Below, one piece after another: positions 1-64,000 of a DNA stretch of 64,000 bases. The DNA is from Candidatus Mediterraneibacter pullistercoris (GTDB lineage: Bacteria > Bacillota > Clostridia > Lachnospirales > Lachnospiraceae): assembly GCA_019116885.1 (NCBI GenBank), contig DXAU01000073.1, forward strand, positions 1-64,000. Direction: 5' to 3'. The position numbers were made by a program, and so were the translations under genes. The notes under the pieces are model-generated. The model was not told the origin of the DNA, searched no databases, and saw only the letters and a list, made by a program, of their open reading frames with translations. Position 1 is the first letter of the stretch. Every line of letters starts with the position of its first letter.

Positions 1-719
1 ATACCCAGTGTACGGAGAACTGCGATACAGATCAGACCGATCGGTCCGCATCCCTGTACGACAACTCTGCTGTTGAATCTTAAGATTCCTGTTGTCTTCG
101 CTCTCTCTACTGCATGTACAAGAACTGCACATGGCTCGATGAGGATTCTGGAATCAAGATCAAGGTCGCTTACGTTGAATACGGAAGAGCCTTCGCGGAT
201 GAGGATGTAGTCTGAGAACCATCCGTTCAGATGAATGTCATCATCCGGAAGCAGTCCGTATACATCAGCGCCTCCCACGTTTTTCTTGTTCAGGTCGAAC
301 ATTTCGATGTCCGGATCATCCTTGAAGATCATACATGTAACAACTTTGTCTCCGACTTTCAGCGGTTTTCCGGCGCTGTCTGTCTTTACATTCTTACCCA
401 TCTTGACGATCTCGCCTGTTCCCTCGTGTCCGAGCGCTACAGGGATCAGTCCGAACGGATCTTTCTTAAACTCATGAGCATCTGTTCCGCAGATGCCGCA
501 TCCCTCTACCTTTACAAGAATGTCGCCATCTCCCACTTCCGGAATCGGGAATTCTTTGATATCGTAATGCTCAAGTGAAGTCAGCATAGCGACATGTGCT
601 GTCTTCGGGATTGCCTGGCTTGCCGCCGGCTGTGATCCTGATGACGGGATCTTCTGATCCAGCATGCTCTCAAGCACCTGTTTTACAACGGCTTCCACAT
701 TAGCGGAATTCATTTCCAT
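1..719 (-). CDS. Zn-dependent alcohol dehydrogenase, BMC cargo (partial)
   Basis: Medium-chain zinc alcohol dehydrogenase whose C-terminal part lies left of the window. The visible part has the catalytic-zinc region CGICGTDAH and the GHEGTGEIVKMG signature. The loop that usually holds four structural-zinc cysteines lacks them. The first ~20 residues (NSANVEAVVKQVLESML) form an amphipathic helix like BMC encapsulation peptides, followed by a Ser/Gly/Ala/Pro-rich linker. The ATG at 719 sits 8 nt after AGGAGG; a second ATG at 713 is possible. It is the last visible gene of the aldolase-HbpS-ALDH operon. Inferred role: reducing propionaldehyde or lactaldehyde and recycling NADH inside the compartment. 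The family is clear, the substrate is not. Confidence 0.88.
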   Translation of the reverse strand, partial: MEMNSANVEAVVKQVLESMLDQKIPSSGSQPAASQAIPKTAHVAMLTSLEHYDIKEFPIPEVGDGDILVKVEGCGICGTDAHEFKKDPFGLIPVALGHEGTGEIVKMGKNVKTDSAGKPLKVGDKVVTCMIFKDDPDIEMFDLNKKNVGGADVYGLLPDDDIHLNGWFSDYILIREGSSVFNVSDLDLDSRILIEPCAVLVHAVERAKTTGILRFNSRVVVQGCGPIGLICIAVLRTLG

Positions 720-736
720 GTTATCTACCTCCTACT

Positions 737-870
737 TTATACTTTACCTTTTGCCATGCACAGCTCGATTCCGCTTTGCTTCATCTCGCTGATGGCGTGT
801 GCCATATGCTTCCGCCGTGAGAAATATGTAGCTGCAGGCGAGCCTGCGTACATATTTCACGCCGTAAGCG
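737..870 (-). other. Intergenic hairpin and 22-codon ORF between ALDH and ADH
   Basis: The gap between the ALDH stop and the ADH start holds an imperfect hairpin (about 816-861; arms GTGAGAAATATGTA and TACATATTTCAC around GCAGGC/GCCTGC) with no U-run. It is followed by a 22-codon ORF (ATG at 805, TAA at 737-739) with no clear ribosome site. It could be an mRNA-processing or stability element, or the scar of a deleted gene. I do not claim the small ORF is expressed. Confidence 0.35.
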
Positions 871-876
871 CACGGC

Positions 877-2265
877 TTAACGTATGCACAGGCTGTCTGT
901 CATAACGCAGCGTCTTCTCTTCGTGAATGTGCTCGCGCTCGTCAGGCCTTCGCCTGTCCTGCTGGCGATCGTAAATGTGCAGAAGCCCTCGCCTCCGAAG
1001 CCCAGAGCCGCATAAGACGGACCGTTCTTTACGAGGATCGCTGTATCGATCGCTTTCGCGTATTTTGTAATATTGTCAACATTCTTAGAGTGGATGTGTG
1101 CGGAGTGGCGGTTGCCGTGCTCAAGCCATACAGCCTGCTCTACCGCATCATCAAAATCCTTCGCCCTTACCACGCCGAGAATCGGCATCATAAGTTCTGT
1201 CGCAATCAGCGGATGTTCTTTCGATCCCTCAAATGTGATACATCTGATGTTGTCCGGAACTGTAATGCCGATCATGCCGAGCAGCGTCTTCGCGTCACGT
1301 CCCACGCATTTCCTGTTCAGTTTACCGTCTTTTAAGACAACTGCCGTGAGAGCGTCCTGCTCTTCTTTTGATATAAGATAGCAGCCCTGCTCATTGATCA
1401 TATAATTCATCAGTTCATCCACGACTGAATCGACAGCTACGATCTCTTTCTCAGCAATACACGGAAGATTGTTGTCAAATGTACATCCGTTGACGATATC
1501 CTCGGCTGCTTTTCTCAGGTCCGCCGTTTCATCTACCAGTGCGGGCGGATTTCCTGCGCCTGCTCCGATTCCTCTTCTTCCGGAAGAAAGAACCGCGGTA
1601 ACAACTCCCGGACCGCCTGTCGCAGCGATGAGCTGGATTGCCGGATGTTTCATCATGATATTGCTTGTCTCAAGCGTCGGATGCTCTACTGTGCAGGCGA
1701 TGTTATCCGGGCCTCCTGCCTCTACGGACGCCTCATTTACAAGGTTTACCGCGTAGATAGATGTTTTGATCGCTGCCGGATGCGGATTGAATACAACCGT
1801 ATTTCCTGCTGCGAACATTCCGATTGTGTTGCAGAGCACTGTCTCGCTCGGGTTAGTACACGGCGTGATCGCGCCGATGACTCCGAACGGTCCCATCTCG
1901 ATGAGGGTAAGTCCTCTGTCACCTGACCATGCTGTTGTTGTGATATCCTCTGTTCCCGGAGTTTTCTCAGCAACAAGCTGGTGTTTCAGAATCTTGTGTC
2001 CGACATTTCCCATGCCGGTCTCCTGTACGCCCATGCGTGCAAGAATTTCTGCGTTCTCCCTAATCTTTTTGCGGATATTGGAGATAACCTTTTCTCTGTG
2101 GTCCAGGGACATTCTGGCAACAACTTTTTGAGACTTCTTTGCAGCCTCGATCGCCTCGTTCATGTCGGCGAAGACTCCTCTGTCCCCTGAAACATCAGAT
2201 GCAATCTGCATCTTTGCCATGACTTCCTGTACGATGTCCTGAACCATCTGTTCATTTACAGACAC
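877..2265 (-). CDS. CoA-acylating aldehyde dehydrogenase (PduP/EutE-like), BMC cargo
   Basis: 462-residue protein of the PduP/EutE family, which converts an aldehyde plus CoA and NAD+ to acyl-CoA and NADH inside microcompartments. The catalytic Cys is C269 in TFDNNLPCIAEKE, with a Gly-rich cofactor stretch before it. Residues 2-20 (SVNEQMVQDIVQEVMAKMQ) form an N-terminal encapsulation-peptide-like helix. Translation starts at GTG 2265, 7 nt after GGAGG; that ribosome site and start lie inside the end of the upstream HbpS gene (10-nt overlap), so the two are probably translationally coupled. Expected substrate from context is propionaldehyde made from 1,2-propanediol. Length is normal for the family. 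Confidence 0.93.
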   Translation of the reverse strand: MSVNEQMVQDIVQEVMAKMQIASDVSGDRGVFADMNEAIEAAKKSQKVVARMSLDHREKVISNIRKKIRENAEILARMGVQETGMGNVGHKILKHQLVAEKTPGTEDITTTAWSGDRGLTLIEMGPFGVIGAITPCTNPSETVLCNTIGMFAAGNTVVFNPHPAAIKTSIYAVNLVNEASVEAGGPDNIACTVEHPTLETSNIMMKHPAIQLIAATGGPGVVTAVLSSGRRGIGAGAGNPPALVDETADLRKAAEDIVNGCTFDNNLPCIAEKEIVAVDSVVDELMNYMINEQGCYLISKEEQDALTAVVLKDGKLNRKCVGRDAKTLLGMIGITVPDNIRCITFEGSKEHPLIATELMMPILGVVRAKDFDDAVEQAVWLEHGNRHSAHIHSKNVDNITKYAKAIDTAILVKNGPSYAALGFGGEGFCTFTIASRTGEGLTSASTFTKRRRCVMTDSLCIR

Positions 2266-2777
2266 TCTAATACCTCCTTAAAGACTTGTTTTCCATACGC
2301 CGCTATGGCCGTGTCTTCCGCTGCCGAGCCGCCGCTCACTCCGAGTGCTCCGACGATATGCCCGTTATACTCGAGGACCTCGCCGCCTCCGAAAATCACG
2401 ATCTTGCCGTTGTTCGTATACTGGAGCCCATAGAGATCCTGCCCCGGCTGGCATAAGTGGCTCAATTGTTCGGTCGACATCTTAAGGCTCGCGGAAGTGT
2501 AAGTCTTATTAACTGCAATGTCGAAACTGGCTATGTATGCGCCATCCATACACTGGACGGCCACCGGTCTCCCGGATTTATCTGAGACAGCGATCACGAC
2601 ATTAATTCCCATCTCTGCTGCTTTTGCTTTGACCTTTTCGATCAGAGCATTGGCGAGCGCCAGCGTCATCTCCTGCTTTTTGCATTTACAGACATGAGGC
2701 TTCTCCTGAGCGGGCGCCGTCTCTTTCATCTGATCCAGCACGGCTTTCACCGCGTTGGTGATATCCTGTTCATTCAT
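2256..2777 (-). CDS. GlcG/HbpS-like (PduO C-terminal type) protein, BMC-associated
   Basis: 173 residues. Residues ~33-173 match the GlcG/HbpS (DUF336) fold, which also forms the C-terminal domain of PduO, with the usual VAVSDKSGRPVAVQCMDGA and GALGVSGGSAAEDTAIA stretches. These domains bind heme or corrinoid in some homologues; the role in BMCs is not established. The N-terminus (NEQDITNAVKAVLDQM) is another encapsulation-peptide-like helix, followed by a linker with a CKCKK motif. It lies 11 nt after the aldolase and overlaps the ALDH, so it is part of the same operon. Targeting to the compartment lumen is inferred from the helix and the neighbours. Confidence 0.85.
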   Translation of the reverse strand: MNEQDITNAVKAVLDQMKETAPAQEKPHVCKCKKQEMTLALANALIEKVKAKAAEMGINVVIAVSDKSGRPVAVQCMDGAYIASFDIAVNKTYTSASLKMSTEQLSHLCQPGQDLYGLQYTNNGKIVIFGGGEVLEYNGHIVGALGVSGGSAAEDTAIAAYGKQVFKEVLECL

Positions 2778-2788
2778 AGGCTGTACTC

Positions 2789-3604
2789 CTACATGCCAAG
2801 CTGTTCCATAACTTTCTTTGTGATAGAAGCAACCAGGTCAGCGTCTGTATTTCCAGCTGCCGCTGATGTTTCTTTGCTGCCGCATGAACCGCCGCATGAA
2901 TGGCAGCTCGGTTTGCCTGCCTTAGCATTCGGGCAGAGGTTTGCCGGATGCTTGCCCGGAAGTCCCATCTGTCTTCTGATCTCGTACAGTCTCTCAACCT
3001 GCTCTTTATTGAACTCCTGCGGTCCGCCAATCTGCATGGACTGATACAGAAGCTGTGCGTAAAACTCTGTGGACTCCATCTTGTGATATGCAGCAAGAAG
3101 GCTGTCCGAATATGTCAATGCTCCGTGATTCTCAAGGAGAACAGCATCAAAATGCTGGAGATAAGGCTCTACTGCATCCGGAATTTCCATTGTGGAGGGC
3201 ACGCCGTATTTCGCGATCGGCACACATCCGAGTGCAATAACTGCTTCCGGCATGATCGGCTGTGTCAGCGGAATACCTGCGATAGCGAACGTCGTAGCAT
3301 ACAGCGGGTGGGCATGTACAACCGCGTTTACGTCCGGTCTCTTCTCATATACACGCATGTGCATCTTAATCTCTGATGAAGGTCTGAAGCCTTTGTTCGC
3401 CTGAATAACATTTCCCTTCTCATCTACTTTGCAGATGTACTCAGGTGTCATGAACCCTTTGCTGACGCCTGTCGGTGTGCATAAAAACTCATGGTCATTG
3501 AGTTTTACAGAAAAGTTACCGTCATTTGCAGCAACCATTCCCCGATTGTAAACGCGTCTTCCGATTTCACACATTTCTTTTTTAATTTCGTATTCGTTTT
3601 GCAT
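2789..3604 (-). CDS. Class II aldolase (FucA/RhaD-like) with C-terminal encapsulation peptide
   Basis: 271-residue zinc aldolase of the fuculose-/rhamnulose-1-phosphate family, which splits the sugar phosphate into DHAP and lactaldehyde. Visible sites: E78 (SSEIKMH), H97 and H99 (HAHPLYA), H160 (ENHGA). After the catalytic domain comes a Cys-rich linker (C224, C234, C237, C241) and a terminal amphipathic helix ADLVASITKKVMEQLGM (~255-271), a C-terminal encapsulation peptide as seen on aldolases of fucose/rhamnose microcompartments. The ATG at 3604 has a GGAGGAG site; a longer upstream frame lacks one. It is first in the operon, behind the promoter at 3660-3688. Fucose versus rhamnose cannot be decided here. 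Confidence 0.92.
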   Translation of the reverse strand: MQNEYEIKKEMCEIGRRVYNRGMVAANDGNFSVKLNDHEFLCTPTGVSKGFMTPEYICKVDEKGNVIQANKGFRPSSEIKMHMRVYEKRPDVNAVVHAHPLYATTFAIAGIPLTQPIMPEAVIALGCVPIAKYGVPSTMEIPDAVEPYLQHFDAVLLENHGALTYSDSLLAAYHKMESTEFYAQLLYQSMQIGGPQEFNKEQVERLYEIRRQMGLPGKHPANLCPNAKAGKPSCHSCGGSCGSKETSAAAGNTDADLVASITKKVMEQLGM

Positions 3605-3624
3605 CTTTTCTCCTCCTTGAATTC

Positions 3625-3645
3625 CACAAAACATTTTGTTTTGTG
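3625..3645. promoter_or_regulatory. Candidate operator upstream of the BMC aldolase operon
   Basis: Perfect 9-bp inverted repeat CACAAAACA-TTT-TGTTTTGTG. It lies just downstream of the predicted start of transcription of the aldolase operon and upstream of its ribosome site. A repressor there could block elongation. The cognate regulator is not in the window. Confidence 0.6.
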
Positions 3646-3659
3646 TTGTTTCTAGTTGA

Positions 3660-3688
3660 ATATTACCACACAATCCCACAGCCGTCAA
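3660..3688 (-). promoter_or_regulatory. Promoter of the aldolase-HbpS-ALDH-ADH operon
   Basis: On the minus strand, -35 TTGACG (3683-3688), a 17-nt spacer and -10 TATAAT-like TAATAT (3660-3665). It lies in the 90-nt gap after eutP, so the cargo genes can be transcribed separately from the eutS-eutP pair. Confidence 0.72.
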
Positions 3689-3694
3689 CCTATT

Positions 3695-4174
3695 TTAATG
3701 TTGGTTTTTATTGGTTTTCTCTGTTTCATCCCACGGGAGCACATCCCCTTCTTCCCTGAGATATTCCAGTATCTCGGGAATCCCCTCATAACACTTGGAA
3801 TCTACATAGAAGATATCCCTGCAGCCTGCAAGTCTGAGCCACCGCTCTGCCCTTGCAGCGTCCGCGCGTTCATCGTGGATCTTTGTGACGATCCCGATCA
3901 CATCCCGGTTGCATGTCGCCGCACAACAAGGCGGATACAGTGAGTAGGGTTCTGTTGCCGAGAGCAGCATCCCCACTACATCCGCTTCATATGTATACAG
4001 CGCCAACGCATATCCCAGATGTTTGGACTGTGCATATTCTCCGGGCGTGTCGATGATCACATCAAAATTGTTGACGTACTGGGTCTTGTGATAGTGTATC
4101 TTTTCACCTTTGAGAGCCTGTGTCAGTGTAGTCTTTCCACATTCGCTCCTGCCTACCAGCACTATTTTCTTCAT
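3695..4174 (-). CDS. EutP/PduV family microcompartment GTPase-like protein
   Basis: 159-residue small P-loop protein of the EutP/PduV family found in many BMC operons, where it is linked to compartment positioning or to acetate-kinase-like activity. Visible: Walker A GRSECGKTT (8-16), DTPGEY (42-47) and an NKxD-like VTKIH in which the usual Asp is His. Length is normal for the family. It starts 4 nt after the end of the EutS-like gene and is cotranscribed with it from the promoter at 4590-4618. Confidence 0.9.
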   Translation of the reverse strand: MKKIVLVGRSECGKTTLTQALKGEKIHYHKTQYVNNFDVIIDTPGEYAQSKHLGYALALYTYEADVVGMLLSATEPYSLYPPCCAATCNRDVIGIVTKIHDERADAARAERWLRLAGCRDIFYVDSKCYEGIPEILEYLREEGDVLPWDETEKTNKNQH

Positions 4175-4178
4175 TATA

Positions 4179-4541
4179 CTATGTCCTCGTTATCTCGCAC
4201 ACGGAAAATCCCATCTTGTCCTTTACATATTCAAGGACCGCCCGGATCGCCGCCTCCGTCTCCGAGATTGTGCCGGTCACAATTAGTGTTCCGCTGAAAC
4301 GGTCTACAAATCCGAGTTCAATCCCCGCTGCTTTGATCGCGATATCCCCGGCGATGATCGCTGTCTCTGACGGACTGATCGTCAGCACGCCGATAGCGGA
4401 TTTACTGTGCTCAACCCGCGGATCGAGTCCCAGCTTCTCATACAGCGTGATGTCCGGGCTTGCAATCAGATGAGCAATGGTGATCTCTTTCCCCGGAACC
4501 TGTTCCTGAATGATGCGTTCCGGCGCATGCAGCTGGACCAT
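4179..4541 (-). CDS. EutS/PduU-type BMC shell protein
   Basis: 120-residue single BMC-domain, circularly permuted shell protein of the EutS/PduU family. Recognisable are RIIQEQVPGKEITIAHLIASPD near the N-terminus (quoted in two parts: RIIQEQVPGK, EITIAHLIASPD) and GVLTISPSETAIIAGDIA in the core. Such proteins form hexamers with a small N-terminal beta-barrel over the pore. The frame extends 66 codons upstream, but ATG 4541 with GGAG 8 nt ahead gives the family length, and the promoter lies between it and the longer start. It is first in the eutS-eutP unit. Confidence 0.9.
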   Translation of the reverse strand: MVQLHAPERIIQEQVPGKEITIAHLIASPDITLYEKLGLDPRVEHSKSAIGVLTISPSETAIIAGDIAIKAAGIELGFVDRFSGTLIVTGTISETEAAIRAVLEYVKDKMGFSVCEITRT

Positions 4542-4579
4542 TTTCACTCTCCTCCAATCTGGATTTTTCATAATCCTGC

Positions 4580-4592
4580 AATTATGATAATT
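4580..4592. promoter_or_regulatory. Palindrome at the eutS-eutP promoter
   Basis: AATTAT-G-ATAATT, a near-perfect 13-bp palindrome overlapping the downstream edge of the -10 box of the eutS promoter. Possible operator; it is AT-rich, so chance is not excluded. Confidence 0.4.
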
Positions 4593-4618
4593 ATACTTCA
4601 TACGACGGTATAAGTCAA
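4590..4618 (-). promoter_or_regulatory. Promoter of the eutS-eutP unit
   Basis: Minus strand -35 TTGACT (4613-4618), 17-nt spacer, -10 TATAAT (4590-4595), close to the sigma-A consensus. It places transcription start about 40 nt ahead of ATG 4541. Confidence 0.75.
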
Positions 4619-4713
4619 CGCGAATCAACATCATTTTCATGCCCGTTTCTAGAACTTCCCACACAATCCAACACTGTATCTGTTGTTTTCTATTTGTTTC
4701 CTGTGTTTTTGCA

Positions 4714-4742
4714 TTGACATTATTGTGAAATTGTTTCATACT
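4714..4742 (+). promoter_or_regulatory. Promoter of the PHP phosphoesterase gene, with overlapping inverted repeat
   Basis: -35 TTGACA (4714-4719), 17-nt spacer, -10 CATACT (4737-4742). An inverted repeat TGTTTC-N6-GAAACA (4732-4749) covers the -10 box and could be an operator. The gene is divergent from the BMC genes. Confidence 0.68.
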
Positions 4743-4783
4743 GGAAACAGTGAGATATCTTTTGGAAAGCGAGGCATTGTTCT

Positions 4784-5623
4784 ATGGCATATCAGAATTA
4801 CATATACAGAACATCCGGCAGGAACTATGCCCGCGCGGGCTGTACGCAGAGAGACGGTTCTGAAGATTCCGGCAGGACCGGATCAGGCGTCTCTCCTGCC
4901 TTCTCTGAGCGGTACGAAGTGGACATCCACACCCACACAATCGCCAGTGGTCATGGTTCTGGTGCAACGATCACAGATATGGTCAAGGCTGCAAAAGCAC
5001 GCCAGCTTAAAATGCTTGGCATATCCGACCACGGGCCGGCCATCCTGGGCGGCGGCCGGGTGTCGTATTTCCGGAATTTAAAATATGCGCAGAGAGAGCG
5101 CCTTGGCATAAAGATGCTCTACGGCGCGGAAGCAGATATTACAAATCACAGAGGAGACCTTGATCTAAGCGACGATGTCCTCAAAGGTCTGGACTATGTC
5201 ATCGCCAGTATGCACTCTCCTGTCATAAAACCAGGCACTGTCGAAGAAAACACAGCGGCGTACATAGAAGCTATGAAGAATCCGCACGTGTCCGTAATCG
5301 GACACTGCGATGATACAAAGTTCCCGGTCGATCCCTTCCGTCTCTTCGACGCGGCGATGAAATATCACGTACTCCTTGAGATCAACAACAGCTCTTTAAG
5401 TCCTGACGGCTACAGGGGCGACACGAAATATACAGATCTTGTACTGCTGAATCTGTCTGTACATTTCAACTATCCAGTGCTGTTTTCAAGCGACAGCCAC
5501 GGGACTGAACATGTGGGGGATTTTACATATGCGGAAGACGCGGCAAGACTTGCCAAAGTGCCCCGCAGTCTGATCCTGAATCATTCGTCGGAAGCGCTGC
5601 TGAGCTTTCTGGCAGAAAAATAA
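4784..5623 (+). CDS. PHP-domain metal-dependent phosphoesterase (YcdX-like)
   Basis: 279 residues. After a ~44-residue N-terminal extension comes a full PHP domain: HTHT (H49, H51), SDHG (81-84), a Glu in GAEAD, CD in IGHCDD, and SDSHG near the C-terminus. Together these build the multinuclear metal site of YcdX/histidinol-phosphatase-type enzymes. The substrate is unknown. The N-terminal extension (RNYARAGCTQRDGSEDSG) is low in hydrophobic residues and not part of the family. The start at 4784 is the only ATG between the promoter and the domain, with a modest GGAAAGCGAGG site. Confidence 0.85.
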   Translation: MAYQNYIYRTSGRNYARAGCTQRDGSEDSGRTGSGVSPAFSERYEVDIHTHTIASGHGSGATITDMVKAAKARQLKMLGISDHGPAILGGGRVSYFRNLKYAQRERLGIKMLYGAEADITNHRGDLDLSDDVLKGLDYVIASMHSPVIKPGTVEENTAAYIEAMKNPHVSVIGHCDDTKFPVDPFRLFDAAMKYHVLLEINNSSLSPDGYRGDTKYTDLVLLNLSVHFNYPVLFSSDSHGTEHVGDFTYAEDAARLAKVPRSLILNHSSEALLSFLAEK

Positions 5624-5670
5624 AAGCCGGCTGAGTGAATTTTATGCAGCGGCATAGGGCGGATAATAAC

Positions 5671-5724
5671 AAAAACGCCTGCATATACTTATGATATCAT
5701 CACAATGTATATGCAGGTGTTTTT
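5671..5724. terminator. Terminator hairpin abutting the next start codon
   Basis: Inverted repeat AAAAACGCCTGCATATAC (5671-5688) and GTATATGCAGGTGTTTTT (5707-5724), an A-tract/U-tract bidirectional-type terminator. The right arm contains AGGTG, the only ribosome-site-like sequence for the ATG at 5725, so the hairpin would also sequester that site. Confidence 0.75.
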
Positions 5725-6225
5725 ATGAAAAAAATCCGATTGTATCTTATATCCGGTTTCCTCTTCACCGCAGTGCTCGGAACACTGTCCCATTTTTTCT
5801 ATGAATGGTCAGGCGGCAGCGCGCTGATCGGCCTCGTAAGTCCTGTCAGCGAATCCACCTGGGAGCACATGAAACTGCTGTTTTTCCCCGTGCTTATCTG
5901 GTCTTTCTTCCTTCCCTTGCATCTTTCAGACGATTATCCCGCTCTGCGTCCTTCGCTTCTTCTCGGCGGACTTCTTGGCACGCTCTCGATTCCGGTCCTG
6001 TTCTACACCTACTCCGGCATCCTTGGGCACAATGTCACATGGATAGATATTGCCATATTTTTTATCAGCGTTATCATCGCATATTCATGTACGTGGAAAC
6101 TTTACGGGTCAGACCGGATCTATCAGAAGCGGAACTTGATTTATCTGGCAGTTCTCCTCTTTATCATACTTTTCTTTCTGTTCACATACCATCCTCCGGA
6201 TATCGGCCTTTTCGCCAAACCATAA
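5725..6225 (+). CDS. Small integral membrane protein (DUF6512-like)
   Basis: 166 residues with about five hydrophobic segments and the motif SPVSESTWEHMKLLFFP after the first. I associate this with a Lachnospiraceae/Clostridia family of small membrane proteins (DUF6512 from memory, not verified). No catalytic motif is seen and function is unknown. ATG 5725 directly follows the U-run of the terminator; the AGGTG ribosome site is inside the stem. Expression would need read-through or an unseen promoter. Confidence 0.75.
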   Translation: MKKIRLYLISGFLFTAVLGTLSHFFYEWSGGSALIGLVSPVSESTWEHMKLLFFPVLIWSFFLPLHLSDDYPALRPSLLLGGLLGTLSIPVLFYTYSGILGHNVTWIDIAIFFISVIIAYSCTWKLYGSDRIYQKRNLIYLAVLLFIILFFLFTYHPPDIGLFAKP

Positions 6226-6264
6226 TCTGCATTCCTGACTTTCCTCTGCCATATGACCTGCTCT

Positions 6265-6837
6265 CTATTTGCCGCCGTAAGTATAATAAAGCTGCCGTAT
6301 CCTCTGGTCGATACCGTTTTTCTCCACATACTCTGCCGCTGTTTTCGGCATATACTGCTTCCAGTCTCCGTCCCTGGCGATCATGGCGCGCAGCTCTGTG
6401 CCCGTGATCCCTTTCTCCTCACCAGACTTTTTCCACAGAACCTCGACATTTAAGCCAAGGGCCTGAAGCGTCTGGTACTTCTCCTCATCCCATGCACTGC
6501 AGATACTCATATAGTATACCGCGTCTGAAGGTGCGTACTGCCGCAGGATATCCGGGCTGCTGATTGGAAATGGCACTATTTCAAACTCTTCTCTCTTCAC
6601 ACCGAAATCAAGCAGTGCATCCCGGATCATCTGATACCGTTCCAGATAGGTGAGCGGATTGTCCGTCTTCGTTGTTCCGTGCTCATCAAGCGGCGATACC
6701 GCCGCATACGCTGTGATATCCGGATGAGTGATGCCTACGTATAACGTCCTGCATCTCATCTTGGCTGCCAGCAGATATTCCATATGCTTCAGATGGAGCA
6801 CCTGAAATCTTCCGTGTATCACTCCTGTCTCTGTCAT
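6265..6837 (-). CDS. NadR/NadM-type nucleotidyltransferase
   Basis: 190 residues of the cytidylyltransferase-like fold: GRFQVLHLKHMEYLLAA is the HxxH nucleotide-binding motif, and GTELRAMIARDGDWKQYMP resembles the C-terminal ISSTxxR-type motif. Archaeal NadM and the NMN adenylyltransferase domain of NadR have this layout. The likely reaction is adenylyl transfer to a nicotinamide nucleotide, but the substrate is uncertain. It follows the double Nudix gene by 45 nt on the same strand, which fits a nucleotide-metabolism pair. Confidence 0.75.
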   Translation of the reverse strand: MTETGVIHGRFQVLHLKHMEYLLAAKMRCRTLYVGITHPDITAYAAVSPLDEHGTTKTDNPLTYLERYQMIRDALLDFGVKREEFEIVPFPISSPDILRQYAPSDAVYYMSICSAWDEEKYQTLQALGLNVEVLWKKSGEEKGITGTELRAMIARDGDWKQYMPKTAAEYVEKNGIDQRIRQLYYTYGGK

Positions 6838-6882
6838 AGACTTATCTCCTTCCGTCCTGCAAATCCTGTAAATAAGTTAGAA

Positions 6883-7902
6883 TTATCGTATCCCCAGGGC
6901 TTTCCCCAGGATATCAAGTTCATCCTCATAGATACAGTGCTCGAACAAATGCTCAGCAATCTTTCTCCTGCACTCACTGTAATCCATCCATATTGTTTCT
7001 GAGACTTCCGTATCCTGTAATGTCAGTTCGCTGATCTCCACTGGCTTCTTATAAATATAGATCGTGCTCAGCTCATTGTCACGGAACGGACGTCCGTAAA
7101 ACTCACTCTCAAAGCTGCACCGCCTCGTGCCAATCTCGCGGAGATCACCCGGAGCGGCATCGATGCCAAGCTCCTCTTTTAATTCCCTGAGAGCGCTCTC
7201 AAGCGGTCTGTACCCTGCCTCGATATGTCCTGCGGAAGAGATATCCCAGCACCCCGGATTAGAATCTTTGCATGAACTCCTCTTCTGCAGGAGCAGATCA
7301 TATCCACTCCTGTCATTCTGGCGGACAATCCAGGTGTGCACCGTGGCGTGGAGCGATCCATCCTCATGTACGACTCCGCGCTCTTTGACCACACCAGTCC
7401 TGCTTCCGTCCTCTCTGATCTCATCAAACAGTTCCATCGGAACCCCGTCGAGAGCCGCGTATTGCAGCGTATCCCGCCTGTCATAGACCAGTTTCAGAGA
7501 GAAAAACTCTCTGCCCATATCGAGCAGCCGGAAGAATATCTTGTCACCCTCCCACAGTTCGAGAGAAGCAACACTGTCCTTATCCACCCATTCGAGCTGA
7601 CCCTCGTCGCACTCAATCTGTCTGCCTTCAAAGCCATCCGCTGTATAAAGAGACATATATTCCACTGTATCCTCCCCGTATACAAAAGTCACGATCCCTC
7701 TGTACTGCCATGAAGTCAGAGTATATCCCGTCTCTTCCTTTACCTCCCGCAGAAGACATTCCTCCGGACTCTCTCCATATTCAAAATGTCCCCCCACACC
7801 GATCCACTTATCTTTGTTTACATCATTTTCTTTTACTGTACGGTGGAGCATCAGATATTTTCCGTCTCGCTCAATATAGCACAGCGTACTCAGCCGTTCC
7901 AT
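6883..7902 (-). CDS. Protein with two Nudix hydrolase domains
   Basis: 339 residues with two Nudix domains. The first box (~residues 37-60) reads GGHFEYGESPEECLLREVKE followed by ETGY and resembles MutT 8-oxo-dGTP diphosphatases. The second (~227-250) reads GHIEAGYRPLESALRELKEE followed by LGI and resembles the IPP-isomerase-like/YfcD branch. Both boxes keep the RExxEE core, so both may be active. Fusions of this kind occur in Clostridia. It lies downstream of the ABC exporter pair and upstream of the nucleotidyltransferase on the same strand. Substrates are not known. Confidence 0.85.
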   Translation of the reverse strand: MERLSTLCYIERDGKYLMLHRTVKENDVNKDKWIGVGGHFEYGESPEECLLREVKEETGYTLTSWQYRGIVTFVYGEDTVEYMSLYTADGFEGRQIECDEGQLEWVDKDSVASLELWEGDKIFFRLLDMGREFFSLKLVYDRRDTLQYAALDGVPMELFDEIREDGSRTGVVKERGVVHEDGSLHATVHTWIVRQNDRSGYDLLLQKRSSCKDSNPGCWDISSAGHIEAGYRPLESALRELKEELGIDAAPGDLREIGTRRCSFESEFYGRPFRDNELSTIYIYKKPVEISELTLQDTEVSETIWMDYSECRRKIAEHLFEHCIYEDELDILGKALGIR

Positions 7903-7972
7903 CTCTATGCATTTTCTCCTTTCCGGGCGGGCCGCTCAAAATCCGCCCCTTTCTTGTGAACACAGACTTCTT

Positions 7973-9769
7973 TCAGCGTGTCAGCGTCTGCCTGCGCACA
8001 GGCGTTTCGTCCATCCCGCGTTCAAACTGGCTTTCATACAGATATTTATAGAATCCGTCTTCTGCAAGCAGGCTCTCATGATCGCCCTGCTCGATGATCT
8101 GTCCGTCTTTCATCACAAGGATCACATCCGCCTCCCGTATGGTGGACAGTCTGTGAGCAACAATAAATGTCGTCCTCCCTTTCATCAGCTCTGCAAAAGC
8201 CGCCTGTATCTTCAGTTCTGTTCTCGTATCGATAGACGAAGTCGCCTCATCCAGTATCAGCATCGGCGGACGGCACAGCATGACACGTGCGATGCACAGA
8301 AGCTGCTTCTGCCCCTGGGAGATGCCGCCGCCATCCTCCGTAATCCATGTATCATATCCTTTTGGCAGACGCCTGATAAAGCTGTGGATATGCGAAGCCT
8401 TCGCAGCCGCAATCATCTCCTCCTCCGATGCATCCGGGCGCCCCATCGTGATATTGTCACGGATCGTCCCTGTCTTAAGCCAGGTATCCTGCAGCACCAT
8501 CCCGTACCCTGCGCGCAGGCTCCTGCGCGTCACATCCCGGATATCCGTATCTTCAACGAAAACAGCGCCGCTGTCCACATCATAAAATCTCATAAGCAGG
8601 TTGATGAGCGTTGTCTTGCCGCACCCTGTCGGCCCGACGATAGCGATACGCTGTCCCGGCTCCACCCTCAGATTAAAACCACGTATCAGCTTCTGTCCCG
8701 GCTCATAGGAGAAACTCACATCATCTGCTCTCACGTTTCCGCGGACATCTGTCAGTTCCACTGCATCCCCGGTCTCAGGGGGCTGAGGTTCTTCCTCGAT
8801 CAGTTCAAAGATCCTCTGCGCACATGCGACCGCATTCTGAAACTCCGTCACCACGCCGGATATCTCGTTGAAAGGTTTCGTATACTGGTTGGCATAACTC
8901 AGAAAACTGGAGAGCTGTCCAACGGAAAGAGATCCATTTACAACGCCAAATGCTCCTGTAATTCCCACTCCGGTATAGACAAGACTGTTTACAAAGCGGG
9001 TGGAAGGATTCGTAATTGATGAGAAAAAAGTGGCCTTTAAGTACGCTTTGCCCAGACGTTCATTTATCTCATCAAAGCGCTCCGTCACATCTTTCCCCCG
9101 CCCGAAAGCCTGCACGACTTTCTGATTCCCGATCATCTCATCAATCATCCCTGTCTGTTCTGCCTTGATCTCGGCCTGCAGGCGGAACATAGAGAAAGTT
9201 CTCTTTGCGATAAAGTCTGCCACAAAAAACGAGACAGGAGTGATAAGCACTACAACAAGCGTAATGCCCACATCCACCGACAGCATAAAACAGAATGTCC
9301 CAATAATCGTGGCAATCCCTGTAAAAAGCTGCGTAAATCCCATCAGAAGTCCGTCGGCAAACTGATCCACATCCGCGATCACACGGCTGACCACCTCACC
9401 GTGCGGGTGGGAGTCGATATATTTCAAGGGAAGTATCTCGATCTTGCGAAACGCTTCGTTCCGGATATCCTGTACCACCTGATAGGTCATCTTATTGTTG
9501 CATACATTCATCAGCCACTGCGCAAATGCAGTGACAAGCGTGCAGACACCGATCTGAATCATGATGCGCACTGCTCCCGGAAAATCCACCTGTCCTCTGC
9601 CCACAATGTGGTCAACCGCGTGCCCCGTCAGTTTCGGCACATAGAGCGTAAGCGCCACCGACACTGCCGCCAGAAGAATGGAAAGCACGACAAATATCCT
9701 GTATCTCCCAAGGCGGCGGAAGACTTTTTTCAGGGTCTTGCCCTGCCCTTGTCTTTTGCCCTTATCCAT
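7973..9769 (-). CDS. ABC exporter half-transporter (second subunit)
   Basis: 598-residue membrane-ATPase fusion of the multidrug/lipid exporter family: ~six TM segments, then Walker A GPTGCGKTT, Q-loop, ISQGQKQ in the signature position (LSGGQ variant) and Walker B LILDEATS followed by an intact D-loop. The start is ATG 9769, inside the end of the upstream subunit (8-nt overlap, ribosome site AAGGAGG), not the longer frame upstream. The overlap implies a heterodimer made in equal amounts. Substrate unknown. Confidence 0.9.
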   Translation of the reverse strand: MDKGKRQGQGKTLKKVFRRLGRYRIFVVLSILLAAVSVALTLYVPKLTGHAVDHIVGRGQVDFPGAVRIMIQIGVCTLVTAFAQWLMNVCNNKMTYQVVQDIRNEAFRKIEILPLKYIDSHPHGEVVSRVIADVDQFADGLLMGFTQLFTGIATIIGTFCFMLSVDVGITLVVVLITPVSFFVADFIAKRTFSMFRLQAEIKAEQTGMIDEMIGNQKVVQAFGRGKDVTERFDEINERLGKAYLKATFFSSITNPSTRFVNSLVYTGVGITGAFGVVNGSLSVGQLSSFLSYANQYTKPFNEISGVVTEFQNAVACAQRIFELIEEEPQPPETGDAVELTDVRGNVRADDVSFSYEPGQKLIRGFNLRVEPGQRIAIVGPTGCGKTTLINLLMRFYDVDSGAVFVEDTDIRDVTRRSLRAGYGMVLQDTWLKTGTIRDNITMGRPDASEEEMIAAAKASHIHSFIRRLPKGYDTWITEDGGGISQGQKQLLCIARVMLCRPPMLILDEATSSIDTRTELKIQAAFAELMKGRTTFIVAHRLSTIREADVILVMKDGQIIEQGDHESLLAEDGFYKYLYESQFERGMDETPVRRQTLTR

Positions 9770-11543
9770 TTGCCGCCTCCTTACGAAACTGTGAATAATA
9801 GATTTCCTGATAAGCCGGACAGTTCTCGAGAAGCTCCCTGTGAGTACCTGCTCCCGCCATCTCTCCATCCTCCAGCACAAGTATTTTATCCGCGTACAGG
9901 ATGGAAGACGCTCTCTGGGAGACGATAAATACTGTCGGATTATCTTTCATGGAACGGACAGCGTTCCGAAGTGCGGCATCAGTGGCAAAATCAAGCGCTG
10001 ACGCGCTGTCATCCAGTATAAGTATCTCCGGCCTGCGCACAAGCGCCCGTGCGATCGTCAGACGCTGCTTCTGTCCGCCGGACAGATTTCGCCCGCCCTG
10101 CTCGATCTGAAAATTAAGTCCGCCTTCCTTTTTCTCCACAAACTCTCTCGCCTGGGCAATGTCAAGCGCCCTGTACAGTTCAGAGTCAGACGCAGATTCA
10201 TTTCCCCAGCGCAGATTCTCGGCGATTGTTCCTTTAAAGAGCACGGCTTTCTGCGGCACAACTCCTATGTGCGCCCTCAGCTCCTCCGTCTTATACTCTT
10301 TGACATCGGATCCGAATATTTTTATCCCGCCCCTGTCTGCATCGTAGAATCGCGGGATGAGATTCACAAGCGAAGATTTCCCTGAACCCGTGCCGCCGAT
10401 AATGCCGATCGTCTGTCCTCTCTGCGCACAGAACGTAATACTGCTCAGACTCTCCGCTCCTGCTCCTTTGTACGTAAAAGACACATTGTCAAACTCCACC
10501 GCCGGCGCGGAAAGATCACATGACGGCGTACCGCCGCTCGTCTGAGCGCCAGATGTCCCTGGTATCGGCTCCTGCCATGTCCGGACTCCGTTCTTCATAT
10601 CCGGTCTGATCCTGAGCACGCTCTCGATCCGGCTGCCGCACGCCACTGATTTCGTCACGGTAATGATAAGATTCGCAAGCTTTACCAGCTCAACAAGTAT
10701 CTGGGACATATAGTTGATGAGAGCCACCACTTCCCCCTGTGTCAGATCACCGATATTGACACGCAGAGCCCCCACATAGATGAGCGCTATAATGCCTCCG
10801 TTTACTATAATATAAGTCAGAGGATTCATAAGTCCTGAGATGCGGCCGACAAACTTCTGGGCGTCTGTGAGCACCTGATTCTCTCTCTCAAACCGTTCTG
10901 TCTCTTCCCTCTCTTTATTGAACGCACGTATCACGCGCACTCCGGTCAGATTCTCTCTGGCAGTAAGGAGCACGCTGTCGAGATGTGACTGCACCTTTCT
11001 GTAAAGAGGCATGGTAATGAGCATAATACCAAATACGATAACAGACAGAACCGGTATCACAACAGCAAAGATAACCGCCGACTGTACATCCACTGTAAAC
11101 GCCATGATCATCGCCCCAAACACGATAAACGGCGATCTCAGGAACAGGCGGAGCACAAGATTCACACCGGACTGCGTCTGGCTGATGTCACTCGTCATCC
11201 TCGTAATGAGAGTAGAACTCCCAATCTCGTCCATCTCTGCAAAACCAAGCTCCTGAATATGCGCGAAAAGCGCATGGCGTACACCAGTCCCAAAGCCTGC
11301 TGCAGCTTTCGCGGAGAAGTACTGCGCTGTGACAGAACAGACAAACCCTGTGATCCCCAGCGCAATGAGCACCAGACACATTCTGATGATATACGGCCTG
11401 TCCTCTCTTGCGATGCCCACATCTATTACAGACGCCATAACAAGCGGAACAAGCAATTCAAAAGACGCCTCGAGCATTTTAAAAAGAGGCGCCAGTATAG
11501 ATTCTTTTTTGTAATCTTTCAGATATACAAGAAGTGATTTCAT
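9762..11543 (-). CDS. ABC exporter half-transporter (first subunit)
   Basis: 593-residue exporter subunit: six TM segments, Walker A GGTGSGKSS, signature LSGGQKQR, and Walker B LILDDSASALD. The canonical catalytic Glu after Walker B is Asp here (LDDSAS), as in the degenerate site of heterodimeric exporters such as BmrCD or TM287/288; the partner at 7973 has the normal Glu (LDEATS). ATG 11543 follows AGGAG by 6 nt. The promoter region carries two AAACCTGTTTT repeats, suggesting a dedicated regulator. Confidence 0.9.
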   Translation of the reverse strand: MKSLLVYLKDYKKESILAPLFKMLEASFELLVPLVMASVIDVGIAREDRPYIIRMCLVLIALGITGFVCSVTAQYFSAKAAAGFGTGVRHALFAHIQELGFAEMDEIGSSTLITRMTSDISQTQSGVNLVLRLFLRSPFIVFGAMIMAFTVDVQSAVIFAVVIPVLSVIVFGIMLITMPLYRKVQSHLDSVLLTARENLTGVRVIRAFNKEREETERFERENQVLTDAQKFVGRISGLMNPLTYIIVNGGIIALIYVGALRVNIGDLTQGEVVALINYMSQILVELVKLANLIITVTKSVACGSRIESVLRIRPDMKNGVRTWQEPIPGTSGAQTSGGTPSCDLSAPAVEFDNVSFTYKGAGAESLSSITFCAQRGQTIGIIGGTGSGKSSLVNLIPRFYDADRGGIKIFGSDVKEYKTEELRAHIGVVPQKAVLFKGTIAENLRWGNESASDSELYRALDIAQAREFVEKKEGGLNFQIEQGGRNLSGGQKQRLTIARALVRRPEILILDDSASALDFATDAALRNAVRSMKDNPTVFIVSQRASSILYADKILVLEDGEMAGAGTHRELLENCPAYQEIYYSQFRKEAANG

Positions 11544-11589
11544 AAATTCTCCTGTTTTCCTGGTACTGGGTGGAACTGCTGACATAAGT

Positions 11590-11626
11590 ATTATAAACCT
11601 GTTTTGCGGAAACGGAAACCTGTTTT
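11590..11626 (-). promoter_or_regulatory. ABC exporter promoter region with twin direct repeats
   Basis: AAACCTGTTTT occurs at 11595-11605 and again at 11616-11626, exactly 21 bp apart (two helical turns). Each is itself an AAAC-NN-GTTT dyad. A minus-strand -10 TATAAT lies at 11590-11595, so the repeats cover the spacer and -35 zone. This is a plausible cooperative operator for the exporter operon. Confidence 0.6.
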
Positions 11627-11731
11627 ATAAAATTAAATTCAACACTGTATATGACAGCGCCTTTCGTGTATAATGAGAGCCATAAGAAGCGCCGTTTATA
11701 TCAGAAGCGAGCACAGACAAGGAGTTTTACC

Positions 11732-12328
11732 ATAAAATACAAAAACATCATCTTTGACTACGGAAATGTCATCGGAAAATTTGACGGCAGATACATAATG
11801 GAGCAATTCTGCAGCACAGAAAAGGACTGTGACCTTCTCTGCTCCGTCATCTATGAGAAATGGGGCGAACTTGACAAGGGAACTGCAGACTATGACTGTT
11901 ATGCAAAAGAGTGTGCCTCACGCCTCCCTGCCCGCCTGGCAGATGCAGCCCGCAATTTTTTCAGAGAGTGGCCGGAGCACATCTCTCCCAACGCGGACAC
12001 GCTACGTTTTATAGAGGAACTCTCACAGAGAAAGGTTCCCTTATACCTTCTGTCAAACGCGCCGACTTTCTTTGTATCATGGGCTGCCGGAAATGAGGTG
12101 CTGAAGCAATTCAGCGGCGTGGTTTTTTCCGCGCCGCTGAAAATGGCAAAACCTGATTCAGAGATATACCGCTGGCTGTTCCGCACATATTCTCTCGATC
12201 CAAAAGAATGTTTCTTTATCGACGATCTTGAAAAAAATATTGCTGCAGGCCAGGCTCTTGGCATGGACGGCATTGTATTTGACGGAGATATCCGAAAAGT
12301 AAAAACAGCGATCAGGTTTGATGAATAA
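11732..12328 (+). CDS. HAD-family hydrolase, apparent AUA start
   Basis: 198-residue HAD phosphatase-like protein: motif I FDYGNVIGKFD (the second Asp of DxD is replaced by Gly-Asn), motif II LLSNAP, motif III Lys in KMAKPDSEIY, and motif IV FFIDDLEKN. The frame is open from ATG 11651, but a TATAAT element lies at about 11676-11681. The only good ribosome site, AAGGAG at 11718-11723, places initiation at ATA 11732-11734, exactly where relatives start with MKYKNIIFDYGNV. Either AUA is used or the longer N-terminus is made. Related enzymes include YihX-type sugar phosphatases; substrate unknown. Confidence 0.8.
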   Translation: MKYKNIIFDYGNVIGKFDGRYIMEQFCSTEKDCDLLCSVIYEKWGELDKGTADYDCYAKECASRLPARLADAARNFFREWPEHISPNADTLRFIEELSQRKVPLYLLSNAPTFFVSWAAGNEVLKQFSGVVFSAPLKMAKPDSEIYRWLFRTYSLDPKECFFIDDLEKNIAAGQALGMDGIVFDGDIRKVKTAIRFDE

Positions 12329-12379
12329 ATCTAAACCCGGAAATTTATAGATTTCACGCCGTTTTCCGGTCTGTTTGGC

Positions 12380-12613
12380 TTATGTTTTCTCCGGTGCTGT
12401 GAACAGAGCCTCAGCTGCCAGGATCACAGCACCGGATGCGATAAAAAAGTCACCTGCATTATACGTGATCTTCCCCAGCTTCGGGTTTTTAATCGAAAAC
12501 CCAATATAGTCGGCTGCATATCCCCGGGCAAACCGGTCAAAAGTGTTGCTCCAGGCTCCGGCTGAAATCAGAGTTAAACCTGCTGTTCCCATGAGGAACC
12601 ATTTCCTTTTCAT
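12380..12613 (-). CDS. Half-length signal peptidase II-like protein
   Basis: 77 residues that resemble only the C-terminal half of lipoprotein signal peptidase LspA: SNTFDRFARGYAADYIGF and ITYNAGDFFIASGAVIL correspond to the GNxxDRxxxGxVVDF and FNxAD blocks. The two aspartates expected to form the catalytic dyad (D35, D55) are present. The N-terminal membrane segments of a normal ~150-residue LspA are missing, leaving about two. ATG 12613 has AGGCGG 8 nt ahead; a GTG at 12622 is less likely. It follows the zinc-ribbon gene by 18 nt. It is either a shrunken paralogue or a decayed gene. Confidence 0.7.
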   Translation of the reverse strand: MKRKWFLMGTAGLTLISAGAWSNTFDRFARGYAADYIGFSIKNPKLGKITYNAGDFFIASGAVILAAEALFTAPEKT

Positions 12614-12631
12614 CCGGAGCACCGCCTGTTT

Positions 12632-13255
12632 CTATTTTTCTGCAGGGCTGTCTTCCTGCTTCTCATTCAGCTTATCAGAGACTTTTTCCGCAGCATCACT
12701 GATCTTCTCTGCTGCCTTTTCCGCCATCTTGCCTGCTTTTGCGGCCGCTTTCTCTGCCATATCGCCGACTTTCTTAGCCGCCTCGTCCGCTTTGTCTGCT
12801 GCTGTTTCTGCCGCATCTGCCACTTTCTCTTTTACCTGGCTGACGTGATCTTCCATAGTTTCCTCTGACGACGCTTCTTCTGTCCCATCGCCGGCAGCAG
12901 CCTTTTCGCCGCAGTACGGACAGAACGCCATATCTTTCGCCACCATCTTCCCACAGTTGGAACATTCACAGGAATCTTTGATGTGCGCGATCTTCTTCTC
13001 ATATTTTCCGATCGTTTCCTCTCTGTCCTTTATAGCGTCGCAGAGTCCCCGGCCTTCTTCCCCGACTTCTTCCCCCGCTTTATAGCTGTCATAGATTGAT
13101 TTTCCAAGCTCCATCAGATCTACCGCATTTCCTCTTGCAAGGCTGCTGATCTGGCTTTTGATCCTCTGGATCTCTATGGCGTCCCCCGCCTTCTTGGTCA
13201 TAGTCTCTGCGGTCTCACCAATACGTTTTCCCAATTCTTCTAAAAAATCTTTCAT
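12632..13255 (-). CDS. Zinc-ribbon protein with Ala/Lys-rich helical tail
   Basis: 207 residues, function unknown. Residues 1-95 are predicted helical and coiled-coil-like (EELGKRIGETAETMTKKAG); a C4 zinc ribbon follows (C98, C101, C112, C115). The tail from ~125 on is an amphipathic repeat rich in AEKAA, ADKA and AAEK units, similar in composition to LEA or apolipoprotein-type helices. The start is ATG 13255 (GGGAGAAGATC site) rather than the longer frame. It probably forms an operon with the LspA-like gene. Promoter at 13342-13369. Confidence 0.7.
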   Translation of the reverse strand: MKDFLEELGKRIGETAETMTKKAGDAIEIQRIKSQISSLARGNAVDLMELGKSIYDSYKAGEEVGEEGRGLCDAIKDREETIGKYEKKIAHIKDSCECSNCGKMVAKDMAFCPYCGEKAAAGDGTEEASSEETMEDHVSQVKEKVADAAETAADKADEAAKKVGDMAEKAAAKAGKMAEKAAEKISDAAEKVSDKLNEKQEDSPAEK

Positions 13256-13341
13256 GCTGATCTTCTCCCTTCTTCTTTTGTCCTGTCGGACATATATCAT
13301 ACGAAAACAAATTTTAGTTTTCGACGACTGTTCATACATTT

Positions 13342-13369
13342 ATTATACCCCATTATCTGTCAACTTCAA
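13342..13369 (-). promoter_or_regulatory. Promoter of the zinc-ribbon gene
   Basis: Minus strand -35 TTGAAG (13364-13369), 16-nt spacer, -10 TATAAT (13342-13347). Confidence 0.6.
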
Positions 13370-13490
13370 GAAATCCGCCTGGAATTTATACTTTTTTAAC
13401 TACCTGGAGCATATTGCCGCTCCTCTTCGCATATGCTGAGCCAGATGCAAATTACCCGCCAGATGGCATTTTCAGAAGGAGGATCATCTG

Positions 13491-15200
13491 ATGGCAGAAG
13501 ATATCGAGACATGCCGGGAATACATACTGTCCGAAGACTTCCGGGATTTTATCGGCAATCATGTGAGGACAACTTTTTTTGACAGCATCATGCAGTCGGA
13601 ACACTGTGAACAGGACGCCGGGTTCGGATATAAGTGTTTCTATCTTCCGGCATCAATAGCAGATCCTGTCACTTTGCCAAAATATTCTTATAATTCCATA
13701 CCAAAATGCTACGCTCCGGTAAGTATGGAGACACTGAACCAGACCGGAATTCTGCCTGTCCAGAACTACCCCACTCTTCAGCTGAAAGGGAAAGGAATCC
13801 TGATCGGATTTATGGACAGTGGAATTGACTATACCAACACGGTTTTCCGCAATCTGGACGGCTCCACCCGGATCGCGGCCATCTGGGACCAGACTGTCCA
13901 GAGCGGCACTCCTCCCCGGGGATTCTATTATGGAAGTGAATTTACCCGGGAGCAGATCGACGAAGCTCTCCGTTTTGATGAGCCGCTTGCACTCGTCCCG
14001 TCCACTGACGATACCGGACACGGTACTTATGCGGCAAGCCTGGCGGCAGGCAGTGCAGATCCGGAAGCGCAGTTTCTCGGGGCTGCGCCGGAAGCCTCTA
14101 TCGCTGTCGTCAAGCTGAAACAGGCGAAACAATATCTGAGAGATTATTATTTTATCCCGGACAGCGCGGTATGCTACCAGGAAACGGATCTGATGCTGGG
14201 GCTCAGATATCTGAACGATCTGGCTGACTCCCTTGGGATGCCTTTAGTCATGTGCTTCACATGCGGATCGAGCATGGGCGGACATATCGGCACGCTTCCA
14301 CTCTCTTTTCTCATTGACGGCTACAGCACGCGCGCGAATCACATCACTGTGGCAGGCACAGGCAACGAGGCAGACAAACGGCATCATTTTTTCAATATCA
14401 TCGAAGACGACAGAGACACAAAAACCGTAGAGCTTAGGGTAGGGGAAAATGTATCCGGCTTCTCGATGGAGATGTGGACCGAAGTGCCAAATATCCTGTC
14501 CATCTCCATTATCTCCCCGTCTGGAGAAAATACGTCCCGCATACCATTCCGTGTGGGCGCAAGCGCTGAGATAGATTTTCTGTTCGAGCGGACGAAAGTA
14601 TCAGTAGACTACCGTCTCCTCGTGGAGAAAAGCAGCTCCGAACTTGTGTTTTTCCGCTTTGACGCACCTGCCCCCGGTATCTGGAAGATCATTGTGGAAC
14701 CTCTCTCCATCGCAGACGGACATTTTCATATCTGGCTTCCTGTGACAGAATTTTTGAGCGGTGAGGTATTTTTCCTCGAATCCGATCCGTACTATACACT
14801 GACGAGCCCCGCCAATGCCGACAGCCCTGTGGTCGTGTCATATTACGACGGAAATACAGGCGCTCTCTCCCAGACGTCGGGCAGAGGATATACAAGGACA
14901 GGAAAGCGAAAACCTGACATCACCGCGCCGGGCATTGATGTTACAGGCGCTCTCCCGGACGGCAGGTTTTCTCCCCGCTCTGGTTCCTGCATCTCCGCAG
15001 CAGTCACTTCCGGCGCCGTGGCGCTGATGCTCGAATGGCTCCTGGACATACAGAAAGTGCCGGGCATCGACTCTTTCCAGATAAAAAGCCTGCTTATCCT
15101 CGGCGCTGTGCGCCCGGGCACAATGGAGTATCCGAACCGGGAGTGGGGGTATGGACAACTCAATCTGTACAATACATTTGAAACAATGCGGCAGTTATGA
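13491..15200 (+). CDS. Subtilisin-like S8 family protein with Cys at the catalytic Ser position
   Basis: 569 residues of the Clostridia CspA/B/C-like S8 group, with the usual inserted jelly-roll domain (~310-460) between the His and Ser blocks. Asp (D109, IGFMDSGIDY), His (H177, TGHGTYAAS) and the oxyanion Asn region (AGTGNEAD) are present. The serine block reads SGSCISAAVTSGAVAL where relatives have G-T-S-(I/M)-A-A, putting Cys500 (TGC, 14988-14990) at the nucleophile. No signal peptide is seen. It could be a cysteine-nucleophile variant or a pseudoprotease like C. difficile CspC. ATG 13491 has an AGAAGGAGG site. Confidence 0.87.
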   Translation: MAEDIETCREYILSEDFRDFIGNHVRTTFFDSIMQSEHCEQDAGFGYKCFYLPASIADPVTLPKYSYNSIPKCYAPVSMETLNQTGILPVQNYPTLQLKGKGILIGFMDSGIDYTNTVFRNLDGSTRIAAIWDQTVQSGTPPRGFYYGSEFTREQIDEALRFDEPLALVPSTDDTGHGTYAASLAAGSADPEAQFLGAAPEASIAVVKLKQAKQYLRDYYFIPDSAVCYQETDLMLGLRYLNDLADSLGMPLVMCFTCGSSMGGHIGTLPLSFLIDGYSTRANHITVAGTGNEADKRHHFFNIIEDDRDTKTVELRVGENVSGFSMEMWTEVPNILSISIISPSGENTSRIPFRVGASAEIDFLFERTKVSVDYRLLVEKSSSELVFFRFDAPAPGIWKIIVEPLSIADGHFHIWLPVTEFLSGEVFFLESDPYYTLTSPANADSPVVVSYYDGNTGALSQTSGRGYTRTGKRKPDITAPGIDVTGALPDGRFSPRSGSCISAAVTSGAVALMLEWLLDIQKVPGIDSFQIKSLLILGAVRPGTMEYPNREWGYGQLNLYNTFETMRQL

Positions 15201-15266
15201 AAAGACACAGCTTCCCGTTACATCTGTTTACTATCTTGTGATTGGGCTGTATAATGAAAAAGCACG

Positions 15267-15354
15267 AAAAATCGTATGCAACGCATGGCTGCAACCACCC
15301 GTTGCTGAAAAGAAACCGCATTTTGGTGGTGTGCTGCCGGTAAAAATCGTATGC
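15267..15354. repeat. 13-bp direct repeat upstream of the XRE gene
   Basis: AAAAATCGTATGC occurs at 15267-15279 and 15342-15354, 75 bp apart, in the gap before the AT-richer XRE/lipoprotein pair. It may be an operator pair for the XRE protein or a junction scar. Confidence 0.45.
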
Positions 15355-15378
15355 TGACAGCGAAAGGAGGAACACAAG

Positions 15379-16122
15379 ATGACCTTTGGAGAGAAAATAC
15401 AAAAATTGCGAAAAGAATCTGGACTGTCACAGGAGGAACTCTCTTATCAGTTAGGCGTATCCAGACAGGCAGTCAGCAAATGGGAGCGTGATAACGGCTA
15501 CCCCGAAACTGAAAAAATTATCCGAATGAGTAAGTTGTTTCATGTATCTTTGGACTATCTTCTCAATGAAGAAGATACGGAAAAGCCAGAGATCAGTCCA
15601 GATGAAAAAGGGATCTATGTCAGTCGGGAAATGGCAGACGGATTTCTGGCTTACCAAAAAAGAAAAATATTAAAAATTAGTGTTGCTGTCGGCTTATTCA
15701 TTGGTGGTTTATCTCTTTCTTTTTGGGACGCTGAAATAAGCATGCTGCTATTCATGGTAGTTGTCATTTTAGGGATTATCCTTTTGTTCTCTGTAAAGTC
15801 AGCAGATAATCCATATCGCAGGATTTGGAAAGAGAACTTATCCTTTGACAAAACGGTAAAGTCCGAATTGACCTCTGTTTATACCGGCAAGAAGAAATTG
15901 ACTCATATTCTTAACCTTGTCGGAGCTGCTTTGATCGCCATTGGATTTTTGCTTTGTCCGATGATTGTCCCTGCTGAAATGTATGTCTTAGACAATATTG
16001 TCTTTGCTTGCGGAATGATATTGGCTGGTGCAGGAGCTTTCTTGTGTGTGTACATGTCTGGTATTGTCCGGGCATACAAGTTACTGATTATGAATGAAGA
16101 ATATCACGAAAAAGGAAAGTGA
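15379..16122 (+). CDS. Membrane-anchored XRE-family regulator
   Basis: 247 residues. Residues 1-60 are an XRE helix-turn-helix (LSQEELSYQLGVSRQAVSKW, 20 residues) of the type common in Firmicutes, then a ~35-residue linker and four hydrophobic segments (about 95-125 and 165-235). Similar HTH-plus-membrane proteins often regulate a neighbouring gene in response to an envelope signal. AAAGGAGG precedes the ATG. Base composition is AT-richer than the flanks, suggesting the XRE/lipoprotein pair was acquired. It is followed directly by the lipoprotein frame. Confidence 0.82.
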   Translation: MTFGEKIQKLRKESGLSQEELSYQLGVSRQAVSKWERDNGYPETEKIIRMSKLFHVSLDYLLNEEDTEKPEISPDEKGIYVSREMADGFLAYQKRKILKISVAVGLFIGGLSLSFWDAEISMLLFMVVVILGIILLFSVKSADNPYRRIWKENLSFDKTVKSELTSVYTGKKKLTHILNLVGAALIAIGFLLCPMIVPAEMYVLDNIVFACGMILAGAGAFLCVYMSGIVRAYKLLIMNEEYHEKGK

Positions 16123-16130
16123 GGTTACTT

Positions 16131-16570
16131 ATGAAAAAAAATTTTTGACAATAGCAGCAATCTTGACGCTTCTCCTTAGCGGTTGTCAAGCGAATCATGT
16201 AACAGATATTTCCACTTATAGTGCCGATATTGCAAAAGCACAGGAAATCACAGTTGTTTCCGCTGATACATCGGAAGTCCTTGAAACTGTCACTTCCAAA
16301 GATGATATTGAACATTTTATTCTGGCACTGGATTTAGATAAGTGGAAATTGAAAACACTGCCGGATCAGGCAGTAGAAATTGGCTCTTTTAGTCTGGCAC
16401 AAGAGGAAACGATTAAGTATGGACAGACTGATACTGATGGAACACTTCATGATACTGCCACTATTACTCTATATGATGGTTCTTACATTGGTTTTGAGAT
16501 TGGCGGTCTGGATATGACTTTTTCAGTGAGTGAAGATACAGCAGAGTATCTGAACGGATATTTTGCATAA
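16131..16570 (+). pseudogene. Small lipoprotein, start frame-shifted at an A8 tract
   Basis: The ATG at 16131 has a GAGG site but reads into a stop after five codons because of an eight-A run (16134-16141). One more A would give MKKKFLTIAAILTLLLSGCQ, a perfect lipoprotein signal with lipobox LLSGC, joined to the ~145-codon frame ending at 16570. As given, the frame can only start out of context at ATG 16094 inside the XRE gene. So it is a phase-variable tract, a slippage-dependent gene, a true pseudogene or a sequencing indel. The mature domain (TVVSADTSEVLETVTSKDDI onward) is not recognised. Confidence 0.7.
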
Positions 16571-16591
16571 AGGGGATTGGTTAAGACAGCA

Positions 16592-16630
16592 AGGGGGGCT
16601 GCCACACTGAAACCAGTGCGGCAGCCCCCT
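16592..16630. terminator. Hairpin between the lipoprotein and clpX genes
   Basis: Strong GC stem AGGGGGGCTGCCACACT (16592-16608) and AGTGCGGCAGCCCCCT (16615-16630) around GAAACC, between converging genes. There is no clear U-run on either side, so termination efficiency is uncertain. Confidence 0.6.
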
Positions 16631-16644
16631 GGTCGGCCGTTCTG

Positions 16645-18138
16645 TTATCCCAGCCGAGGTACTTCCTGTCCTCTCAGCCGTATAACCGGCCCGCCGGTAC
16701 CCTCAATGTATTCTCTGGTAATCACTACCTCGCCTATGCTGTCATCTTTTGGAATCTCATACATGATGTCCAGCATAAACTCCTCTATGATGGCACGAAG
16801 CGCACGCGCTCCGGTATCTTTCTCCATAGCTTTCTCCGCAATGGCCTCCAGTGCCCCCTGGTCAAAATCCAGTTTCACTTCGTCAAGAGCAAGCAGCTTC
16901 TGATACTGTTTTAAAATCGCATTTCTTGGCTCTTTGAGTATCTTCACCATCATATCTTTGTCCAGCGGCTTCAGCGTAAATATAATCGGCAGACGTCCAA
17001 GAAACTCCGGAATCATGCCGAATTTCCTCAGATCCTCTACTGTAACTTTTGACAGGAGATCTTTGTCATGTTCAAACTTATCTTTCAGCTCCGAATTGAA
17101 CCCCATGGAAGTCTTTTTCTTGAGACGTTCCTTTATGATCTCATCGAGATCCGGAAATGCTCCGCCGCAGATAAACAGAATATTCTTTGTATTTACCGTA
17201 GTCAGCGGTACCATGGCATTTTTACTGTTCGCGCCCACCGGAACTTCCACATCGCTCCCTTCCAGGAGCTTTAACATGCCCTGCTGTACAGATTCTCCGC
17301 TCACGTCACGCTGGTTGGAATTGCGCTTCTTGGCAATCTTATCAATCTCATCGATAAATATGATGCCCTGCTCCGCTTTCTCCACATCATTGTCCGCCGC
17401 TGCCAGCAGCTTGGATACAACGCTCTCTATGTCATCGCCTATGTATCCCGCCTCAGTAAGGGATGTGGCGTCCGTGATTGCCAGCGGAACATCGAGGAGC
17501 TTTGCCAGCGTCTTGACAAGATACGTCTTTCCGCTTCCGGTCGGACCGATCATGAGCATATTGGACTTCTCGATCTCTATATCGTCCATCGTATCTGTGG
17601 CAACTCTCTTATAGTGATTGTACACGGCGACGGACATCGCCTTCTTTGCATATTCCTGTCCGACCACATACTCGTCAAGTCTTGCTTTTATTTTGTGGGG
17701 TGCAGGGACATCTTTTATATCAAGTTGATGGAATTCCTTTGGTTTTTCTTTTTTCTTCTTGATCTTCTGCGGCTTCGGCTGCATGTTCTCCAGATCTGAC
17801 ATGTTAAAGAACTGAACGCCGGGTATATTCATCAGACGGTTTAAGTCTACCGAACCGTTTGTCATGGCGTCAAAGCTTCTCTGCATGCAGTCCGGACACA
17901 CAGTGATATTGTTTGGAAGATCAATCATCTTCCCTGTCACGCTCTCCGGACGGTGGCAGACAAAGCAGATCTTTTCATATCCGTCGTCATCTTTGTCCTG
18001 GGAGCTGCCGCTGTCTTTTTTGCTGTTTTCAGCAGATACGACCTCTCGCTTTTCCCCCTCTCCGGACCGGCTGTCCTGCCCGCCGTTCTCTTTCTCTCTA
18101 TCTTCCTCATCCACTAAGATGAAATCCTGATCTGACAT
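16645..18138 (-). CDS. ClpX-like AAA+ unfoldase with long acidic N-terminus
   Basis: 497 residues; ordinary ClpX is about 420-430. Residues 1-55 are an extra acidic, Ser/Lys-rich region. A C4 zinc-binding domain follows (C58, C61, C81, C84), then AAA+ motifs: Walker A GPTGSGKT (198-205), Walker B IIFIDEIDK, sensor region and ClpX C-terminal D2-small domain. It is not next to clpP or tig, so it may be a second ClpX paralogue. It has its own promoter with a 12-bp palindrome in the spacer, implying specific regulation. Confidence 0.88.
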   Translation of the reverse strand: MSDQDFILVDEEDREKENGGQDSRSGEGEKREVVSAENSKKDSGSSQDKDDDGYEKICFVCHRPESVTGKMIDLPNNITVCPDCMQRSFDAMTNGSVDLNRLMNIPGVQFFNMSDLENMQPKPQKIKKKKEKPKEFHQLDIKDVPAPHKIKARLDEYVVGQEYAKKAMSVAVYNHYKRVATDTMDDIEIEKSNMLMIGPTGSGKTYLVKTLAKLLDVPLAITDATSLTEAGYIGDDIESVVSKLLAAADNDVEKAEQGIIFIDEIDKIAKKRNSNQRDVSGESVQQGMLKLLEGSDVEVPVGANSKNAMVPLTTVNTKNILFICGGAFPDLDEIIKERLKKKTSMGFNSELKDKFEHDKDLLSKVTVEDLRKFGMIPEFLGRLPIIFTLKPLDKDMMVKILKEPRNAILKQYQKLLALDEVKLDFDQGALEAIAEKAMEKDTGARALRAIIEEFMLDIMYEIPKDDSIGEVVITREYIEGTGGPVIRLRGQEVPRLG

Positions 18139-18177
18139 AAGTATTCCCCTTCTATATACAGATAATTTTGTTTCTTA

Positions 18178-18206
18178 ATTATAATACACCTGTACAGGTT
18201 ATACAA
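18178..18206 (-). promoter_or_regulatory. clpX-like promoter with palindromic operator in the spacer
   Basis: Minus strand -35 TTGTAT (18201-18206), 17-nt spacer, -10 TATAAT (18178-18183). The spacer holds the perfect 12-bp palindrome ACCTGTACAGGT (18188-18199). A dimeric repressor bound there would block RNA polymerase. Confidence 0.7.
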
Positions 18207-18229
18207 ATGAACTTTTTCTAAACCGCCGG

Positions 18230-18910
18230 CTACTGCACTTCCGCCAGCCTCAGTCCCGCCGTATCTGTCACAGGAATGGAAAAGACTACGGAGCGTGCCT
18301 TGCTCTCAAGCCCCGCGTGATCCATAATGGATTTCATAATCGCGTTTTTTGACTCTGTTTTCGTAACGATCAGGATCAGTTCCTTCTCATCTGCAATGGA
18401 GACCCCAAGGAACTTCTCTGCTCTTTCAAGTCCTGTTCCTTTCGCGTGGATCACTGTGCCGCCGCCTGCTCCCTGAGCTCTGGCAGCCTCCATCACTTCC
18501 TCGCTGTGCCCGTGGTTTGCGACTACGATGATAAGTTCATAATTTGTATTTTTCATGACACTCTCCTCTACTTTTTCAACTTTCTGTCCATCGATCAGAA
18601 ACTCCAGCACCTTTTTTCCTCCCACACTTGACAGCGGCATCAGAAATGCGATGCCCGTACCGGGGACGTCGATCTGTAATCTGTCCTCGAGTTCCCTTTT
18701 GACCTGTTTCCAGGTCTCGTCCGACACTATAGTCAGCGTTACCATCTTTTCTGTAACCTCGAGCCCGAAGTAGTCGAGGGTCTCGCTGGTCGCAGTCCCT
18801 TTCGCCAGTGTACACAGGGTGCACAAAAGGCCGATCTCCCCATAGCACGCCAGCAGTCTGCGCCCTACAGATCTTTTTGTGACTGTCATAAGCATATATA
18901 TATCACTCAT
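18230..18910 (-). CDS. P-II-like signalling protein with two ferredoxin-fold halves
   Basis: 226 residues, twice the size of GlnB. The second half (~120-226) has the P-II signature GAGGGTVIHAKGTG (147-160) and GVSIADEKELILIVTK; the first half looks like a degenerate copy. Canonical T-loop residues are not evident. It follows the DUF1538 membrane gene by 17 nt, an arrangement in which P-II-like proteins are thought to gate or regulate the membrane partner. The effector ligand is unknown. Confidence 0.8.
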   Translation of the reverse strand: MSDIYMLMTVTKRSVGRRLLACYGEIGLLCTLCTLAKGTATSETLDYFGLEVTEKMVTLTIVSDETWKQVKRELEDRLQIDVPGTGIAFLMPLSSVGGKKVLEFLIDGQKVEKVEESVMKNTNYELIIVVANHGHSEEVMEAARAQGAGGGTVIHAKGTGLERAEKFLGVSIADEKELILIVTKTESKNAIMKSIMDHAGLESKARSVVFSIPVTDTAGLRLAEVQ

Positions 18911-18927
18911 AGCGATGATCCTCCCTG

Positions 18928-20475
18928 TTAAAGTTCTATGATATCGTTATCCGGAAGCTGGGCAAAAGCAGCCGCGGCTTTTCTTGTTTCCATTTTTTCA
19001 AGATGTCTGGAATGAAGCTCGAACACAAGTCCAAGTATCTGTATCGTGATGAGCGGCGTCATAGCAACCATGGCGACGACCCCAAACGCGTCTGTAACGA
19101 TATTTCCGCCTACGCTGGTGCATGCTCCTATGGCAAACGGAAGCAGAAATGTAGCGGTCATCGGTCCCGACGCCACACCGCCGGAGTCAAATGCGATCGC
19201 CGTGAAAATCTTGGGCACGAAAAACGACAGTATAAGGGCAATGGCATATCCCGGTATCACGAACCAGAAAATCGATATCCCTGTCAGCACGCGCACCATC
19301 GCAAGTCCAAGGGACACAGCCACACCGATCGAAAGACTCAGGCTCATTGCACCCGCGCTTATCGTACCGGAAGTAATGTCTTCTACCTGACGCGTCAGGA
19401 CAAACACAGCCGGCTCGGCGCGCACGATAAAATATCCAATCATCATGCCGATAGGAACAATCACCCATTTATACGGGTTGTCCGCGAGCACCTGGCCGAG
19501 ATAATTTCCGGCCGGCATAAACCCCACGTTTACCCCTGTCAGGAACAGAAAGAGTCCTATGTATGTGTAGACCATACCGACAGCGATCCTGATAAGCGTC
19601 CTCTTCTGCACCCTCCTGAAAACAATCTGGAAGATGATAAAAAAGAGAATGATCGGCAGTAGAGAAACCGCCATCTCTTTCATATATTCAGGCAGTTCAT
19701 GTGCAAACATCTGCCAGAGTTCAGCAGAATCGCTGATATCCGGAATCTTTTCCGGCACATACGCCGCGCTCTCAGGACGGTAGATCAGGCTCAGGACAAG
19801 GACCGAAAGGATCGGACCCACAGATGAGAGAGCCACGAGTCCGAAACTGTCATCCTCTGCTCTCTCGTCGCTTCGGATGGCAGAGATACCGATACCAAAC
19901 GCCATGATAAACGGCACAGTCATAGGCCCTGTTGTCACGCCTCCCGAGTCAAAGGCCACAGCCACAAATTCATCCGGAGCGAAAAACGCCAAAGCAAACA
20001 CGATGATGTAGAGTACAATCAGCATATGCGCAAGCGAGATGCTGTACAGCATGCGGAGCAGCGACGCAACGAGGAAGATACCCACGCCGAACGCTACTGA
20101 AATCACAAGCACCATGTTCGGCACCGCCGGCACCTGTTCGGCAAGCACCTGGAGATCCGGCTCAGATATCGTCACGATAAAGCCAAGGATAAAAGTCAGA
20201 AACACCATCAGCCACAGCTTTTTCGTCTTTGTCATGGACGTTCCCACATTCTCGCCGATCGGAGTCATAGCCATCTCTGCTCCGAGAGTAAAGAACATCA
20301 TGCCTATGATCAGGAACATGGCCCCCAGCAGGAACGCCAACAGGATGCCTGGCTCCAGCGGCGCTATCGTAAAGCACAGGATCAGCACGATCGCAATGAT
20401 CGGCAGCACCGCCTTTAAAGTCTCATTCAATTTTTCTAGCAGCTTTTCTTTCAGTTTTACAATTTTAAAATTCAC
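18928..20475 (-). CDS. DUF1538 family membrane protein
   Basis: 515 residues with ~12 membrane segments in two homologous halves. Each half has an EPD or EPA motif (ISEPDLQVLAEQVP; RAEPAVFVLTRQV) and a signature AFDSGGVTTGPMTVPF or AFDSGGVASGPMTATF. The duplicated polar motifs inside membrane suggest an inverted-repeat or tandem transporter fold. Function is unestablished. The linked P-II-like gene downstream suggests regulated transport. Poorly separated from ligA (22 nt), so likely in the same long transcript. Confidence 0.85.
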   Translation of the reverse strand: MNFKIVKLKEKLLEKLNETLKAVLPIIAIVLILCFTIAPLEPGILLAFLLGAMFLIIGMMFFTLGAEMAMTPIGENVGTSMTKTKKLWLMVFLTFILGFIVTISEPDLQVLAEQVPAVPNMVLVISVAFGVGIFLVASLLRMLYSISLAHMLIVLYIIVFALAFFAPDEFVAVAFDSGGVTTGPMTVPFIMAFGIGISAIRSDERAEDDSFGLVALSSVGPILSVLVLSLIYRPESAAYVPEKIPDISDSAELWQMFAHELPEYMKEMAVSLLPIILFFIIFQIVFRRVQKRTLIRIAVGMVYTYIGLFLFLTGVNVGFMPAGNYLGQVLADNPYKWVIVPIGMMIGYFIVRAEPAVFVLTRQVEDITSGTISAGAMSLSLSIGVAVSLGLAMVRVLTGISIFWFVIPGYAIALILSFFVPKIFTAIAFDSGGVASGPMTATFLLPFAIGACTSVGGNIVTDAFGVVAMVAMTPLITIQILGLVFELHSRHLEKMETRKAAAAFAQLPDNDIIEL

Positions 20476-20497
20476 ACATTACCTGCCTTTCTTTACA

Positions 20498-22480
20498 TTA
20501 TCTCTTCAACATATTTAAAAACTCTTCTTCCGAAATGACCGGCACTCCAAGTTCTCTGGCCTTTCTGTTCTTGGAAGAAGCAGAATCCGCATCGTTGTTG
20601 ATCAGATAATCCGTCTTCGATGTTACGCTTCCTGTCACTTTCCCCCCTCTCTTCTCGATCTCTTCTTTTACTTCTGCCCGGTTAGCGAAATGTTCCACGC
20701 TCCCGGTTATTACAAAATTCACTCCCTCAAATCTCCGGGAGTCTTCTGTTATCTCTTCTTCAGGTATTTCCACCTCTCTGAGCAGGCGGGCAAACAGATC
20801 CCTGTGCTCTTCATCGGCAAAATAGTCTGCAAATGTTCCTGCGATCACTCCCCCCACTCCGGAGATACCGCTTAACTCCTCCACTGTTGCCGTCTGGATC
20901 TTTTCCGGATCATTTCCGAACGCTTTGCATATCAGCTTTGCGTTGGCAATCCCGATATTCGGTATTCCCAGACTGTAGACGAGGCGCGGGAGCGTCGTTG
21001 TCCGCGAATTCCTGATGCTGTTCTGGAGATTTTCGTATGACTTTTCTCCAAAGCCGTCCATCTGCATGATCTCTTCCGCATATCTGTCAAGATGAAACAG
21101 ATCCGTGAAGTCCCTCACATATCCGTTCATGATAAACTTCTCAAGCGTCGCCTCAGAAAGTCCCTCAATGTTCATGGCGTCTCTGCTCACAAACAGCGTA
21201 AACGATTTTATATGCTTTGCCTGGCACTTTGGATTGGTACAGCACAGAGTCTTCGTCCCGTTTTCCATGTCGATCCTCGTCTTTCCGCCGCAGACCGGAC
21301 ATTCTTCCGGGATGTCCCGCACTCCGCTCCTTGTCAGGTTTTCCGCGATCTGAGGAATAATCATGTTCGCCTTATACACTGTGATCCGGTCGCCGGCTCC
21401 CAGTTCCAGCTCTTCCATGATACTGATGTTGTGGACGCTGGCACGGCTCACTGTCGTTCCCTCCAGTTCTACCGGCTCAAATACTGCCACAGGATTGATA
21501 AGTCCGGTCCTTGACGGACTCCACTCAATCCTGTTAAGCGTAGTCTCGCGTATCTCATCCGCCCATTTAAAAGCAAACGAATCTCTCGGGAACTTTGCCG
21601 TACTCCCGAGAGACTGGCCGTAAACGATATCGTCATAGACGAGCACAAGACCGTCTGAAGGCACTTCGTTTTCACTGATATGATCTGCAAACCATGAAAC
21701 TTCTTCATCGATCGTCTCCGCTGTGACCGCATGGTTCTCCACCACGTCAAACCCCTGGCTTTTGAGCCACTGCATCTGATACAGTCTGGAGTTCTTAAAA
21801 TCTATTCCGTCAGCACGGACAAGGCTGAATGAATAAAATCTGACGTTTCTCTTCGCCGTAACCTCATTGTTGAGCTGACGCACAGAACCGCTGCACAAAT
21901 TCCGGGGATTCTTATATTTTGCGTCAGCATCCCCGATCTCCTCGTTTATCTTCTCAAAATCTTTATATGAGATAACCGCCTCGCCTCTCAGGACAAGTTC
22001 TCCCTGATACGGAATCGTAAGTGGGATGTTTTGAAACACTCTTGCGTTGTTCGTGACCACTTCTCCCACTTCTCCATTCCCCCGTGTCACGGCTTTCTCA
22101 AGAGAACCGTTCCGGTAGGTAAGGACGATGGTAAGACCGTCCAGTTTCCATGAGATCATGGCTTTCTGGCCGTCCAGAAATTCCTTCAGACGCCCGACGT
22201 CTTTCGTCTTGTCAAGAGACAGCATAGGACTCTCGTGTCTCTCTTTTGGCAGTTCGCTCAACACTTCGTATCCCACATTCACTGTAGGGCTTGCGGCAAG
22301 TGTTGTGCCAAGTTCCCGCTCCAGTTCCTGAAGCTCGTCGTAGAGCCGGTCATACTCGTAATTGCTCATGATCTCTTTGTCTTCCTGTTCATATGAGCGC
22401 CGCGCCTGGTTCAGAAGTTGCACAAGAGCATGCATCCGCTCCATCTTACCGTCCATTTTGTTCACTGTCTTTTCTGCCAT
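20498..22480 (-). CDS. ligA: NAD-dependent DNA ligase
   Basis: 660 residues. Domain Ia and adenylation domain with active-site Lys112 in SWKLDGL, then OB fold, C4 zinc finger (CPVCGG...CCTNPKC), helix-hairpin-helix repeats (~450-570) and a C-terminal BRCT domain (FEGVNFVITGSV; TDYLINNDADS). It joins nicks during replication and repair. It is slightly divergent from E. coli-type LigA (SWKLDG for the usual xxKxDG context); Clostridia sometimes carry two copies, and whether this is the essential one is not visible. Start ATG 22480. Confidence 0.93.
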   Translation of the reverse strand: MAEKTVNKMDGKMERMHALVQLLNQARRSYEQEDKEIMSNYEYDRLYDELQELERELGTTLAASPTVNVGYEVLSELPKERHESPMLSLDKTKDVGRLKEFLDGQKAMISWKLDGLTIVLTYRNGSLEKAVTRGNGEVGEVVTNNARVFQNIPLTIPYQGELVLRGEAVISYKDFEKINEEIGDADAKYKNPRNLCSGSVRQLNNEVTAKRNVRFYSFSLVRADGIDFKNSRLYQMQWLKSQGFDVVENHAVTAETIDEEVSWFADHISENEVPSDGLVLVYDDIVYGQSLGSTAKFPRDSFAFKWADEIRETTLNRIEWSPSRTGLINPVAVFEPVELEGTTVSRASVHNISIMEELELGAGDRITVYKANMIIPQIAENLTRSGVRDIPEECPVCGGKTRIDMENGTKTLCCTNPKCQAKHIKSFTLFVSRDAMNIEGLSEATLEKFIMNGYVRDFTDLFHLDRYAEEIMQMDGFGEKSYENLQNSIRNSRTTTLPRLVYSLGIPNIGIANAKLICKAFGNDPEKIQTATVEELSGISGVGGVIAGTFADYFADEEHRDLFARLLREVEIPEEEITEDSRRFEGVNFVITGSVEHFANRAEVKEEIEKRGGKVTGSVTSKTDYLINNDADSASSKNRKARELGVPVISEEEFLNMLKR

Positions 22481-22519
22481 AACTTCCCCATCCTGACTGT
22501 TTTTATATTCTTCCGCCTT

Positions 22520-23269
22520 TTATCTGTCCGGCGAATCCTGTATCAGCCTGTAGAGTTCTTCTAACTCTTCATCTGTCAGTTGTCTGTACTGCCCTTCTTT
22601 AAGATTCCCAAGACAGATATTCATCACCCTTACGCGGAGAAGGTCTTTCACCTCATATCCAAGCGCTTCACACATCCGTCTGATCTGGCGATTAAGCCCC
22701 TGAGTCAGTATGATCGAAAACGTATATTTCCCGATCTTTCTGACCTGGCACGGCCTTGTGACCGTATCCAGTATGGGGACCCCGCTAGCCATCTTTTCCA
22801 GAAATCCGTCCGTGATCTCCTTATCTACCGTCACTTTATATTCTTTCTCGTGATAGTTGGACGCACGCATCATCCGGTTGATGATATCCCCATTGTTTGT
22901 CATGAGCAGAAGCCCGTGGGAATCTTTGTCAAGCCTCCCGATATAAGTGACGCGGACCGGATAGTCGAGAAAGCGGACAATGCTGTTCCTTTCCCTCTTT
23001 TCTTCGGTACATACGATGCCTCTTGGTTTGTTCACTGCCAGAACGACCATTTCGTCCTGTTTTGAGATGATTCTGTTTCCCACCCTCACTTCCTGCCCCG
23101 GGATGATCTTCATCCCGGTCAGAGCTAGTCTTCCGTCAACTGTAACCCGGCCTCTTTCAATGAGGCGGTCTGCCTCACGCCTGGAGCACACCCCCGCCTC
23201 GCTCAAATACTTATTCAGTCTCACCGGTTCTCTTTTATTCAGAAATTGTTCTCTGATCTGATTACTCAC
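22520..23269 (-). CDS. rluF: 23S rRNA pseudouridine synthase RluF-type
   Basis: 249 residues. N-terminal S4 domain (VRLNKYLSEAGVCSRREADR) and RsuA/RluB/E/F catalytic domain with Asp in GRLDKDSHGLLLMTNNG. The context MRASNYHEKEYKVTVDKEIT and GLNRQIRRMCEALGYEVKDL is RluF-like rather than RluB. The best start is GTG 23269, which overlaps the stop of the DHHW gene (GTGAGTAA) and follows GGAG by 9 nt; a GTG at 23224 is an alternative. The overlap ties this RNA-modification gene translationally to the envelope cassette. Confidence 0.88.
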   Translation of the reverse strand: MSNQIREQFLNKREPVRLNKYLSEAGVCSRREADRLIERGRVTVDGRLALTGMKIIPGQEVRVGNRIISKQDEMVVLAVNKPRGIVCTEEKRERNSIVRFLDYPVRVTYIGRLDKDSHGLLLMTNNGDIINRMMRASNYHEKEYKVTVDKEITDGFLEKMASGVPILDTVTRPCQVRKIGKYTFSIILTQGLNRQIRRMCEALGYEVKDLLRVRVMNICLGNLKEGQYRQLTDEELEELYRLIQDSPDR

Positions 23270-24416
23270 CTGTAAACACTCCGCTGATATTATTATCCGT
23301 AAAAAATGTATTTCCACTGTACAGAAACAGTGTGTCCGTAATCCTGTAGGCATCCATGATATCCGTCATCGTCCCGCTGTAATACCGGGGATCTACAACA
23401 ACGATCTCGCGATAGTACGGTGCAAGGAACGGAATGAAACAGTCTGCAAAAGAATCTTTCACGACAAGCAGACGCTTCTCACTCGTAGATACGGTTCGAA
23501 TATCGATAAGGGAAGTGTCACCGCCCAGAAATACCCCGTATTTATCTCTTGTATCCAGCTTTGTAGAGTCATACAGAGATGTCACTGTCCTGCCTTCGTC
23601 CACATAATTCACAAGGACATCGTCGTCGCCGTCTGTCGGCACATAAATATCAATCTGCTCATTTTCTGAAAGACCGACGCCGCTCCTTGCTGACAGAGCT
23701 CCGTTGAAACTGTCTGTCACAGCATATGACACGAAATCATCCGCCACCTCTCCCTCTATCCCGAGCGTTGAAGCTGCGTCCTGGAATACATAGAAAGCGC
23801 CCAGCGTCGTCCAGTGATGGTCTGTCTTATAGTATATCTCCTCCGAGGCGTGCTCATTCAGGACAGACACTGCATCCACCCACTTCACAGAGTCCCCGAG
23901 CTCACGCCCCACCAGACCGAATAGCTGGCGCTGGTCCTCTACCGCTGCAAAAGGCGGCAGACTGTCTCCCAGGATGCATGCTGCGTCCGGAATGAGCATG
24001 AAAGAAACTGAAACATCAGGATAAGTCTGTGTAAAGCTCTTAATGGCATCGAGATTGGCGCTGAGCTGTTCGTTATCAGGCACTTCGATCTCTTCGAGAA
24101 GCTGTCCGCCGCTGCCTATATAGACACCGTTCTCCTTGCTGCTTCCGCCGAGACGGTCTAGCGCGACTTTCAGTCTGCGCCACGTATTACGCCCGGCAAA
24201 CTGGTCGCTCATGTAATTTTCCCACTGCTCCATAAAATCTCCGGTCATGACCATACTCATGTTCAGTCCCGGCTTTGTCTCAAGCATGCGGTTCTCTTCT
24301 TCCGACTGCTCCTTGTCCGGCATAACCAGATTCACGATCATCACAACAAAAAGAACCAGTATGAATATCATCCCGATGAGGCTCTCCGTCAAGCCTCTCT
24401 TTTTCCTGTTCTTCAT
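23262..24416 (-). CDS. DHHW family protein (AlgX/AlgJ/DltD-like), cassette copy 1
   Basis: 384 residues with a single N-terminal membrane anchor (~10-32) and an extracellular SGNH-like domain. The diagnostic block is YYKTDHHWTTLGAFYVF, with a late KDSFADCF block. Proteins of this group assist membrane O-acyltransferases in acetylating exported polysaccharide or teichoic acid. It lies 12 nt downstream of the MBOAT gene and is the last member of the first cassette. A paralogue is encoded at 28911-30134. Confidence 0.87.
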   Translation of the reverse strand: MKNRKKRGLTESLIGMIFILVLFVVMIVNLVMPDKEQSEEENRMLETKPGLNMSMVMTGDFMEQWENYMSDQFAGRNTWRRLKVALDRLGGSSKENGVYIGSGGQLLEEIEVPDNEQLSANLDAIKSFTQTYPDVSVSFMLIPDAACILGDSLPPFAAVEDQRQLFGLVGRELGDSVKWVDAVSVLNEHASEEIYYKTDHHWTTLGAFYVFQDAASTLGIEGEVADDFVSYAVTDSFNGALSARSGVGLSENEQIDIYVPTDGDDDVLVNYVDEGRTVTSLYDSTKLDTRDKYGVFLGGDTSLIDIRTVSTSEKRLLVVKDSFADCFIPFLAPYYREIVVVDPRYYSGTMTDIMDAYRITDTLFLYSGNTFFTDNNISGVFTGE

Positions 24417-24427
24417 AACATCCCTGC

Positions 24428-25837
24428 CTAAAATCTGAAATACAAAAACGGATTAAACGTATCTGTCACGAGAAACGCAACAGATATCAGAAACATTCCT
24501 ATATATACCACTGCTCCGGCCACAGTCTGCGCAGTCTGGCTTCTGAATGAGCCGACAGCGCCCCTGATGATCCTCAGCCCGAAATTCGAGGAGCCGATCA
24601 CCGCAATAAGATACATCAGCCAGTGCGTCAGCAGTATAAACGCGCCCCTGGCGTCCGCGATCCCCGCACCGCCTCCGACCATAGCCAGCAGGTAGCGCAT
24701 CGCATATCCGAGACTGGGGCTGAAGAAAAAGACCCACCCGACAAGCACGATGACTGCTGTGTAAATGTGCTGTACGATCTTCGGCAGATTTTCCAGAATC
24801 GCGCCCCACATATATTTTTCTGTTACAAGGATTACTCCGTAATACACGCCCCATGCGATAAAGTTCCATGCAGCGCCGTGCCACATGCCCGTGAGGGTCC
24901 AGACGACCATCAGATTGAAGATATTCCTCGATACAGTGCACTGGTTCCCCCCAAGCGGGATATAGACATATTCTCTGAACCATGTGCTCAGGGAGATATG
25001 CCATCTGCGCCAGAATTCTGTCACACTCTTTGATGTATATGGATAGTCAAAATTCTTCCTGAACTCAAATCCGAACATCTTCCCCAGGCCAACCGCCATA
25101 TCCGAATAACCGCTGAAATCAAAATAAATCTGAAAGGCAAAAGATATCACTCCAAGCCATGCCGTCAGTATAGAAAGATTGCCCGCCGGCATCGCCGCGA
25201 TCTCCTCAAAGACTTCACCTGCTGTGTTGGCGATCACCGTTTTTTTTGCAAGACCAATGATAAAATGCATAGCCCCCTGTCCGAACCTGGCCGGGCTCAT
25301 GCGGCGGCTGCGGAGCTGTTCCGCGATATCTGCATACCTGACGATGGGGCCTGCCGTAAGTTTTGGAAACATGCTGATATACAGTGCAAATTGCAGGATA
25401 TTCTTCTGCGCCTCCGCTCTTTTCCAGTATATGTCCAGAAGATAGGAGATTGCCTGGAACGTATAGAAAGAGATTCCTACGGGCAGCGCAAGCTCCCTGT
25501 AAGGGATATCCTCCGGCAGCATGGCGTTCAGTGTCTCCATGAGAAATGGGAAGTACTTAAAAAACCCAAGGATGAGAATGTTGCCCGTAAGAGCGAAGAT
25601 CAGGCTCATCTTTGCCCTGCGCGGATCATCTCCGCGCTCTCTGATATCCTGTCCGCAGAAATAGTTGAACAGAATGGAGAGGATCATAAGAATCACATAG
25701 ACAGGTTCTCCCCATGCATAGAACAAAAGACTCGCGGCCAAAAGTATAATATTTTTCGCTTTATATGGAACGATGTAATAAACTGCCAGCACGATTGGCA
25801 GGAACAGGAACAAAAATGTGATACTGCTGAATAACAT
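24428..25837 (-). CDS. MBOAT O-acyltransferase (AlgI/DltB/PatA-like), cassette copy 1
   Basis: 469 residues, about 11 membrane segments. MBOAT landmarks: LLFYAWGEPVYV near the N-terminus, GISFYTFQ, DFSGYSDMA, EFWRRWHISL and the presumed catalytic His in TGMWHGAAWNF. It moves acyl (usually acetyl) groups across the membrane to an extracellular acceptor with the help of DHHW/SGNH partners. Strongly similar to 30147-31559. The acceptor glycan is not identifiable from this window. Confidence 0.92.
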   Translation of the reverse strand: MLFSSITFLFLFLPIVLAVYYIVPYKAKNIILLAASLLFYAWGEPVYVILMILSILFNYFCGQDIRERGDDPRRAKMSLIFALTGNILILGFFKYFPFLMETLNAMLPEDIPYRELALPVGISFYTFQAISYLLDIYWKRAEAQKNILQFALYISMFPKLTAGPIVRYADIAEQLRSRRMSPARFGQGAMHFIIGLAKKTVIANTAGEVFEEIAAMPAGNLSILTAWLGVISFAFQIYFDFSGYSDMAVGLGKMFGFEFRKNFDYPYTSKSVTEFWRRWHISLSTWFREYVYIPLGGNQCTVSRNIFNLMVVWTLTGMWHGAAWNFIAWGVYYGVILVTEKYMWGAILENLPKIVQHIYTAVIVLVGWVFFFSPSLGYAMRYLLAMVGGGAGIADARGAFILLTHWLMYLIAVIGSSNFGLRIIRGAVGSFRSQTAQTVAGAVVYIGMFLISVAFLVTDTFNPFLYFRF

Positions 25838-25858
25838 CCGTTTCCCCTCTCCGTTGTA

Positions 25859-26344
25859 TTACAGGCTGCTGTTGAATACGCTCAGATAATCGCCGGCTTC
25901 CGGAGCTGCCGCGAAGAAGATATAGGCGCCTCTGACACTCTGCACAGAATCCTCAAGAATCCTCACTTCACCGGGCGCATAGCCCTCAAAATCATTCATC
26001 CTCGACTCGATGCGCTCCTCTATCGCTTCTGTGACCGTCTCGATCTGATCTTCTCTGTTCACTTTGATGAGAAGGACTTCTTCAGCCGATATATTTGACT
26101 CTGACGAGTAATACATGACGCCTGCATAATCTGCGGGATTCAGGCCGAAATTCCGCCTCAGCCTGGAATCGTCCTGCTCAGTCAGGCTCTCTTTGTCAAG
26201 CGAAGCGCTTACAGCCTTCTCTACTTCCTCGAACGGCTTTCTGCTCCCGCTGGCGTACAGCATAAGCAGCACAATGAACCCTATGACCGCAAGGGCCACA
26301 ACATATTTCATAATGCGGGCAATACTGACCCTGTCCTTCCTCAT
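25859..26344 (-). CDS. DUF4358 family membrane-anchored protein, cassette copy 1
   Basis: 161 residues: cytosolic start, one TM segment (~12-32), then an extracellular domain of ~125 residues with FGLNPADYAGVMYYSSESNI and EEVLLIKV, features of DUF4358. The family is seen next to MBOAT and SGNH genes in Lachnospiraceae. Function unknown; probably a part of the acyltransferase complex. It overlaps the SGNH gene upstream by 4 nt (ATGA). Confidence 0.85.
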   Translation of the reverse strand: MRKDRVSIARIMKYVVALAVIGFIVLLMLYASGSRKPFEEVEKAVSASLDKESLTEQDDSRLRRNFGLNPADYAGVMYYSSESNISAEEVLLIKVNREDQIETVTEAIEERIESRMNDFEGYAPGEVRILEDSVQSVRGAYIFFAAAPEAGDYLSVFNSSL

Positions 26345-27102
26345 AGAGCCGCCACCTCCGCCATATGTTCCGCCCAGACAGGATAAAACGCTGAAGTAAA
26401 ATGAATCCCGTCCTCGCCATAATATGATTCCTGTACGATCTCCGTATTGTCGACATACCCGATGCCCTGGCTGCTGCAGAACGTTCTCAGCGCTTCATTA
26501 TATGCCGGAATCTGTTCAAGGAGCGGTTCTTCATCGATCGCTTTTTGCTGCACCGGAAGAATGGAATTAACAAAGATATTGACGCCGGGAAGTTCCGTTC
26601 GTATCTGACTGAGCACTTCCCCAAATTCTGTTAAGAACGCTTCTGTATCTCCGCCCGTTTCGATCACGTCATTCATGCCGGCTGAGAGAAATACTGTGGA
26701 AGGGCTGGCTTCTTTTGCCGCCTCAATCTGATCTCCGAACTGAGTCAGGCTGACACCGAGCTGAGCCGTTACGCTGGATACATTAAGGACGTCAAACTCC
26801 GCGAATCCCTGAGCAATCGAATCCCCCATCACCACTGCTCCGGAGAATCTTTCCTTAATACTCCGTGTATCTTCTTCTCCGCCCTGCTGTTCCAGGCGGT
26901 TTATCTTGGCCTCAATAACTGAGGCATCCCCCGCCTCTTCCTGTCTGATATACTCAACTCCCTCTTTCGTGTCCACTCTGCTGTCCATGAATCCTGACAC
27001 CCCGCCGATGAGCAGCGCGGCAAGCAGGATCAGCACAACCGCGATCACACAGAGCAGTATGTTACGTTTTGTTCTCTGCTTTATCTGCTTTCTATGCTTC
27101 AT
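26341..27102 (-). CDS. Membrane-anchored SGNH/GDSL hydrolase, cassette copy 1
   Basis: 253 residues. Basic N-terminus and one TM segment (~15-37), a linker, then an SGNH domain: block I VVMGDSIAQG, GMNDV (block III) and DGIHF (block V, Asp-His). Such enzymes are serine esterases or acetyltransferases acting outside the membrane. First gene of the cassette, behind the promoter at 27155-27183. Confidence 0.88.
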   Translation of the reverse strand: MKHRKQIKQRTKRNILLCVIAVVLILLAALLIGGVSGFMDSRVDTKEGVEYIRQEEAGDASVIEAKINRLEQQGGEEDTRSIKERFSGAVVMGDSIAQGFAEFDVLNVSSVTAQLGVSLTQFGDQIEAAKEASPSTVFLSAGMNDVIETGGDTEAFLTEFGEVLSQIRTELPGVNIFVNSILPVQQKAIDEEPLLEQIPAYNEALRTFCSSQGIGYVDNTEIVQESYYGEDGIHFTSAFYPVWAEHMAEVAAL

Positions 27103-27154
27103 ATATAATTTGTCTTTCCGTATCGAAAATAATATTTTGCCATAATACTATATA

Positions 27155-27183
27155 ATAATACTTTTTTTACAAATAAAAGTCAA
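27155..27183 (-). promoter_or_regulatory. Promoter of acyltransferase cassette 1
   Basis: Minus strand -35 TTGACT (27178-27183), 17-nt spacer, -10 TATTAT (27155-27160), in an AT-rich stretch ahead of the SGNH gene. Confidence 0.65.
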
Positions 27184-27211
27184 TGTCGCCGCCTGCCGGA
27201 AATCCACATGA

Positions 27212-27245
27212 AAATACCGGGAGCCTAAGTCGGTTCCCGGTATTT
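27212..27245. terminator. Terminator after the EAL gene
   Basis: Perfect 11-bp arms AAATACCGGGA (27212-27222) and TCCCGGTATTT (27235-27245) with flanking A/T runs, downstream of the EAL gene. It insulates cassette 1. Confidence 0.75.
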
Positions 27246-27286
27246 ATAATCTTTCCGCTATTTTTGAAATTTCTATGTCCTTCCTC

Positions 27287-28084
27287 TCATACCATATCCG
27301 GTTTTACTGATATTCCCGGTCCATTCAGATAACGCGCCTCGAATTCCAAGGCGGAAATCGGCTTTGAATAATAAAATCCCTGACCGTACACACAGCCAGC
27401 CTGCAGGAGCGATTCTGCCTGCTGCCGCGTTTCAACCCCCTCTGCAATACATTCCATCCCGAAATTCCGGCATATCTTTGTAATATTTTCCACAAACATA
27501 CTGGAGATGGCGTTATCCGGCAGATCGTCCACGAGACTCCGATCCAATTTGATCGCCTTAAACTTTATGTTGCTGAACAGAGATATATTGGCATAACCTG
27601 CTCCAAAATCGTCCAGTTCAAAGCTGAAGCCCCGTTCACGGAAAGAATCCACGATGTGCGCGAGCGCGGACTTCCCGACGTCTCCCGCTGTTTCTGTAAT
27701 CTCAAATTCAACCAGCTTCACAGGGATATCAGGATAACGGCTGCGGATCTCCAGCACAGTGTCCAGCGTCTTCGGAGCAAACAGGGTAATCCTCGACATA
27801 TTGACAGACATCTTAATCTGAGGCAGTCCTTTTGCCTTCCACTCGCTGAGCTGTTTCAGAACGTTTTCCAGCATAAAAAAGTCCAGCTTTCCAATCGAGC
27901 CGTCCTTCTCCATTTCACTGATAAACTGAGCCGGCATAATTATATTCCCGTCTTTGTCCACACCTCTTACCAGAGCCTCCGCCCCTGCAAGTCCGCCGTC
28001 CCGCATGTCGATCTTGGGCTGAAAAAACGGGATCAGTCGAAGTTCAGCAGCGTTCTGTTCATGTTTATGTTCTGTATCACGCAA
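27287..28084 (-). CDS. EAL-domain cyclic-di-GMP phosphodiesterase
   Basis: 265 residues, essentially a lone EAL domain. Catalytic features appear intact: EALVR, SVNMS, FEITET, ELDDFGAGYANIS, IKLDRSLV and EGVET. It would hydrolyse c-di-GMP to pGpG. No sensory domain or membrane segment is seen. The start is TTG 28084, 10 nt after GGGGGAGG; no in-frame ATG fits the domain. Its place between two envelope-acylation cassettes suggests, without proving, c-di-GMP control of surface polymer modification. Confidence 0.88.
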   Translation of the reverse strand: MRDTEHKHEQNAAELRLIPFFQPKIDMRDGGLAGAEALVRGVDKDGNIIMPAQFISEMEKDGSIGKLDFFMLENVLKQLSEWKAKGLPQIKMSVNMSRITLFAPKTLDTVLEIRSRYPDIPVKLVEFEITETAGDVGKSALAHIVDSFRERGFSFELDDFGAGYANISLFSNIKFKAIKLDRSLVDDLPDNAISSMFVENITKICRNFGMECIAEGVETRQQAESLLQAGCVYGQGFYYSKPISALEFEARYLNGPGISVKPDMV

Positions 28085-28419
28085 TAATCTGTTACCTCCC
28101 CCGCATAAATCTTAGCCTCTGATATCTGCCTTGCTTTCACACATAAGCCGGTATCTCCTCTTATGTAGAAAATTACAGACAATTACATATCTGATCTGTC
28201 TGATATGGACACTTCTGATTTTTTAAGTGTAAATATGCATATATACATTGTGATTATACATCATTTCCGAGCATGTTTCTACATTTTGTTACAAAAACAG
28301 CTGTTCTTAATAATAAATTAATGTGATATCAAGATTCTATCTGCGCGCATTTTGTGTTATGATAATAGCATCTGCCAGACTTCATCCAGTTCCCAGAATA
28401 CAGATGCGGAGGAATGATA
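28085..28419. other. AT-rich divergent intergenic region (335 bp)
   Basis: Separates the EAL gene (minus) from the DUF5721 gene (plus). It has a TATGAT at about 28357 that could be a -10 for the plus gene, and a ribosome site GGAGG before 28420. I see no strong hairpin, repeat or further ORF. Confidence 0.5.
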
Positions 28420-28905
28420 ATGTTATCGCTTGAACTGACCGACATAAAAGATTTCACCTCAAACCTGTTCCTGAAAGATACTTTTGACAATTTCTGCTTC
28501 ATCGAAGGGGAGATCGTAACTTTCAATACTTTCAAAATTGACGGGTTCATACAGAAAGACTTCTTTGACACCGGAGCAGCACTTCCGGAATACTCTTACT
28601 GGAAAAATATCCGTGAATACTGCTTTTCCCTCATAAAAGGAAAACGCACTCCCCTTAGTTTTCGTTTTGTCCTGAGCCTTGCGCCCGGAAATATCGAACG
28701 TCTCCTGACCCAGAATCTCCCATCGCTTGATCCGGCGGAAGTGCAGGGATTATACCTTAATCTCCATTTTGACGGCTCCCGGCTTTCCTGTGTAACAGGA
28801 ACGTCTTTTAAAACATTTACGCCGGACAGATCTCTCGGCCACATATGGGATGAAATGGTGCAGAAATTCTTAAAGCAGCACAAAATCGCATACGAGCAGG
28901 AATAG
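28420..28905 (+). CDS. DUF5721 family protein
   Basis: 161 residues, soluble, no signal peptide. It begins MLSLELTDIKDFTSNLFL and has a two-part alpha/beta appearance with YLNLHFDGSRLSCVTGTSF near the end. I associate it with the Lachnospiraceae family DUF5721 (from memory). ATG 28420 is preferred over 28414 because GGAGG is 7 nt ahead. Function unknown. It converges on cassette 2 with only 5 nt between stop codons. Confidence 0.78.
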   Translation: MLSLELTDIKDFTSNLFLKDTFDNFCFIEGEIVTFNTFKIDGFIQKDFFDTGAALPEYSYWKNIREYCFSLIKGKRTPLSFRFVLSLAPGNIERLLTQNLPSLDPAEVQGLYLNLHFDGSRLSCVTGTSFKTFTPDRSLGHIWDEMVQKFLKQHKIAYEQE

Positions 28906-28910
28906 AATCT

Positions 28911-30134
28911 CTATTCTGACGCTTCTCCCGGGCTGCCGGCCTCATCGGGCTGCACCGGGTTCAGCACATCTGCTAGTGAATTATCCGTCACAAAAGTATT
29001 CACGTTATATAAGAACAAAATATCTGTGATCCCGTAATTCTGTATCAAACTGTCTACATTCTCATAGTAATACCTGGCATCGATCATAATGATACTCTGG
29101 TAGTACGGAAGCAGGAACTGCACGAAACAGTTGGCATAAGAGTCTTTAAAAAGAAGCAGGTTCTTGCGCTCAGGCTGCGTCGTACTGATGTCAATCCTCG
29201 CATGGTTTCCGCCGAAAAAGACTGTATATTTGTCTTTTTCTTCCAGACAGGAACTGTTGTAGATAGAAGTTGATTTCTCATTCGACTCTACATAGTTTAC
29301 GATATAATCCGGTTCAATATTTGCTGCTTCATAGACCTGGATGATATCTTCTGAGCCGTGGTAACCGCTCTTTGAGGCAAGCGTCCCCTGAAAATCGCTC
29401 GCTACAGTGTGTATATCATACTCTGTCTCCACATTCTCAAGCCTCATCGCCTCCGCAGCCGCCGCAAACGCATAATACGCTCCAAGACTCGTCCAGTGAT
29501 GATCCGTTTTATAGTAGATATCTTCATCAGCATGTTCTTTCAGCACATCAGTGACATTGATATCATGCACCGATCCGCCTGCAAGTTCTCTGATTTTCTG
29601 CAGATCCCTCTCCTGATCCCGCACAGGAGCCTGAGCCGGGAGCTTATCCTCCAGGATATAGAATGAATTCGGAACCATGCACATATAAGTGGAAATATCC
29701 GGATGTCTCTCTGCAAGAGCAGACACCGCCGCCATATTATTCGATACGCTCTCCCAGTCAGGCTCATCCGGTTTCTCTATCAGATACCCGTCTTTTCCAA
29801 GATACACCCCGTTTGATTCCTTTTTCCCGAGCAGGATATCCTCATATAACTTCACAGTGATCCACTGGTTTCTCGCAAAGAACTGGTCTGACACATAGCT
29901 CTCAAAGTCTGTCATATAATCTCCGCTCGTGAGAGATTCCCATGTAAGCACCGGTTTCTGTGTGAGCATCCTGTTCTCTTCGTCCGAGAACTCCTGATCT
30001 CTTTTTATCAGATTTGCAAGAACCATGATTACGAGCAGAACGCCGAATACTCTGACCATCCGCCGGTAGAATCTGCTCTGCATCTTTCTTGTCCCTTTCC
30101 CTTGTTTTCGGCTCTGCCTCTCTCTCAACTCCAT
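28911..30134 (-). CDS. DHHW family protein, cassette copy 2
   Basis: 407 residues: basic N-terminus, one TM anchor (~28-44), then the extracellular DHHW domain with YYKTDHHWTSLGAYYAF and FKDSYANCFVQF. Paralogue of 23262-24416 with similar spacing of motifs (TYMCMVPNSFYILEDKLP versus VSFMLIPDAACILGDSLP). C-terminal tail is Pro/Glu/Gly-rich. Presumed partner of the adjacent MBOAT. Start ATG 30134 after AGGGG. Confidence 0.87.
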   Translation of the reverse strand: MELRERQSRKQGKGTRKMQSRFYRRMVRVFGVLLVIMVLANLIKRDQEFSDEENRMLTQKPVLTWESLTSGDYMTDFESYVSDQFFARNQWITVKLYEDILLGKKESNGVYLGKDGYLIEKPDEPDWESVSNNMAAVSALAERHPDISTYMCMVPNSFYILEDKLPAQAPVRDQERDLQKIRELAGGSVHDINVTDVLKEHADEDIYYKTDHHWTSLGAYYAFAAAAEAMRLENVETEYDIHTVASDFQGTLASKSGYHGSEDIIQVYEAANIEPDYIVNYVESNEKSTSIYNSSCLEEKDKYTVFFGGNHARIDISTTQPERKNLLLFKDSYANCFVQFLLPYYQSIIMIDARYYYENVDSLIQNYGITDILFLYNVNTFVTDNSLADVLNPVQPDEAGSPGEASE

Positions 30135-30146
30135 TTTATCTGTCCC

Positions 30147-31559
30147 CTAAAACCTGAAATATAGAAATGGATTATAGGTGGCATTGACCAGATACGCCAC
30201 CGATAATACAAATATCGCCAGATATGCTCCCATAGCCAGAGCAGTCCTCCCTCTGCTTCCGCTGAATACAAACTTTGTAAACTTCCTGTATGTAAGCGGA
30301 ACAGAACAGATGGCAGATAGTATAAATAAAACTGCATAATTATACAGGTAGTATATTCCTGCGGAGTCTGCCAGGCCATTCGCGCCGATCCCGAACATTG
30401 TACCTATATAGGAGAGAGCTTCCCCCATGCCGGACGAGAAGAACAGCACCCAGCCGATCAGAACAAAAAACATAGTGTAAATATGTTTTACAAGCTTCGG
30501 CAGCTTCTCCAGGAGACTTTTCAGCACGTACTTTTCAAGCAGGAGCAAGGCTCCATAATACAGACCCCAGAAGATAAAATTCCATGCAGCTCCGTGCCAG
30601 AAACCTGTCAGAAGCCATACGATAAATATATTGCGGACCGCTTTTGCAGTCCCTCCCCGGTTGCCGCCCAGGGGAATATACACATATTCTCTGAACCATG
30701 TTCCAAGAGAGATATGCCACCGGCGCCAGAACTCAGTTATGCTTTTTGATATGTAAGGATAGTCGAAGTTCTTCATAAACTCGAATCCAAACATCTTTCC
30801 GAGTCCAATCGCCATGTCAGAATATCCGCTGAAATCAAAATAGATCTGGAATGCATAGGCAGCACATCCCACCCATGCAGACAATACCGACATCTCTTCC
30901 TGCGGGAGAGCCGCTATCGAATCATATGCCATGCCGATGTTATTTGCAAGCAGCACTTTTTTCCCGAGCCCCCTCAGGAACCACGCAATCCCGTTTCCAA
31001 ACCCTGTCAGCGTGATTCTGCGCTTATCAAGCTGTGTCTCTATATCAGCGTACCGTACGATCGGTCCTGCGATGAGCTGCGGGAACATCGTAATATATGT
31101 CCCAAAACTGATCAGGTTCTTCTGGACACGGACATTATCCTTATATACGTCTATGATGTATGACAATGTCTGGAATGTATAAAATGAGATTCCCACAGGA
31201 AGTGCCAGCTCCCTGTATGGGATATCGAATGGGAGAATATGATTGATATTCTCCATGAGGAATCCATAGTATTTAAAAAACATCAGGATTCCCAGGTCAA
31301 CGCCTACCGTCAGCCAGAATACAAAACGCATCCGCCGCCTGTTTTTCTGTCTCCTGTGATAATCGATCTCAATTCCGCTTATATAATTATAGATGATGCT
31401 GAACATCATCAGTATGATATAGACAGGTTCTCCCCAGGCATAAAAGATCAAACTGCTTATAAGAAGCACAACATTCTTCCCTGGCTTTGGAGCCACAAAA
31501 TAGATAAGCAGAGTGACCGGGAGAAATACAAAAATAAAAAAGACACTGCTGAATATCAT
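30147..31559 (-). CDS. MBOAT O-acyltransferase, cassette copy 2
   Basis: 470 residues, nearly the length of copy 1, with the same landmarks: LIFYAWGEPVYI, GISFYTFQTLSY, DFSGYSDMAIGLGKMFGFEF, EFWRRWHISLGTWFREYVYI and the His of TGFWHGAAWNF. Differences are concentrated in loops and the C-terminal third, where substrate choice could differ. About 12 nt separate it from the DHHW gene. Confidence 0.92.
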   Translation of the reverse strand: MIFSSVFFIFVFLPVTLLIYFVAPKPGKNVVLLISSLIFYAWGEPVYIILMMFSIIYNYISGIEIDYHRRQKNRRRMRFVFWLTVGVDLGILMFFKYYGFLMENINHILPFDIPYRELALPVGISFYTFQTLSYIIDVYKDNVRVQKNLISFGTYITMFPQLIAGPIVRYADIETQLDKRRITLTGFGNGIAWFLRGLGKKVLLANNIGMAYDSIAALPQEEMSVLSAWVGCAAYAFQIYFDFSGYSDMAIGLGKMFGFEFMKNFDYPYISKSITEFWRRWHISLGTWFREYVYIPLGGNRGGTAKAVRNIFIVWLLTGFWHGAAWNFIFWGLYYGALLLLEKYVLKSLLEKLPKLVKHIYTMFFVLIGWVLFFSSGMGEALSYIGTMFGIGANGLADSAGIYYLYNYAVLFILSAICSVPLTYRKFTKFVFSGSRGRTALAMGAYLAIFVLSVAYLVNATYNPFLYFRF

Positions 31560-31587
31560 GATCTCTGATCCCTTTATAAACTATTTT

Positions 31588-32073
31588 TTATAAACTATTC
31601 TGAAACGCCTGATCGGCCGCCTGCGCTTTTTCGTTCACGACAAAAAGTACATAATTGCCCTCAGTATCCAGCACATGATCGTCCAGCAGCTTGCACTGTT
31701 CAGGCCCATATCCCTCAAAACTCTGAAGCTGTGTATCCACTCTTGACCGTACGGCGCTCTCAACTCCCCCCGCCTGCGATGCGTCTTTGAGTTTTACAAC
31801 CAGCACTTCTTCCACCTTCATATTTGAGTCCGACACATACAGATTTATGCCTTCATAGTCATTCACATTGATGCCGTACAGACGCCTTACCGTACGGTTA
31901 TCGGCAAGAGAAAGGTCCGTCATATCCGCTGCCGCTGTCACGGCTTCTGTGACATCTTCTATCGGTGTATCGCTGATCTTGTCTCCGCGCATCAGACTTA
32001 CTATAAACATAAGCAGAAAGATAAGGAGTACATATTTTACAGCGCCGAAAACTTTCATTAATCTGTCCATCAT
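31588..32073 (-). CDS. DUF4358 family membrane-anchored protein, cassette copy 2
   Basis: 161 residues, exactly the length of copy 1. One TM (~12-28) then the domain YGINVNDYEGINLYVSDSNM and EEVLVVKLKD, ending GNYVLFVVNEKA. Overlaps the SGNH gene by 4 nt (ATGA), as in copy 1. Confidence 0.85.
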   Translation of the reverse strand: MMDRLMKVFGAVKYVLLIFLLMFIVSLMRGDKISDTPIEDVTEAVTAAADMTDLSLADNRTVRRLYGINVNDYEGINLYVSDSNMKVEEVLVVKLKDASQAGGVESAVRSRVDTQLQSFEGYGPEQCKLLDDHVLDTEGNYVLFVVNEKAQAADQAFQNSL

Positions 32074-32843
32074 TCATCGACCCCCGCCAGCATGTTCATC
32101 GCCCAGTACTGATAGAAATCTTTCCGGAAATGGATGCCGTCTGCGTCATACAGATCGCTGTGCTCCTCATATACTTTCGTATTATCTATGTAATGATAGC
32201 CCTTTTCCTCACACCATGCCTTGACAGCGGCATTGTAATCCGGGATCTCACGCCATTTGCTGCTCCTCTCAAACGCCGGGTCTTTTGCCGGAAAAATAGA
32301 ATTGATATAGATATCCGTATTGGGGAGCGCACTCATGAGTTCCTGCACCACTTTCTCGTATGCCGCCACATATTCTTCCGGCGTCTCCCAGTATCCGATA
32401 CTTACATCGTTCAGTCCGGTACACAGAAAAAGATATGACGGATTCAGCGCTGTGATCTGGTCTTTAAACGTAGCGATATCTGCGATCGTGTACCCGCCGT
32501 CCGCTATCACTCTCTGCTTGTCAAGGAACTCATGAAAGTAAAACCCGACGGTTCTGGAATCCCCAAAGATCACATAGTCGCTGAACTGTGCCCACAGAGA
32601 GAGTTCACCGGCTTCGATTGCGGCAAGCCGGGACTGCTTTCTGACTGACTTGACCTCTTGCTCCACGCTGGTGATATCTCTGTTCTCCAGTTTTTTAAGA
32701 TACTCTGTCCCAATCTTTACTTTTTCCCTGTCCGGATCCCGCCATACTCTTATGGCGATCACAGCACAGATGACAACGGCAGCCGCACAGACTACGATTA
32801 TAATCCATTTATATTTTTTCAGCCCTGAAACTATCTGCTCCAT
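32070..32843 (-). CDS. Membrane-anchored SGNH/GDSL hydrolase, cassette copy 2
   Basis: 257 residues with an N-terminal TM (~13-32). SGNH blocks: VIFGDSRTVGF, CTGLNDVSIGYW, DADGIHF. Block I has GDSRT here against GDSIA in copy 1, so the active-site surroundings differ. ATG 32843 is used rather than TTG 32846, with GAGGGG ahead. First gene of cassette 2; no clear promoter hexamers were found in the AT-rich upstream. Confidence 0.87.
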   Translation of the reverse strand: MEQIVSGLKKYKWIIIVVCAAAVVICAVIAIRVWRDPDREKVKIGTEYLKKLENRDITSVEQEVKSVRKQSRLAAIEAGELSLWAQFSDYVIFGDSRTVGFYFHEFLDKQRVIADGGYTIADIATFKDQITALNPSYLFLCTGLNDVSIGYWETPEEYVAAYEKVVQELMSALPNTDIYINSIFPAKDPAFERSSKWREIPDYNAAVKAWCEEKGYHYIDNTKVYEEHSDLYDADGIHFRKDFYQYWAMNMLAGVDE

Positions 32844-32961
32844 CAAATCCCCTCACAATTCGCCAATATTCGACACTATGATTAGAATATCCGTATAATA
32901 TTACATTTATTTGAATAATCTATTACACAATCATTAAATTAGCGCCCGCGCAAACAGAAAT

Positions 32962-32999
32962 GGGACAGCAGCACTGAAATCAATCAGTGCTGCCGCCCC
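32962..32999. terminator. Hairpin after htpG
   Basis: GGGACAGCAGCACTGA (32962-32977) and TCAGTGCTGCCGCCCC (32984-32999) with a short loop; a T-containing tract follows on the minus strand. Likely the htpG terminator. Confidence 0.65.
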
Positions 33000-33049
33000 G
33001 TTTCGTGTGCAGATATTTTTCATGCTGTCATATAGTCTGCTGCTTTATC

Positions 33050-35095
33050 CTATTTTGTCAGCAGCATCATAATCTCATTGCTCCGCTGTACGAATGACGT
33101 CATCTCTTCCGGACTTAAAGGTTTGTGCGCCAGCATTGCCAGATCATAGAGCTGCTTACAGATGATCGGCACATTCTTGCTGCGCTTATGCTCCACAAGG
33201 AACTTCACAAGGGGATGGTTGGCGTTCAGGATTAAAGCAGCCTGCGTGCCGAACATGGACGGGTCCATGCCATTCATGCCGTACATCTTCATCATCTCGG
33301 CCATACGCCTCTCCTGTTCGGAGAGCACAGCCATGGAAGCCACCTTGTCGTCTTTTAATTTCTCTACTTTCACATCCAGTTTGTCGTTGCCCAGCTCTTT
33401 ACGGAAGATCTCCACCAGGCTGTCCGTTGTCTTCTGGAATGACTCTTTCTCATCCTCTGCCACTTCGTCTTTCAGCGACTCGTGAACGTCAGAATCGATC
33501 CGCAGGAACTGTACGTCCTGATGCTTCTGCTCCAGATAAGTGACAAATGCGGAATCGATGTTGTGCGTCAGAACGACCGCATCCTGCCCCTGTGCTTTGA
33601 ACATATTGATATACTGGCTCTGCTGCACTTCATCGGTCACATAGTAGATACTCGTTTTCTTCTCTTCCTGAGCATCGTCTGCAGCCTTATCGGCATCCGC
33701 ATCCGCGCTGCTATTCTCCGCCTGAGCTTCTGTGGCTTCAGCCTCTCCCCTGCTCTCTTTGAGCACATCGTCCAGAGTCAGGTATTTGTGATCCAGATTC
33801 TTGTAGATCATGGAGTCTTTCATCTTCTCGCCGAATTTCTCGTCCTTGAGGCATCCGAACTTGATGAACGGGCTGATATCGTCCCAGTATTTCTCATAGT
33901 TTTCTCTGTCTGTCTTGAACATTCCCGTGAGCTTATCAGCGACTTTCTTGGAAATATAATCTGCAACTTTATTTACAAATCCGTCGTTCTGAAGCGCGCT
34001 CCTCGATACGTTCAGCGGCAGGTCCGGACAGTCGATGACTCCTTTTAATACCATCAGAAACTCAGGGATCACTTCTTTGATATTATCTGCTATGAACACT
34101 TGATTGTTGTACAGCTTGATCGTCCCCTCGATGGACTCATACTCGCTGTTGATCTTTGGGAAATACAGGATTCCTTTCAGATTAAACGGGTAGTCCATAT
34201 TCAGGTGTATCCAGAACAGAGGCTCTTTGTAATCCATGAATACCTTTCGGTAAAACGCAATATAGTCGTCTTTCGTACACTCCGACGGGTTCTTGCTCCA
34301 CAGCGGATGGGTGTCGCTTATAGATACCGGACGCTTTACGATCTTGACTTTCTTCTCCGGCTCGCCCTCTTCGCCCTCTTTCTTCTCTTCTTCGATGTGT
34401 TCGACAACCTCGTCTGTGTCCAGCAGGTCTTCCTCGTTGATCGTCTCGTACTCCGGTTCTGCGTTTGCCCTGGAGAGGAAGATCTCTACCGGCATAAATG
34501 AACAGTACTTCTCCAGCACTTCTCTTGCGCGGTATTCGTTTGCAAACTCGAGGCTGTCCTCATTTAAAAACAGCGTGATCTCAGTGCCGACCGTTGTCTT
34601 GCTGCCGTCCTGCATCTCATACTCTGTACCGCCCTGACTCGCCCAATGTACCGGAACTGCGCCGTCCTTATAGGAAAGCGTGTCGATCTGAACTTCGTCT
34701 GCCACCATGAACGCAGAGTAAAATCCCAGACCAAAATGTCCGATCATATCATCCTCTGTCGTCTTGTCCTTGTATTTCTCCAGGAACTGAGTCGCACCGG
34801 AAAATGCGATCTGCGTGATATATTCCTCGACTTCATCCGCAGTCATCCCAAGACCGTTGTCGATGAACTTCATTGTCTTTTCCTCCGGATTGACAATAAC
34901 TTCTATCCTGGCCTTATAATCATCCGGAAGTTCATACTCGCCCATCATGTCCAGTTTTTTCAGCTTCGTGACCGCGTCACATCCGTTTGAGATCATCTCA
35001 CGGACAAAAATATCGTGGTCAGAATACACCCACTTTTTAATGATCGGAAATATGTTTTCACTGTCGATCGATAAGCTTCCTTTCTTTAATTCCAT
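33050..35095 (-). CDS. htpG: Molecular chaperone HtpG (Hsp90)
   Basis: 681 residues. GHKL ATPase N-terminus with NDNCDAVTK-type Asn (ISNGCDAVTKL), DNGLGMT and GHFGLGFYSAFMV, then middle and C-terminal dimerisation domains. Two acidic/low-complexity inserts occur (EEEKKEGEEGEPEKKVK after ~230; GEAEATEAQAENSSADADAD around 445). ATG 35095 gives the family N-terminus MELKKGSLSIDSENIF; the GTG at 35107 is too near the AAGGAG. Controlled by the CIRCE element upstream, so it is an HrcA-type heat-shock gene. Confidence 0.95.
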   Translation of the reverse strand: MELKKGSLSIDSENIFPIIKKWVYSDHDIFVREMISNGCDAVTKLKKLDMMGEYELPDDYKARIEVIVNPEEKTMKFIDNGLGMTADEVEEYITQIAFSGATQFLEKYKDKTTEDDMIGHFGLGFYSAFMVADEVQIDTLSYKDGAVPVHWASQGGTEYEMQDGSKTTVGTEITLFLNEDSLEFANEYRAREVLEKYCSFMPVEIFLSRANAEPEYETINEEDLLDTDEVVEHIEEEKKEGEEGEPEKKVKIVKRPVSISDTHPLWSKNPSECTKDDYIAFYRKVFMDYKEPLFWIHLNMDYPFNLKGILYFPKINSEYESIEGTIKLYNNQVFIADNIKEVIPEFLMVLKGVIDCPDLPLNVSRSALQNDGFVNKVADYISKKVADKLTGMFKTDRENYEKYWDDISPFIKFGCLKDEKFGEKMKDSMIYKNLDHKYLTLDDVLKESRGEAEATEAQAENSSADADADKAADDAQEEKKTSIYYVTDEVQQSQYINMFKAQGQDAVVLTHNIDSAFVTYLEQKHQDVQFLRIDSDVHESLKDEVAEDEKESFQKTTDSLVEIFRKELGNDKLDVKVEKLKDDKVASMAVLSEQERRMAEMMKMYGMNGMDPSMFGTQAALILNANHPLVKFLVEHKRSKNVPIICKQLYDLAMLAHKPLSPEEMTSFVQRSNEIMMLLTK

Positions 35096-35150
35096 CGCTG
35101 TACACACTCCTTTATATAATGAATAATTTTTATCTGTTCATCCAAAAGAC

Positions 35151-35179
35151 ATTCTAGTACACAAGAATTTAAAAGTCAA
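35151..35179 (-). promoter_or_regulatory. htpG promoter
   Basis: Minus strand -35 TTGACT (35174-35179), 17-nt spacer, -10 TAGAAT (35151-35156). It lies just downstream of the CIRCE element. Confidence 0.7.
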
Positions 35180-35186
35180 TAGAAAA

Positions 35187-35213
35187 TTAGCACTCCTTTT
35201 AAATGAGTGCTAA
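35187..35213. promoter_or_regulatory. CIRCE element (HrcA operator)
   Basis: Perfect TTAGCACTC-N9-GAGTGCTAA, the conserved operator of HrcA. It lies 8 bp upstream of the htpG -35. It also sits between htpG and the divergent GNAT gene, so HrcA could affect both. Confidence 0.95.
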
Positions 35214-35233
35214 CAAATCACTGTCAGCTTCTG

Positions 35234-35262
35234 CTGACATTATCCTGAAATCGTGTTATGAT
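35234..35262 (+). promoter_or_regulatory. Promoter of the GNAT gene
   Basis: -35 CTGACA (35234-35239), 17-nt spacer, -10 TATGAT (35257-35262). The -35 overlaps the right arm of a small dyad TGTCAGC-TTCT-GCTGACA (35222-35239). Confidence 0.62.
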
Positions 35263-35311
35263 TGGTACAACAGCGCCACACGCCACAGAAGAAAGGAGCC
35301 GCTTTAGAACT

Positions 35312-35869
35312 ATGAATCAGAATGATACGAGACACCGCACCGGAAATCTGACTGTAAAAAGAGCATGTTCCGACAGCCAGATACGTCAGATCGCAGATCT
35401 GGCCGAAATTATATGGAATGAACATTTCACCCCGATCATCGGGAAAGAACAGGTCAATTATATGGTGGAGAAATTCCAATCCTATCCCGCCCTGAAAGAG
35501 CAGACCGCCAAAGGATATGAGTATTATCAGCTCTTTGACAAAGAGTCCTTCTGCGGATACACAGGCATCCGCCCGGATGCCGATGGGCGCCTTTTTCTGA
35601 GCAAACTCTATATAAAGAAAGAGCACCGTGGACGGCATCTGGCAACGCAGGCGTTTGACTTCTTAAAAGCGCTGTGCCGGGAGCGCGGATACTCTGCCAT
35701 CTGGCTCACCTGCAACAGGCACAATGACAGCAGTCTCCGGGTGTACCTCCATCTGGGATTTGAAACTGTGGATACCCAGCAGGCGGATATTGGCGGCGGC
35801 TTTATCATGGATGACTATATCATGGAATATACTTTCGATGAAGACAAACTGCCGCTTTATCCCAGATAA
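35312..35869 (+). CDS. GNAT family N-acetyltransferase
   Basis: 185 residues with the acetyl-CoA site KEHRGRHLATQAFDFLK (R/Q-x-x-G-x-G/A type), preceded by LFLSKLYIKKEHRG and followed by WLTCNRHNDSSLRVYLHLGF. It transfers acetyl from CoA to an unknown amine. ATG 35312 follows AAGGAG at a rather long 13 nt. Expressed divergently from htpG across the CIRCE element. Confidence 0.85.
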   Translation: MNQNDTRHRTGNLTVKRACSDSQIRQIADLAEIIWNEHFTPIIGKEQVNYMVEKFQSYPALKEQTAKGYEYYQLFDKESFCGYTGIRPDADGRLFLSKLYIKKEHRGRHLATQAFDFLKALCRERGYSAIWLTCNRHNDSSLRVYLHLGFETVDTQQADIGGGFIMDDYIMEYTFDEDKLPLYPR

Positions 35870-35870
35870 T

Positions 35871-36806
35871 TCAGACCGTCTCATGCCGCGGCTTTTGTCC
35901 GTTCCTGTTCACGATGATGATTCCGGCGCTCACAAGCGCCAGAGCTGCAATATTCTTCCACTCGAGCACGTCTTCTCCGAGCATAAGACCGGAGAGAGCC
36001 ACACCGAATATGGGGATTGTAAATGTGTAGACCGCCACTTTCCCGACAGGATTGTATTTCATCAGGATCGTCCACACGCTGAAAGCCACTGTGGAGAGCA
36101 GGGCCATGTAGATCAGAAGAGCTGCGCTTCGCCCGGTAAACCCGGTTACGCTCCCGCCCATCGCAAGGCCGGTCACGATAAGGAGCGCGCCCCCTGCCAG
36201 CGTCTGGTACGCTGTAATGGTCATCGGGCTCTCCTCATCGGATATAAGCTTGAGCAGAACCATGCTGACCCCATATACGACAGTACAGAGCAGGATCATA
36301 CCTTCTCCCTGCAGGGTAAATCCCCCGTCCAGCGCTCCGGGTGCGAAATTCACCACCACGACTCCCAGGAGTCCGAGGATGCACCCCGCTGTCTTGCCAA
36401 GATCCATCTTCTCATTCTTCAGCATGAAATGTGCCGCAATCAGTGCTATAAATCCCTGAGATGCATTGATGACAGACCCCTTTGCTCCCGTCGTATATGC
36501 AAGCCCGATATAAAAACACACATACTGCACCGTTGTCTGCAGCAGTCCCTGCCGGAATATGTGCCACACCGATGAGCGCTTCATCGTGAGGACTTTCCTT
36601 TCAATCACGCAGCCTGCCGCGAAAGTAAGGATTCCTGACAGAAAAAATCTGTATCCCGCAAACAGTATCTGGCTCCCTGTCCCCTCGATATTCAGCCATT
36701 CATAGCCGAGCTTGATACAGGGAAATGCGCTTCCCCAGAGCGCACAGCACATAAGGGAAAGCGCACATACGACCGCCGGTCTTTCACACAGTCTCCGGCT
36801 CATCAT
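35871..36806 (-). CDS. EamA/DMT-superfamily transporter
   Basis: 311 residues, ten TM segments in two EamA halves (ALWGSAFPCIKLGYEW at the N-terminus, ALLSTVAFSVWTILMKYNPV in the second). Drug/metabolite exporter family; substrate unknown. Starts 23 nt inside the end of the cyclophilin gene, so translation is coupled. Confidence 0.88.
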   Translation of the reverse strand: MMSRRLCERPAVVCALSLMCCALWGSAFPCIKLGYEWLNIEGTGSQILFAGYRFFLSGILTFAAGCVIERKVLTMKRSSVWHIFRQGLLQTTVQYVCFYIGLAYTTGAKGSVINASQGFIALIAAHFMLKNEKMDLGKTAGCILGLLGVVVVNFAPGALDGGFTLQGEGMILLCTVVYGVSMVLLKLISDEESPMTITAYQTLAGGALLIVTGLAMGGSVTGFTGRSAALLIYMALLSTVAFSVWTILMKYNPVGKVAVYTFTIPIFGVALSGLMLGEDVLEWKNIAALALVSAGIIIVNRNGQKPRHETV

Positions 36807-37302
36807 AATTTTCTCCGAAAAGTTCCACCGTAACTTTTTTCATCTTCTGTTCTTCCAGAGGACGGTCGCTGTAATCCGTATCAGTCTCTGCAATCCTGTT
36901 TACTACGTCCATTCCTTCCGTTATCTTTCCGAACGCCGCATACGCGCCGTCGAGATGCGGGGATTTCTCATGCATAATAAAAAACTGGCTGCCCGCGGAA
37001 TCCGGATGCATCGCGCGCGCCATGGAGAGCACTCCCGGGTCATGGGCAAGATCATTTTTAAATCCGTTCTGTGAGAACTCACCCTTTATCGTATATCCGG
37101 GACCGCCCGTACCCGTACCGTCCGGGCATCCTCCCTGGATCATGAAACCGCGGATAACGCGGTGAAAGATAAGCCCGTTATAGAACCCCTTATTTACCAA
37201 AGAGATAAAATTTCTCACTGTGTTTGGGGCGATCTCTGGATAAAGCTCCGCTTTCATAACGTCGCCGTTTTCCATTTCAAATGTTACAACTGGATTTGAC
37301 AT
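36784..37302 (-). CDS. Cyclophilin-type peptidyl-prolyl isomerase
   Basis: 172 residues, a single cytosolic cyclophilin domain: FHRVIRGFMIQGGCP, GSQFFIMHE, and AFGKITEGMDVV. Catalyses cis-trans isomerisation of X-Pro bonds. There is no signal peptide. ATG 37302 is preferred over 37308 because the GAGG site is 8 nt away. Operon with the upstream gene at 37305 (ATGA overlap with the alternative start) and EamA downstream. Confidence 0.92.
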   Translation of the reverse strand: MSNPVVTFEMENGDVMKAELYPEIAPNTVRNFISLVNKGFYNGLIFHRVIRGFMIQGGCPDGTGTGGPGYTIKGEFSQNGFKNDLAHDPGVLSMARAMHPDSAGSQFFIMHEKSPHLDGAYAAFGKITEGMDVVNRIAETDTDYSDRPLEEQKMKKVTVELFGENYDEPETV

Positions 37303-37304
37303 TC

Positions 37305-37985
37305 TCATTTCCTCTCTTTCTCTGCATAGAGTTTCTTCCTGCCGGACACTTTCAGGTCCGCAGTTTCTATTGTACCCGGTCTCTCTCTCCTCGTCAATCC
37401 GATGAGTCCGCCCTTTTCTTCATATCCGGTATCCCACATGTCTCTGAGCGAAAATGTAAAAGAATTCCCATAGGTTGCGGCCGTGATCCACATTCCGTCC
37501 GTTCTCTCCTCATATCCGTAGCAGACAAACCAGTGCCATATAAAATCCTTATAATATGCCTTTCTGTGTCTGAGCATCAGATACGGCACAGGATATCCGT
37601 TATCAATATGGTTCCGGATAAACGCTGCCGCTCTCTCGTAAGGCTCATTTCCCGGCAGCTCTTCCATACCGATGCCTTCTTCCCCCACGTCTGAGAGGTA
37701 TGCTCCGAAACCGTCCGTGAACATGTACAGCTTATTCACTCCATTTACCCGGGGCTTCAGATACGGCTTCATCTTCATGGAGAAATCCACATAATCCTTT
37801 CGGCAGAGGGCGCGTATATCATACGGATAAAGGCGCTCCATACCTTTTCCGAGCGCAAGACAGATACAGCAGTCGCATGCAGTCGCCGCCGCACATCCAC
37901 CGATATACATGACGACGTTCTTAAACCATTCCTGATTTCCGCCGACAGCTCCGTCTATCGTAAAATATTCCAATGTTTTCTTCAT
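37305..37985 (-). CDS. Hypothetical protein, possibly cysteine-peptidase-like
   Basis: 226 residues, no signal peptide. It starts MKKTLEYFTIDGAVGGNQEW and has a Cys cluster AATACDCCICLALGKG (~40-56) and a late HWFVCYGYEE, spaced like the Cys and His of C39/BtrH-type papain-like folds. The assignment is weak and rests on this spacing. The ORF is open further upstream but ATG 37985 has a GGAAGG site. It overlaps the cyclophilin start, so the two are cotranscribed. Confidence 0.65.
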   Translation of the reverse strand: MKKTLEYFTIDGAVGGNQEWFKNVVMYIGGCAAATACDCCICLALGKGMERLYPYDIRALCRKDYVDFSMKMKPYLKPRVNGVNKLYMFTDGFGAYLSDVGEEGIGMEELPGNEPYERAAAFIRNHIDNGYPVPYLMLRHRKAYYKDFIWHWFVCYGYEERTDGMWITAATYGNSFTFSLRDMWDTGYEEKGGLIGLTRRERPGTIETADLKVSGRKKLYAEKERK

Positions 37986-38087
37986 TGACAGCCATCCGTC
38001 CTTCCTTATATTCTGCTCTTCACAGACATCATTATAGCACACACTCATGCATATAGTCGAAATGTACACATTTTTCTCCTTTTTTTA

Positions 38088-38129
38088 GTCACTCGTGACA
38101 TTGTCCGTTTCCGCCGTCAGGATTATACT
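38088..38129 (+). promoter_or_regulatory. msmK promoter with upstream dyad
   Basis: -35 TTGTCC (38101-38106), 17-nt spacer, -10 TATACT (38124-38129). A dyad GTCAC-TC-GTGAC (38088-38099) directly precedes the -35 and may bind a regulator. Confidence 0.6.
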
Positions 38130-38174
38130 GTTTTTAAACTCAATGAAAACAATCTTTTAAGGAGGCAGCACAAC

Positions 38175-39287
38175 ATGGCAAGTTTATCACTTGAAGGTAT
38201 CCAGAAAATCTATCCCAACGGTTTCCACGCCGTTAAGGATTTTAATCTTGAAATCGAAGACAAAGAGTTCATCATCTTCGTCGGACCGTCAGGATGTGGA
38301 AAATCTACTACGCTCCGTATGATCGCAGGACTTGAGGACATCTCCGGCGGTACGCTTAAGATCGACGGAAAAGTTATGAACGATGTAGAGCCGAAAGACC
38401 GTGATATCGCAATGGTATTCCAGAACTACGCTCTGTATCCGCACATGACAGTATACGATAACATGGCGTTTGGACTGAAACTCCGCAAAGTCCCGAAAGA
38501 TGAGATTGACAAGAAAGTCCGCGAGGCAGCAAGAATCCTTGACCTTGACAAACTGCTTGACCGTAAGCCGAAAGCTCTTTCCGGCGGACAGAGACAGCGT
38601 GTTGCTATGGGACGTGCGATCGTCCGTAACCCGAAGGTATTCCTGATGGACGAGCCGCTCTCCAACCTGGATGCAAAGCTGAGAGTTCAGATGCGTATCG
38701 AGATCTCCAAACTTCATGAAAATCTGGGCGCTACCATCATCTATGTAACACATGACCAGACAGAGGCTATGACGCTTGGTACAAGAATCGTCGTTATGAA
38801 AGACGGTGTTGTTCAGCAGGTAGATACACCTCAGAACCTTTACAATACACCTTGCAATCTGTTCGTTGCAGGATTCATCGGATCCCCGCAGATGAACTTC
38901 ATGGATGCTCTCTGCAACGTAAAAGGCGACGATGTAACACTTACCGTCGGAGAGTATGCGCTGAAAGTACCGGCTTCCAAGAAGAAAGCTCTCATCGACG
39001 GCGGATATGACGGAAAAACTGTCGTTCTTGGAATCCGTCCTGAGGACGTACATGATTCAGAAGCATTTATCAGCAACTCACCGGACAGCATCATCAAGTC
39101 AACAATCAAAGTTTACGAGCTGCTCGGAGCCGAAGTATTCCTGTACTTTGATGTAGAGGGAACTCAGATGACAGCCCGCGTAAATCCGCGTACTACTCTG
39201 AGAACAGGCGACAAGGCTGTATTCGCGCTCGATATGGAAAAAGTCCACGTATTCGATAAAGAGACAGAGTTGACGATTACAAACTAA
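38175..39287 (+). CDS. Sugar ABC transporter ATP-binding protein, MsmK/UgpC type
   Basis: 370 residues: Walker A GPSGCGKST, Q-loop FQNYALYPHM, signature LSGGQRQR, Walker B VFLMDEPLSNLDA, H-loop THDQTEAMTL, and a C-terminal regulatory TOBE/MOP-like domain. It is a stand-alone ATPase, without permease or binding-protein genes, as for multitask ATPases (MsmK) shared by several carbohydrate importers in Firmicutes. Strong AAGGAGG site. Codon use is noticeably more biased than its neighbours, in line with high expression. Confidence 0.92.
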   Translation: MASLSLEGIQKIYPNGFHAVKDFNLEIEDKEFIIFVGPSGCGKSTTLRMIAGLEDISGGTLKIDGKVMNDVEPKDRDIAMVFQNYALYPHMTVYDNMAFGLKLRKVPKDEIDKKVREAARILDLDKLLDRKPKALSGGQRQRVAMGRAIVRNPKVFLMDEPLSNLDAKLRVQMRIEISKLHENLGATIIYVTHDQTEAMTLGTRIVVMKDGVVQQVDTPQNLYNTPCNLFVAGFIGSPQMNFMDALCNVKGDDVTLTVGEYALKVPASKKKALIDGGYDGKTVVLGIRPEDVHDSEAFISNSPDSIIKSTIKVYELLGAEVFLYFDVEGTQMTARVNPRTTLRTGDKAVFALDMEKVHVFDKETELTITN

Positions 39288-39300
39288 TGCTTTAAAATTG

Positions 39301-39369
39301 GAATAGCAGCTGAGCGGTCGCTAAGATGCTATTCACCGCCGGTCAAGTCTGACCGGCTGGCTTACCGCT
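39301..39369 (+). promoter_or_regulatory. Structured region between msmK and the CdaR-like gene
   Basis: Several nested or competing stems: GAATAGCA (39301-39308) with TGCTATTC (39327-39334); GCCGGTCA (39338-39345) with TGACCGGC (39350-39357); and AGCGGT (39313-39318), which can pair with ACCGC at 39335-39339 or ACCGCT at 39364-39369. The crossing of the first and last pairings would make a pseudoknot. It is followed by an intrinsic terminator and then the gene at 39445, a leader-like layout. I do not recognise a known riboswitch class. Confidence 0.5.
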
Positions 39370-39388
39370 TATCTATCATAATATGAGG

Positions 39389-39420
39389 GGCTGCACTTGG
39401 ATAACGAGTGCAGCCTTTTT
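39389..39420 (+). terminator. Intrinsic terminator 24 nt before the CdaR-like gene
   Basis: GGCTGCACT (39389-39397), 9-nt loop, AGTGCAGCC (39407-39415) and TTTTT (39416-39420). Ends msmK transcripts; since it lies just before the next gene, it could also attenuate that gene. Confidence 0.85.
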
Positions 39421-39444
39421 ATTCAGGCGAGTACGGAGAAAGAA

Positions 39445-40353
39445 ATGGATCACACACAGGAACTGACAAAAGCACTCTCGGAATTAAAGCGGATCACGGG
39501 CGTCACTCTGGAAGTGCCGGACACCGGTGAAGAAGTGGATATCGAAAACACGCTCTCTCAGATACGTTGTCTGTGCACTGCCTACAAAGAGAAGTATAAC
39601 AAGGCTGACTTTCTCTACGGACTGATGACAGGCGGCATCCCCGCCTATGACATCCATGGGCGTGCAGCACGGCTCCACATCAGCCCAGAGGAACGGCGTG
39701 TCCTGTATCTTCTCGAAGCCAGAAATATCGATGACACAGTGCATGAAATACTGAAGAACCTGTTCCCGGCACAGACAAAAACTTATCTCGTGCCTGTGAC
39801 AGATCACTCAATCGCCGTCCTGCGTCCTCTGCGCGAAGGAGAGACCGGACAGGACAGCAGGCGCATCGCCAGGACGATCGTGGACACGCTGAACACGGAG
39901 GCTCTTGCTCAGGTACAGATTGCTTACAGCTTCGTCATTGACAGCCTCACAGATCTTCCGGAAGCGTTTCAGGAGACGGGCCTGGCCCTCAGAGTGGGAA
40001 AGCTCTTCTACTCAGATCAGACCGTTTTCCCCTATAACGAACTTGGGATCGGACGTCTGATCTATCAGCTTCCAATCCCGCTGTGCGAAAACTTTCTCAG
40101 GGAAATATTCGGGCCGGACATCCCCGACTCTTTCGATGAAGACACGCTGGGAACGGTCAACCGTTTCTTCCAGAATAATCTCAATATTGCAGAGACGTCC
40201 AGACAGCTCCATATGCACCGCAACACTTTGATCTACCGCCTGGAGCAGATCGAGAAACGGACCGGACTGGACATCCGCCTCTTTGAGGACGCAATGACTT
40301 TCAAGATCGCCATTATGGTACTGAACTACTTACAAACAGAAAGGAATCTTTAG
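39445..40353 (+). CDS. CdaR/PucR-type transcriptional regulator
   Basis: 302 residues. The C-terminal ~60 residues are a PucR/CdaR helix-turn-helix (NLNIAETSRQLHMHRNTLIY). The middle resembles the GGDEF-like domain of that family (VQIAYSFVIDSLTDLPEAFQ); the N-terminus may sense a small molecule. Relatives are found beside msmK/ugpC genes in Lachnospiraceae, so a role in carbohydrate uptake is plausible. ATG 39445 has GGAG 8 nt ahead and avoids translating the terminator. Confidence 0.82.
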   Translation: MDHTQELTKALSELKRITGVTLEVPDTGEEVDIENTLSQIRCLCTAYKEKYNKADFLYGLMTGGIPAYDIHGRAARLHISPEERRVLYLLEARNIDDTVHEILKNLFPAQTKTYLVPVTDHSIAVLRPLREGETGQDSRRIARTIVDTLNTEALAQVQIAYSFVIDSLTDLPEAFQETGLALRVGKLFYSDQTVFPYNELGIGRLIYQLPIPLCENFLREIFGPDIPDSFDEDTLGTVNRFFQNNLNIAETSRQLHMHRNTLIYRLEQIEKRTGLDIRLFEDAMTFKIAIMVLNYLQTERNL

Positions 40354-40356
40354 ACT

Positions 40357-40857
40357 ATGAATGATGCATTGTATGAACAGCTTATCTCACGCAGGCCGAA
40401 ACCCTACGACATCCCGGTCCGGATACTTGTTATCCTCCTGATCGTTGCAGTTGCAGTGTTCGGTGTGCCTTTTATCGGTTTTCTGTCATTTGTGATCGCA
40501 GTCATCCTGGCAGTTGTCGCTTATTATTTCATATTCCCAAAACTAAGCGTGGAGTATGAATATATCATACTCAATCATGACCTTCAGATCGATGTGATCT
40601 ACAACAGATCGAAACGGAAACATCTGATGAACTTTGACATCCAGTCCGCAGAAATCATAGCGCCAAAGGGTTCTCCACGGCTTGCTTCCTACAGACCGGA
40701 TAAGTTCTGCGACTACAGTTCCAGCAATCCTTCCGGTAACGTATATGCCATCATGCTCCCAATGGAACAAAAGAATGTATGTGTCTGTATTGAGCCTGAT
40801 TCAAAAATGACGGACCATATGAAGCAGTGGATGGGAACAAAAATGTACCTGGACTAA
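40357..40857 (+). CDS. Two-TM membrane protein (DUF6106-like)
   Basis: 166 residues: two membrane segments (~23-62), then a soluble domain that looks like a small PH-like or beta-rich fold (YEYIILNHDLQIDVIYNRSK). I associate it with DUF6106 (from memory). Function unknown. It starts 3 nt after the CdaR-like gene, so the two are cotranscribed. Confidence 0.75.
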   Translation: MNDALYEQLISRRPKPYDIPVRILVILLIVAVAVFGVPFIGFLSFVIAVILAVVAYYFIFPKLSVEYEYIILNHDLQIDVIYNRSKRKHLMNFDIQSAEIIAPKGSPRLASYRPDKFCDYSSSNPSGNVYAIMLPMEQKNVCVCIEPDSKMTDHMKQWMGTKMYLD

Positions 40858-40900
40858 GTCCTGTCATCCACAGCCAATGGTCCGCCTCTGACGCAAAAAT

Positions 40901-41806
40901 CTATCCGGCGATATATTTGCACGCCGCCAGCGCCGCCACAGCTCCGTCCGCCGCTGCTGTGGTGAGCTGTCTTACTTCCTTTGTACGGCAGTCCCCGGCG
41001 GCGAATATTCCCGGATGCGATGTAACGCAGTCCTCAGCTGCGAGGATGAACCCGTTTCCATCGAGCTTCACGGTTTCTGCAAACATTTCGTTCTGCGGGA
41101 TATGCCCGACAGCGATAAAAATTCCGGACACTTCCAGCTTGAACTGCTTTCCGGACTTCTTATTATTCAGGATCAGGCGTTCCACCGACATATCCCCGAT
41201 GATCTCCTGAACCGTGGTATTCAGGATAAATTCTACGTTATCTTTCTGCTCAAGCCGTTTTACGATATTATCCTCGCCGCGGAACTCATCTCTTCGGTGG
41301 ATGAGATATACTCTGCGACAGTAATTTGAGAGAAATTCAGCGTCCTGAAGCGCGGTGCTCCCGCCGCCGACTACCGCCACGTCTCTCCCTCTGAAAAACG
41401 CTCCGTCACAAGTCGCACAGTAGGATACTCCCGCGCCTGTCAGCCGTTCCTCATTGGGTACGCCAAGATGCCTGTGTGTCACTCCGGTAGCCAGGATAAC
41501 GCTCCTGCATGCATATTCTTTTCCCGGGGTACAGATCACTTTCACACCGTTCTCATCCCGTATCCCTGTCACCTGCTCCGTTACAGTCTCAACTCCCAGC
41601 TTCACTGCCTGGTCCAGCAGATTCATCGAGAACTCGCTTCCGCTCACACTAGCAATCCCCGGATAGTTCTCAACATTAGGCGAAGATGTAATCTGCCCGC
41701 CAAACGTTCCCCCTTCAATTATGATCGTCTTCTTTCCAGCACGCTGCCCGTATATCGCAGCCGTCATTCCGGCGGTCCCGCCGCCTATAATTCCTATATC
41801 ATACAT
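40901..41806 (-). CDS. trxB: Thioredoxin-disulfide reductase
   Basis: 301 residues. FAD-binding GIIGGGTAGM at the N-terminus, redox pair C130/C133 in SYCATCDGAFF, NADPH region VVGGGSTALQDAEFL with HRRDEFR, and the C-terminal FAD motif GIFAAGDCRTKEVRQL. Reduces thioredoxin using NADPH. ATG 41806 is preferred to 41824 (AAGGAC site, family N-terminus). Confidence 0.92.
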   Translation of the reverse strand: MYDIGIIGGGTAGMTAAIYGQRAGKKTIIIEGGTFGGQITSSPNVENYPGIASVSGSEFSMNLLDQAVKLGVETVTEQVTGIRDENGVKVICTPGKEYACRSVILATGVTHRHLGVPNEERLTGAGVSYCATCDGAFFRGRDVAVVGGGSTALQDAEFLSNYCRRVYLIHRRDEFRGEDNIVKRLEQKDNVEFILNTTVQEIIGDMSVERLILNNKKSGKQFKLEVSGIFIAVGHIPQNEMFAETVKLDGNGFILAAEDCVTSHPGIFAAGDCRTKEVRQLTTAAADGAVAALAACKYIAG

Positions 41807-41922
41807 AATATCTGTCCTTTCCAAATGTTATGTCTCATTCTATCATTCTTTCAAAATAGATGTCAACATTAAACACCCATATGTGGTTTTATATGTGATT
41901 TTGTCACACTAGATATTGATTT

Positions 41923-42732
41923 CTACAGATTTCTTGATACTTCTGCGCACGCTTTCATCGCTTCGATCACAGCGCTTCTCAACCCCTTATTTTCAAGGAC
42001 GCGCACAGCCTCAATGGTCGTGCCCGCCGGAGAGCACACCATGTCCTTGAGTTCTCCCGGATGCTTTCCAGTCTCGAGGACCATCTTCGCGCTCCCGTAT
42101 ACTGCCTGCGCTGCAAACCGGTATGCCTGCTGCCTCGGCATCCCCTCGGCTACAGCCGCATCTGCCATGGCCTCAATCAGCATGAAGACATACGCTGGTG
42201 CGCTCCCGCTCACTGCCACAACAGCGTCGATCAGATGCTCCGGAACAACCTCAACTTTCCCGAAAGAACTCAGAATCCTGAGCGCGTACTCCTTCTCCTC
42301 CTCTGTCACATACTGATTCACGCAGGCAGCCGTCATGCCTTCCCCCACCAGAGCCGGTGTGTTGGGCATTGTCCTTACGATCTTTACCTCTCTGCCGAAC
42401 TGTTCCTCAAGCCAGGCCAGCGTCTTGCCAGGTGCGATCGTTATGACAAGCTGTTCTCCGCTGACGCAGGCTCTGATCTCTTTGATGGTATCCGCATAAT
42501 ACTGCGGCTTCACCGAGAGTACAAGCACTTCTGATCTTGACGCCGCTTCCCTGTTGTCTGCTGTCACCTGTATGCCGTGTGCTTCTTTCACGCTCTGGCG
42601 GCTTGCCGGAGAGACGTCCGCACCTATAATCTCTGACGGAGCGAATATCTTGTTCCCGATAATGCCGCCCATGATAGCCCCTGCCATATTTCCTGTTCCT
42701 ATAAATCCCAGTTTCATCTTATCCTGTGCCAT
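41923..42732 (-). CDS. proC: Pyrroline-5-carboxylate reductase
   Basis: 269 residues: N-terminal Rossmann site GFIGTGNMAGAIMGGI, NTPALVGEGMT, and the conserved C-terminal helix region AVSGSAPAYVFMLIEAMADA and MVCSPAGTTIEAVRVLE. Last step of proline synthesis. ATG 42732 has AAGGAG 8 nt ahead. Follows the acylphosphatase gene by 27 nt on the same strand. Confidence 0.94.
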   Translation of the reverse strand: MAQDKMKLGFIGTGNMAGAIMGGIIGNKIFAPSEIIGADVSPASRQSVKEAHGIQVTADNREAASRSEVLVLSVKPQYYADTIKEIRACVSGEQLVITIAPGKTLAWLEEQFGREVKIVRTMPNTPALVGEGMTAACVNQYVTEEEKEYALRILSSFGKVEVVPEHLIDAVVAVSGSAPAYVFMLIEAMADAAVAEGMPRQQAYRFAAQAVYGSAKMVLETGKHPGELKDMVCSPAGTTIEAVRVLENKGLRSAVIEAMKACAEVSRNL

Positions 42733-42759
42733 TGTTCTGTCTCCTTTTTGCATGATCTT

Positions 42760-43035
42760 CTATCCTCTCACAGAAAAACTCTTCTCGCCCTCTTCCAGCG
42801 GAATATCTTCCGTGTCCATCCAGTCGATGGAAATAAACCGGTCGTGGTTGAGCCCGACGAGCATCTTGTTGATAAGCGTATCGCGCCCCTGTACCTCAAG
42901 CGTAACCGTCCCGTCATATTCGTTCCGAACCCAGCCGGTAAGCTCCAGGGACTGTGCGAGATATTTCGCGGTGTACCGGAAGCCCACGCCCTGCACTCTC
43001 CCATGAAATACAATATGTCTTCTTACCTCTGCCAT
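42760..43035 (-). CDS. Acylphosphatase
   Basis: 91 residues, the full family length. HGRVQGVGFRYTAKYLA contains the phosphate-binding loop and catalytic Arg; VRNEYDGTVTLEVQG contains the catalytic Asn. Hydrolyses acyl phosphates. AAAAGGAGG precedes the ATG. Confidence 0.93.
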   Translation of the reverse strand: MAEVRRHIVFHGRVQGVGFRYTAKYLAQSLELTGWVRNEYDGTVTLEVQGRDTLINKMLVGLNHDRFISIDWMDTEDIPLEEGEKSFSVRG

Positions 43036-43094
43036 ATTCTTTTCCTCCTTTTCCTATTTTATCCTCTGCCCGTGAGAAAATCAATGAGTGATTC

Positions 43095-43123
43095 TTGTAT
43101 ATTCGCAGCCGCCATGTTATACT
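43095..43123 (+). promoter_or_regulatory. Promoter of the hydrogenase-maturation leader RNA
   Basis: -35 TTGTAT (43095-43100), 17-nt spacer, -10 TATACT (43118-43123). Transcription would begin near 43130, about 240 nt before the first coding start. Confidence 0.7.
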
Positions 43124-43124
43124 G

Positions 43125-43302
43125 TTCAGGACAAACGTTCTGACTGCAAAGGCTGTCGCTGTACAACCTGAGCAAAAAGGCGCAGATACCGGATCAAGCA
43201 TATCGGCGGAAACATCATTGGACAAGGAGCGCTGCCGCTCTGCTGTCCACCGTATCCTTGCACGATATTCTCATATTCCCTGCGCCTTCCGGCGCTTTTT
43301 TT
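43125..43302 (+). ncRNA. Structured leader RNA upstream of the hydE-hydG operon
   Basis: About 175 nt from promoter to intrinsic terminator. Pairings visible: CAGGAC/GTTCTG (43127-43132, 43137-43142); TCAGG/CCTGA (43126-43130, 43167-43171) as an alternative; GGCGCAG (43179-43185) with CTGCGCC (43280-43286); GATACCGG with CCGTATC (43250-43256); hairpin TGGACA/TGTCCA (43219-43224, 43244-43249). The CTGCGCC strand also forms the 5-prime arm of the terminator, so the long-range stem and the terminator exclude each other. This is the logic of a riboswitch that turns genes on. I cannot match it to a known class. Confidence 0.65.
43282..43302 (+). terminator. Intrinsic terminator in the hyd leader
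   Basis: GCGCC (43282-43286), TTCC loop, GGCGC (43291-43295), then seven T (43296-43302). It lies 70 nt upstream of the first gene and would abort transcription unless an antiterminator forms. Confidence 0.85.
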
Positions 43303-43371
43303 GTACCCGGATTTACCTGATTTTTCGCGCCGCCATAGAGAACGAAATAACCTCTGAAAGGAGACCGGATC

Positions 43372-43620
43372 ATGGAAACCAGAATCGCACTCATCGGCAT
43401 TATCCTGGACACAAGAGAATCTGTCGATGAACTCAACCATCTGCTGAGCCAGTACGGAGAATACGTGATCGGCAGAATGGGCCTCCCATATCGGGAAAAA
43501 GGCATCCACATTATCAGCGTGGCGATGGATGCCCCAAATAACGTCATAAGCGCTCTCTCCGGCAAACTGGGGATGCTGCCGGGGGTAAGCACGAAGACGA
43601 TCTACGGGAAAAACGTATGA
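43372..43620 (+). CDS. TM1266-like putative regulator of FeFe-hydrogenase system
   Basis: 82 residues of a small ferredoxin-fold (ACT/NikR-C-like) family found ahead of hydE: METRIALIGIILDTRESVDE and the GMLPGVSTKTIYGK ending. Called a putative iron-only hydrogenase system regulator by homology; it lacks a DNA-binding domain. GAAAGGAG ribosome site; overlaps hydE by 4 nt (ATGA). Confidence 0.88.
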   Translation: METRIALIGIILDTRESVDELNHLLSQYGEYVIGRMGLPYREKGIHIISVAMDAPNNVISALSGKLGMLPGVSTKTIYGKNV

Positions 43621-44678
43621 CAGGGGATCTTCAAATGCTGCAGGCACTTATCGACAAACTTGAGCAGACTCGTTCTCTTACCCGGGAAGAATGGATTGCT
43701 CTCATACGCGGACGCTCCCCCGAAGCCGCTGAATATCTCTTCAGGCGCGCAAGGAAGATCCGTGTACAACACTACGGCCATGACATTTATATCCGGGGGC
43801 TCATCGAATTTACGAACTATTGTAAAAACGACTGCTACTACTGCGGCATACGAAAGAGCAATGCGAACGCACAGCGATACCGTCTTTCAAAAGAAGATAT
43901 CCTCTCCTGCTGTGACACAGGATACCGCCTCGGCTTCCGCACATTTGTGCTCCAGGGCGGGGAGGACGGCTGGTTCACTGACGAACGGCTCTCTTCAATC
44001 ATCTCTGAGATCCGCAGACGGTGGCCGGACTGTGCCATCACACTCTCTGCAGGCGAGCGTTCCCGGGAAAGCTACCAGATGCTTTTTGACGCAGGTGCAG
44101 ACCGTTATCTGCTCCGCCACGAGACGTATGACTCTGACCACTATGGAAAACTGCATCCCCCTTCGCTCAGCGCCGCTCACCGGCAGAAATGTCTGTGGGA
44201 TTTAAAAGAGATCGGCTATCAGACAGGGACCGGATTCATGACAGGTTCGCCTTACCAGACTCCGGAGAATCTGGCGGATGACATGCTTTTTCTTGCCAGG
44301 CTCAATCCCCAGATGGTCGGCATCGGCCCTTTCATCCCCCATCATGAGACGCCTTTTGCCCGACAGCCTGCCGGAACCGCAGAACTTACGCTCTACATGC
44401 TGGGACTTATACGGCTCCTGATCCCTGCCGTGCTGCTTCCATCCACCACAGCTCTTGGAACTATCGTCCCGGACGGCAGAGAGCAGGGCATCCTCGCAGG
44501 CGCAAATGTGGTCATGCCGAACCTCTCCCCGCCGCAGGTCCGGGAGAAATATCTGCTCTATGACAACAAGCTCTGTACCGGCGACGAGGCGGCCGAGAGT
44601 CTGAGGAGCTTAAAGAAGAGGATGGAAGCCATTGGCTGCCATATCACTGTCGAACGGGGAGACTCCCTGAACCGATAA
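43617..44678 (+). CDS. hydE: FeFe-hydrogenase H-cluster radical SAM maturase HydE
   Basis: 353 residues. Radical SAM cluster motif CKNDCYYC (in FTNYCKNDCYYCGIRKSN), LQGGEDGWF, and the BATS-domain end. HydE helps form the dithiomethylamine bridge and the organometallic precursor of the H-cluster. Normal length. Translationally coupled to the TM1266-like gene; hydG follows 41 nt later. Confidence 0.95.
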   Translation: MTGDLQMLQALIDKLEQTRSLTREEWIALIRGRSPEAAEYLFRRARKIRVQHYGHDIYIRGLIEFTNYCKNDCYYCGIRKSNANAQRYRLSKEDILSCCDTGYRLGFRTFVLQGGEDGWFTDERLSSIISEIRRRWPDCAITLSAGERSRESYQMLFDAGADRYLLRHETYDSDHYGKLHPPSLSAAHRQKCLWDLKEIGYQTGTGFMTGSPYQTPENLADDMLFLARLNPQMVGIGPFIPHHETPFARQPAGTAELTLYMLGLIRLLIPAVLLPSTTALGTIVPDGREQGILAGANVVMPNLSPPQVREKYLLYDNKLCTGDEAAESLRSLKKRMEAIGCHITVERGDSLNR

Positions 44679-44719
44679 TATAAATACAGGAAAAATAATA
44701 TGAAAAGGAGAGATAAGCT

Positions 44720-46141
44720 ATGTATGACGTTCATTCAAAATGTGCAGATGATTTCATCAGCCACGAGGAGATCCTTGATACACTTGCCTATGCAGACGAA
44801 AACAAAGAGAACATCGAACTGATCGACTCGATCATCGAAAAAGCCAGAAAGAGGAAGGGACTCTCCCACAGAGAGGCCTCTGTCCTGCTCGCCTGTCCTG
44901 TCAAAGAAAAAAACGAAGAAATCTACCGCCTGGCAGAACAGATCAAGAAAGACTTCTACGGAAACCGCATCGTCATGTTTGCGCCGCTGTATCTGTCAAA
45001 CTACTGCATCAACGGCTGTACATACTGCCCGTATCATGCAAAGAACAAGCGTATCCCGAGAAAACAGCTTTCTCAGGAGGAGATCAGAAGAGAAGTCATC
45101 GCGCTCCAGGACATGGGACACAAGCGCCTTGCCCTCGAGGCAGGAGAAGACCCTGTGCGCAATACGATGGACTATTATCTGAAATCTATCGAGACGATCT
45201 ACAGTATCAAGCACAAAAACGGCGCCATACGCCGCGTGAACATCAATATCGCCGCGACAACAGCAGACAACTACCGCCTCCTGAAAGAAGCAGGGATCGG
45301 CACATACATCCTCTTCCAGGAGACTTATCACAAGGAAAGCTACCTCGAACTCCATCCGACCGGACCGAAACATGATTACAACTATCACACAGAGGCAATG
45401 GACCGCGCCATGGAAGGCGGCATCGACGATGTGGGCTTAGGCGTTCTCTTCGGGCTGGACAAATACCGCTACGAATTTGCCGGACTCCTGATGCACGCGG
45501 AACATCTCGAAGCAGCGTTTGGCGTCGGTCCGCACACGATCAGCGTGCCAAGGCTCAAACACGCGGATGATATCAACCCGGACGACTTCGACAACGGAAT
45601 CGACGACGACACATTCGCAAAGATCGTGGCCTGCATCCGCATCGCGGTTCCTTACACAGGAATGATCATTTCCACAAGAGAAAACCAGAAGACAAGGGAG
45701 CGTGTTCTGCATCTTGGCGTCTCGCAGATCAGCGGTGGTTCCAGGACGAGCGTGGGCGGCTACTATGAACCGGAACCAGAAGATGAGAAATCCGAGCAGT
45801 TCGACGTCAGCGACAACCGGACCCTGGACGAAGTCGTTCGCTGGCTCATGGAGATGGACTATATCCCCAGTTTCTGCACTGCCTGTTACCGCGAAGGCCG
45901 CACAGGAGACCGGTTCATGTCACTGTGCAAGAGCGGCCAGATCCAGAACTGCTGTCATCCAAACGCACTGATGACGCTCAAAGAATACCTGATGGACTAT
46001 GCATCTCCTGAGACAAAAACAATCGGGGACCGGCTCATCGAGCGCGAAGTTCTCAATGTGCCAAATGAGAGAGCTCGTTCTGTCGTGCTGGAGAATCTCA
46101 GACTGATAGAACAGGATAACAGAAGAGATTTCCGTTTCTGA
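44720..46141 (+). CDS. hydG: FeFe-hydrogenase H-cluster radical SAM maturase HydG
   Basis: 473 residues. Radical SAM motif CINGCTYC, LALEAGEDP, and the C-terminal second-cluster domain with CTACYREGRTGDRFM and CCHPNA. HydG cleaves tyrosine to CO, cyanide and p-cresol and makes an Fe(CO)(CN)-cysteine synthon. Strong AAAAGGAG. hydF, the scaffold GTPase gene, is not next to it and not in the window. Confidence 0.95.
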   Translation: MYDVHSKCADDFISHEEILDTLAYADENKENIELIDSIIEKARKRKGLSHREASVLLACPVKEKNEEIYRLAEQIKKDFYGNRIVMFAPLYLSNYCINGCTYCPYHAKNKRIPRKQLSQEEIRREVIALQDMGHKRLALEAGEDPVRNTMDYYLKSIETIYSIKHKNGAIRRVNINIAATTADNYRLLKEAGIGTYILFQETYHKESYLELHPTGPKHDYNYHTEAMDRAMEGGIDDVGLGVLFGLDKYRYEFAGLLMHAEHLEAAFGVGPHTISVPRLKHADDINPDDFDNGIDDDTFAKIVACIRIAVPYTGMIISTRENQKTRERVLHLGVSQISGGSRTSVGGYYEPEPEDEKSEQFDVSDNRTLDEVVRWLMEMDYIPSFCTACYREGRTGDRFMSLCKSGQIQNCCHPNALMTLKEYLMDYASPETKTIGDRLIEREVLNVPNERARSVVLENLRLIEQDNRRDFRF

Positions 46142-46171
46142 ACTTCTCAGCCGCACGGCTCTCTCCCCTCC

Positions 46172-46209
46172 GTACAGAAAAAAGCGTCCGAAGACGCTTT
46201 TTTCTGTAC
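46172..46209. terminator. Bidirectional terminator between hydG and pfkB
   Basis: Perfect 17-bp arms GTACAGAAAAAAGCGTC (46172-46188) and GACGCTTTTTTCTGTAC (46193-46209) around CGAA. A-tract and T-tract allow termination on both strands for these converging genes. Confidence 0.92.
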
Positions 46210-46231
46210 CCAATGTTTTTGCTTTGCATTT

Positions 46232-47137
46232 TTATCTGATCTTTTCATAAAGAGCCATAATCTCATCTCTGGCTGCAAGATGCTCTGAGAACGCGCTCGC
46301 GCTTCCTGCGGCAATCCCCATGAGAAACGCATGCCTGTAGTCCTGTTTCTCCATCCATCCGGAGATAAACCCGGCTACCATCGAATCACCCGATCCGACA
46401 GAATTCACGAGAATCCCTTTCGGAGCCGGAGCATCATATACCGTTCCGTCTTCTGCTGCAAGCACCGCGCCTTCCGCCGCCAGTGAGACCAGAACATTCC
46501 GGGCACCCATATTCTGAAGTTTCCTGGCGCAGGGAACTGCTTCCTCTCTTGTTTTTAACTCTGTCCCAAAAATGTCTCCCAGCTCATGGCTGTTCGGCTT
46601 AATAAGGAACGGGCGGTATTTCAGTACGTTCAGAAGCAGTTCTCCCGCAGCATCCACGACAGAAGTAACTCCTCTCCCGCCAATCAGCTCCAGTATTCGG
46701 CTGTAGATATCTGCCGGCATTGAAGCCGGAACACTTCCGGCCAGAATAAGCACATCGCCTTCTCTGAGCGTTTCCAGTTTCTCCATCAGTTCTGAAAGTT
46801 TTTCTCTGCTGATATCCGGGCCCATTCCATTGATCTCTGTCCCGTCAGCACTTTTCAGCTTGATATTAATACGGGAGATCCCCTCTCCGACACGGATGAA
46901 ATCAGACGGTATCCCTGCCTCTTCTGTTCTGCGGGCAATCTCATCCCCTGTGAATCCTGCGATAAATCCGAGAGCAGTATTCGTGACGCCGAGATTTGTC
47001 AGAATTGTGGATACATTGATCCCTTTTCCGCCCGGAAGAATAAGTTCCGAACTCGTACGATTCGTCAGACCCAGTCTGAAGTCATCGACAGAAACAATAT
47101 AATCCAGAGACGGATTAAAAGTAACCGTATAGATCAT
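46232..47137 (-). CDS. PfkB-family sugar kinase, 1-phosphofructokinase-like
   Basis: 301 residues. N-terminal MIYTVTFNPSLDYIV and PGGKGINVS, and the C-terminal anion-hole motif NSVGSGDSMVAGF. This branch includes 1-phosphofructokinase (FruK) and tagatose-6-phosphate kinase (LacC). No fruA/fruR genes are adjacent; it follows the HD and ParA genes, so its substrate cannot be set by context. ATG 47137 (GGAGG) replaces a much longer open frame. Confidence 0.88.
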   Translation of the reverse strand: MIYTVTFNPSLDYIVSVDDFRLGLTNRTSSELILPGGKGINVSTILTNLGVTNTALGFIAGFTGDEIARRTEEAGIPSDFIRVGEGISRINIKLKSADGTEINGMGPDISREKLSELMEKLETLREGDVLILAGSVPASMPADIYSRILELIGGRGVTSVVDAAGELLLNVLKYRPFLIKPNSHELGDIFGTELKTREEAVPCARKLQNMGARNVLVSLAAEGAVLAAEDGTVYDAPAPKGILVNSVGSGDSMVAGFISGWMEKQDYRHAFLMGIAAGSASAFSEHLAARDEIMALYEKIR

Positions 47138-47166
47138 CTTGTATCCTCCATATTTTCTGCATGTAT

Positions 47167-47949
47167 CTACTGGTCGATCTCTTTCGTCAGTTTCATATAT
47201 TCCTTTGCGCTCCGGCTGCTCTTTTTGTAGGCCATGACCGGCGCATTGTTGTCCTGCGACCACTCCACACCGCTGTCTATCCGGATATATGTATCGAACA
47301 CTTTCACATCGTCGAGCTCTCTAAGGGTATCGAGTGTCTGCCGGAAATAGTTCTTCCTCGTATCAACTTTCGTGATGACGATGCCGCCCAGTTTCAAATC
47401 CGGCGCAATCTGCTTTACCTGGTCGAGAAATTCAAACATATTGCCGAGTCCGAACAGTCCCCAGGGGGAGGCTTCCACCGGAATAATGACCTCGTCCGAC
47501 GCACAGAGGATGTTCATCACCCACCCGCCCAGCGTCGGCGGCGCATCAATCAGTATATAATCATATTCTCCGGACTCTCTGATGCTTGAAATACTCTTCT
47601 TCAGGATATATTCTCTCTGCCATTTCGTAAACAGTTCATACTCGATGGAACTCATCAGCGTGGAGGACGGGATCAGATCCAGGTTCTCATAATCCGTATG
47701 TATAATATAGTCTTTCAGATCATCCTGTCTGCGTATTCCTTCATAGAGATTCCTGTTCCCCTGCGCAAGTGCAAGCACAGTGTCCTCGTCAAAAAGGGAG
47801 AGGGAGAGATTCAGCTGCATGTCTCCGTCGATGAGCAGCACTTTCCGGCCGAGCTGCGTCAGGCCGTATCCTACGTTGGAACATGTGGTCGACTTGCCGC
47901 TCCCACCTTTGTTATTCGCAAAACAGATCACTTTTGTCTTAGCCGCCAT
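47167..47949 (-). CDS. ParA/MinD-superfamily ATPase
   Basis: 260 residues. Deviant Walker A KGGSGKST (14-21), switch I-like LLIDGDMQLNLSLS, and DAPPTLGGWVMN. Resembles Soj/ParA chromosome or plasmid partition ATPases. No parB or parS site is next to it; instead it overlaps an HD gene and precedes a sugar kinase. It may therefore position something other than DNA. ATG 47949 with AAAGGAG. Confidence 0.88.
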   Translation of the reverse strand: MAAKTKVICFANNKGGSGKSTTCSNVGYGLTQLGRKVLLIDGDMQLNLSLSLFDEDTVLALAQGNRNLYEGIRRQDDLKDYIIHTDYENLDLIPSSTLMSSIEYELFTKWQREYILKKSISSIRESGEYDYILIDAPPTLGGWVMNILCASDEVIIPVEASPWGLFGLGNMFEFLDQVKQIAPDLKLGGIVITKVDTRKNYFRQTLDTLRELDDVKVFDTYIRIDSGVEWSQDNNAPVMAYKKSSRSAKEYMKLTKEIDQ

Positions 47950-48526
47950 GCTGTCTGTCTCCTTTCTGCCACTCAGCGCGCGCAGGTCCCGGTCCAAAGT
48001 TCTTGTCAATAAGCCGGCAGTACTCTTCATATGCCGCCACCCCTTGAAACCGCTCTGCCAGCGCATCTCTGATCTCTTTATAATACCATGCCAGCGCGGA
48101 TTTGCTCTGCATGCGGAATCTTTTCCAGAGCTCATCTCCGGCCACCGGATAGTCACGGTCGATATCGCGCATATTGGAAAGCTTGTCCGCAAGGCCAATC
48201 ATCTGCACTTCGAGAGGCGCATTTCTCAGCCGTTTGATCGTCGCTCCTTTGCGCTTCTCCCAGCTCAGTGATTTGTCCTCGCTCTCCTGGGCAACCATAT
48301 CGGCTACACGCCCGCCAAACCGCAGCTTTAATATATCCCACGTAACGCCGCTGCAATCCTCGATCGTATCATGCAGTACAGCCGCACAGATCACTTCTTC
48401 GTCTTTCGTCATTGTTGACACAATATCCGCCACCTCGATGGGATGGACGATATACGGCCGCCTTGTCCCTTTCCGAAACTGTCCTTCGTGCGCCTTCGTC
48501 GCAAACTCCATTGCGTCATCTATCAT
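47939..48526 (-). CDS. HD-domain hydrolase (RelA/SpoT HD-like)
   Basis: 195 residues. Metal motif H28 (IVHPIEVA) and H52-D53 (AAVLHDTIED), then a helical domain with LADKLSNMRDIDRDYP, as in the hydrolase half of SpoT/Mesh1. The synthetase domain is absent, so it may be a small alarmone hydrolase (SAH) or another nucleotide phosphohydrolase. ATG 48526 after GGAGG. Overlaps ParA by 11 nt. A small alarmone synthetase is encoded at 57759. Confidence 0.85.
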   Translation of the reverse strand: MIDDAMEFATKAHEGQFRKGTRRPYIVHPIEVADIVSTMTKDEEVICAAVLHDTIEDCSGVTWDILKLRFGGRVADMVAQESEDKSLSWEKRKGATIKRLRNAPLEVQMIGLADKLSNMRDIDRDYPVAGDELWKRFRMQSKSALAWYYKEIRDALAERFQGVAAYEEYCRLIDKNFGPGPARAEWQKGDRQHGG

Positions 48527-48720
48527 GTCATATCCTCCGCCAAGACCTGTCTCTCCGGTCTGAAACACTCCGGGTTACACGCTTTCCAATGTACTAGTTG
48601 ACAAATAAATTTTAACACAAGGCCGGAACAAGTACAATGAAAAGTCTCTTAACTTATTTCACTTTTGATATTCCACCGGAACCACAGCTATGCTATACTG
48701 TAACAATGGAGAGACAACAT

Positions 48721-49452
48721 ATGGAAAAGAAAAATATCCTTGTGACCGGTTCCTCGAGAGGCATCGGGCGCGCCTGTGCCCTCGCCTTTGCAGAAGGCGG
48801 TCATCATGTATTCATAAACTGCAGAAGCTCCCTTGACCAGCTTCGGGAGACAGAGCGCCAGATAACAGAAGCAGGCGGAAGCTGTACGATGCTCCCCGGC
48901 GATGTCAGCAGCCCCGGCGATGTGCGCGCCATGTTTGACCAGATCGCCGCTTCCTGCGGGGGACTTGATGTTCTCGTCAACAATGCCGGATGTGCGTATT
49001 TCGGACTGCTCACTGATATGTCGGATGAGGACTGGCGGGCTGTGATTGACACGAATCTGTCCTCTGCTTTTTACTGCTGCCGCGCAGCGCTCCCTTATAT
49101 GATCCCGCGCAGAACGGGGAAGATCATCAATATCTCTTCCATGTGGGGGACTTCCGGCGCTTCCTGCGAGGCCGCCTATTCCGCCGCCAAATCAGGGCTG
49201 CACGGACTGACGAGGGCTCTCGCAAAAGAACTGGCACCCAGCAATATACAGGTGAACGCCCTGGCATGCGGGGTGATCGATACCGAAATGAACGCAGTAC
49301 TTGACGCCGCAGAACGCGCTGCTCTGGAGGAGGAGATACCTGCAGGCCGGTACGGCACTGCAGAGGAAGCCGCGCAAATGGTTCTCCTGCTCTCAGAAGC
49401 TCCCTCTTATCTGACCGGACAGATCATCGGTCTGGACGGCGGGATGATATAA
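48721..49452 (+). CDS. SDR-family oxidoreductase (FabG-like)
   Basis: 243 residues. TGSSRGIGRA cofactor loop, NNAG, and catalytic Ser-Tyr-Lys (NISSMWG...AAYSAAKSG). C-terminal LTGQIIGLDGGMI is typical of FabG-like 3-oxoacyl-ACP reductases, but a stand-alone copy may act on other ketones. ATG 48721 with GGAGA ahead; an upstream TATACT (~48693-48698) with TTCCAC 17 nt ahead is a weak promoter. The PduB-like gene follows 52 nt later. Confidence 0.87.
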   Translation: MEKKNILVTGSSRGIGRACALAFAEGGHHVFINCRSSLDQLRETERQITEAGGSCTMLPGDVSSPGDVRAMFDQIAASCGGLDVLVNNAGCAYFGLLTDMSDEDWRAVIDTNLSSAFYCCRAALPYMIPRRTGKIINISSMWGTSGASCEAAYSAAKSGLHGLTRALAKELAPSNIQVNALACGVIDTEMNAVLDAAERAALEEEIPAGRYGTAEEAAQMVLLLSEAPSYLTGQIIGLDGGMI

Positions 49453-49504
49453 GTTCTTACAGACAGTAGTATTTTTATTCATGGATCGACAGGAGACGTA
49501 TCGG

Positions 49505-50230
49505 ATGATAAATGTAAACGATCTGACAAAAATCCCAACAAACTGTTCTCTGACAGAGTTTGTCGGCACAACTGTGCTCGATACCATCGGGCTTGTCATA
49601 CCCGGAGCCGACGCTTCTCTGCTCCGGCAGATGCACCTGAAAAAGCCTTATAAAAGTCTTGGCCTTATCAGCTCCCGCACGGGAGCCGCAGGACAGATCA
49701 ACGCAGTGGACGAAGCTGTAAAATCGACCAATACAGAAGTTGTATCCATCGAACTCCCCCGCGATACAAAGGGCTGGGGCGGTCATGGGTGTTTTATCAT
49801 TCTGGGCGGTGAAAATGTCTCAGATGTGAGACGGGCAGTTGAGATCTCGCTGGAATATATCAGAAAATATGCAGGAGAACTGTACATCAGCCAGGCGGGG
49901 CATCTGGAATTTGCCTACTCTGCGTGTGCAGACTCTGCGCTCCACATGGCATTTGACGCCCCGATCGGAAAGCCTTTCGGCTTCTTCTGCGGCTCTCCCG
50001 CTGCGATCGGTCTTGTCATGGCAGATCTGGCCGTCAAATCTTCTTCTGTCGAAGTGATACGCTATATGACGCCGGACAGGGGCACAAGCCACTCGAATGA
50101 GGTAATTGCGGCAGTGACCGGAGATGCTTCCGCTGTAAAGAACGCTGTCCTGACTGCAAGAGAAGTCGGATTAAAGCTGCTTGTATCCATGGGCAGCTAT
50201 CCTGAAACACCATCGGCACCGTTTCTCTAA
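49505..50230 (+). CDS. PduB-type trimeric BMC shell protein, outside a BMC operon
   Basis: 241 residues with two tandem BMC domains. The match to PduB is clear: CSLTEFVGTTVLDTIGLVIP, AVDEAVKSTNTEVVSIELPR, DTKGWGGHGCFIILGG, AGHLEFAYSACADSALHMAF and GTSHSNEVI. Such trimers form shell tiles with a gated central pore. It has the short PduB-prime-like N-terminus, without the cargo-binding extension. ATG 49505 (AGGAG) is preferred to 49481. It lies 45 kb from the BMC genes at the left edge, alone with an SDR gene, which is unusual. Confidence 0.9.
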   Translation: MINVNDLTKIPTNCSLTEFVGTTVLDTIGLVIPGADASLLRQMHLKKPYKSLGLISSRTGAAGQINAVDEAVKSTNTEVVSIELPRDTKGWGGHGCFIILGGENVSDVRRAVEISLEYIRKYAGELYISQAGHLEFAYSACADSALHMAFDAPIGKPFGFFCGSPAAIGLVMADLAVKSSSVEVIRYMTPDRGTSHSNEVIAAVTGDASAVKNAVLTAREVGLKLLVSMGSYPETPSAPFL

Positions 50231-50235
50231 ACGGT
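50218..50235. terminator. Small hairpin at the pduB/hflX junction
   Basis: ACCGTTT (50218-50224), CTCT loop, AAACGGT (50229-50235), containing the stop codon of the PduB-like gene. It lies between converging genes; weak, with no U-run. Confidence 0.4.
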
Positions 50236-50242
50236 GTGCACC

Positions 50243-51478
50243 TCATAGTTTCCCATATACGTCTTCCGGCACGTATGCTTTCACTTCTATGCCCTCGGGA
50301 ACGTATTTCTCAGAGATGAGCTGTCCGCGGTTTCGGATGACCTGAATCTTTCCAGCTTCCGAAAAGTCATACAGGCGCTCGATATATATCTGTTCCCTCC
50401 TCAGTATCTCAAGCAGGGCCTTTTTTAATTCCTCCATCCCCTGTCCCGTCTTCGCTGATGTCGGAATCGAGTAATCCGCCCGGAAATCACGCGGCCTCAC
50501 CGGATCATCCAGCTTGTCCTGCTTATTGAAAAGCGTCACCACCGGACGGTCCTCTGCGCCGAGCTGGCGCAGGGTGTCATAGACGACATGCATCTGCTCA
50601 TCCATCTGAGGATTCGATGCGTCTGCCACGTGGATAATGATATCTGCATACCGGACCTCCTCGAGTGTGCTTTTGAATGCCTCAACGAGATGATGGGGAA
50701 GCTTCCGGATAAACCCTACTGTGTCCGTGAGAAGAATCTGCTGCGTATCATCAAGGGTCAGAGCGCGGGTCGTTGTATCGAGCGTGGAGAAGAGCATAGC
50801 GTCTTCCACGATCCCCGCATCTGTCAGTACATTCTCGATACTGCTCTTCCCGGCGGAAGTATACCCTACCAGCGCCGCCACTTTCATCCCTGACTGTCTG
50901 CGCTGAGAACGAATCAGTTCTCTGTGTTTTTCCACATCCCGCAGATCTCTCTTGAGTCTGCTGATCCGCTCTCTGATCAGACGCCTGTCCATCTCCAGCT
51001 TCTTCTCCCCCGGGCCTCTTGTCCCGATGCCGCCGCCCAGACGGGAAAGCGATCTTCCAAGCCCGGTAAGACGCGATGAGCGGTATCTTAACTGTGCCAG
51101 TTCCACCTGGATCTTTCCTTCCCCCGATACAGCGCGTGCTGCAAAGATATCCAGAATAAGGAGGGTTCGGTCGATGATCTTGCAGGAAAGTTCCGCTTCC
51201 AGAGTGCCAAGCTGAGCGCTGGTCAGTTCATCGTCACAGATGATTCCCGTGGCATCTGTCTCCCATATCAGTTCTTTTAATTCCGCCAGTTTCCCCTTGC
51301 CCACATAAGTCGCAGGGTGAGCGCTCTCCCGTGTCTGAATCAGCTTTCCTGTCACTTCTGCATCTGCGGTCTTGGCCAGTTCTGCCAGCTCATCGAGAGA
51401 ACGCTCCGCCATTTCCCGGCTTCCGGTATCAAGTCCGACAAGGATGACCCTCTCATTGATATGTTCTGTTTCGTGCAT
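50243..51478 (-). CDS. hflX: Ribosome-associated GTPase HflX
   Basis: 411 residues. N-terminal HflX domain (GTLEAELSCKIIDRT, GIGTRGPGEKKLEMDRR), then an Obg-type G domain with Walker A GYTSAGKSSIENVL, DTVGFI and NKQD. It splits or rescues stalled ribosomes under stress. ATG 51478 (GGGAG) gives the family start MHETEHINERVILVG. Confidence 0.93.
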   Translation of the reverse strand: MHETEHINERVILVGLDTGSREMAERSLDELAELAKTADAEVTGKLIQTRESAHPATYVGKGKLAELKELIWETDATGIICDDELTSAQLGTLEAELSCKIIDRTLLILDIFAARAVSGEGKIQVELAQLRYRSSRLTGLGRSLSRLGGGIGTRGPGEKKLEMDRRLIRERISRLKRDLRDVEKHRELIRSQRRQSGMKVAALVGYTSAGKSSIENVLTDAGIVEDAMLFSTLDTTTRALTLDDTQQILLTDTVGFIRKLPHHLVEAFKSTLEEVRYADIIIHVADASNPQMDEQMHVVYDTLRQLGAEDRPVVTLFNKQDKLDDPVRPRDFRADYSIPTSAKTGQGMEELKKALLEILRREQIYIERLYDFSEAGKIQVIRNRGQLISEKYVPEGIEVKAYVPEDVYGKL

Positions 51479-51563
51479 AGATTCTCCCTTTCTTTTCCGC
51501 ATATGTTCAAGCGCCAATGTACAGGGGAAAACAGCTCCACAGCAGCTGGCTGTCTGCTGCGAT

Positions 51564-52136
51564 CTACAGAAGGCGGATCACGAACACCGGCAGGGGCGGA
51601 TCATTCCTCCTGTTATAATAGCTGTGAACGATCACAAGCCACTGTTTTGCATCCAGTTCTTTCAAATATGCCAGCAGAGCATCACGCTCTTCGTATCCCG
51701 TATCGCCGCCGCTGTAGATGCACAGGCTCATGACGCCTCCCGTTTTCAGAAGTTTCAGCCCTTTCTCCACAGCCTTAAGGCTCGTCCCAGGTTTCGTTGC
51801 GATCATATGATCTCCGCCCGGCATATAGCCAAAATTAAACATGATGACAGCAGCCTCTTCCTCTACATATCTGTCCATGTTTTCGTGGCCGTCGCAGATC
51901 AGCACCGCCTGTTCTGCACATCCTGATCTTAAGAGACGGTCTTTTGTCTGTTCCACCGCTTCCGGCTGAATGTCAAAACCATACACCCGGCCTCTCTTTC
52001 CGGCCATCAGACAGAGAAATTCCGTATCATGCCCCCGTCCGCAGGTCGCATCGATGCAGCAGTCTCCCTCGTGTATATAGTCTCTCAGGAAATGGTGGCA
52101 GTATTCTGTGATCTGATAATTCCTTTTTATATGCAT
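51564..52136 (-). CDS. mnmM: tRNA MnmM-type SAM methyltransferase (YtqB family)
   Basis: 190 residues. SAM site DATCGRGHDTEFL, FNFGYMPGGDH and NRRNDPPLPVFVIRLL identify the YtqB/MnmM family, which methylates the 5-aminomethyl group of tRNA wobble 2-thiouridine. Length normal. Same strand as hflX and the TPR lipoprotein. Confidence 0.88.
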   Translation of the reverse strand: MHIKRNYQITEYCHHFLRDYIHEGDCCIDATCGRGHDTEFLCLMAGKRGRVYGFDIQPEAVEQTKDRLLRSGCAEQAVLICDGHENMDRYVEEEAAVIMFNFGYMPGGDHMIATKPGTSLKAVEKGLKLLKTGGVMSLCIYSGGDTGYEERDALLAYLKELDAKQWLVIVHSYYNRRNDPPLPVFVIRLL

Positions 52137-52159
52137 GCCATCTTTTCTTTCTGAACGCT

Positions 52160-52720
52160 CTATCTCGTCTCCAGAAATTCCGCTTCTTTCTGGACCGTCT
52201 CATCATCCGGATAATCTTCCAGATACTCTGTCACCTTCTGCCTGGCACTCTCCCAGTCTGCCTGCTGTTCATAGCAGACGATCTCGTTGTATCTCATCTC
52301 TTTGACAAGCTCTGTGCCCGCCTTGTCCTCTCCGTCAGATGTATGCGTAAGCGCAAGTCCTGACTGAATATAACTGAGAGCTGCTGCGTAATCTCCTGTC
52401 TGCATCGCGCAGATCCCCATCAGATTATAGAGCTGGACGCTCGGCTGTATGCCGTTGTCCACCGCCTGGACGAACGCTGCCAGAGCGCCTTCATAATCTT
52501 CCATCTCATAGCAGGCCATCCCCAGCCCCCGGTATCCTCCGGCAGCTTCCTCTTTATCGCCGCTTTTGGTCAGCTCCTCAAACTGCGCCTTCGCTTCTTC
52601 ATACTCTCCCTTTTCCAGCGCGTTCACACCTGCTTTCTGCGGACTGGAACAGCCGCAAAAAAGTCCTGCGGCCGCCACAGCCAATATCATAATTCTGATA
52701 AATTTTGTCTTTATTTTCAT
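52160..52720 (-). CDS. TPR-repeat lipoprotein
   Basis: 186 residues. Lipoprotein signal with lipobox LFCGC (Cys23), then three to four TPR units (EKGEYEEAKAQFEELTKSG; YEMEDYEGALAAFVQAVDNG; MQTGDYAAALSYIQSGLALT). Anchored outside the membrane, probably a scaffold. Only 3 nt separate it from the P-type ATPase gene upstream, so it may belong to the same metal-homeostasis transcript. Confidence 0.85.
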   Translation of the reverse strand: MKIKTKFIRIMILAVAAAGLFCGCSSPQKAGVNALEKGEYEEAKAQFEELTKSGDKEEAAGGYRGLGMACYEMEDYEGALAAFVQAVDNGIQPSVQLYNLMGICAMQTGDYAAALSYIQSGLALTHTSDGEDKAGTELVKEMRYNEIVCYEQQADWESARQKVTEYLEDYPDDETVQKEAEFLETR

Positions 52721-52723
52721 ATC

Positions 52724-54589
52724 TTATACTCCATGTTCCGGATACTGCATCATCCAGAATGAATTTAATATATTAATAAGCATGACGGCCATATCGGCGA
52801 TAATCGCATTCTGCATCGTCACAAATCCATAGAATGCCATTGCAATAAGCAGTACTTTCACCCCGATAGCAAACACCATGTTCTGCTTTACCGAACGCAG
52901 GGTGGCCCGCGCTATGCGGATGGCATTGATGATCCTGGACGGCTCGTCTTCCATCAGGATAATGTCTGCCGCCTCAAGGGCCGCGTCTGCTCCCAGACCT
53001 CCCATCGCGATACCTATATCTGCCAGCGAAAGGACAGGGGCGTCATTTATCCCGTCGCCCACAAATGCAAGTTTTTCTCCTTCCATCTGGTTCTCGCGAA
53101 ACTCTTTGAGCAGCTCCACTTTATTCTCGGGCATCAGTTCTGCATACACACTCTCAATATGGAGTTTCCCGGCTGCTTCTTCTGCTGCCCGCTCATTGTC
53201 GCCTGTAAACATGACGACTCCCAGATCTTTCTTGCGCATCCACTTGATCAGCTTCGGAGCGTCACTGCGTATCACGTCGGAAATCAGGATATATCCCGCA
53301 TACTGACCGTCGATAGCAATGTAGATGACGGTCCCTGCCTCTTTTGCAGGCTGGTAGAAAACGCCCTGACGGTTCATCAGCCGGGTATTTCCCACATGTA
53401 CTTCTCTTCCATCCACTCGCGCACACACACCGTACCCCGGCTGCTCCTCCACATCGGACACCCTAGACATATCAAGCTCTTCTCCGTACGCTTCGGCAAG
53501 CGACATAGCGATCGGATGATTGGAATAGGCTTCTGCAAGAGCCGCTGTCTCGAGAAGTTCTTCTCTTTCCATCTTGTGCGGGACGATCTCACGGACGTGA
53601 AAGACACCTTCTGTAAGTGTACCCGTTTTATCGAAAACAAATGTATCGACCGTCGTAAGATCTTCCAGGAAAGAGCCGCCCTTTATCAGCACACCTTGTT
53701 TGGACGCCGCCCCGATTCCGCCCAGAAACGCAAGCGGTATGGAAACCATCAGACCGCACGGACATGCGGCGACAAGTATGATGAGCCCTCTGTATATCCA
53801 CTCTGCTCTCGCCTCGGTAAATATCGTCGGTGGAAGTATCATTGTAAGCAGAGCAATAAGGATCACAAGCGGTGTATAATATTTCGTGAATTTATCCGCG
53901 AAGCGCACACTGTCTGACTTTTTCTCATTGGCATTCTCAACCAGACGCATGATTCTGGCAGCCGTAGAATCATTGTACAGCCGGATCACCCTTGCCTCGA
54001 GCACACTGTTCAGATTAATGCTCCCGCTGTAGAGCCGGGAGCCGATCTTTACATTTCTGGGTTCCGACTCTCCTGTCAGAGCCTTCATGTCCACAGAGCC
54101 TGTTCCCATGGTCACCACTGCGTCAACCGGAATTTTCTCTCCCGGACGCAGGATAATCACCTGTTTGAGCTCAAGCTCCTGGGGAGATACGATCTTCTCT
54201 TTGTTTCCTGTTTTGAGATTTGCATACTCAGGACGTATGTCGATAAACTCCGCAATGGACTTTTTCGTTCTGCCCAACGACAGCTCTTCCACGAGCTTTC
54301 CTACTTGATAGAACAGCATCGCCGCAACAGCCTCTTTGTGTCTGTCCACCATGAAAGCCCCGGCTGTCGCAATGATCATCAGCAGATTCTCGTCCAGAAA
54401 CTGTTTCTTTAAGATCTTCCTGATCTGCTCCCAGTATGTACTCACTGACAGGACAGTATAAGCTGCCAGAAACAGCAGCGTCTCCACAGCAGGAGAAACA
54501 GTCCCGTACGACGCAACCGCCCATGCCGCAGCATAGAGAAGCACGCCCACACCGGTTTCTATCCCCTTTTTCCTCGCTTCTTCTGTCAT
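52724..54589 (-). CDS. Heavy-metal-transporting P1B-type ATPase
   Basis: 621 residues. Membrane motif AACPCGLMVSIPL (CPC), phosphorylation site DKTGTLTEG, TGES, HP motif SNHPIA, and GDGINDAP. No N-terminal metal-binding HMA domain. The sequence around CPCGL resembles the Zn/Cd/Pb (ZntA/CadA) group more than Cu exporters; the metal is inferred. ATG 54589 with AAAGGA ahead; a longer frame is open to 54658. Confidence 0.9.
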   Translation of the reverse strand: MTEEARKKGIETGVGVLLYAAAWAVASYGTVSPAVETLLFLAAYTVLSVSTYWEQIRKILKKQFLDENLLMIIATAGAFMVDRHKEAVAAMLFYQVGKLVEELSLGRTKKSIAEFIDIRPEYANLKTGNKEKIVSPQELELKQVIILRPGEKIPVDAVVTMGTGSVDMKALTGESEPRNVKIGSRLYSGSINLNSVLEARVIRLYNDSTAARIMRLVENANEKKSDSVRFADKFTKYYTPLVILIALLTMILPPTIFTEARAEWIYRGLIILVAACPCGLMVSIPLAFLGGIGAASKQGVLIKGGSFLEDLTTVDTFVFDKTGTLTEGVFHVREIVPHKMEREELLETAALAEAYSNHPIAMSLAEAYGEELDMSRVSDVEEQPGYGVCARVDGREVHVGNTRLMNRQGVFYQPAKEAGTVIYIAIDGQYAGYILISDVIRSDAPKLIKWMRKKDLGVVMFTGDNERAAEEAAGKLHIESVYAELMPENKVELLKEFRENQMEGEKLAFVGDGINDAPVLSLADIGIAMGGLGADAALEAADIILMEDEPSRIINAIRIARATLRSVKQNMVFAIGVKVLLIAMAFYGFVTMQNAIIADMAVMLINILNSFWMMQYPEHGV

Positions 54590-54809
54590 TTCCCTATTCC
54601 TTTGATCCCATAAACTTTTTCCTTTATACAGTATAGCGAAAATATATGAAACCATCAATATTTTTTAATGACCGGAAAGTAATCTTAAGGAATTTTTACG
54701 TCGTTTTCAAATAGTTTATATATAAAATATCCTGAAAACATGATACAATGTGGTTAAACTGATTCCCTGACGGTACGCACAGGTGATTTCAGAACCGAGG
54801 GGGTGAATT

Positions 54810-56054
54810 ATGTCAATCACAAAATGCCGTCTGTGCGGCGGCAGGCTGTCAGATAATAAATGTACTTTCTGCGGTCTGGATAATTCGATCTATCATCGTG
54901 AGAAAAAGTGGCAGCACAGCTTGAACAGACGAGAGGCAGAGCACCTGAAGAGGCAGGGCCGACAGCCTGATCCGTCGCGGGAGAGTTTCTCTAAAACGGT
55001 TCAGCCATCACAGAGCCGCACCGCAAAAAAAGAGAAACCGAAGCAGGATATTCGTGCCAGAACCCCCCGGGACAGCACGGCCCGTCAGACACGCCCGCCA
55101 AAGACCAATCAGACCGCTGCGCAGTCCGCTTCCAGAGCAGCATATGATACACAGAAGAAAGCAGGAAAGAAAAAAAGAGTCTTCCGCCGGTCTCTTGCGG
55201 TGATCCTGCTCCTTTCTCTCCTGCCCTCTCTCCTGGATCTGGGAAAAACACTGATCGGGAACGTTACTTCAAGCCTGGAGGATACGGGATGGTCTCTCGA
55301 CAACATATGGAGCAATGATCCCAGCCCCGAAGAGGATTATTCCGATGTACTCGATGCCATTCGTTCTTATGACCCTGAAACATATAAATATGATCCGTAT
55401 GAACACGTAACGGAAGAAATCCCAGAGACTGGCGAAGAATTCGAGACTGTGCTCGGCAGCGGCTGCTATATGGTCGGTGTGCATATACCCGCGGGAGTAT
55501 ATACGGCGGAACTTGTCGACGGCAGCGGTATCTTATCAGGAGAGCACACCGAATACCTGCTCTATGACTCCGTTTATTTCGGTTTGGAGCCTGATTACGA
55601 CCAGGTCACCATAAGGGAGGATCTGAGACTCTACAATGGAGAGCGCGTGGATATCGACAGCGGACTCATCGTCCGCCTGACGACTGCAAACGCACAGCCC
55701 CTTGAGCAGGAGCCGACAGCCAATCCCCTGAACGAGCCTGTCATTCTCGCAGAAGGAACATATGTGGTAGGGGATGGAGTCATTCCCGAAGGGATGTTTG
55801 ACATCTTTCCGGACACAAGCGGAGACGGTCAGTCTTCCTACGCCAGCATTGACCTGAATTTCCCGAATGGCATATCGGTCTATTACTGGATTGACAGTCC
55901 CGAAACAGCCATTACTTCTGATGAATACACAGATACTTCAACAAAAAATATCGTGTTCTCGGAAGGCACGGAAGTCGTCGTTGAATACGGCGGAGTCATC
56001 CTCGAGCCAAGCGAAGGATATTACAATGTGGATTACAAACAATATTCACAGTAG
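54810..56054 (+). CDS. Zinc-ribbon membrane protein with duplicated extracellular domain
   Basis: 414 residues, unrecognised as a whole. An N-terminal C4 ribbon (C6, C9, C18, C21), a basic Ser/Gln/Lys-rich disordered region (~30-120), one TM (~127-145), then an acidic linker and two related beta-rich repeats: GCYMVGVHIPAGVYTAELVD and GTYVVGDGVIPEGMFDIFPD. The repeats look like the short PSL/DUF-type domains attached to sensor-like proteins. Topology would put the ribbon in the cytosol. GAGGGGG ribosome site. Function unknown. Confidence 0.72.
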   Translation: MSITKCRLCGGRLSDNKCTFCGLDNSIYHREKKWQHSLNRREAEHLKRQGRQPDPSRESFSKTVQPSQSRTAKKEKPKQDIRARTPRDSTARQTRPPKTNQTAAQSASRAAYDTQKKAGKKKRVFRRSLAVILLLSLLPSLLDLGKTLIGNVTSSLEDTGWSLDNIWSNDPSPEEDYSDVLDAIRSYDPETYKYDPYEHVTEEIPETGEEFETVLGSGCYMVGVHIPAGVYTAELVDGSGILSGEHTEYLLYDSVYFGLEPDYDQVTIREDLRLYNGERVDIDSGLIVRLTTANAQPLEQEPTANPLNEPVILAEGTYVVGDGVIPEGMFDIFPDTSGDGQSSYASIDLNFPNGISVYYWIDSPETAITSDEYTDTSTKNIVFSEGTEVVVEYGGVILEPSEGYYNVDYKQYSQ

Positions 56055-56134
56055 TACATAGACAGCAGGCCGGCTGTCACGCACATGCATCTGCAGCAGA
56101 GCGGAAATATTTAACAGGAAGGAGATAACATCAT

Positions 56135-56623
56135 ATGGGAGAAGATATACTGATGATGTCCGGTCCCGGACTGAATCTGATATGGCTGGGGCTGTTCATC
56201 GTGCTCATCCTCATTGAGCTTTTCACTGTAGGGCTGACAACGATCTGGTTCGCAGCAGGAACGCTCGCAGCGCTCATCGCAAATGCACTCGGCGCCGGCC
56301 TGATCGTGCAGATCATCCTTTTCTTTGCCGTATCCTGCGTGCTTCTTATCTTTACGAGGCCATGGGCTATGAAACATCTTAACCGGAAATGCATCCGCAC
56401 GAATTATGAAAGCGAGATCGGAAAAGTGATCCGCATCACCGAAGAGGTGGATAATCTGGCACAGACGGGCGCAAGCGTCGTCGGCGGCCAGGAATGGAGC
56501 GTCCGCTCCAAAAATGACAGCCAGACGCTGGAAGCAGGCGCGCTTGCAAAGGTCGTTGCTGTTTCAGGCGTAAAGCTGATTGTAGAAAAATATGAGGAAA
56601 AACATGAGGAGGAACCATCATGA
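56135..56623 (+). CDS. NfeD-like membrane protein
   Basis: 162 residues: two to three TM segments in residues 10-80 and a C-terminal OB-fold (TGASVVGGQEWSVRSKNDS, LEAGALAKVVAVSGVKLIVE) as in NfeD. NfeD proteins work with stomatin-type SPFH proteins in membrane microdomains; its gene overlaps the SPFH gene by 4 nt. AAGGAG site. Confidence 0.9.
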   Translation: MGEDILMMSGPGLNLIWLGLFIVLILIELFTVGLTTIWFAAGTLAALIANALGAGLIVQIILFFAVSCVLLIFTRPWAMKHLNRKCIRTNYESEIGKVIRITEEVDNLAQTGASVVGGQEWSVRSKNDSQTLEAGALAKVVAVSGVKLIVEKYEEKHEEEPS

Positions 56624-57579
56624 ACATACCATTTATCAGCATCGGGACGATCTTGGTCCTGATCATACTGGTCATAATAGTGCTTATCCTTATCTCCTGC
56701 GTCAAGATCGTTCATCAGGCGCAGGCTGTTGTAGTGGAACGCCTTGGGGCTTACCTTACGACATGGAACACGGGACTTCATTTCAAACTGCCTATCATTG
56801 ACCGCATTGCAAAACGCATCGATTTGAAAGAACAGGTAGTCGACTTTCCGCCGCAGCCTGTTATCACAGAGGACAATGTAACGATGCAGATCGACACAGT
56901 CATCTTCTATCAGATCACAGATCCGAAGATGTTCTGTTACGGAGTGGCAAGCCCTATCGTTGCAATTGAAAACCTGACGGCAACCACCCTGAGAAATATT
57001 ATCGGCGATCTTGAGCTGGATCAGACACTGACTTCCCGCGAGACTATCAACACAAAGATGCGCGCAGAGCTGGATCTTGCCACGGACCCATGGGGCATCA
57101 AAGTAAACCGTGTGGAGCTTAAGAATATTATCCCGCCCACAGCAATTCGGGACGCCATGGAAAAACAGATGAAAGCTGAGCGTGAGAGACGTGAGGCAAT
57201 CCTCCGGGCCGAGGGTGAGAAAAAGTCCACTGTACTTGTGGCAGAGGGTCAGAAAGAATCTGTTATCCTGGAAGCTGAAGCTGCGAAACAAGCTGCCATC
57301 CTGAAAGCTGAGGCTGAGAAAGAGAAGATGATCCGGGAAGCTGAAGGTGAGGCTGAGGCGATCCTCAAAGTCCAGCAGGCCACAGCCGACGGACTGAGAT
57401 TTCTCAAAGAAGCCGGAGCCGATGAGTCTGTCCTCACGCTTCGCAGCCTTGAAGCATTTGAGAAAGCGGCAGACGGTAAGGCAACTAAGATCATTATCCC
57501 TTCTGAGATACAGGGAATCGCCGGACTTGTCAAATCTATCACCGAAGTGGCGGACGATGAAAAAGCAAAGCCGCTGTAA
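56620..57579 (+). CDS. SPFH-domain (stomatin/slipin-like) membrane protein
   Basis: 319 residues. N-terminal TM (~8-32), SPFH domain (VVVERLGAYLTTWNTGLHF; TTLRNIIGDLELDQTLTSRE), then a Glu/Ala-rich coiled coil (ILRAEGEKKSTVLVAEGQKE and onwards). QmcA/YbbK-type scaffold of membrane microdomains. Operon with NfeD. Confidence 0.92.
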   Translation: MNIPFISIGTILVLIILVIIVLILISCVKIVHQAQAVVVERLGAYLTTWNTGLHFKLPIIDRIAKRIDLKEQVVDFPPQPVITEDNVTMQIDTVIFYQITDPKMFCYGVASPIVAIENLTATTLRNIIGDLELDQTLTSRETINTKMRAELDLATDPWGIKVNRVELKNIIPPTAIRDAMEKQMKAERERREAILRAEGEKKSTVLVAEGQKESVILEAEAAKQAAILKAEAEKEKMIREAEGEAEAILKVQQATADGLRFLKEAGADESVLTLRSLEAFEKAADGKATKIIIPSEIQGIAGLVKSITEVADDEKAKPL

Positions 57580-57606
57580 ACTCCTGACTCTGTCGATGAG
57601 AGCAGC

Positions 57607-57644
57607 AGAAACCGGATGCAGGATTCTTCCTGTATCCGGTTTCT
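57607..57644 (+). terminator. Terminator after the SPFH gene
   Basis: AGAAACCGGATGCAGGA (57607-57623), TTCT, TCCTGTATCCGGTTTCT (57628-57644), a long near-perfect stem ending in T-rich sequence. Confidence 0.78.
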
Positions 57645-57658
57645 TGCGATAGCGACGA

Positions 57659-57734
57659 GCCAAAGTCCGGGCTTGCCCGGGACCTTGGCGACCGCTTACA
57701 ATCCCGGATGTGCCTTTTGGCACTTCCGGTGATT
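57659..57734. repeat. Two further hairpins between converging genes
   Basis: GCCAAAGTCCGGGC with CCGGGACCTTGGC (about 57659-57690) and AATCCCGGATGTGCC with GGCACTTCCGGTGATT (about 57700-57734). With the terminator at 57607 they make three stems in 130 bp. No ORF is present. They may terminate the alarmone synthetase transcript or be a palindromic repeat element. Confidence 0.5.
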
Positions 57735-57758
57735 CAGTTCTTTTGTCCATCTGTGCTC

Positions 57759-58505
57759 TTAAGCCTCCGCACCGATCCGACGGAGCTTTGACTGTTCTTT
57801 TCGATTTCCTATCACATGCTCCAGCACATCATCCATATTGTCCCGTTCTTCCCCCTGGTATATACATTCCTGAATCGCTTCATTCAGGGAAAGCATTTTA
57901 TCATCCAGTTCTGAAACCATCTTTGCACATTCGCGGAGGTCACGGCTGATGTATTCCGGAGCGTTTCCCTCGAACTTATAGTATATCTTATGCTCCAGGC
58001 TCGCCCAGAAATCCATGGCAATCGTGCGGATCTGTATCTCGACTTTCGTGTCCACTACACTGTCCGACAAAAAGATCGGTACCGACACAAGCATGTGGTA
58101 ACTTTTATAACCGCTCTCTTTTGGATTTTTTATGTAATCTTTTATAGAAAGCACTTTCAGATCACTCTGATTCCCTATCATCTCTGCCAGACGGTATATA
58201 TCTGACGTAAATGAACAGATCAGGCGCACACCGGCTATATCGTTGATATACCGCACCATATTTTCTATTGATGTCTCATATCCATAACGCTTTAATTTTT
58301 TGACAATACTTTCCGGAGTCTTGATCCTGGTCTTAATATGCTCGATCGGATTATACTGGTGTACATGCTGGAACTCATCGTTTAAGATCTCCAGCTTTGT
58401 ACCTACCTCTTTCAAAGCTGCATTGTAGAGAAATATAACCGTCTTCCAACTGTCGACATCCTCGTAGCTTTTGAGCGCAGCTTCAACCTGTTGTTCACCT
58501 CTCAT
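57759..58505 (-). CDS. Small alarmone synthetase (RelA/SpoT-domain GTP pyrophosphokinase)
   Basis: 248 residues. Synthetase domain only: IKTRIKTPESIVKKLKR, YINDIAGVRLICSF, NPKESGYKSYHMLVSVP and VEIQIRTIAMDFWASLEHK. This is a RelQ/YjbM-type SAS, which makes (p)ppGpp without sensing ribosomes. C-terminal helical part for tetramerisation. The start codon is at 58505 and the promoter at 58542-58570. Confidence 0.92.
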   Translation of the reverse strand: MRGEQQVEAALKSYEDVDSWKTVIFLYNAALKEVGTKLEILNDEFQHVHQYNPIEHIKTRIKTPESIVKKLKRYGYETSIENMVRYINDIAGVRLICSFTSDIYRLAEMIGNQSDLKVLSIKDYIKNPKESGYKSYHMLVSVPIFLSDSVVDTKVEIQIRTIAMDFWASLEHKIYYKFEGNAPEYISRDLRECAKMVSELDDKMLSLNEAIQECIYQGEERDNMDDVLEHVIGNRKEQSKLRRIGAEA

Positions 58506-58541
58506 CGCGGATATCCCCCATTGGTTATTTTTCTGACATTA

Positions 58542-58570
58542 AGTATACCATATTTTGTGGTTTATGTTAA
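58542..58570 (-). promoter_or_regulatory. Promoter of the small alarmone synthetase gene
   Basis: Minus strand -35 TTAACA (58565-58570), 17-nt spacer, -10 TATACT (58542-58547). It lies in the gap after the EIIC gene. Confidence 0.65.
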
Positions 58571-58610
58571 TCAGGTTCACTCTTTTTTTATCATCTTTTT
58601 ATGCTTCCAT

Positions 58611-59663
58611 TTATTCCAGCTTCATATCGCCGAAATGTATCCATTTCTTTTTCCTCATGAACTCTGACACTGCCAGTGTCAGCACTGCGGGCAGAACGAA
58701 CTGTATCAGCAGTATCTTGATAAACACGATCAGCTCCGCCTCGGTCTGCGTCATCACCTGCCATGTCATCAGCGGTCCGACAAATCCTGCCGTTCCCATA
58801 CCCGATCCGGTCGCATTGTTCGTCATGTGAAATACCATTGTTCCAACAGGTCCTAATATGGCGCTCGACAGAATCGGCGGTATCCATATCTGAGGATGGC
58901 GCACGATGTTCGGCACCTGAAGCATGGAAGTTCCTATCCCCTGAGAAATGAGGCCGCCTATTCTGTTTTCCCGGAAACTGGATACTGCAAATCCTATCAT
59001 ATTGCAGCAGCATCCTATGGTCGCCGCGCCTGCCGCCAGGCCTGAAAGATCCAGAATCACTCCCAGCGCCGCAGAACTGATCGGCAGTGTCAGAATCATG
59101 CCCATCAGTACGGATACAACGATGCCCATAACAAACGGCTGCTGTTCCGTTCCCCAGTTTATCAGAGAACCAAGCCATGCCATAAATCCTGATATCGGCG
59201 GTCCGGCAAAGAGGCCGGCGGCAGATCCGACGCCGATGCAGACAAGCGGTGTCAGTATGATATCGAGCTTCGTCTTTCCCGAGACAAGGCTTCCCACCTC
59301 GACGGCAATATATGCTGCCACAAATGCTCCCAGCGGTTCCCCCGGGCCGGACAGTACAAGACTTCCGCCTGTCATTATCCCGCCGGAGAGAATATCCCCG
59401 GCAAATGCCCCGATCATCCCGGCGGCTGACGCCGATACGATGACCAGATGTCCTGCATCCAGTTTCCGGGCCGTCCCCGCTCCAATGCCTGCACCTGTAA
59501 GGGCTGCCGCCACCTTTCCGATCGCGTAGATCGTATCCCCGATCCCACCGCCCAGATAGGTGCCAATCTGCTGGATGATCGTCCCTATGATCAGCGTGGC
59601 GAACAGTCCGTGCGCCATACCTGTCAGCCCGTCAATAAATATTCTGTCAAGAATTTTCTTCAT
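58611..59663 (-). CDS. EIIC-like membrane protein (PfoR/PTS_EIIC_2 family)
   Basis: 350 residues, ~9-10 TM segments rich in Gly/Ala: GLFATLIIGTIIQQIGTYLG near the start and GTAGFVGPLMTWQVM near the end. It matches the PTS EIIC-like family that includes Clostridium perfringens PfoR. No EIIA/EIIB genes are adjacent, so it may transport or sense a solute without the PTS. ATG 59663 with AAGGAAGG. Confidence 0.82.
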   Translation of the reverse strand: MKKILDRIFIDGLTGMAHGLFATLIIGTIIQQIGTYLGGGIGDTIYAIGKVAAALTGAGIGAGTARKLDAGHLVIVSASAAGMIGAFAGDILSGGIMTGGSLVLSGPGEPLGAFVAAYIAVEVGSLVSGKTKLDIILTPLVCIGVGSAAGLFAGPPISGFMAWLGSLINWGTEQQPFVMGIVVSVLMGMILTLPISSAALGVILDLSGLAAGAATIGCCCNMIGFAVSSFRENRIGGLISQGIGTSMLQVPNIVRHPQIWIPPILSSAILGPVGTMVFHMTNNATGSGMGTAGFVGPLMTWQVMTQTEAELIVFIKILLIQFVLPAVLTLAVSEFMRKKKWIHFGDMKLE

Positions 59664-59805
59664 GATGGTTTCCTTCCTTTTATTCTTTAAATAATATATC
59701 AGAAAGTTTCCTCTCACACAATGACGATCTGATGACATTTTGCAAATGACTTTTTTCTCCTGCTGTGCTAGAATAGCAGCATATCACAGTGAGAGGAGCT
59801 TTATC

Positions 59806-60069
59806 ATGTTTCGTTTATGGGGAAAAGAATTTAAAGACAATAAAATGCTGCGGGACACTGTTATCTGCGATGATACGGACGATACGCGCACGCATAAGAT
59901 ATTTAACGCTCTCGATCAGATCTGCTATGAATTCGACCTGAGCAAACCGATCTGGCTCGATGTAACCATCAACGAATTTAAGCGTCACTCGAAGGCGAGA
60001 TTCTATCAGGACAGCTTTGTGGACTCCATTGACTTTGATTATCTTGAGATACAGGTGATCGAGGAATAG
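59806..60069 (+). CDS. Small conserved hypothetical protein (87 aa)
   Basis: 87 residues, acidic, soluble: MFRLWGKEFKDNKMLRDTVI then DDTDDTRTHKIFNALDQICY. No catalytic motif. ATG 59806 with AGAGGAG. Family not recognised. A TAGAAT at ~59770 is a possible -10. It is divergent from the EIIC gene. Confidence 0.65.
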   Translation: MFRLWGKEFKDNKMLRDTVICDDTDDTRTHKIFNALDQICYEFDLSKPIWLDVTINEFKRHSKARFYQDSFVDSIDFDYLEIQVIEE

Positions 60070-60163
60070 AGGTCTGTATCTGTCATAATCACCGCAATCT
60101 TAATAGCCTTTCTGTATATTCCGCATAGCTTATAGTGTAAAGATTTTTAAAGGAGAGCTCGAT

Positions 60164-60460
60164 ATGAGCATGCCTAAAATTGAATGTACACACATTGATA
60201 AATGCTGTGCTGCCTCTTCGCTTCTCCAGTCCATCGCCCTGGAAGAAACCGCTATATCCCACATTCTGAACGCGGAAGGAGAAAAGCTCCAGAAAGCCGT
60301 TTCTCTTAGCTGCAATTTGGATGATCTGGTTAAGATCAACAAATCTGTCGAAGACATGGCCGACAGGCTTACCACACTAGAAACTGTCTTAAAATCAAAA
60401 CTAGAGTTTATAAAGCCAATCCTTGCCGACTGTGACGTACCACATCATAAACCAGAATAA
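60164..60460 (+). CDS. Small Cys-containing protein with a conserved Clostridia helix motif
   Basis: 98 residues. SIALEETAISHILNAEGEKL is a motif I recall from short Firmicutes proteins and from regions of collagen-like/exosporium proteins (memory, unverified). The N-terminus has CTHIDKCCAASS and the end DCDVPHHK. AAAGGAG precedes ATG 60164. Possible structural or spore-surface protein; function not established. Confidence 0.65.
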   Translation: MSMPKIECTHIDKCCAASSLLQSIALEETAISHILNAEGEKLQKAVSLSCNLDDLVKINKSVEDMADRLTTLETVLKSKLEFIKPILADCDVPHHKPE

Positions 60461-60559
60461 TCATTGTGGGGGCTTCGCAGCTGTCATTCTTTGGGCAGCT
60501 GTACCGGCCGGTATAATCAGGATCAGCGTTATTTCTCACAAAATCAACGCATAAAGAAT

Positions 60560-60595
60560 CCCCGGAAGATCCTCATTTTTCAGCATCTTCCGGGG
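60560..60595 (+). terminator. Hairpin between the 98-aa gene and the element
   Basis: CCCCGGAAGAT (60560-60570) and ATCTTCCGGGG (60585-60595) with a T-rich loop. Marks the gene-free zone 60461-60708, near the likely left edge of the integrated element. No att repeat could be recognised. Confidence 0.6.
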
Positions 60596-60708
60596 AAAGT
60601 TCCAAGCAGATACTGTTCTTTCAGATACCAAAAAGTTATATGTATATAAACTTAATTCCAAGAAGCAACTTTTAAATTTGATTCAAAGAATTAAGGGCGG
60701 TGATTTTG

Positions 60709-61086
60709 ATGCCGATTAATGTACAAATTGATATGCTGATCAAGAAATTGGGTATTAAAAAGGTGGAATTTGCTAAACGGCTAAAAATAGATCAGTCATA
60801 TGTAACCAGATTGATAAAAAGAGACAATAAACCAAGCGAACGACTTATTGATGATATCTGCCGTGAGTTTGGCGTGAATGAAGTGTGGCTCAGAACCGGG
60901 GAGGGCGGTGACGAGAACATGTTCACCAAAACAGACGAAGATGGCAGATATTCGCTGAACTTGGGGAAATTGAGCGTAACAGAAAATCAGATTGCTCGAA
61001 ACATGCTGAACGCGATCGCCGAGGCGTCCCCGGAAAAGTTAAAACATATAGAAGAGTTTATGAAAGAGTGTTTGGGCATAAAATAA
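60709..61086 (+). CDS. Phage-type XRE repressor-like protein
   Basis: 125 residues. HTH at ~12-60 (KKVEFAKRLKIDQSYVTRLI) followed by FGVNEVWLRTGEG, the ending typical of Clostridia prophage repressors. The C-terminal part is helical (NQIARNMLNAIAEASPEKLK). Start ATG 60709 rather than GTG 60700. Likely immunity regulator of the element. Confidence 0.82.
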   Translation: MPINVQIDMLIKKLGIKKVEFAKRLKIDQSYVTRLIKRDNKPSERLIDDICREFGVNEVWLRTGEGGDENMFTKTDEDGRYSLNLGKLSVTENQIARNMLNAIAEASPEKLKHIEEFMKECLGIK

Positions 61087-61095
61087 GGGACTGAC

Positions 61096-61212
61096 TCATT
61101 TGTCAGCCCCGGTCATGACCGCCAAGATGAGGTATATTCTCCGCAGAAGCTCCTCATCATCAATCCGGCGGACCATGTCAGCAATGTACTGCTTACGTTC
61201 TTCATTACTCAT
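61096..61212 (-). CDS. Short element-encoded protein (38 aa)
   Basis: 38 residues MSNEERKQYIADMVRRIDDE then ELLRRIYLILAVMTGADK, mostly helical. GGGAGG lies 6 nt ahead of ATG 61212. Similar short frames occur near repressors in Lachnospiraceae prophages. Lies downstream of the SOS-like box. Confidence 0.6.
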   Translation of the reverse strand: MSNEERKQYIADMVRRIDDEELLRRIYLILAVMTGADK

Positions 61213-61299
61213 ATGTACCCTCCCGACTGCAAAAACACATGTTCTGAAATTCCTTGATGCTATGATAGCACAATGGCAGTCCAATTAAACGGACTTCAA

Positions 61300-61311
61300 G
61301 AACATTTGTTC
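61300..61311. promoter_or_regulatory. LexA/SOS-like box
   Basis: GAAC-ATTT-GTTC, matching the GAAC-N4-GTTC core of Firmicutes LexA sites, with flanking A and G (AGAACATTTGTTCG). It lies between the 38-aa gene and the YbjQ-domain gene, so SOS control of the element is possible. Confidence 0.6.
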
Positions 61312-61399
61312 GTATATTTGTTGGTAAGTATGTGGATAACTTGCTAATAACTCACACCACTTACCACCTGTTCCTATTAAGTAAACAGTTGGGCGCGTA

Positions 61400-61428
61400 T
61401 TAACTTATGGAAAATGATATGGTATAAT
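61400..61428 (+). promoter_or_regulatory. Promoter of the YbjQ-domain gene
   Basis: -35 TTAACT (61400-61405), 17-nt spacer, -10 TATAAT (61423-61428). Confidence 0.68.
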
Positions 61429-61482
61429 CGCTCCGACGATTATGTAAATATGGTGTTTCTTGGAGAAAGAGAGGATAAAATT

Positions 61483-62430
61483 ATGCTAATAACATCCGGT
61501 TACAATTTTGAGGGCCATCGGATAATAAACTACCTGGGACTTTGCTCTGGAGAATGTGCGCTTGGCACTGGTTTTTTGAGCTCTTTCGGTGCTGGACTTG
61601 CTGATTTGCTTGGCACAAACAGTTCCATGTACGAGGGAAAATTAAACGAGGCTAGAAAACACGCTCTGGATAGCCTGATGTCAGATGCAGCCGCTTTGGG
61701 CGCCAATGCTATTATTGCTGTCGATGTGGATTATACCGTATTTTCCGCTGATATTGTGGGCGTTACTGCCAATGGTACTGCCGTAATAATTGAGAAAGAA
61801 TTAGAAAGCAGGGATTATTCACCAATTCATTTGGACATTAAAAATTTTAACCCTGATCTTCCAATTAAACCAAGCAGCATCCTGATTACTTCAGAAAATG
61901 GCAAATGCTATGCCGCTCTTTCGATAATGGATATTTCTACAAACAATATAACGGCAATTGCTTGTGATATTCAGCTATCTACTATATTAGACGATACATA
62001 TAAGTTAAAGAACATAGCTTTCTATGATTTTAATACTTCTGAAAAAATAAAAACCAGCGTTGCAATACCGATTTCAATACCTATAGAAAAAAGGAATCTT
62101 CTGAAATCTGCACATGTTACCATTATTAAATATTGCGACCTTGACGAAGTTATATCCCCAACAATCAATGATGTTGTGTGGACTCCTGAGTCGGCCCCAG
62201 TCGATAATCAAGGCAACAATGTGTCATTTAAAGTGCAGTTTATGATTAATATTAAAACAATGAGTTCGGCAAGAGAAATTTGGAACTATTGTACAGAATA
62301 TGATGATTCAAATAACGGGATACTCCCACCTGAATTGTTAGACACTATCAAATCATGTGCTTTAAAGGAAAGACTCTATGGTAATATGTATAACGAGTGT
62401 ATAAAGCAAATAGAGCAGTTTATGAAATAG
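61483..62430 (+). CDS. YbjQ/UPF0145-domain protein with unknown C-terminal region
   Basis: 315 residues. Residues 1-~110 match YbjQ-type putative heavy-metal-binding domains (YNFEGHRIINYLGLCSGECA, EARKHALDSLMSDAAALGAN, AIIAVDVDYTVF). The remaining ~200 residues (from ~115) are not recognised; they look beta-rich and then helical. AT-rich codon use differs from the chromosome. ATG 61483 has AGAGG ahead. It is cargo of the integrated element. Confidence 0.75.
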   Translation: MLITSGYNFEGHRIINYLGLCSGECALGTGFLSSFGAGLADLLGTNSSMYEGKLNEARKHALDSLMSDAAALGANAIIAVDVDYTVFSADIVGVTANGTAVIIEKELESRDYSPIHLDIKNFNPDLPIKPSSILITSENGKCYAALSIMDISTNNITAIACDIQLSTILDDTYKLKNIAFYDFNTSEKIKTSVAIPISIPIEKRNLLKSAHVTIIKYCDLDEVISPTINDVVWTPESAPVDNQGNNVSFKVQFMINIKTMSSAREIWNYCTEYDDSNNGILPPELLDTIKSCALKERLYGNMYNECIKQIEQFMK

Positions 62431-62440
62431 TAAAACCGTC

Positions 62441-62473
62441 CCGGGGCGCCAACACCTGAGCCGCCGGGGCGCC
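62441..62473. repeat. 10-bp direct repeat before the toxin gene
   Basis: CCGGGGCGCC at 62441-62450 and 62464-62473 (23 bp apart), strongly GC-rich in an AT-rich element and containing GGCGCC. It lies in what is probably the toxin mRNA leader or the YbjQ terminator. Confidence 0.5.
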
Positions 62474-62556
62474 CAAACAGAATAACGTATTTACCCGGGC
62501 AGCCGGGGGACGTGCTCTCACCCGATTCCGAGTCCTTGCGGAAGGTGGTGATTATT

Positions 62557-62640
62557 ATGAGTACATATGAGGAATTGAGCTTGATCGTGAGCACCGCCTT
62601 ACTGATAGTAGCAATCCTGAATTTTACGCATAAGAAATAG
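62557..62640 (+). CDS. 27-aa holin-like type I toxin
   Basis: MSTYEELSLIVSTALLIVAI then LNFTHKK: a single TM segment with a basic end, as in the putative holin-like toxins of Firmicutes (TxpA/BsrG/Fst-like). Ribosome site GGAAGGTGGTG. Too short for ordinary ORF calling. Its 3-prime end overlaps the convergent antisense RNA at 62636-62740. It would depolarise or disrupt the membrane if overproduced; activity is inferred from the family. Confidence 0.82.
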   Translation: MSTYEELSLIVSTALLIVAILNFTHKK

Positions 62641-62740
62641 CCGTCCTGCTCTCGTCAAAGTTTAGGAACGGCTATCTCATAGCTTAGTATTTACTTTCGC
62701 CGGGTCGGGTGACCTGCACTCACCTTCCGGCTGTCCTGTT
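62636..62740 (-). ncRNA. Antisense RNA antitoxin candidate (RatA-like layout)
   Basis: A strong minus-strand promoter (62747-62774) starts an RNA near 62740 that runs toward the toxin and ends at a hairpin ATAGCCGT (62637-62644) / ACGGCTAT (62668-62675) followed on the minus strand by TTTCTTA. The RNA is complementary to the end of the toxin gene and its 3-prime UTR, the arrangement of txpA/ratA. Confidence 0.72.
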
Positions 62741-62746
62741 AAGTAC

Positions 62747-62774
62747 ATTATAGCAAATGTACCTAAAAAGTCAA
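62747..62774 (-). promoter_or_regulatory. Promoter of the antisense RNA
   Basis: Minus strand -35 TTGACT (62769-62774), 16-nt spacer, -10 TATAAT (62747-62752). No ORF follows on that strand, so it makes a non-coding RNA. Confidence 0.78.
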
Positions 62775-62915
62775 CTGCCCGATGTTGGCGCATCAGGCGG
62801 AAATGTACATCCGAAGATGTACGTCTTCTCGACAGGAATATTGTATCATCTTCGGTGACAGGTGGCAAGAGACCATCTGTTATTTTTATACTCAAAATTC
62901 AAAGGAGATGATGTT

Positions 62916-64000
62916 ATGTGGGTAGAACAAACTAAGAAAGGAAAGTACAAGTTTATAGAGCGCTACACAGACAGGCTGACAGGCAAATACAGACGGGTTT
63001 CTGTTGTGCTGGATAAAAATACCGCGCAGGCCCGAAAACAAGCCCAGACGGCGCTTGCGGAGAAAATCAGGCAGGCTCAGACCGCAGAGCCCGAACAGAT
63101 GACACTTTGTGTCCTTATTGAGAAGTATAGGGAAGAGCAAAAGAAGACGGTCAAAGCATCTACATATGCTCGAAACTATTCAGCATGTAAATCGATCATG
63201 GGTATTCTTGGAGCAGATACGGTTATCAGCCGTATGACTGCAGGATATATTCGTGAATCTCTACTCGCAACTGGGGAGGAGCCCGTCACACTCAATGAAT
63301 TTTTAACACGCTTCAAAGCGTTAATGAGGTGGGGTTATCGTAATGATTATGTGTCCGATATTTCATATCTGGACAAACTTGAAAAATTTAAGGATACACC
63401 CCATAGGATTAAGATTCAAGGAAAGTTTCTTGAATCTTCCGAACTGTCCGATCTGCTGTCTGGAATGGCAGTAAAAAAATGGAGGGATCTGACCGAATTT
63501 CTTGCGCTTTCAGGTTTGCGTTTTGGCGAAGCTGCTGCGCTGGATCTACAGGATGTCGACTTAAAATCACGCACAATACACGTATCGAAAACCTATGATG
63601 CAGCTCACAATATTGTAACATCAACAAAGACATCTACATCTACGCGCGATGTATACATGCAGGAACAGTTATATCAACTCTGTCGGCGCATAAAGGCTGA
63701 ACGGTTATCCGATAATATAGTTCTTCAAATGAGTGTGGTGTTTTTCCCTGGATCAAAGAGAGAAAGAATCGAATTCGACTGTTATGCAAAATATCTAAGA
63801 GAGAACTCCGAACGGATCCTTGGCCGACGGATCACTCCGCATACATTGAGGCACACACACGCCAGCTTACTTATGGAACAAGGCATTGATATTGATACAA
63901 TCTCACGACGGCTTGGACACGCGAACAGCCGAGTCACTCGAGAAATATATTTGCACATCACAGAGAAGCTGAAAGAAAAAGAAAACGAGAAGCTCAAAGA
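62916..64000 (+). CDS. Tyrosine recombinase/integrase (partial)
   Basis: At least 361 residues; it runs off the right edge a little after the catalytic Tyr. N-terminal AP2-like arm-binding part (MWVEQTKKGKYKFIERYTDR), SAM-like core-binding domain (~70-165), then the catalytic domain: Arg in LSGLRFGEAAALD (near 202), HTLRHTHASL (309-318), GH in RRLGHANS and the Tyr in REIYLHI. Phage/ICE integrase type. ATG 62916 has AAAGGAG 8 nt ahead. The att site is probably just beyond the window. Confidence 0.92.
   Translation, partial: MWVEQTKKGKYKFIERYTDRLTGKYRRVSVVLDKNTAQARKQAQTALAEKIRQAQTAEPEQMTLCVLIEKYREEQKKTVKASTYARNYSACKSIMGILGADTVISRMTAGYIRESLLATGEEPVTLNEFLTRFKALMRWGYRNDYVSDISYLDKLEKFKDTPHRIKIQGKFLESSELSDLLSGMAVKKWRDLTEFLALSGLRFGEAAALDLQDVDLKSRTIHVSKTYDAAHNIVTSTKTSTSTRDVYMQEQLYQLCRRIKAERLSDNIVLQMSVVFFPGSKRERIEFDCYAKYLRENSERILGRRITPHTLRHTHASLLMEQGIDIDTISRRLGHANSRVTREIYLHITEKLKEKENEKLK

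Follow-up and report, generated by a model that had tools for sequence, protein, structure and literature searches.

A conserved leader RNA ahead of [FeFe]-hydrogenase maturation genes, best read as an OFF riboswitch for H-cluster supply

We show that an uncatalogued cis-regulatory RNA precedes the TM1266-hydE-hydG genes of Candidatus Mediterraneibacter pullistercoris. Our preferred reading, to which we give a probability of roughly 0.55, is an OFF riboswitch that senses a metabolite and governs H-cluster supply. That this leader is a structured, conserved attenuator is close to certain. Computation reveals a covarying core, alternative pairings, characteristic gene contexts and a spread across the phylum. 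An initial annotation of the 64,000-nt stretch of DNA analysed here (the window; contig DXAU01000073.1, positions 1 to 64,000) had described a riboswitch-like leader whose folds exclude one another, and both the computed alternative folds and the covarying core support that description. The antiterminator role of one of its helices, the upstream core at 43134-43185, the phylum-wide spread and the importer context are points absent from that annotation.

The promoter, the leader and the U7 terminator that had been proposed ahead of TM1266-hydE-hydG are each present (Table 1). The terminator pairs GCGCC (43282-43286) with GGCGC (43291-43295), followed by T7 (43296-43302), and was listed by our simple scan. 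The leader promoter was missed by the same scan because TTGTAT agrees with the consensus at three of six positions and the rule demands four. Nevertheless, among 35 same-genus loci, which include the window's own and some near-copies, a -10 hexamer stands upstream of the core in all 35 and lies 12-13 nt from it in 33, and 34 have TTG where a -35 element is expected. A conserved promoter at this distance argues for a transcription start near 43130, and with the spacing kept in 33 of 35 loci the core should therefore be at the very 5' end of the transcript. The leader folds with a z-score of -2.46 (4 of 200 shuffles fold as well), and a loose pattern for the core finds a single match in the window and none in 100 shuffles. 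Downstream of the core, same-genus arms (43186-43279 here) often begin near AUAYCGG and end near UUUUGAUAU; the arm between core and terminator is possibly a second, genus-level element. On the minus strand near the leader, the simple scan also lists a promoter-like site (43084-43056), and the divergent minus-strand gene at 42760-43035 is one we take to be acylphosphatase-like.

Table 1. Predicted and identified features of the leader locus, in window coordinates
Feature	Position	Strand	Basis
Predicted promoter, TTGTAT-17-TATACT	43095..43123	+	Sequence; TTGTAT 43095-43100, 17 nt, TATACT 43118-43123
Leader RNA	43130..43302	+	Promoter spacing and terminator; start near 43130 predicted
Conserved core, candidate sensor domain	43134..43185	+	R2 match, 53.6 bits, E 3.7e-11 (searched in its own genome; the core itself belongs to R2's alignment); alignment A2
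P1 5' strand CGUUCU, U43139 bulged, pairs with 43178-43182	43136..43141	+	Covariation; nascent minimum-energy fold
P1b 5' strand UGC, pairs with GCA 43172-43174	43145..43147	+	RNAalifold; strongest covariation
P2 5' strand AGG, pairs with CCU 43167-43169	43150..43152	+	Covariation; fold
P2 3' strand (43167-43169), inner-loop GA (43170-43171), P1b 3' strand (43172-43174)	43167..43174	+	A2, covariation
Switching strand AAGGCGCAG, serving in full as antiterminator 5' strand and at 43178-43182 as P1 3' strand	43177..43185	+	Sequence, folding
Variable arm, core to terminator	43186..43279	+	Length and sequence differ among same-genus loci
Antiterminator 3' strand CTGCGCCTT, contains the terminator 5' arm	43280..43288	+	Sequence, folding
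Intrinsic terminator, 5-bp GC stem and U7	43282..43302	+	Sequence; simple scan
Shine-Dalgarno AAAGGAG for TM1266	43357..43363	+	Sequence
TM1266 family gene, first behind the leader	43372..43620	+	TIGR03959, 112.9 bits (cut-off 60.8); PF21699 above cut-off
hydE	43617..44678	+	TIGR03956, 588.6 bits
hydG	44720..46141	+	TIGR03955, 929.4 bits

The core, which is the likely sensor, is about 45 nt long and consists of three helices and conserved loops. Its consensus runs from P1 (CGUnCU/AGGCG, with one bulge) through a GAn/AAA loop, P1b (nnC/Gnn) and an AA/GA loop to P2 (AGG/CCU), which is closed by a variable hairpin in the consensus of our alignment A2; at the genus level, P2 is extended by pairing of 43154-43156 with 43163-43165. 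The stretch matches DNA in 35 of the 58 same-genus genomes searched (the window's own included), and this same-genus conservation resides mostly in the first ~70 nt (...CGUUCUGACUGCAAAGG-loop-CCUGAGCAAAAAGGCGC...). The initial annotation had proposed a search for covariation in homologues, and its claim survives that search: covarying pairs are present among the 64 distinct cores from genus, family, order and class that make up A2. Over 11 pairs, 94.7% of 701 cells form standard pairs, compared with 86.9% in column shuffles and 27-54% in controls with slid partners, and 73 cells are doubly changed, compared with 12.6 (sd 7.3) in shuffles, none of 500 of which reaches 73. P1 cells are paired in 94.6% of cases. 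The first pair of P1b is CG in 24 cores, UA in 24 and UG in 7, and its second is AU in 24, GC in 17, GU in 9 and CG in 8; the first pair of P2 is AU in 50, GC in 11 and GU in 3. Additionally, the loop bases outside the helices (GA, AA/GA and AAA) are conserved among distant relatives. The leader possesses, in short, what a riboswitch is expected to have at this level, a structured 5' domain supported by covariation.

Two models were used in the searches. R1 contains P2 and its genus-level extension without P1 and P1b, which were added in R2 after RNAalifold had shown P1b; the R1 structure was thereby rejected as an account of the whole core. The 27 of 64 A2 rows that were found with R1 pair in 127 of 135 P1 cells and in 74 of 81 P1b cells. 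RNAalifold alone predicts five pairs on A2 (two inner P1, three P1b) with a consensus energy of -0.53 kcal/mol, and the outer P1 pairs and all of P2, which it does not predict, were placed by hand before the counting. For many A2 rows the selecting pattern itself prescribed CTGA, AAGG and CTGAG, so that invariance at these places is partly selection. A2 left out near-copies and variants such as L033, L040, L041 and L043-L045, later matched by R2, as well as L175, whose 35-nt match upstream of TM1266 is weak, and L179 (a near-copy of L165); L158, L162 and L173, probably misaligned in P2, were kept and so count against it.

The pairing of GGCGCAG (43179-43185) with CTGCGCC (43280-43286) had been noted beforehand, together with the use of CTGCGCC as terminator 5' arm. 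Both hold: the pairing extends to 9 bp (43177-43185 with 43280-43288), and its 3' strand contains GCGCC at 43282-43286. This helix is an antiterminator. Since its 5' strand, the GGCGCAG helix extended by two A, also harbors the P1 3' strand AGGCG, a folded core frees the terminator. The minimum-energy fold of window RNA ending at 43185 is the covariation core (-11.1 kcal/mol); once the RNA is extended to 43290, the antiterminator forms while P1b and P2 persist; and at 43302 the antiterminator (-54.3 kcal/mol) is favoured over core plus terminator (-50.8 kcal/mol). Across the alignment, the core pairing appears in the nascent RNA of 61 of 64 loci, the exceptions being L003, L146 and L160. When the terminator 3' arm is missing, AAGG pairs downstream in 51 of 57 loci; at full length it pairs upstream in 35, downstream in 12, and is mixed or unpaired in 10, tallies that record the direction of pairing and not the exact partner.

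The two antiterminator strands vary together, being AAGGCGCAG and CTGCGCCTT in the window, AAGGTACGGC and GCCGTACC in L087 and, with one bulge, AAGGTGACGG and CCGTACCTT in L074. Paired with the terminator arm of its own locus, a segment has a mean energy of -10.65; the mean rises to -9.65 (sd 0.24) when arms are exchanged among loci and to -5.93 when segments are shuffled. Such exchanges reach the own-arm energy in 0 of 5000 trials overall and in 1 of 5000 for the 44 loci outside the genus. Locus by locus, 35 of 57 have a segment-arm energy among the lowest 5% of their shuffles; the other 22 do not, in part because the script picked another hairpin (as in L010, L038 and L120). Seven of 64 loci have a weak terminator or none. 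In L151 and L101, which lack a recognised terminator, the AAGG strand is placed as a Shine-Dalgarno sequence. In silico, the alternative folds therefore couple the core to either a terminator or a ribosome binding site, as would be expected of a riboswitch. Availability of AAGG corresponds to ON in both designs, from which we infer that a stabilised core corresponds to OFF.

These features suggest how the OFF riboswitch would operate. The core, with P1, P1b, P2 and two purine-rich loops, would fold first, its P1 3' strand AGGCG doubling as part of the antiterminator 5' strand that captures the terminator 5' arm. With no signal present, the antiterminator would displace P1 and TM1266-hydE-hydG would be transcribed; with signal bound, P1 would hold, the terminator arm would be freed, the terminator would form and transcription would stop.

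The RNA is found well beyond the genus. At E 0.05 or better, R1 matches 45 of 299 genomes in the family search; among the 30 matches listed, which include the window's own, 24 lie upstream of TM1266, hydE or hydG, two precede an importer and four fall inside unrelated ORFs. In the class search, R1 matches 33 of 391 genomes, and the 30 matches listed comprise 15 at hyd or TM1266 genes (one being the weak L175), one at an importer and 14 at neither. R2 matches 20 of 348 genomes in the phylum search, in 20 places (own included) of which 14 adjoin TM1266, hydE, hydG or hydF, two are contig ends (L237, L251) and four are neither. These large searches used stricter filters, with weak matches lost. 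Further numbers come from an exact-pattern scan of genome contigs, in which 32 of 35 stretches adjoin hyd or TM1266 genes and one an importer (two have too little downstream DNA), and from an order-level core pattern, which occurs in 5 of 295 genomes and gives 0 in a backward control. Matches judged false are L145, L149, L150 and L152 from the family search and L157, L159, L166-L172, L174, L176-L178 and L180 from the class search, all outside A2, and L243 (inside an ORF), L245, L250 and L252 from the phylum search, fetched after A2; the weak R1 family matches G181:C307, G095:C4 and G205:C10 (E 0.03-0.05) were judged not to be cores. The L252 match (G1083, E 0.043) stands before a 444-aa ORF that matches none of the hyd or importer references, and may be chance or another target.

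The controlled genes form a coherent set, again as a riboswitch would predict: TM1266, hydE, hydG, hydF and an importer. The RNA stands upstream of hydF in L244 (TIGR03918, 579 bits, read on L262, the same place), and in L253 an ECF S-component-like membrane protein (1116-1643; PF12822, 29.6 bits, cut-off 30.7) follows TM1266 behind the RNA, close to genes on the other strand that are presumably feoA/feoB-like. Separately, in L144 (G142, about 3081600-3083600), the hydE and hydG that directly follow the RNA are split over several reading frames. A first importer type occurs behind the RNA in L183-L186, L188, L259 and L260 (only the permease-ATPase in L188; a partial RNA match in L259 and L260), and its binding proteins share 46-52% identity with the first one in alignment A3. 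A second type occurs in L119, L120, L121 and L200. The importer binding proteins tested score below the NCBIfam cut-offs of SsuA-family models and above the cut-off of the broad Pfam model NMT1; PDB sequence searches returned relatives of the nitrate, taurine and sulfonate types, which gave no clear clue to the ligand. The first importer's binding protein was not found in the window's own genome, in a search that included no positive-control genome and so shows nothing. TM1266 belongs to the importer cluster in L184, L185, L186, L259 and L260.

Because the shared targets are maturases and an importer, the signal probably arises within H-cluster assembly, as an intermediate or a product, and we infer that it is sensed directly as a small molecule. 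The initial annotation had named iron, SAM, a CO/CN precursor and a redox-sensing protein as conceivable signals. An H-cluster-related metabolite is our first choice, and the TM1266 protein its chief rival. According to the latter possibility, TM1266, a protein of about 80 aa whose gene is often first, would bind the core hairpin, perhaps charged with a ligand or metal, and control the regulon, its own gene included, through the same antiterminator/terminator choice. We consider this possible and distinctly less probable than metabolite sensing. The core, as a simple hairpin bearing two small loops, would lend itself to recognition by a protein, and TM1266 follows the importer genes in L184, L259 and L260. 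It is also somewhat in its favour that TM1266 is present in 43 of 43 RNA-bearing genomes tested (18 + 25), even where it lies away from the RNA, compared with HydE above cut-off in 38; however, TM1266 marks the whole hyd system, and its co-occurrence is expected under any model. Moreover, the first gene can instead be hydE, hydF, hydG or an importer, and among 80 family stretches upstream of TM1266 R2 matches 24 at E 0.05 (13 of them A2 members) and 56 have no such match, so most TM1266 genes in the family have no recognised core directly in front. By sequence, TM1266 has one related solved structure, 2nzc, titled hypothetical protein.

For metabolite sensing, the identity of the metabolite may be reflected in the maturases that accompany the importer. 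HydE is not above cut-off in G142, whose hydE and hydG behind the RNA are fragmented, nor in G505, G424, G610 and G613. A HydG-like match, meaning a secondary match of 76-100 bits and not one from HydG's own model, occurs in 33 of 43 RNA-bearing genomes tested. It is absent from G505, G424, G610, G613, G223, G453, G460, G468 and G181, nine genomes of which four, G223, G453, G460 and G468, share a genus and which hence represent fewer than nine independent lineages. All seven RNA-importer genomes scanned for maturases lack a HydG-like match, and in the 33 genomes with one, none of the RNA loci fetched precedes an importer; in G453 and G181, which have no HydG-like match, the RNA stands before hyd genes. 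We searched for the H-domain (PF02906) in 19 genomes, including six of the seven RNA-importer genomes, and HydA-like proteins are present in five of these six (G424, G610, G613, G223 and G460; best or near-best matches of 297-321 bits), with no match in G505 (91% complete). Scored for sequence patterns that we take to be the three H-cluster motifs, L278 (G610), L277 (G223) and L281 (G460) carry all three and L274 and L282 two of three. HydE (580 bits) and HydF (581 bits) are neighbours in G223, G505 has a HydE-like radical SAM protein behind the RNA and the importer binding protein (L183 2269-3246; TIGR03956, 142.7 bits, cut-off 254.6), and G201 and G102 combine the first importer type with PF02906 matches.

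This pattern suggests that the importer may bring in a replacement for the products of HydG, or of HydE and HydG. It is therefore tempting, though decidedly speculative, to propose that the RNA senses an H-cluster building block, either an organometallic Fe-CO-CN species or a dedicated precursor, and that the co-controlled SsuA/NMT1-like importer salvages it. The odds of such salvage are raised by the importer-bearing genomes that have HydE and likewise lack a HydG-like match. Corrinoids are shared among bacteria, and salvage of an H-cluster building block would be comparable: bacteria without HydG, or without HydE and HydG, would run [FeFe]-hydrogenases on their neighbours' material.

Apart from TM1266, explanations other than an H-cluster-sensing OFF riboswitch fare poorly. 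An attenuator set only by transcription conditions, such as metal ions, NTP level, polymerase pausing or temperature, would do without a dedicated ligand, and the small gap between the window's alternative folds (3.5 kcal/mol) fits this idea; however, simple refolding does not need the conserved loop bases GA, AA/GA and AAA, and the gene set is narrow, which makes it an unlikely account. A divergent member of a known riboswitch class is very improbable: in agreement with the initial annotation, which knew of no class for this operon and named a known unrelated ncRNA as a possible counter-explanation, no Rfam 15 family reaches its gathering score in the 64-kb window or, a neighbouring tRNA apart, in 20 homologous loci. 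A loose Rfam scan of 43000-43400 gave two weak unrelated matches, BSnc150 (minus strand, 21.5 bits, gathering 73) and sR52, both rejected as chance. Ribosome-mediated attenuation by a leader peptide is rejected as scarcely credible, since a short ATG ORF (5-40 codons) that begins within the core or up to 40 nt beyond it exists in 21 of 64 loci but not in 43, both ATG and GTG are absent from the window leader (43130-43302), which has two TTG, and conservation sits in RNA pairs and loops.

To our knowledge, bacterial control of H-cluster assembly is largely open. An RNA placed before the maturases across the phylum offers a direct handle on this control, and so on H2 production, and it points to the small protein TM1266 and an importer as putative partners. 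The sensed molecule, in turn, would identify the pathway's key pool. A full-text search of part of PMC found no description of the leader RNA among its best matches.

Comparison with known systems places the leader RNA among regulators of a familiar design. The RAT elements of the BglG/SacY antiterminators are hairpins with small internal loops that decide the fate of a terminator, whose 5' arm they overlap. The core described here is likewise a hairpin with small internal loops deciding a terminator, but it lies at 43134-43185, clear of the terminator at 43282-43302, and TM1266 is listed as a family of its own. NiCo/czcD riboswitches act on metal exporters, targets that differ from those of our RNA, which has no match to them in Rfam. 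A possible link to iron is what the two may share, given that the NiCo/czcD riboswitch is reported, in work cited in PMC10043782, to respond to iron(II). The Moco riboswitch candidate has similar gene contexts, being described as an RNA upstream of cofactor biosynthesis genes and transporters (Regulski et al. 2008, PMC2408646), although its Rfam model has no match here and the cofactor is another one. A further parallel is with terminator-coupled OFF riboswitches in general, which have in common with our leader a conserved 5' core, covarying helices, competition between antiterminator and terminator, and coherent biosynthesis and import genes. They differ in that the leader has no Rfam match and that ligand binding is here a candidate function. 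The leader RNA represents a new class within a known kind of regulator, and its target is unusual.
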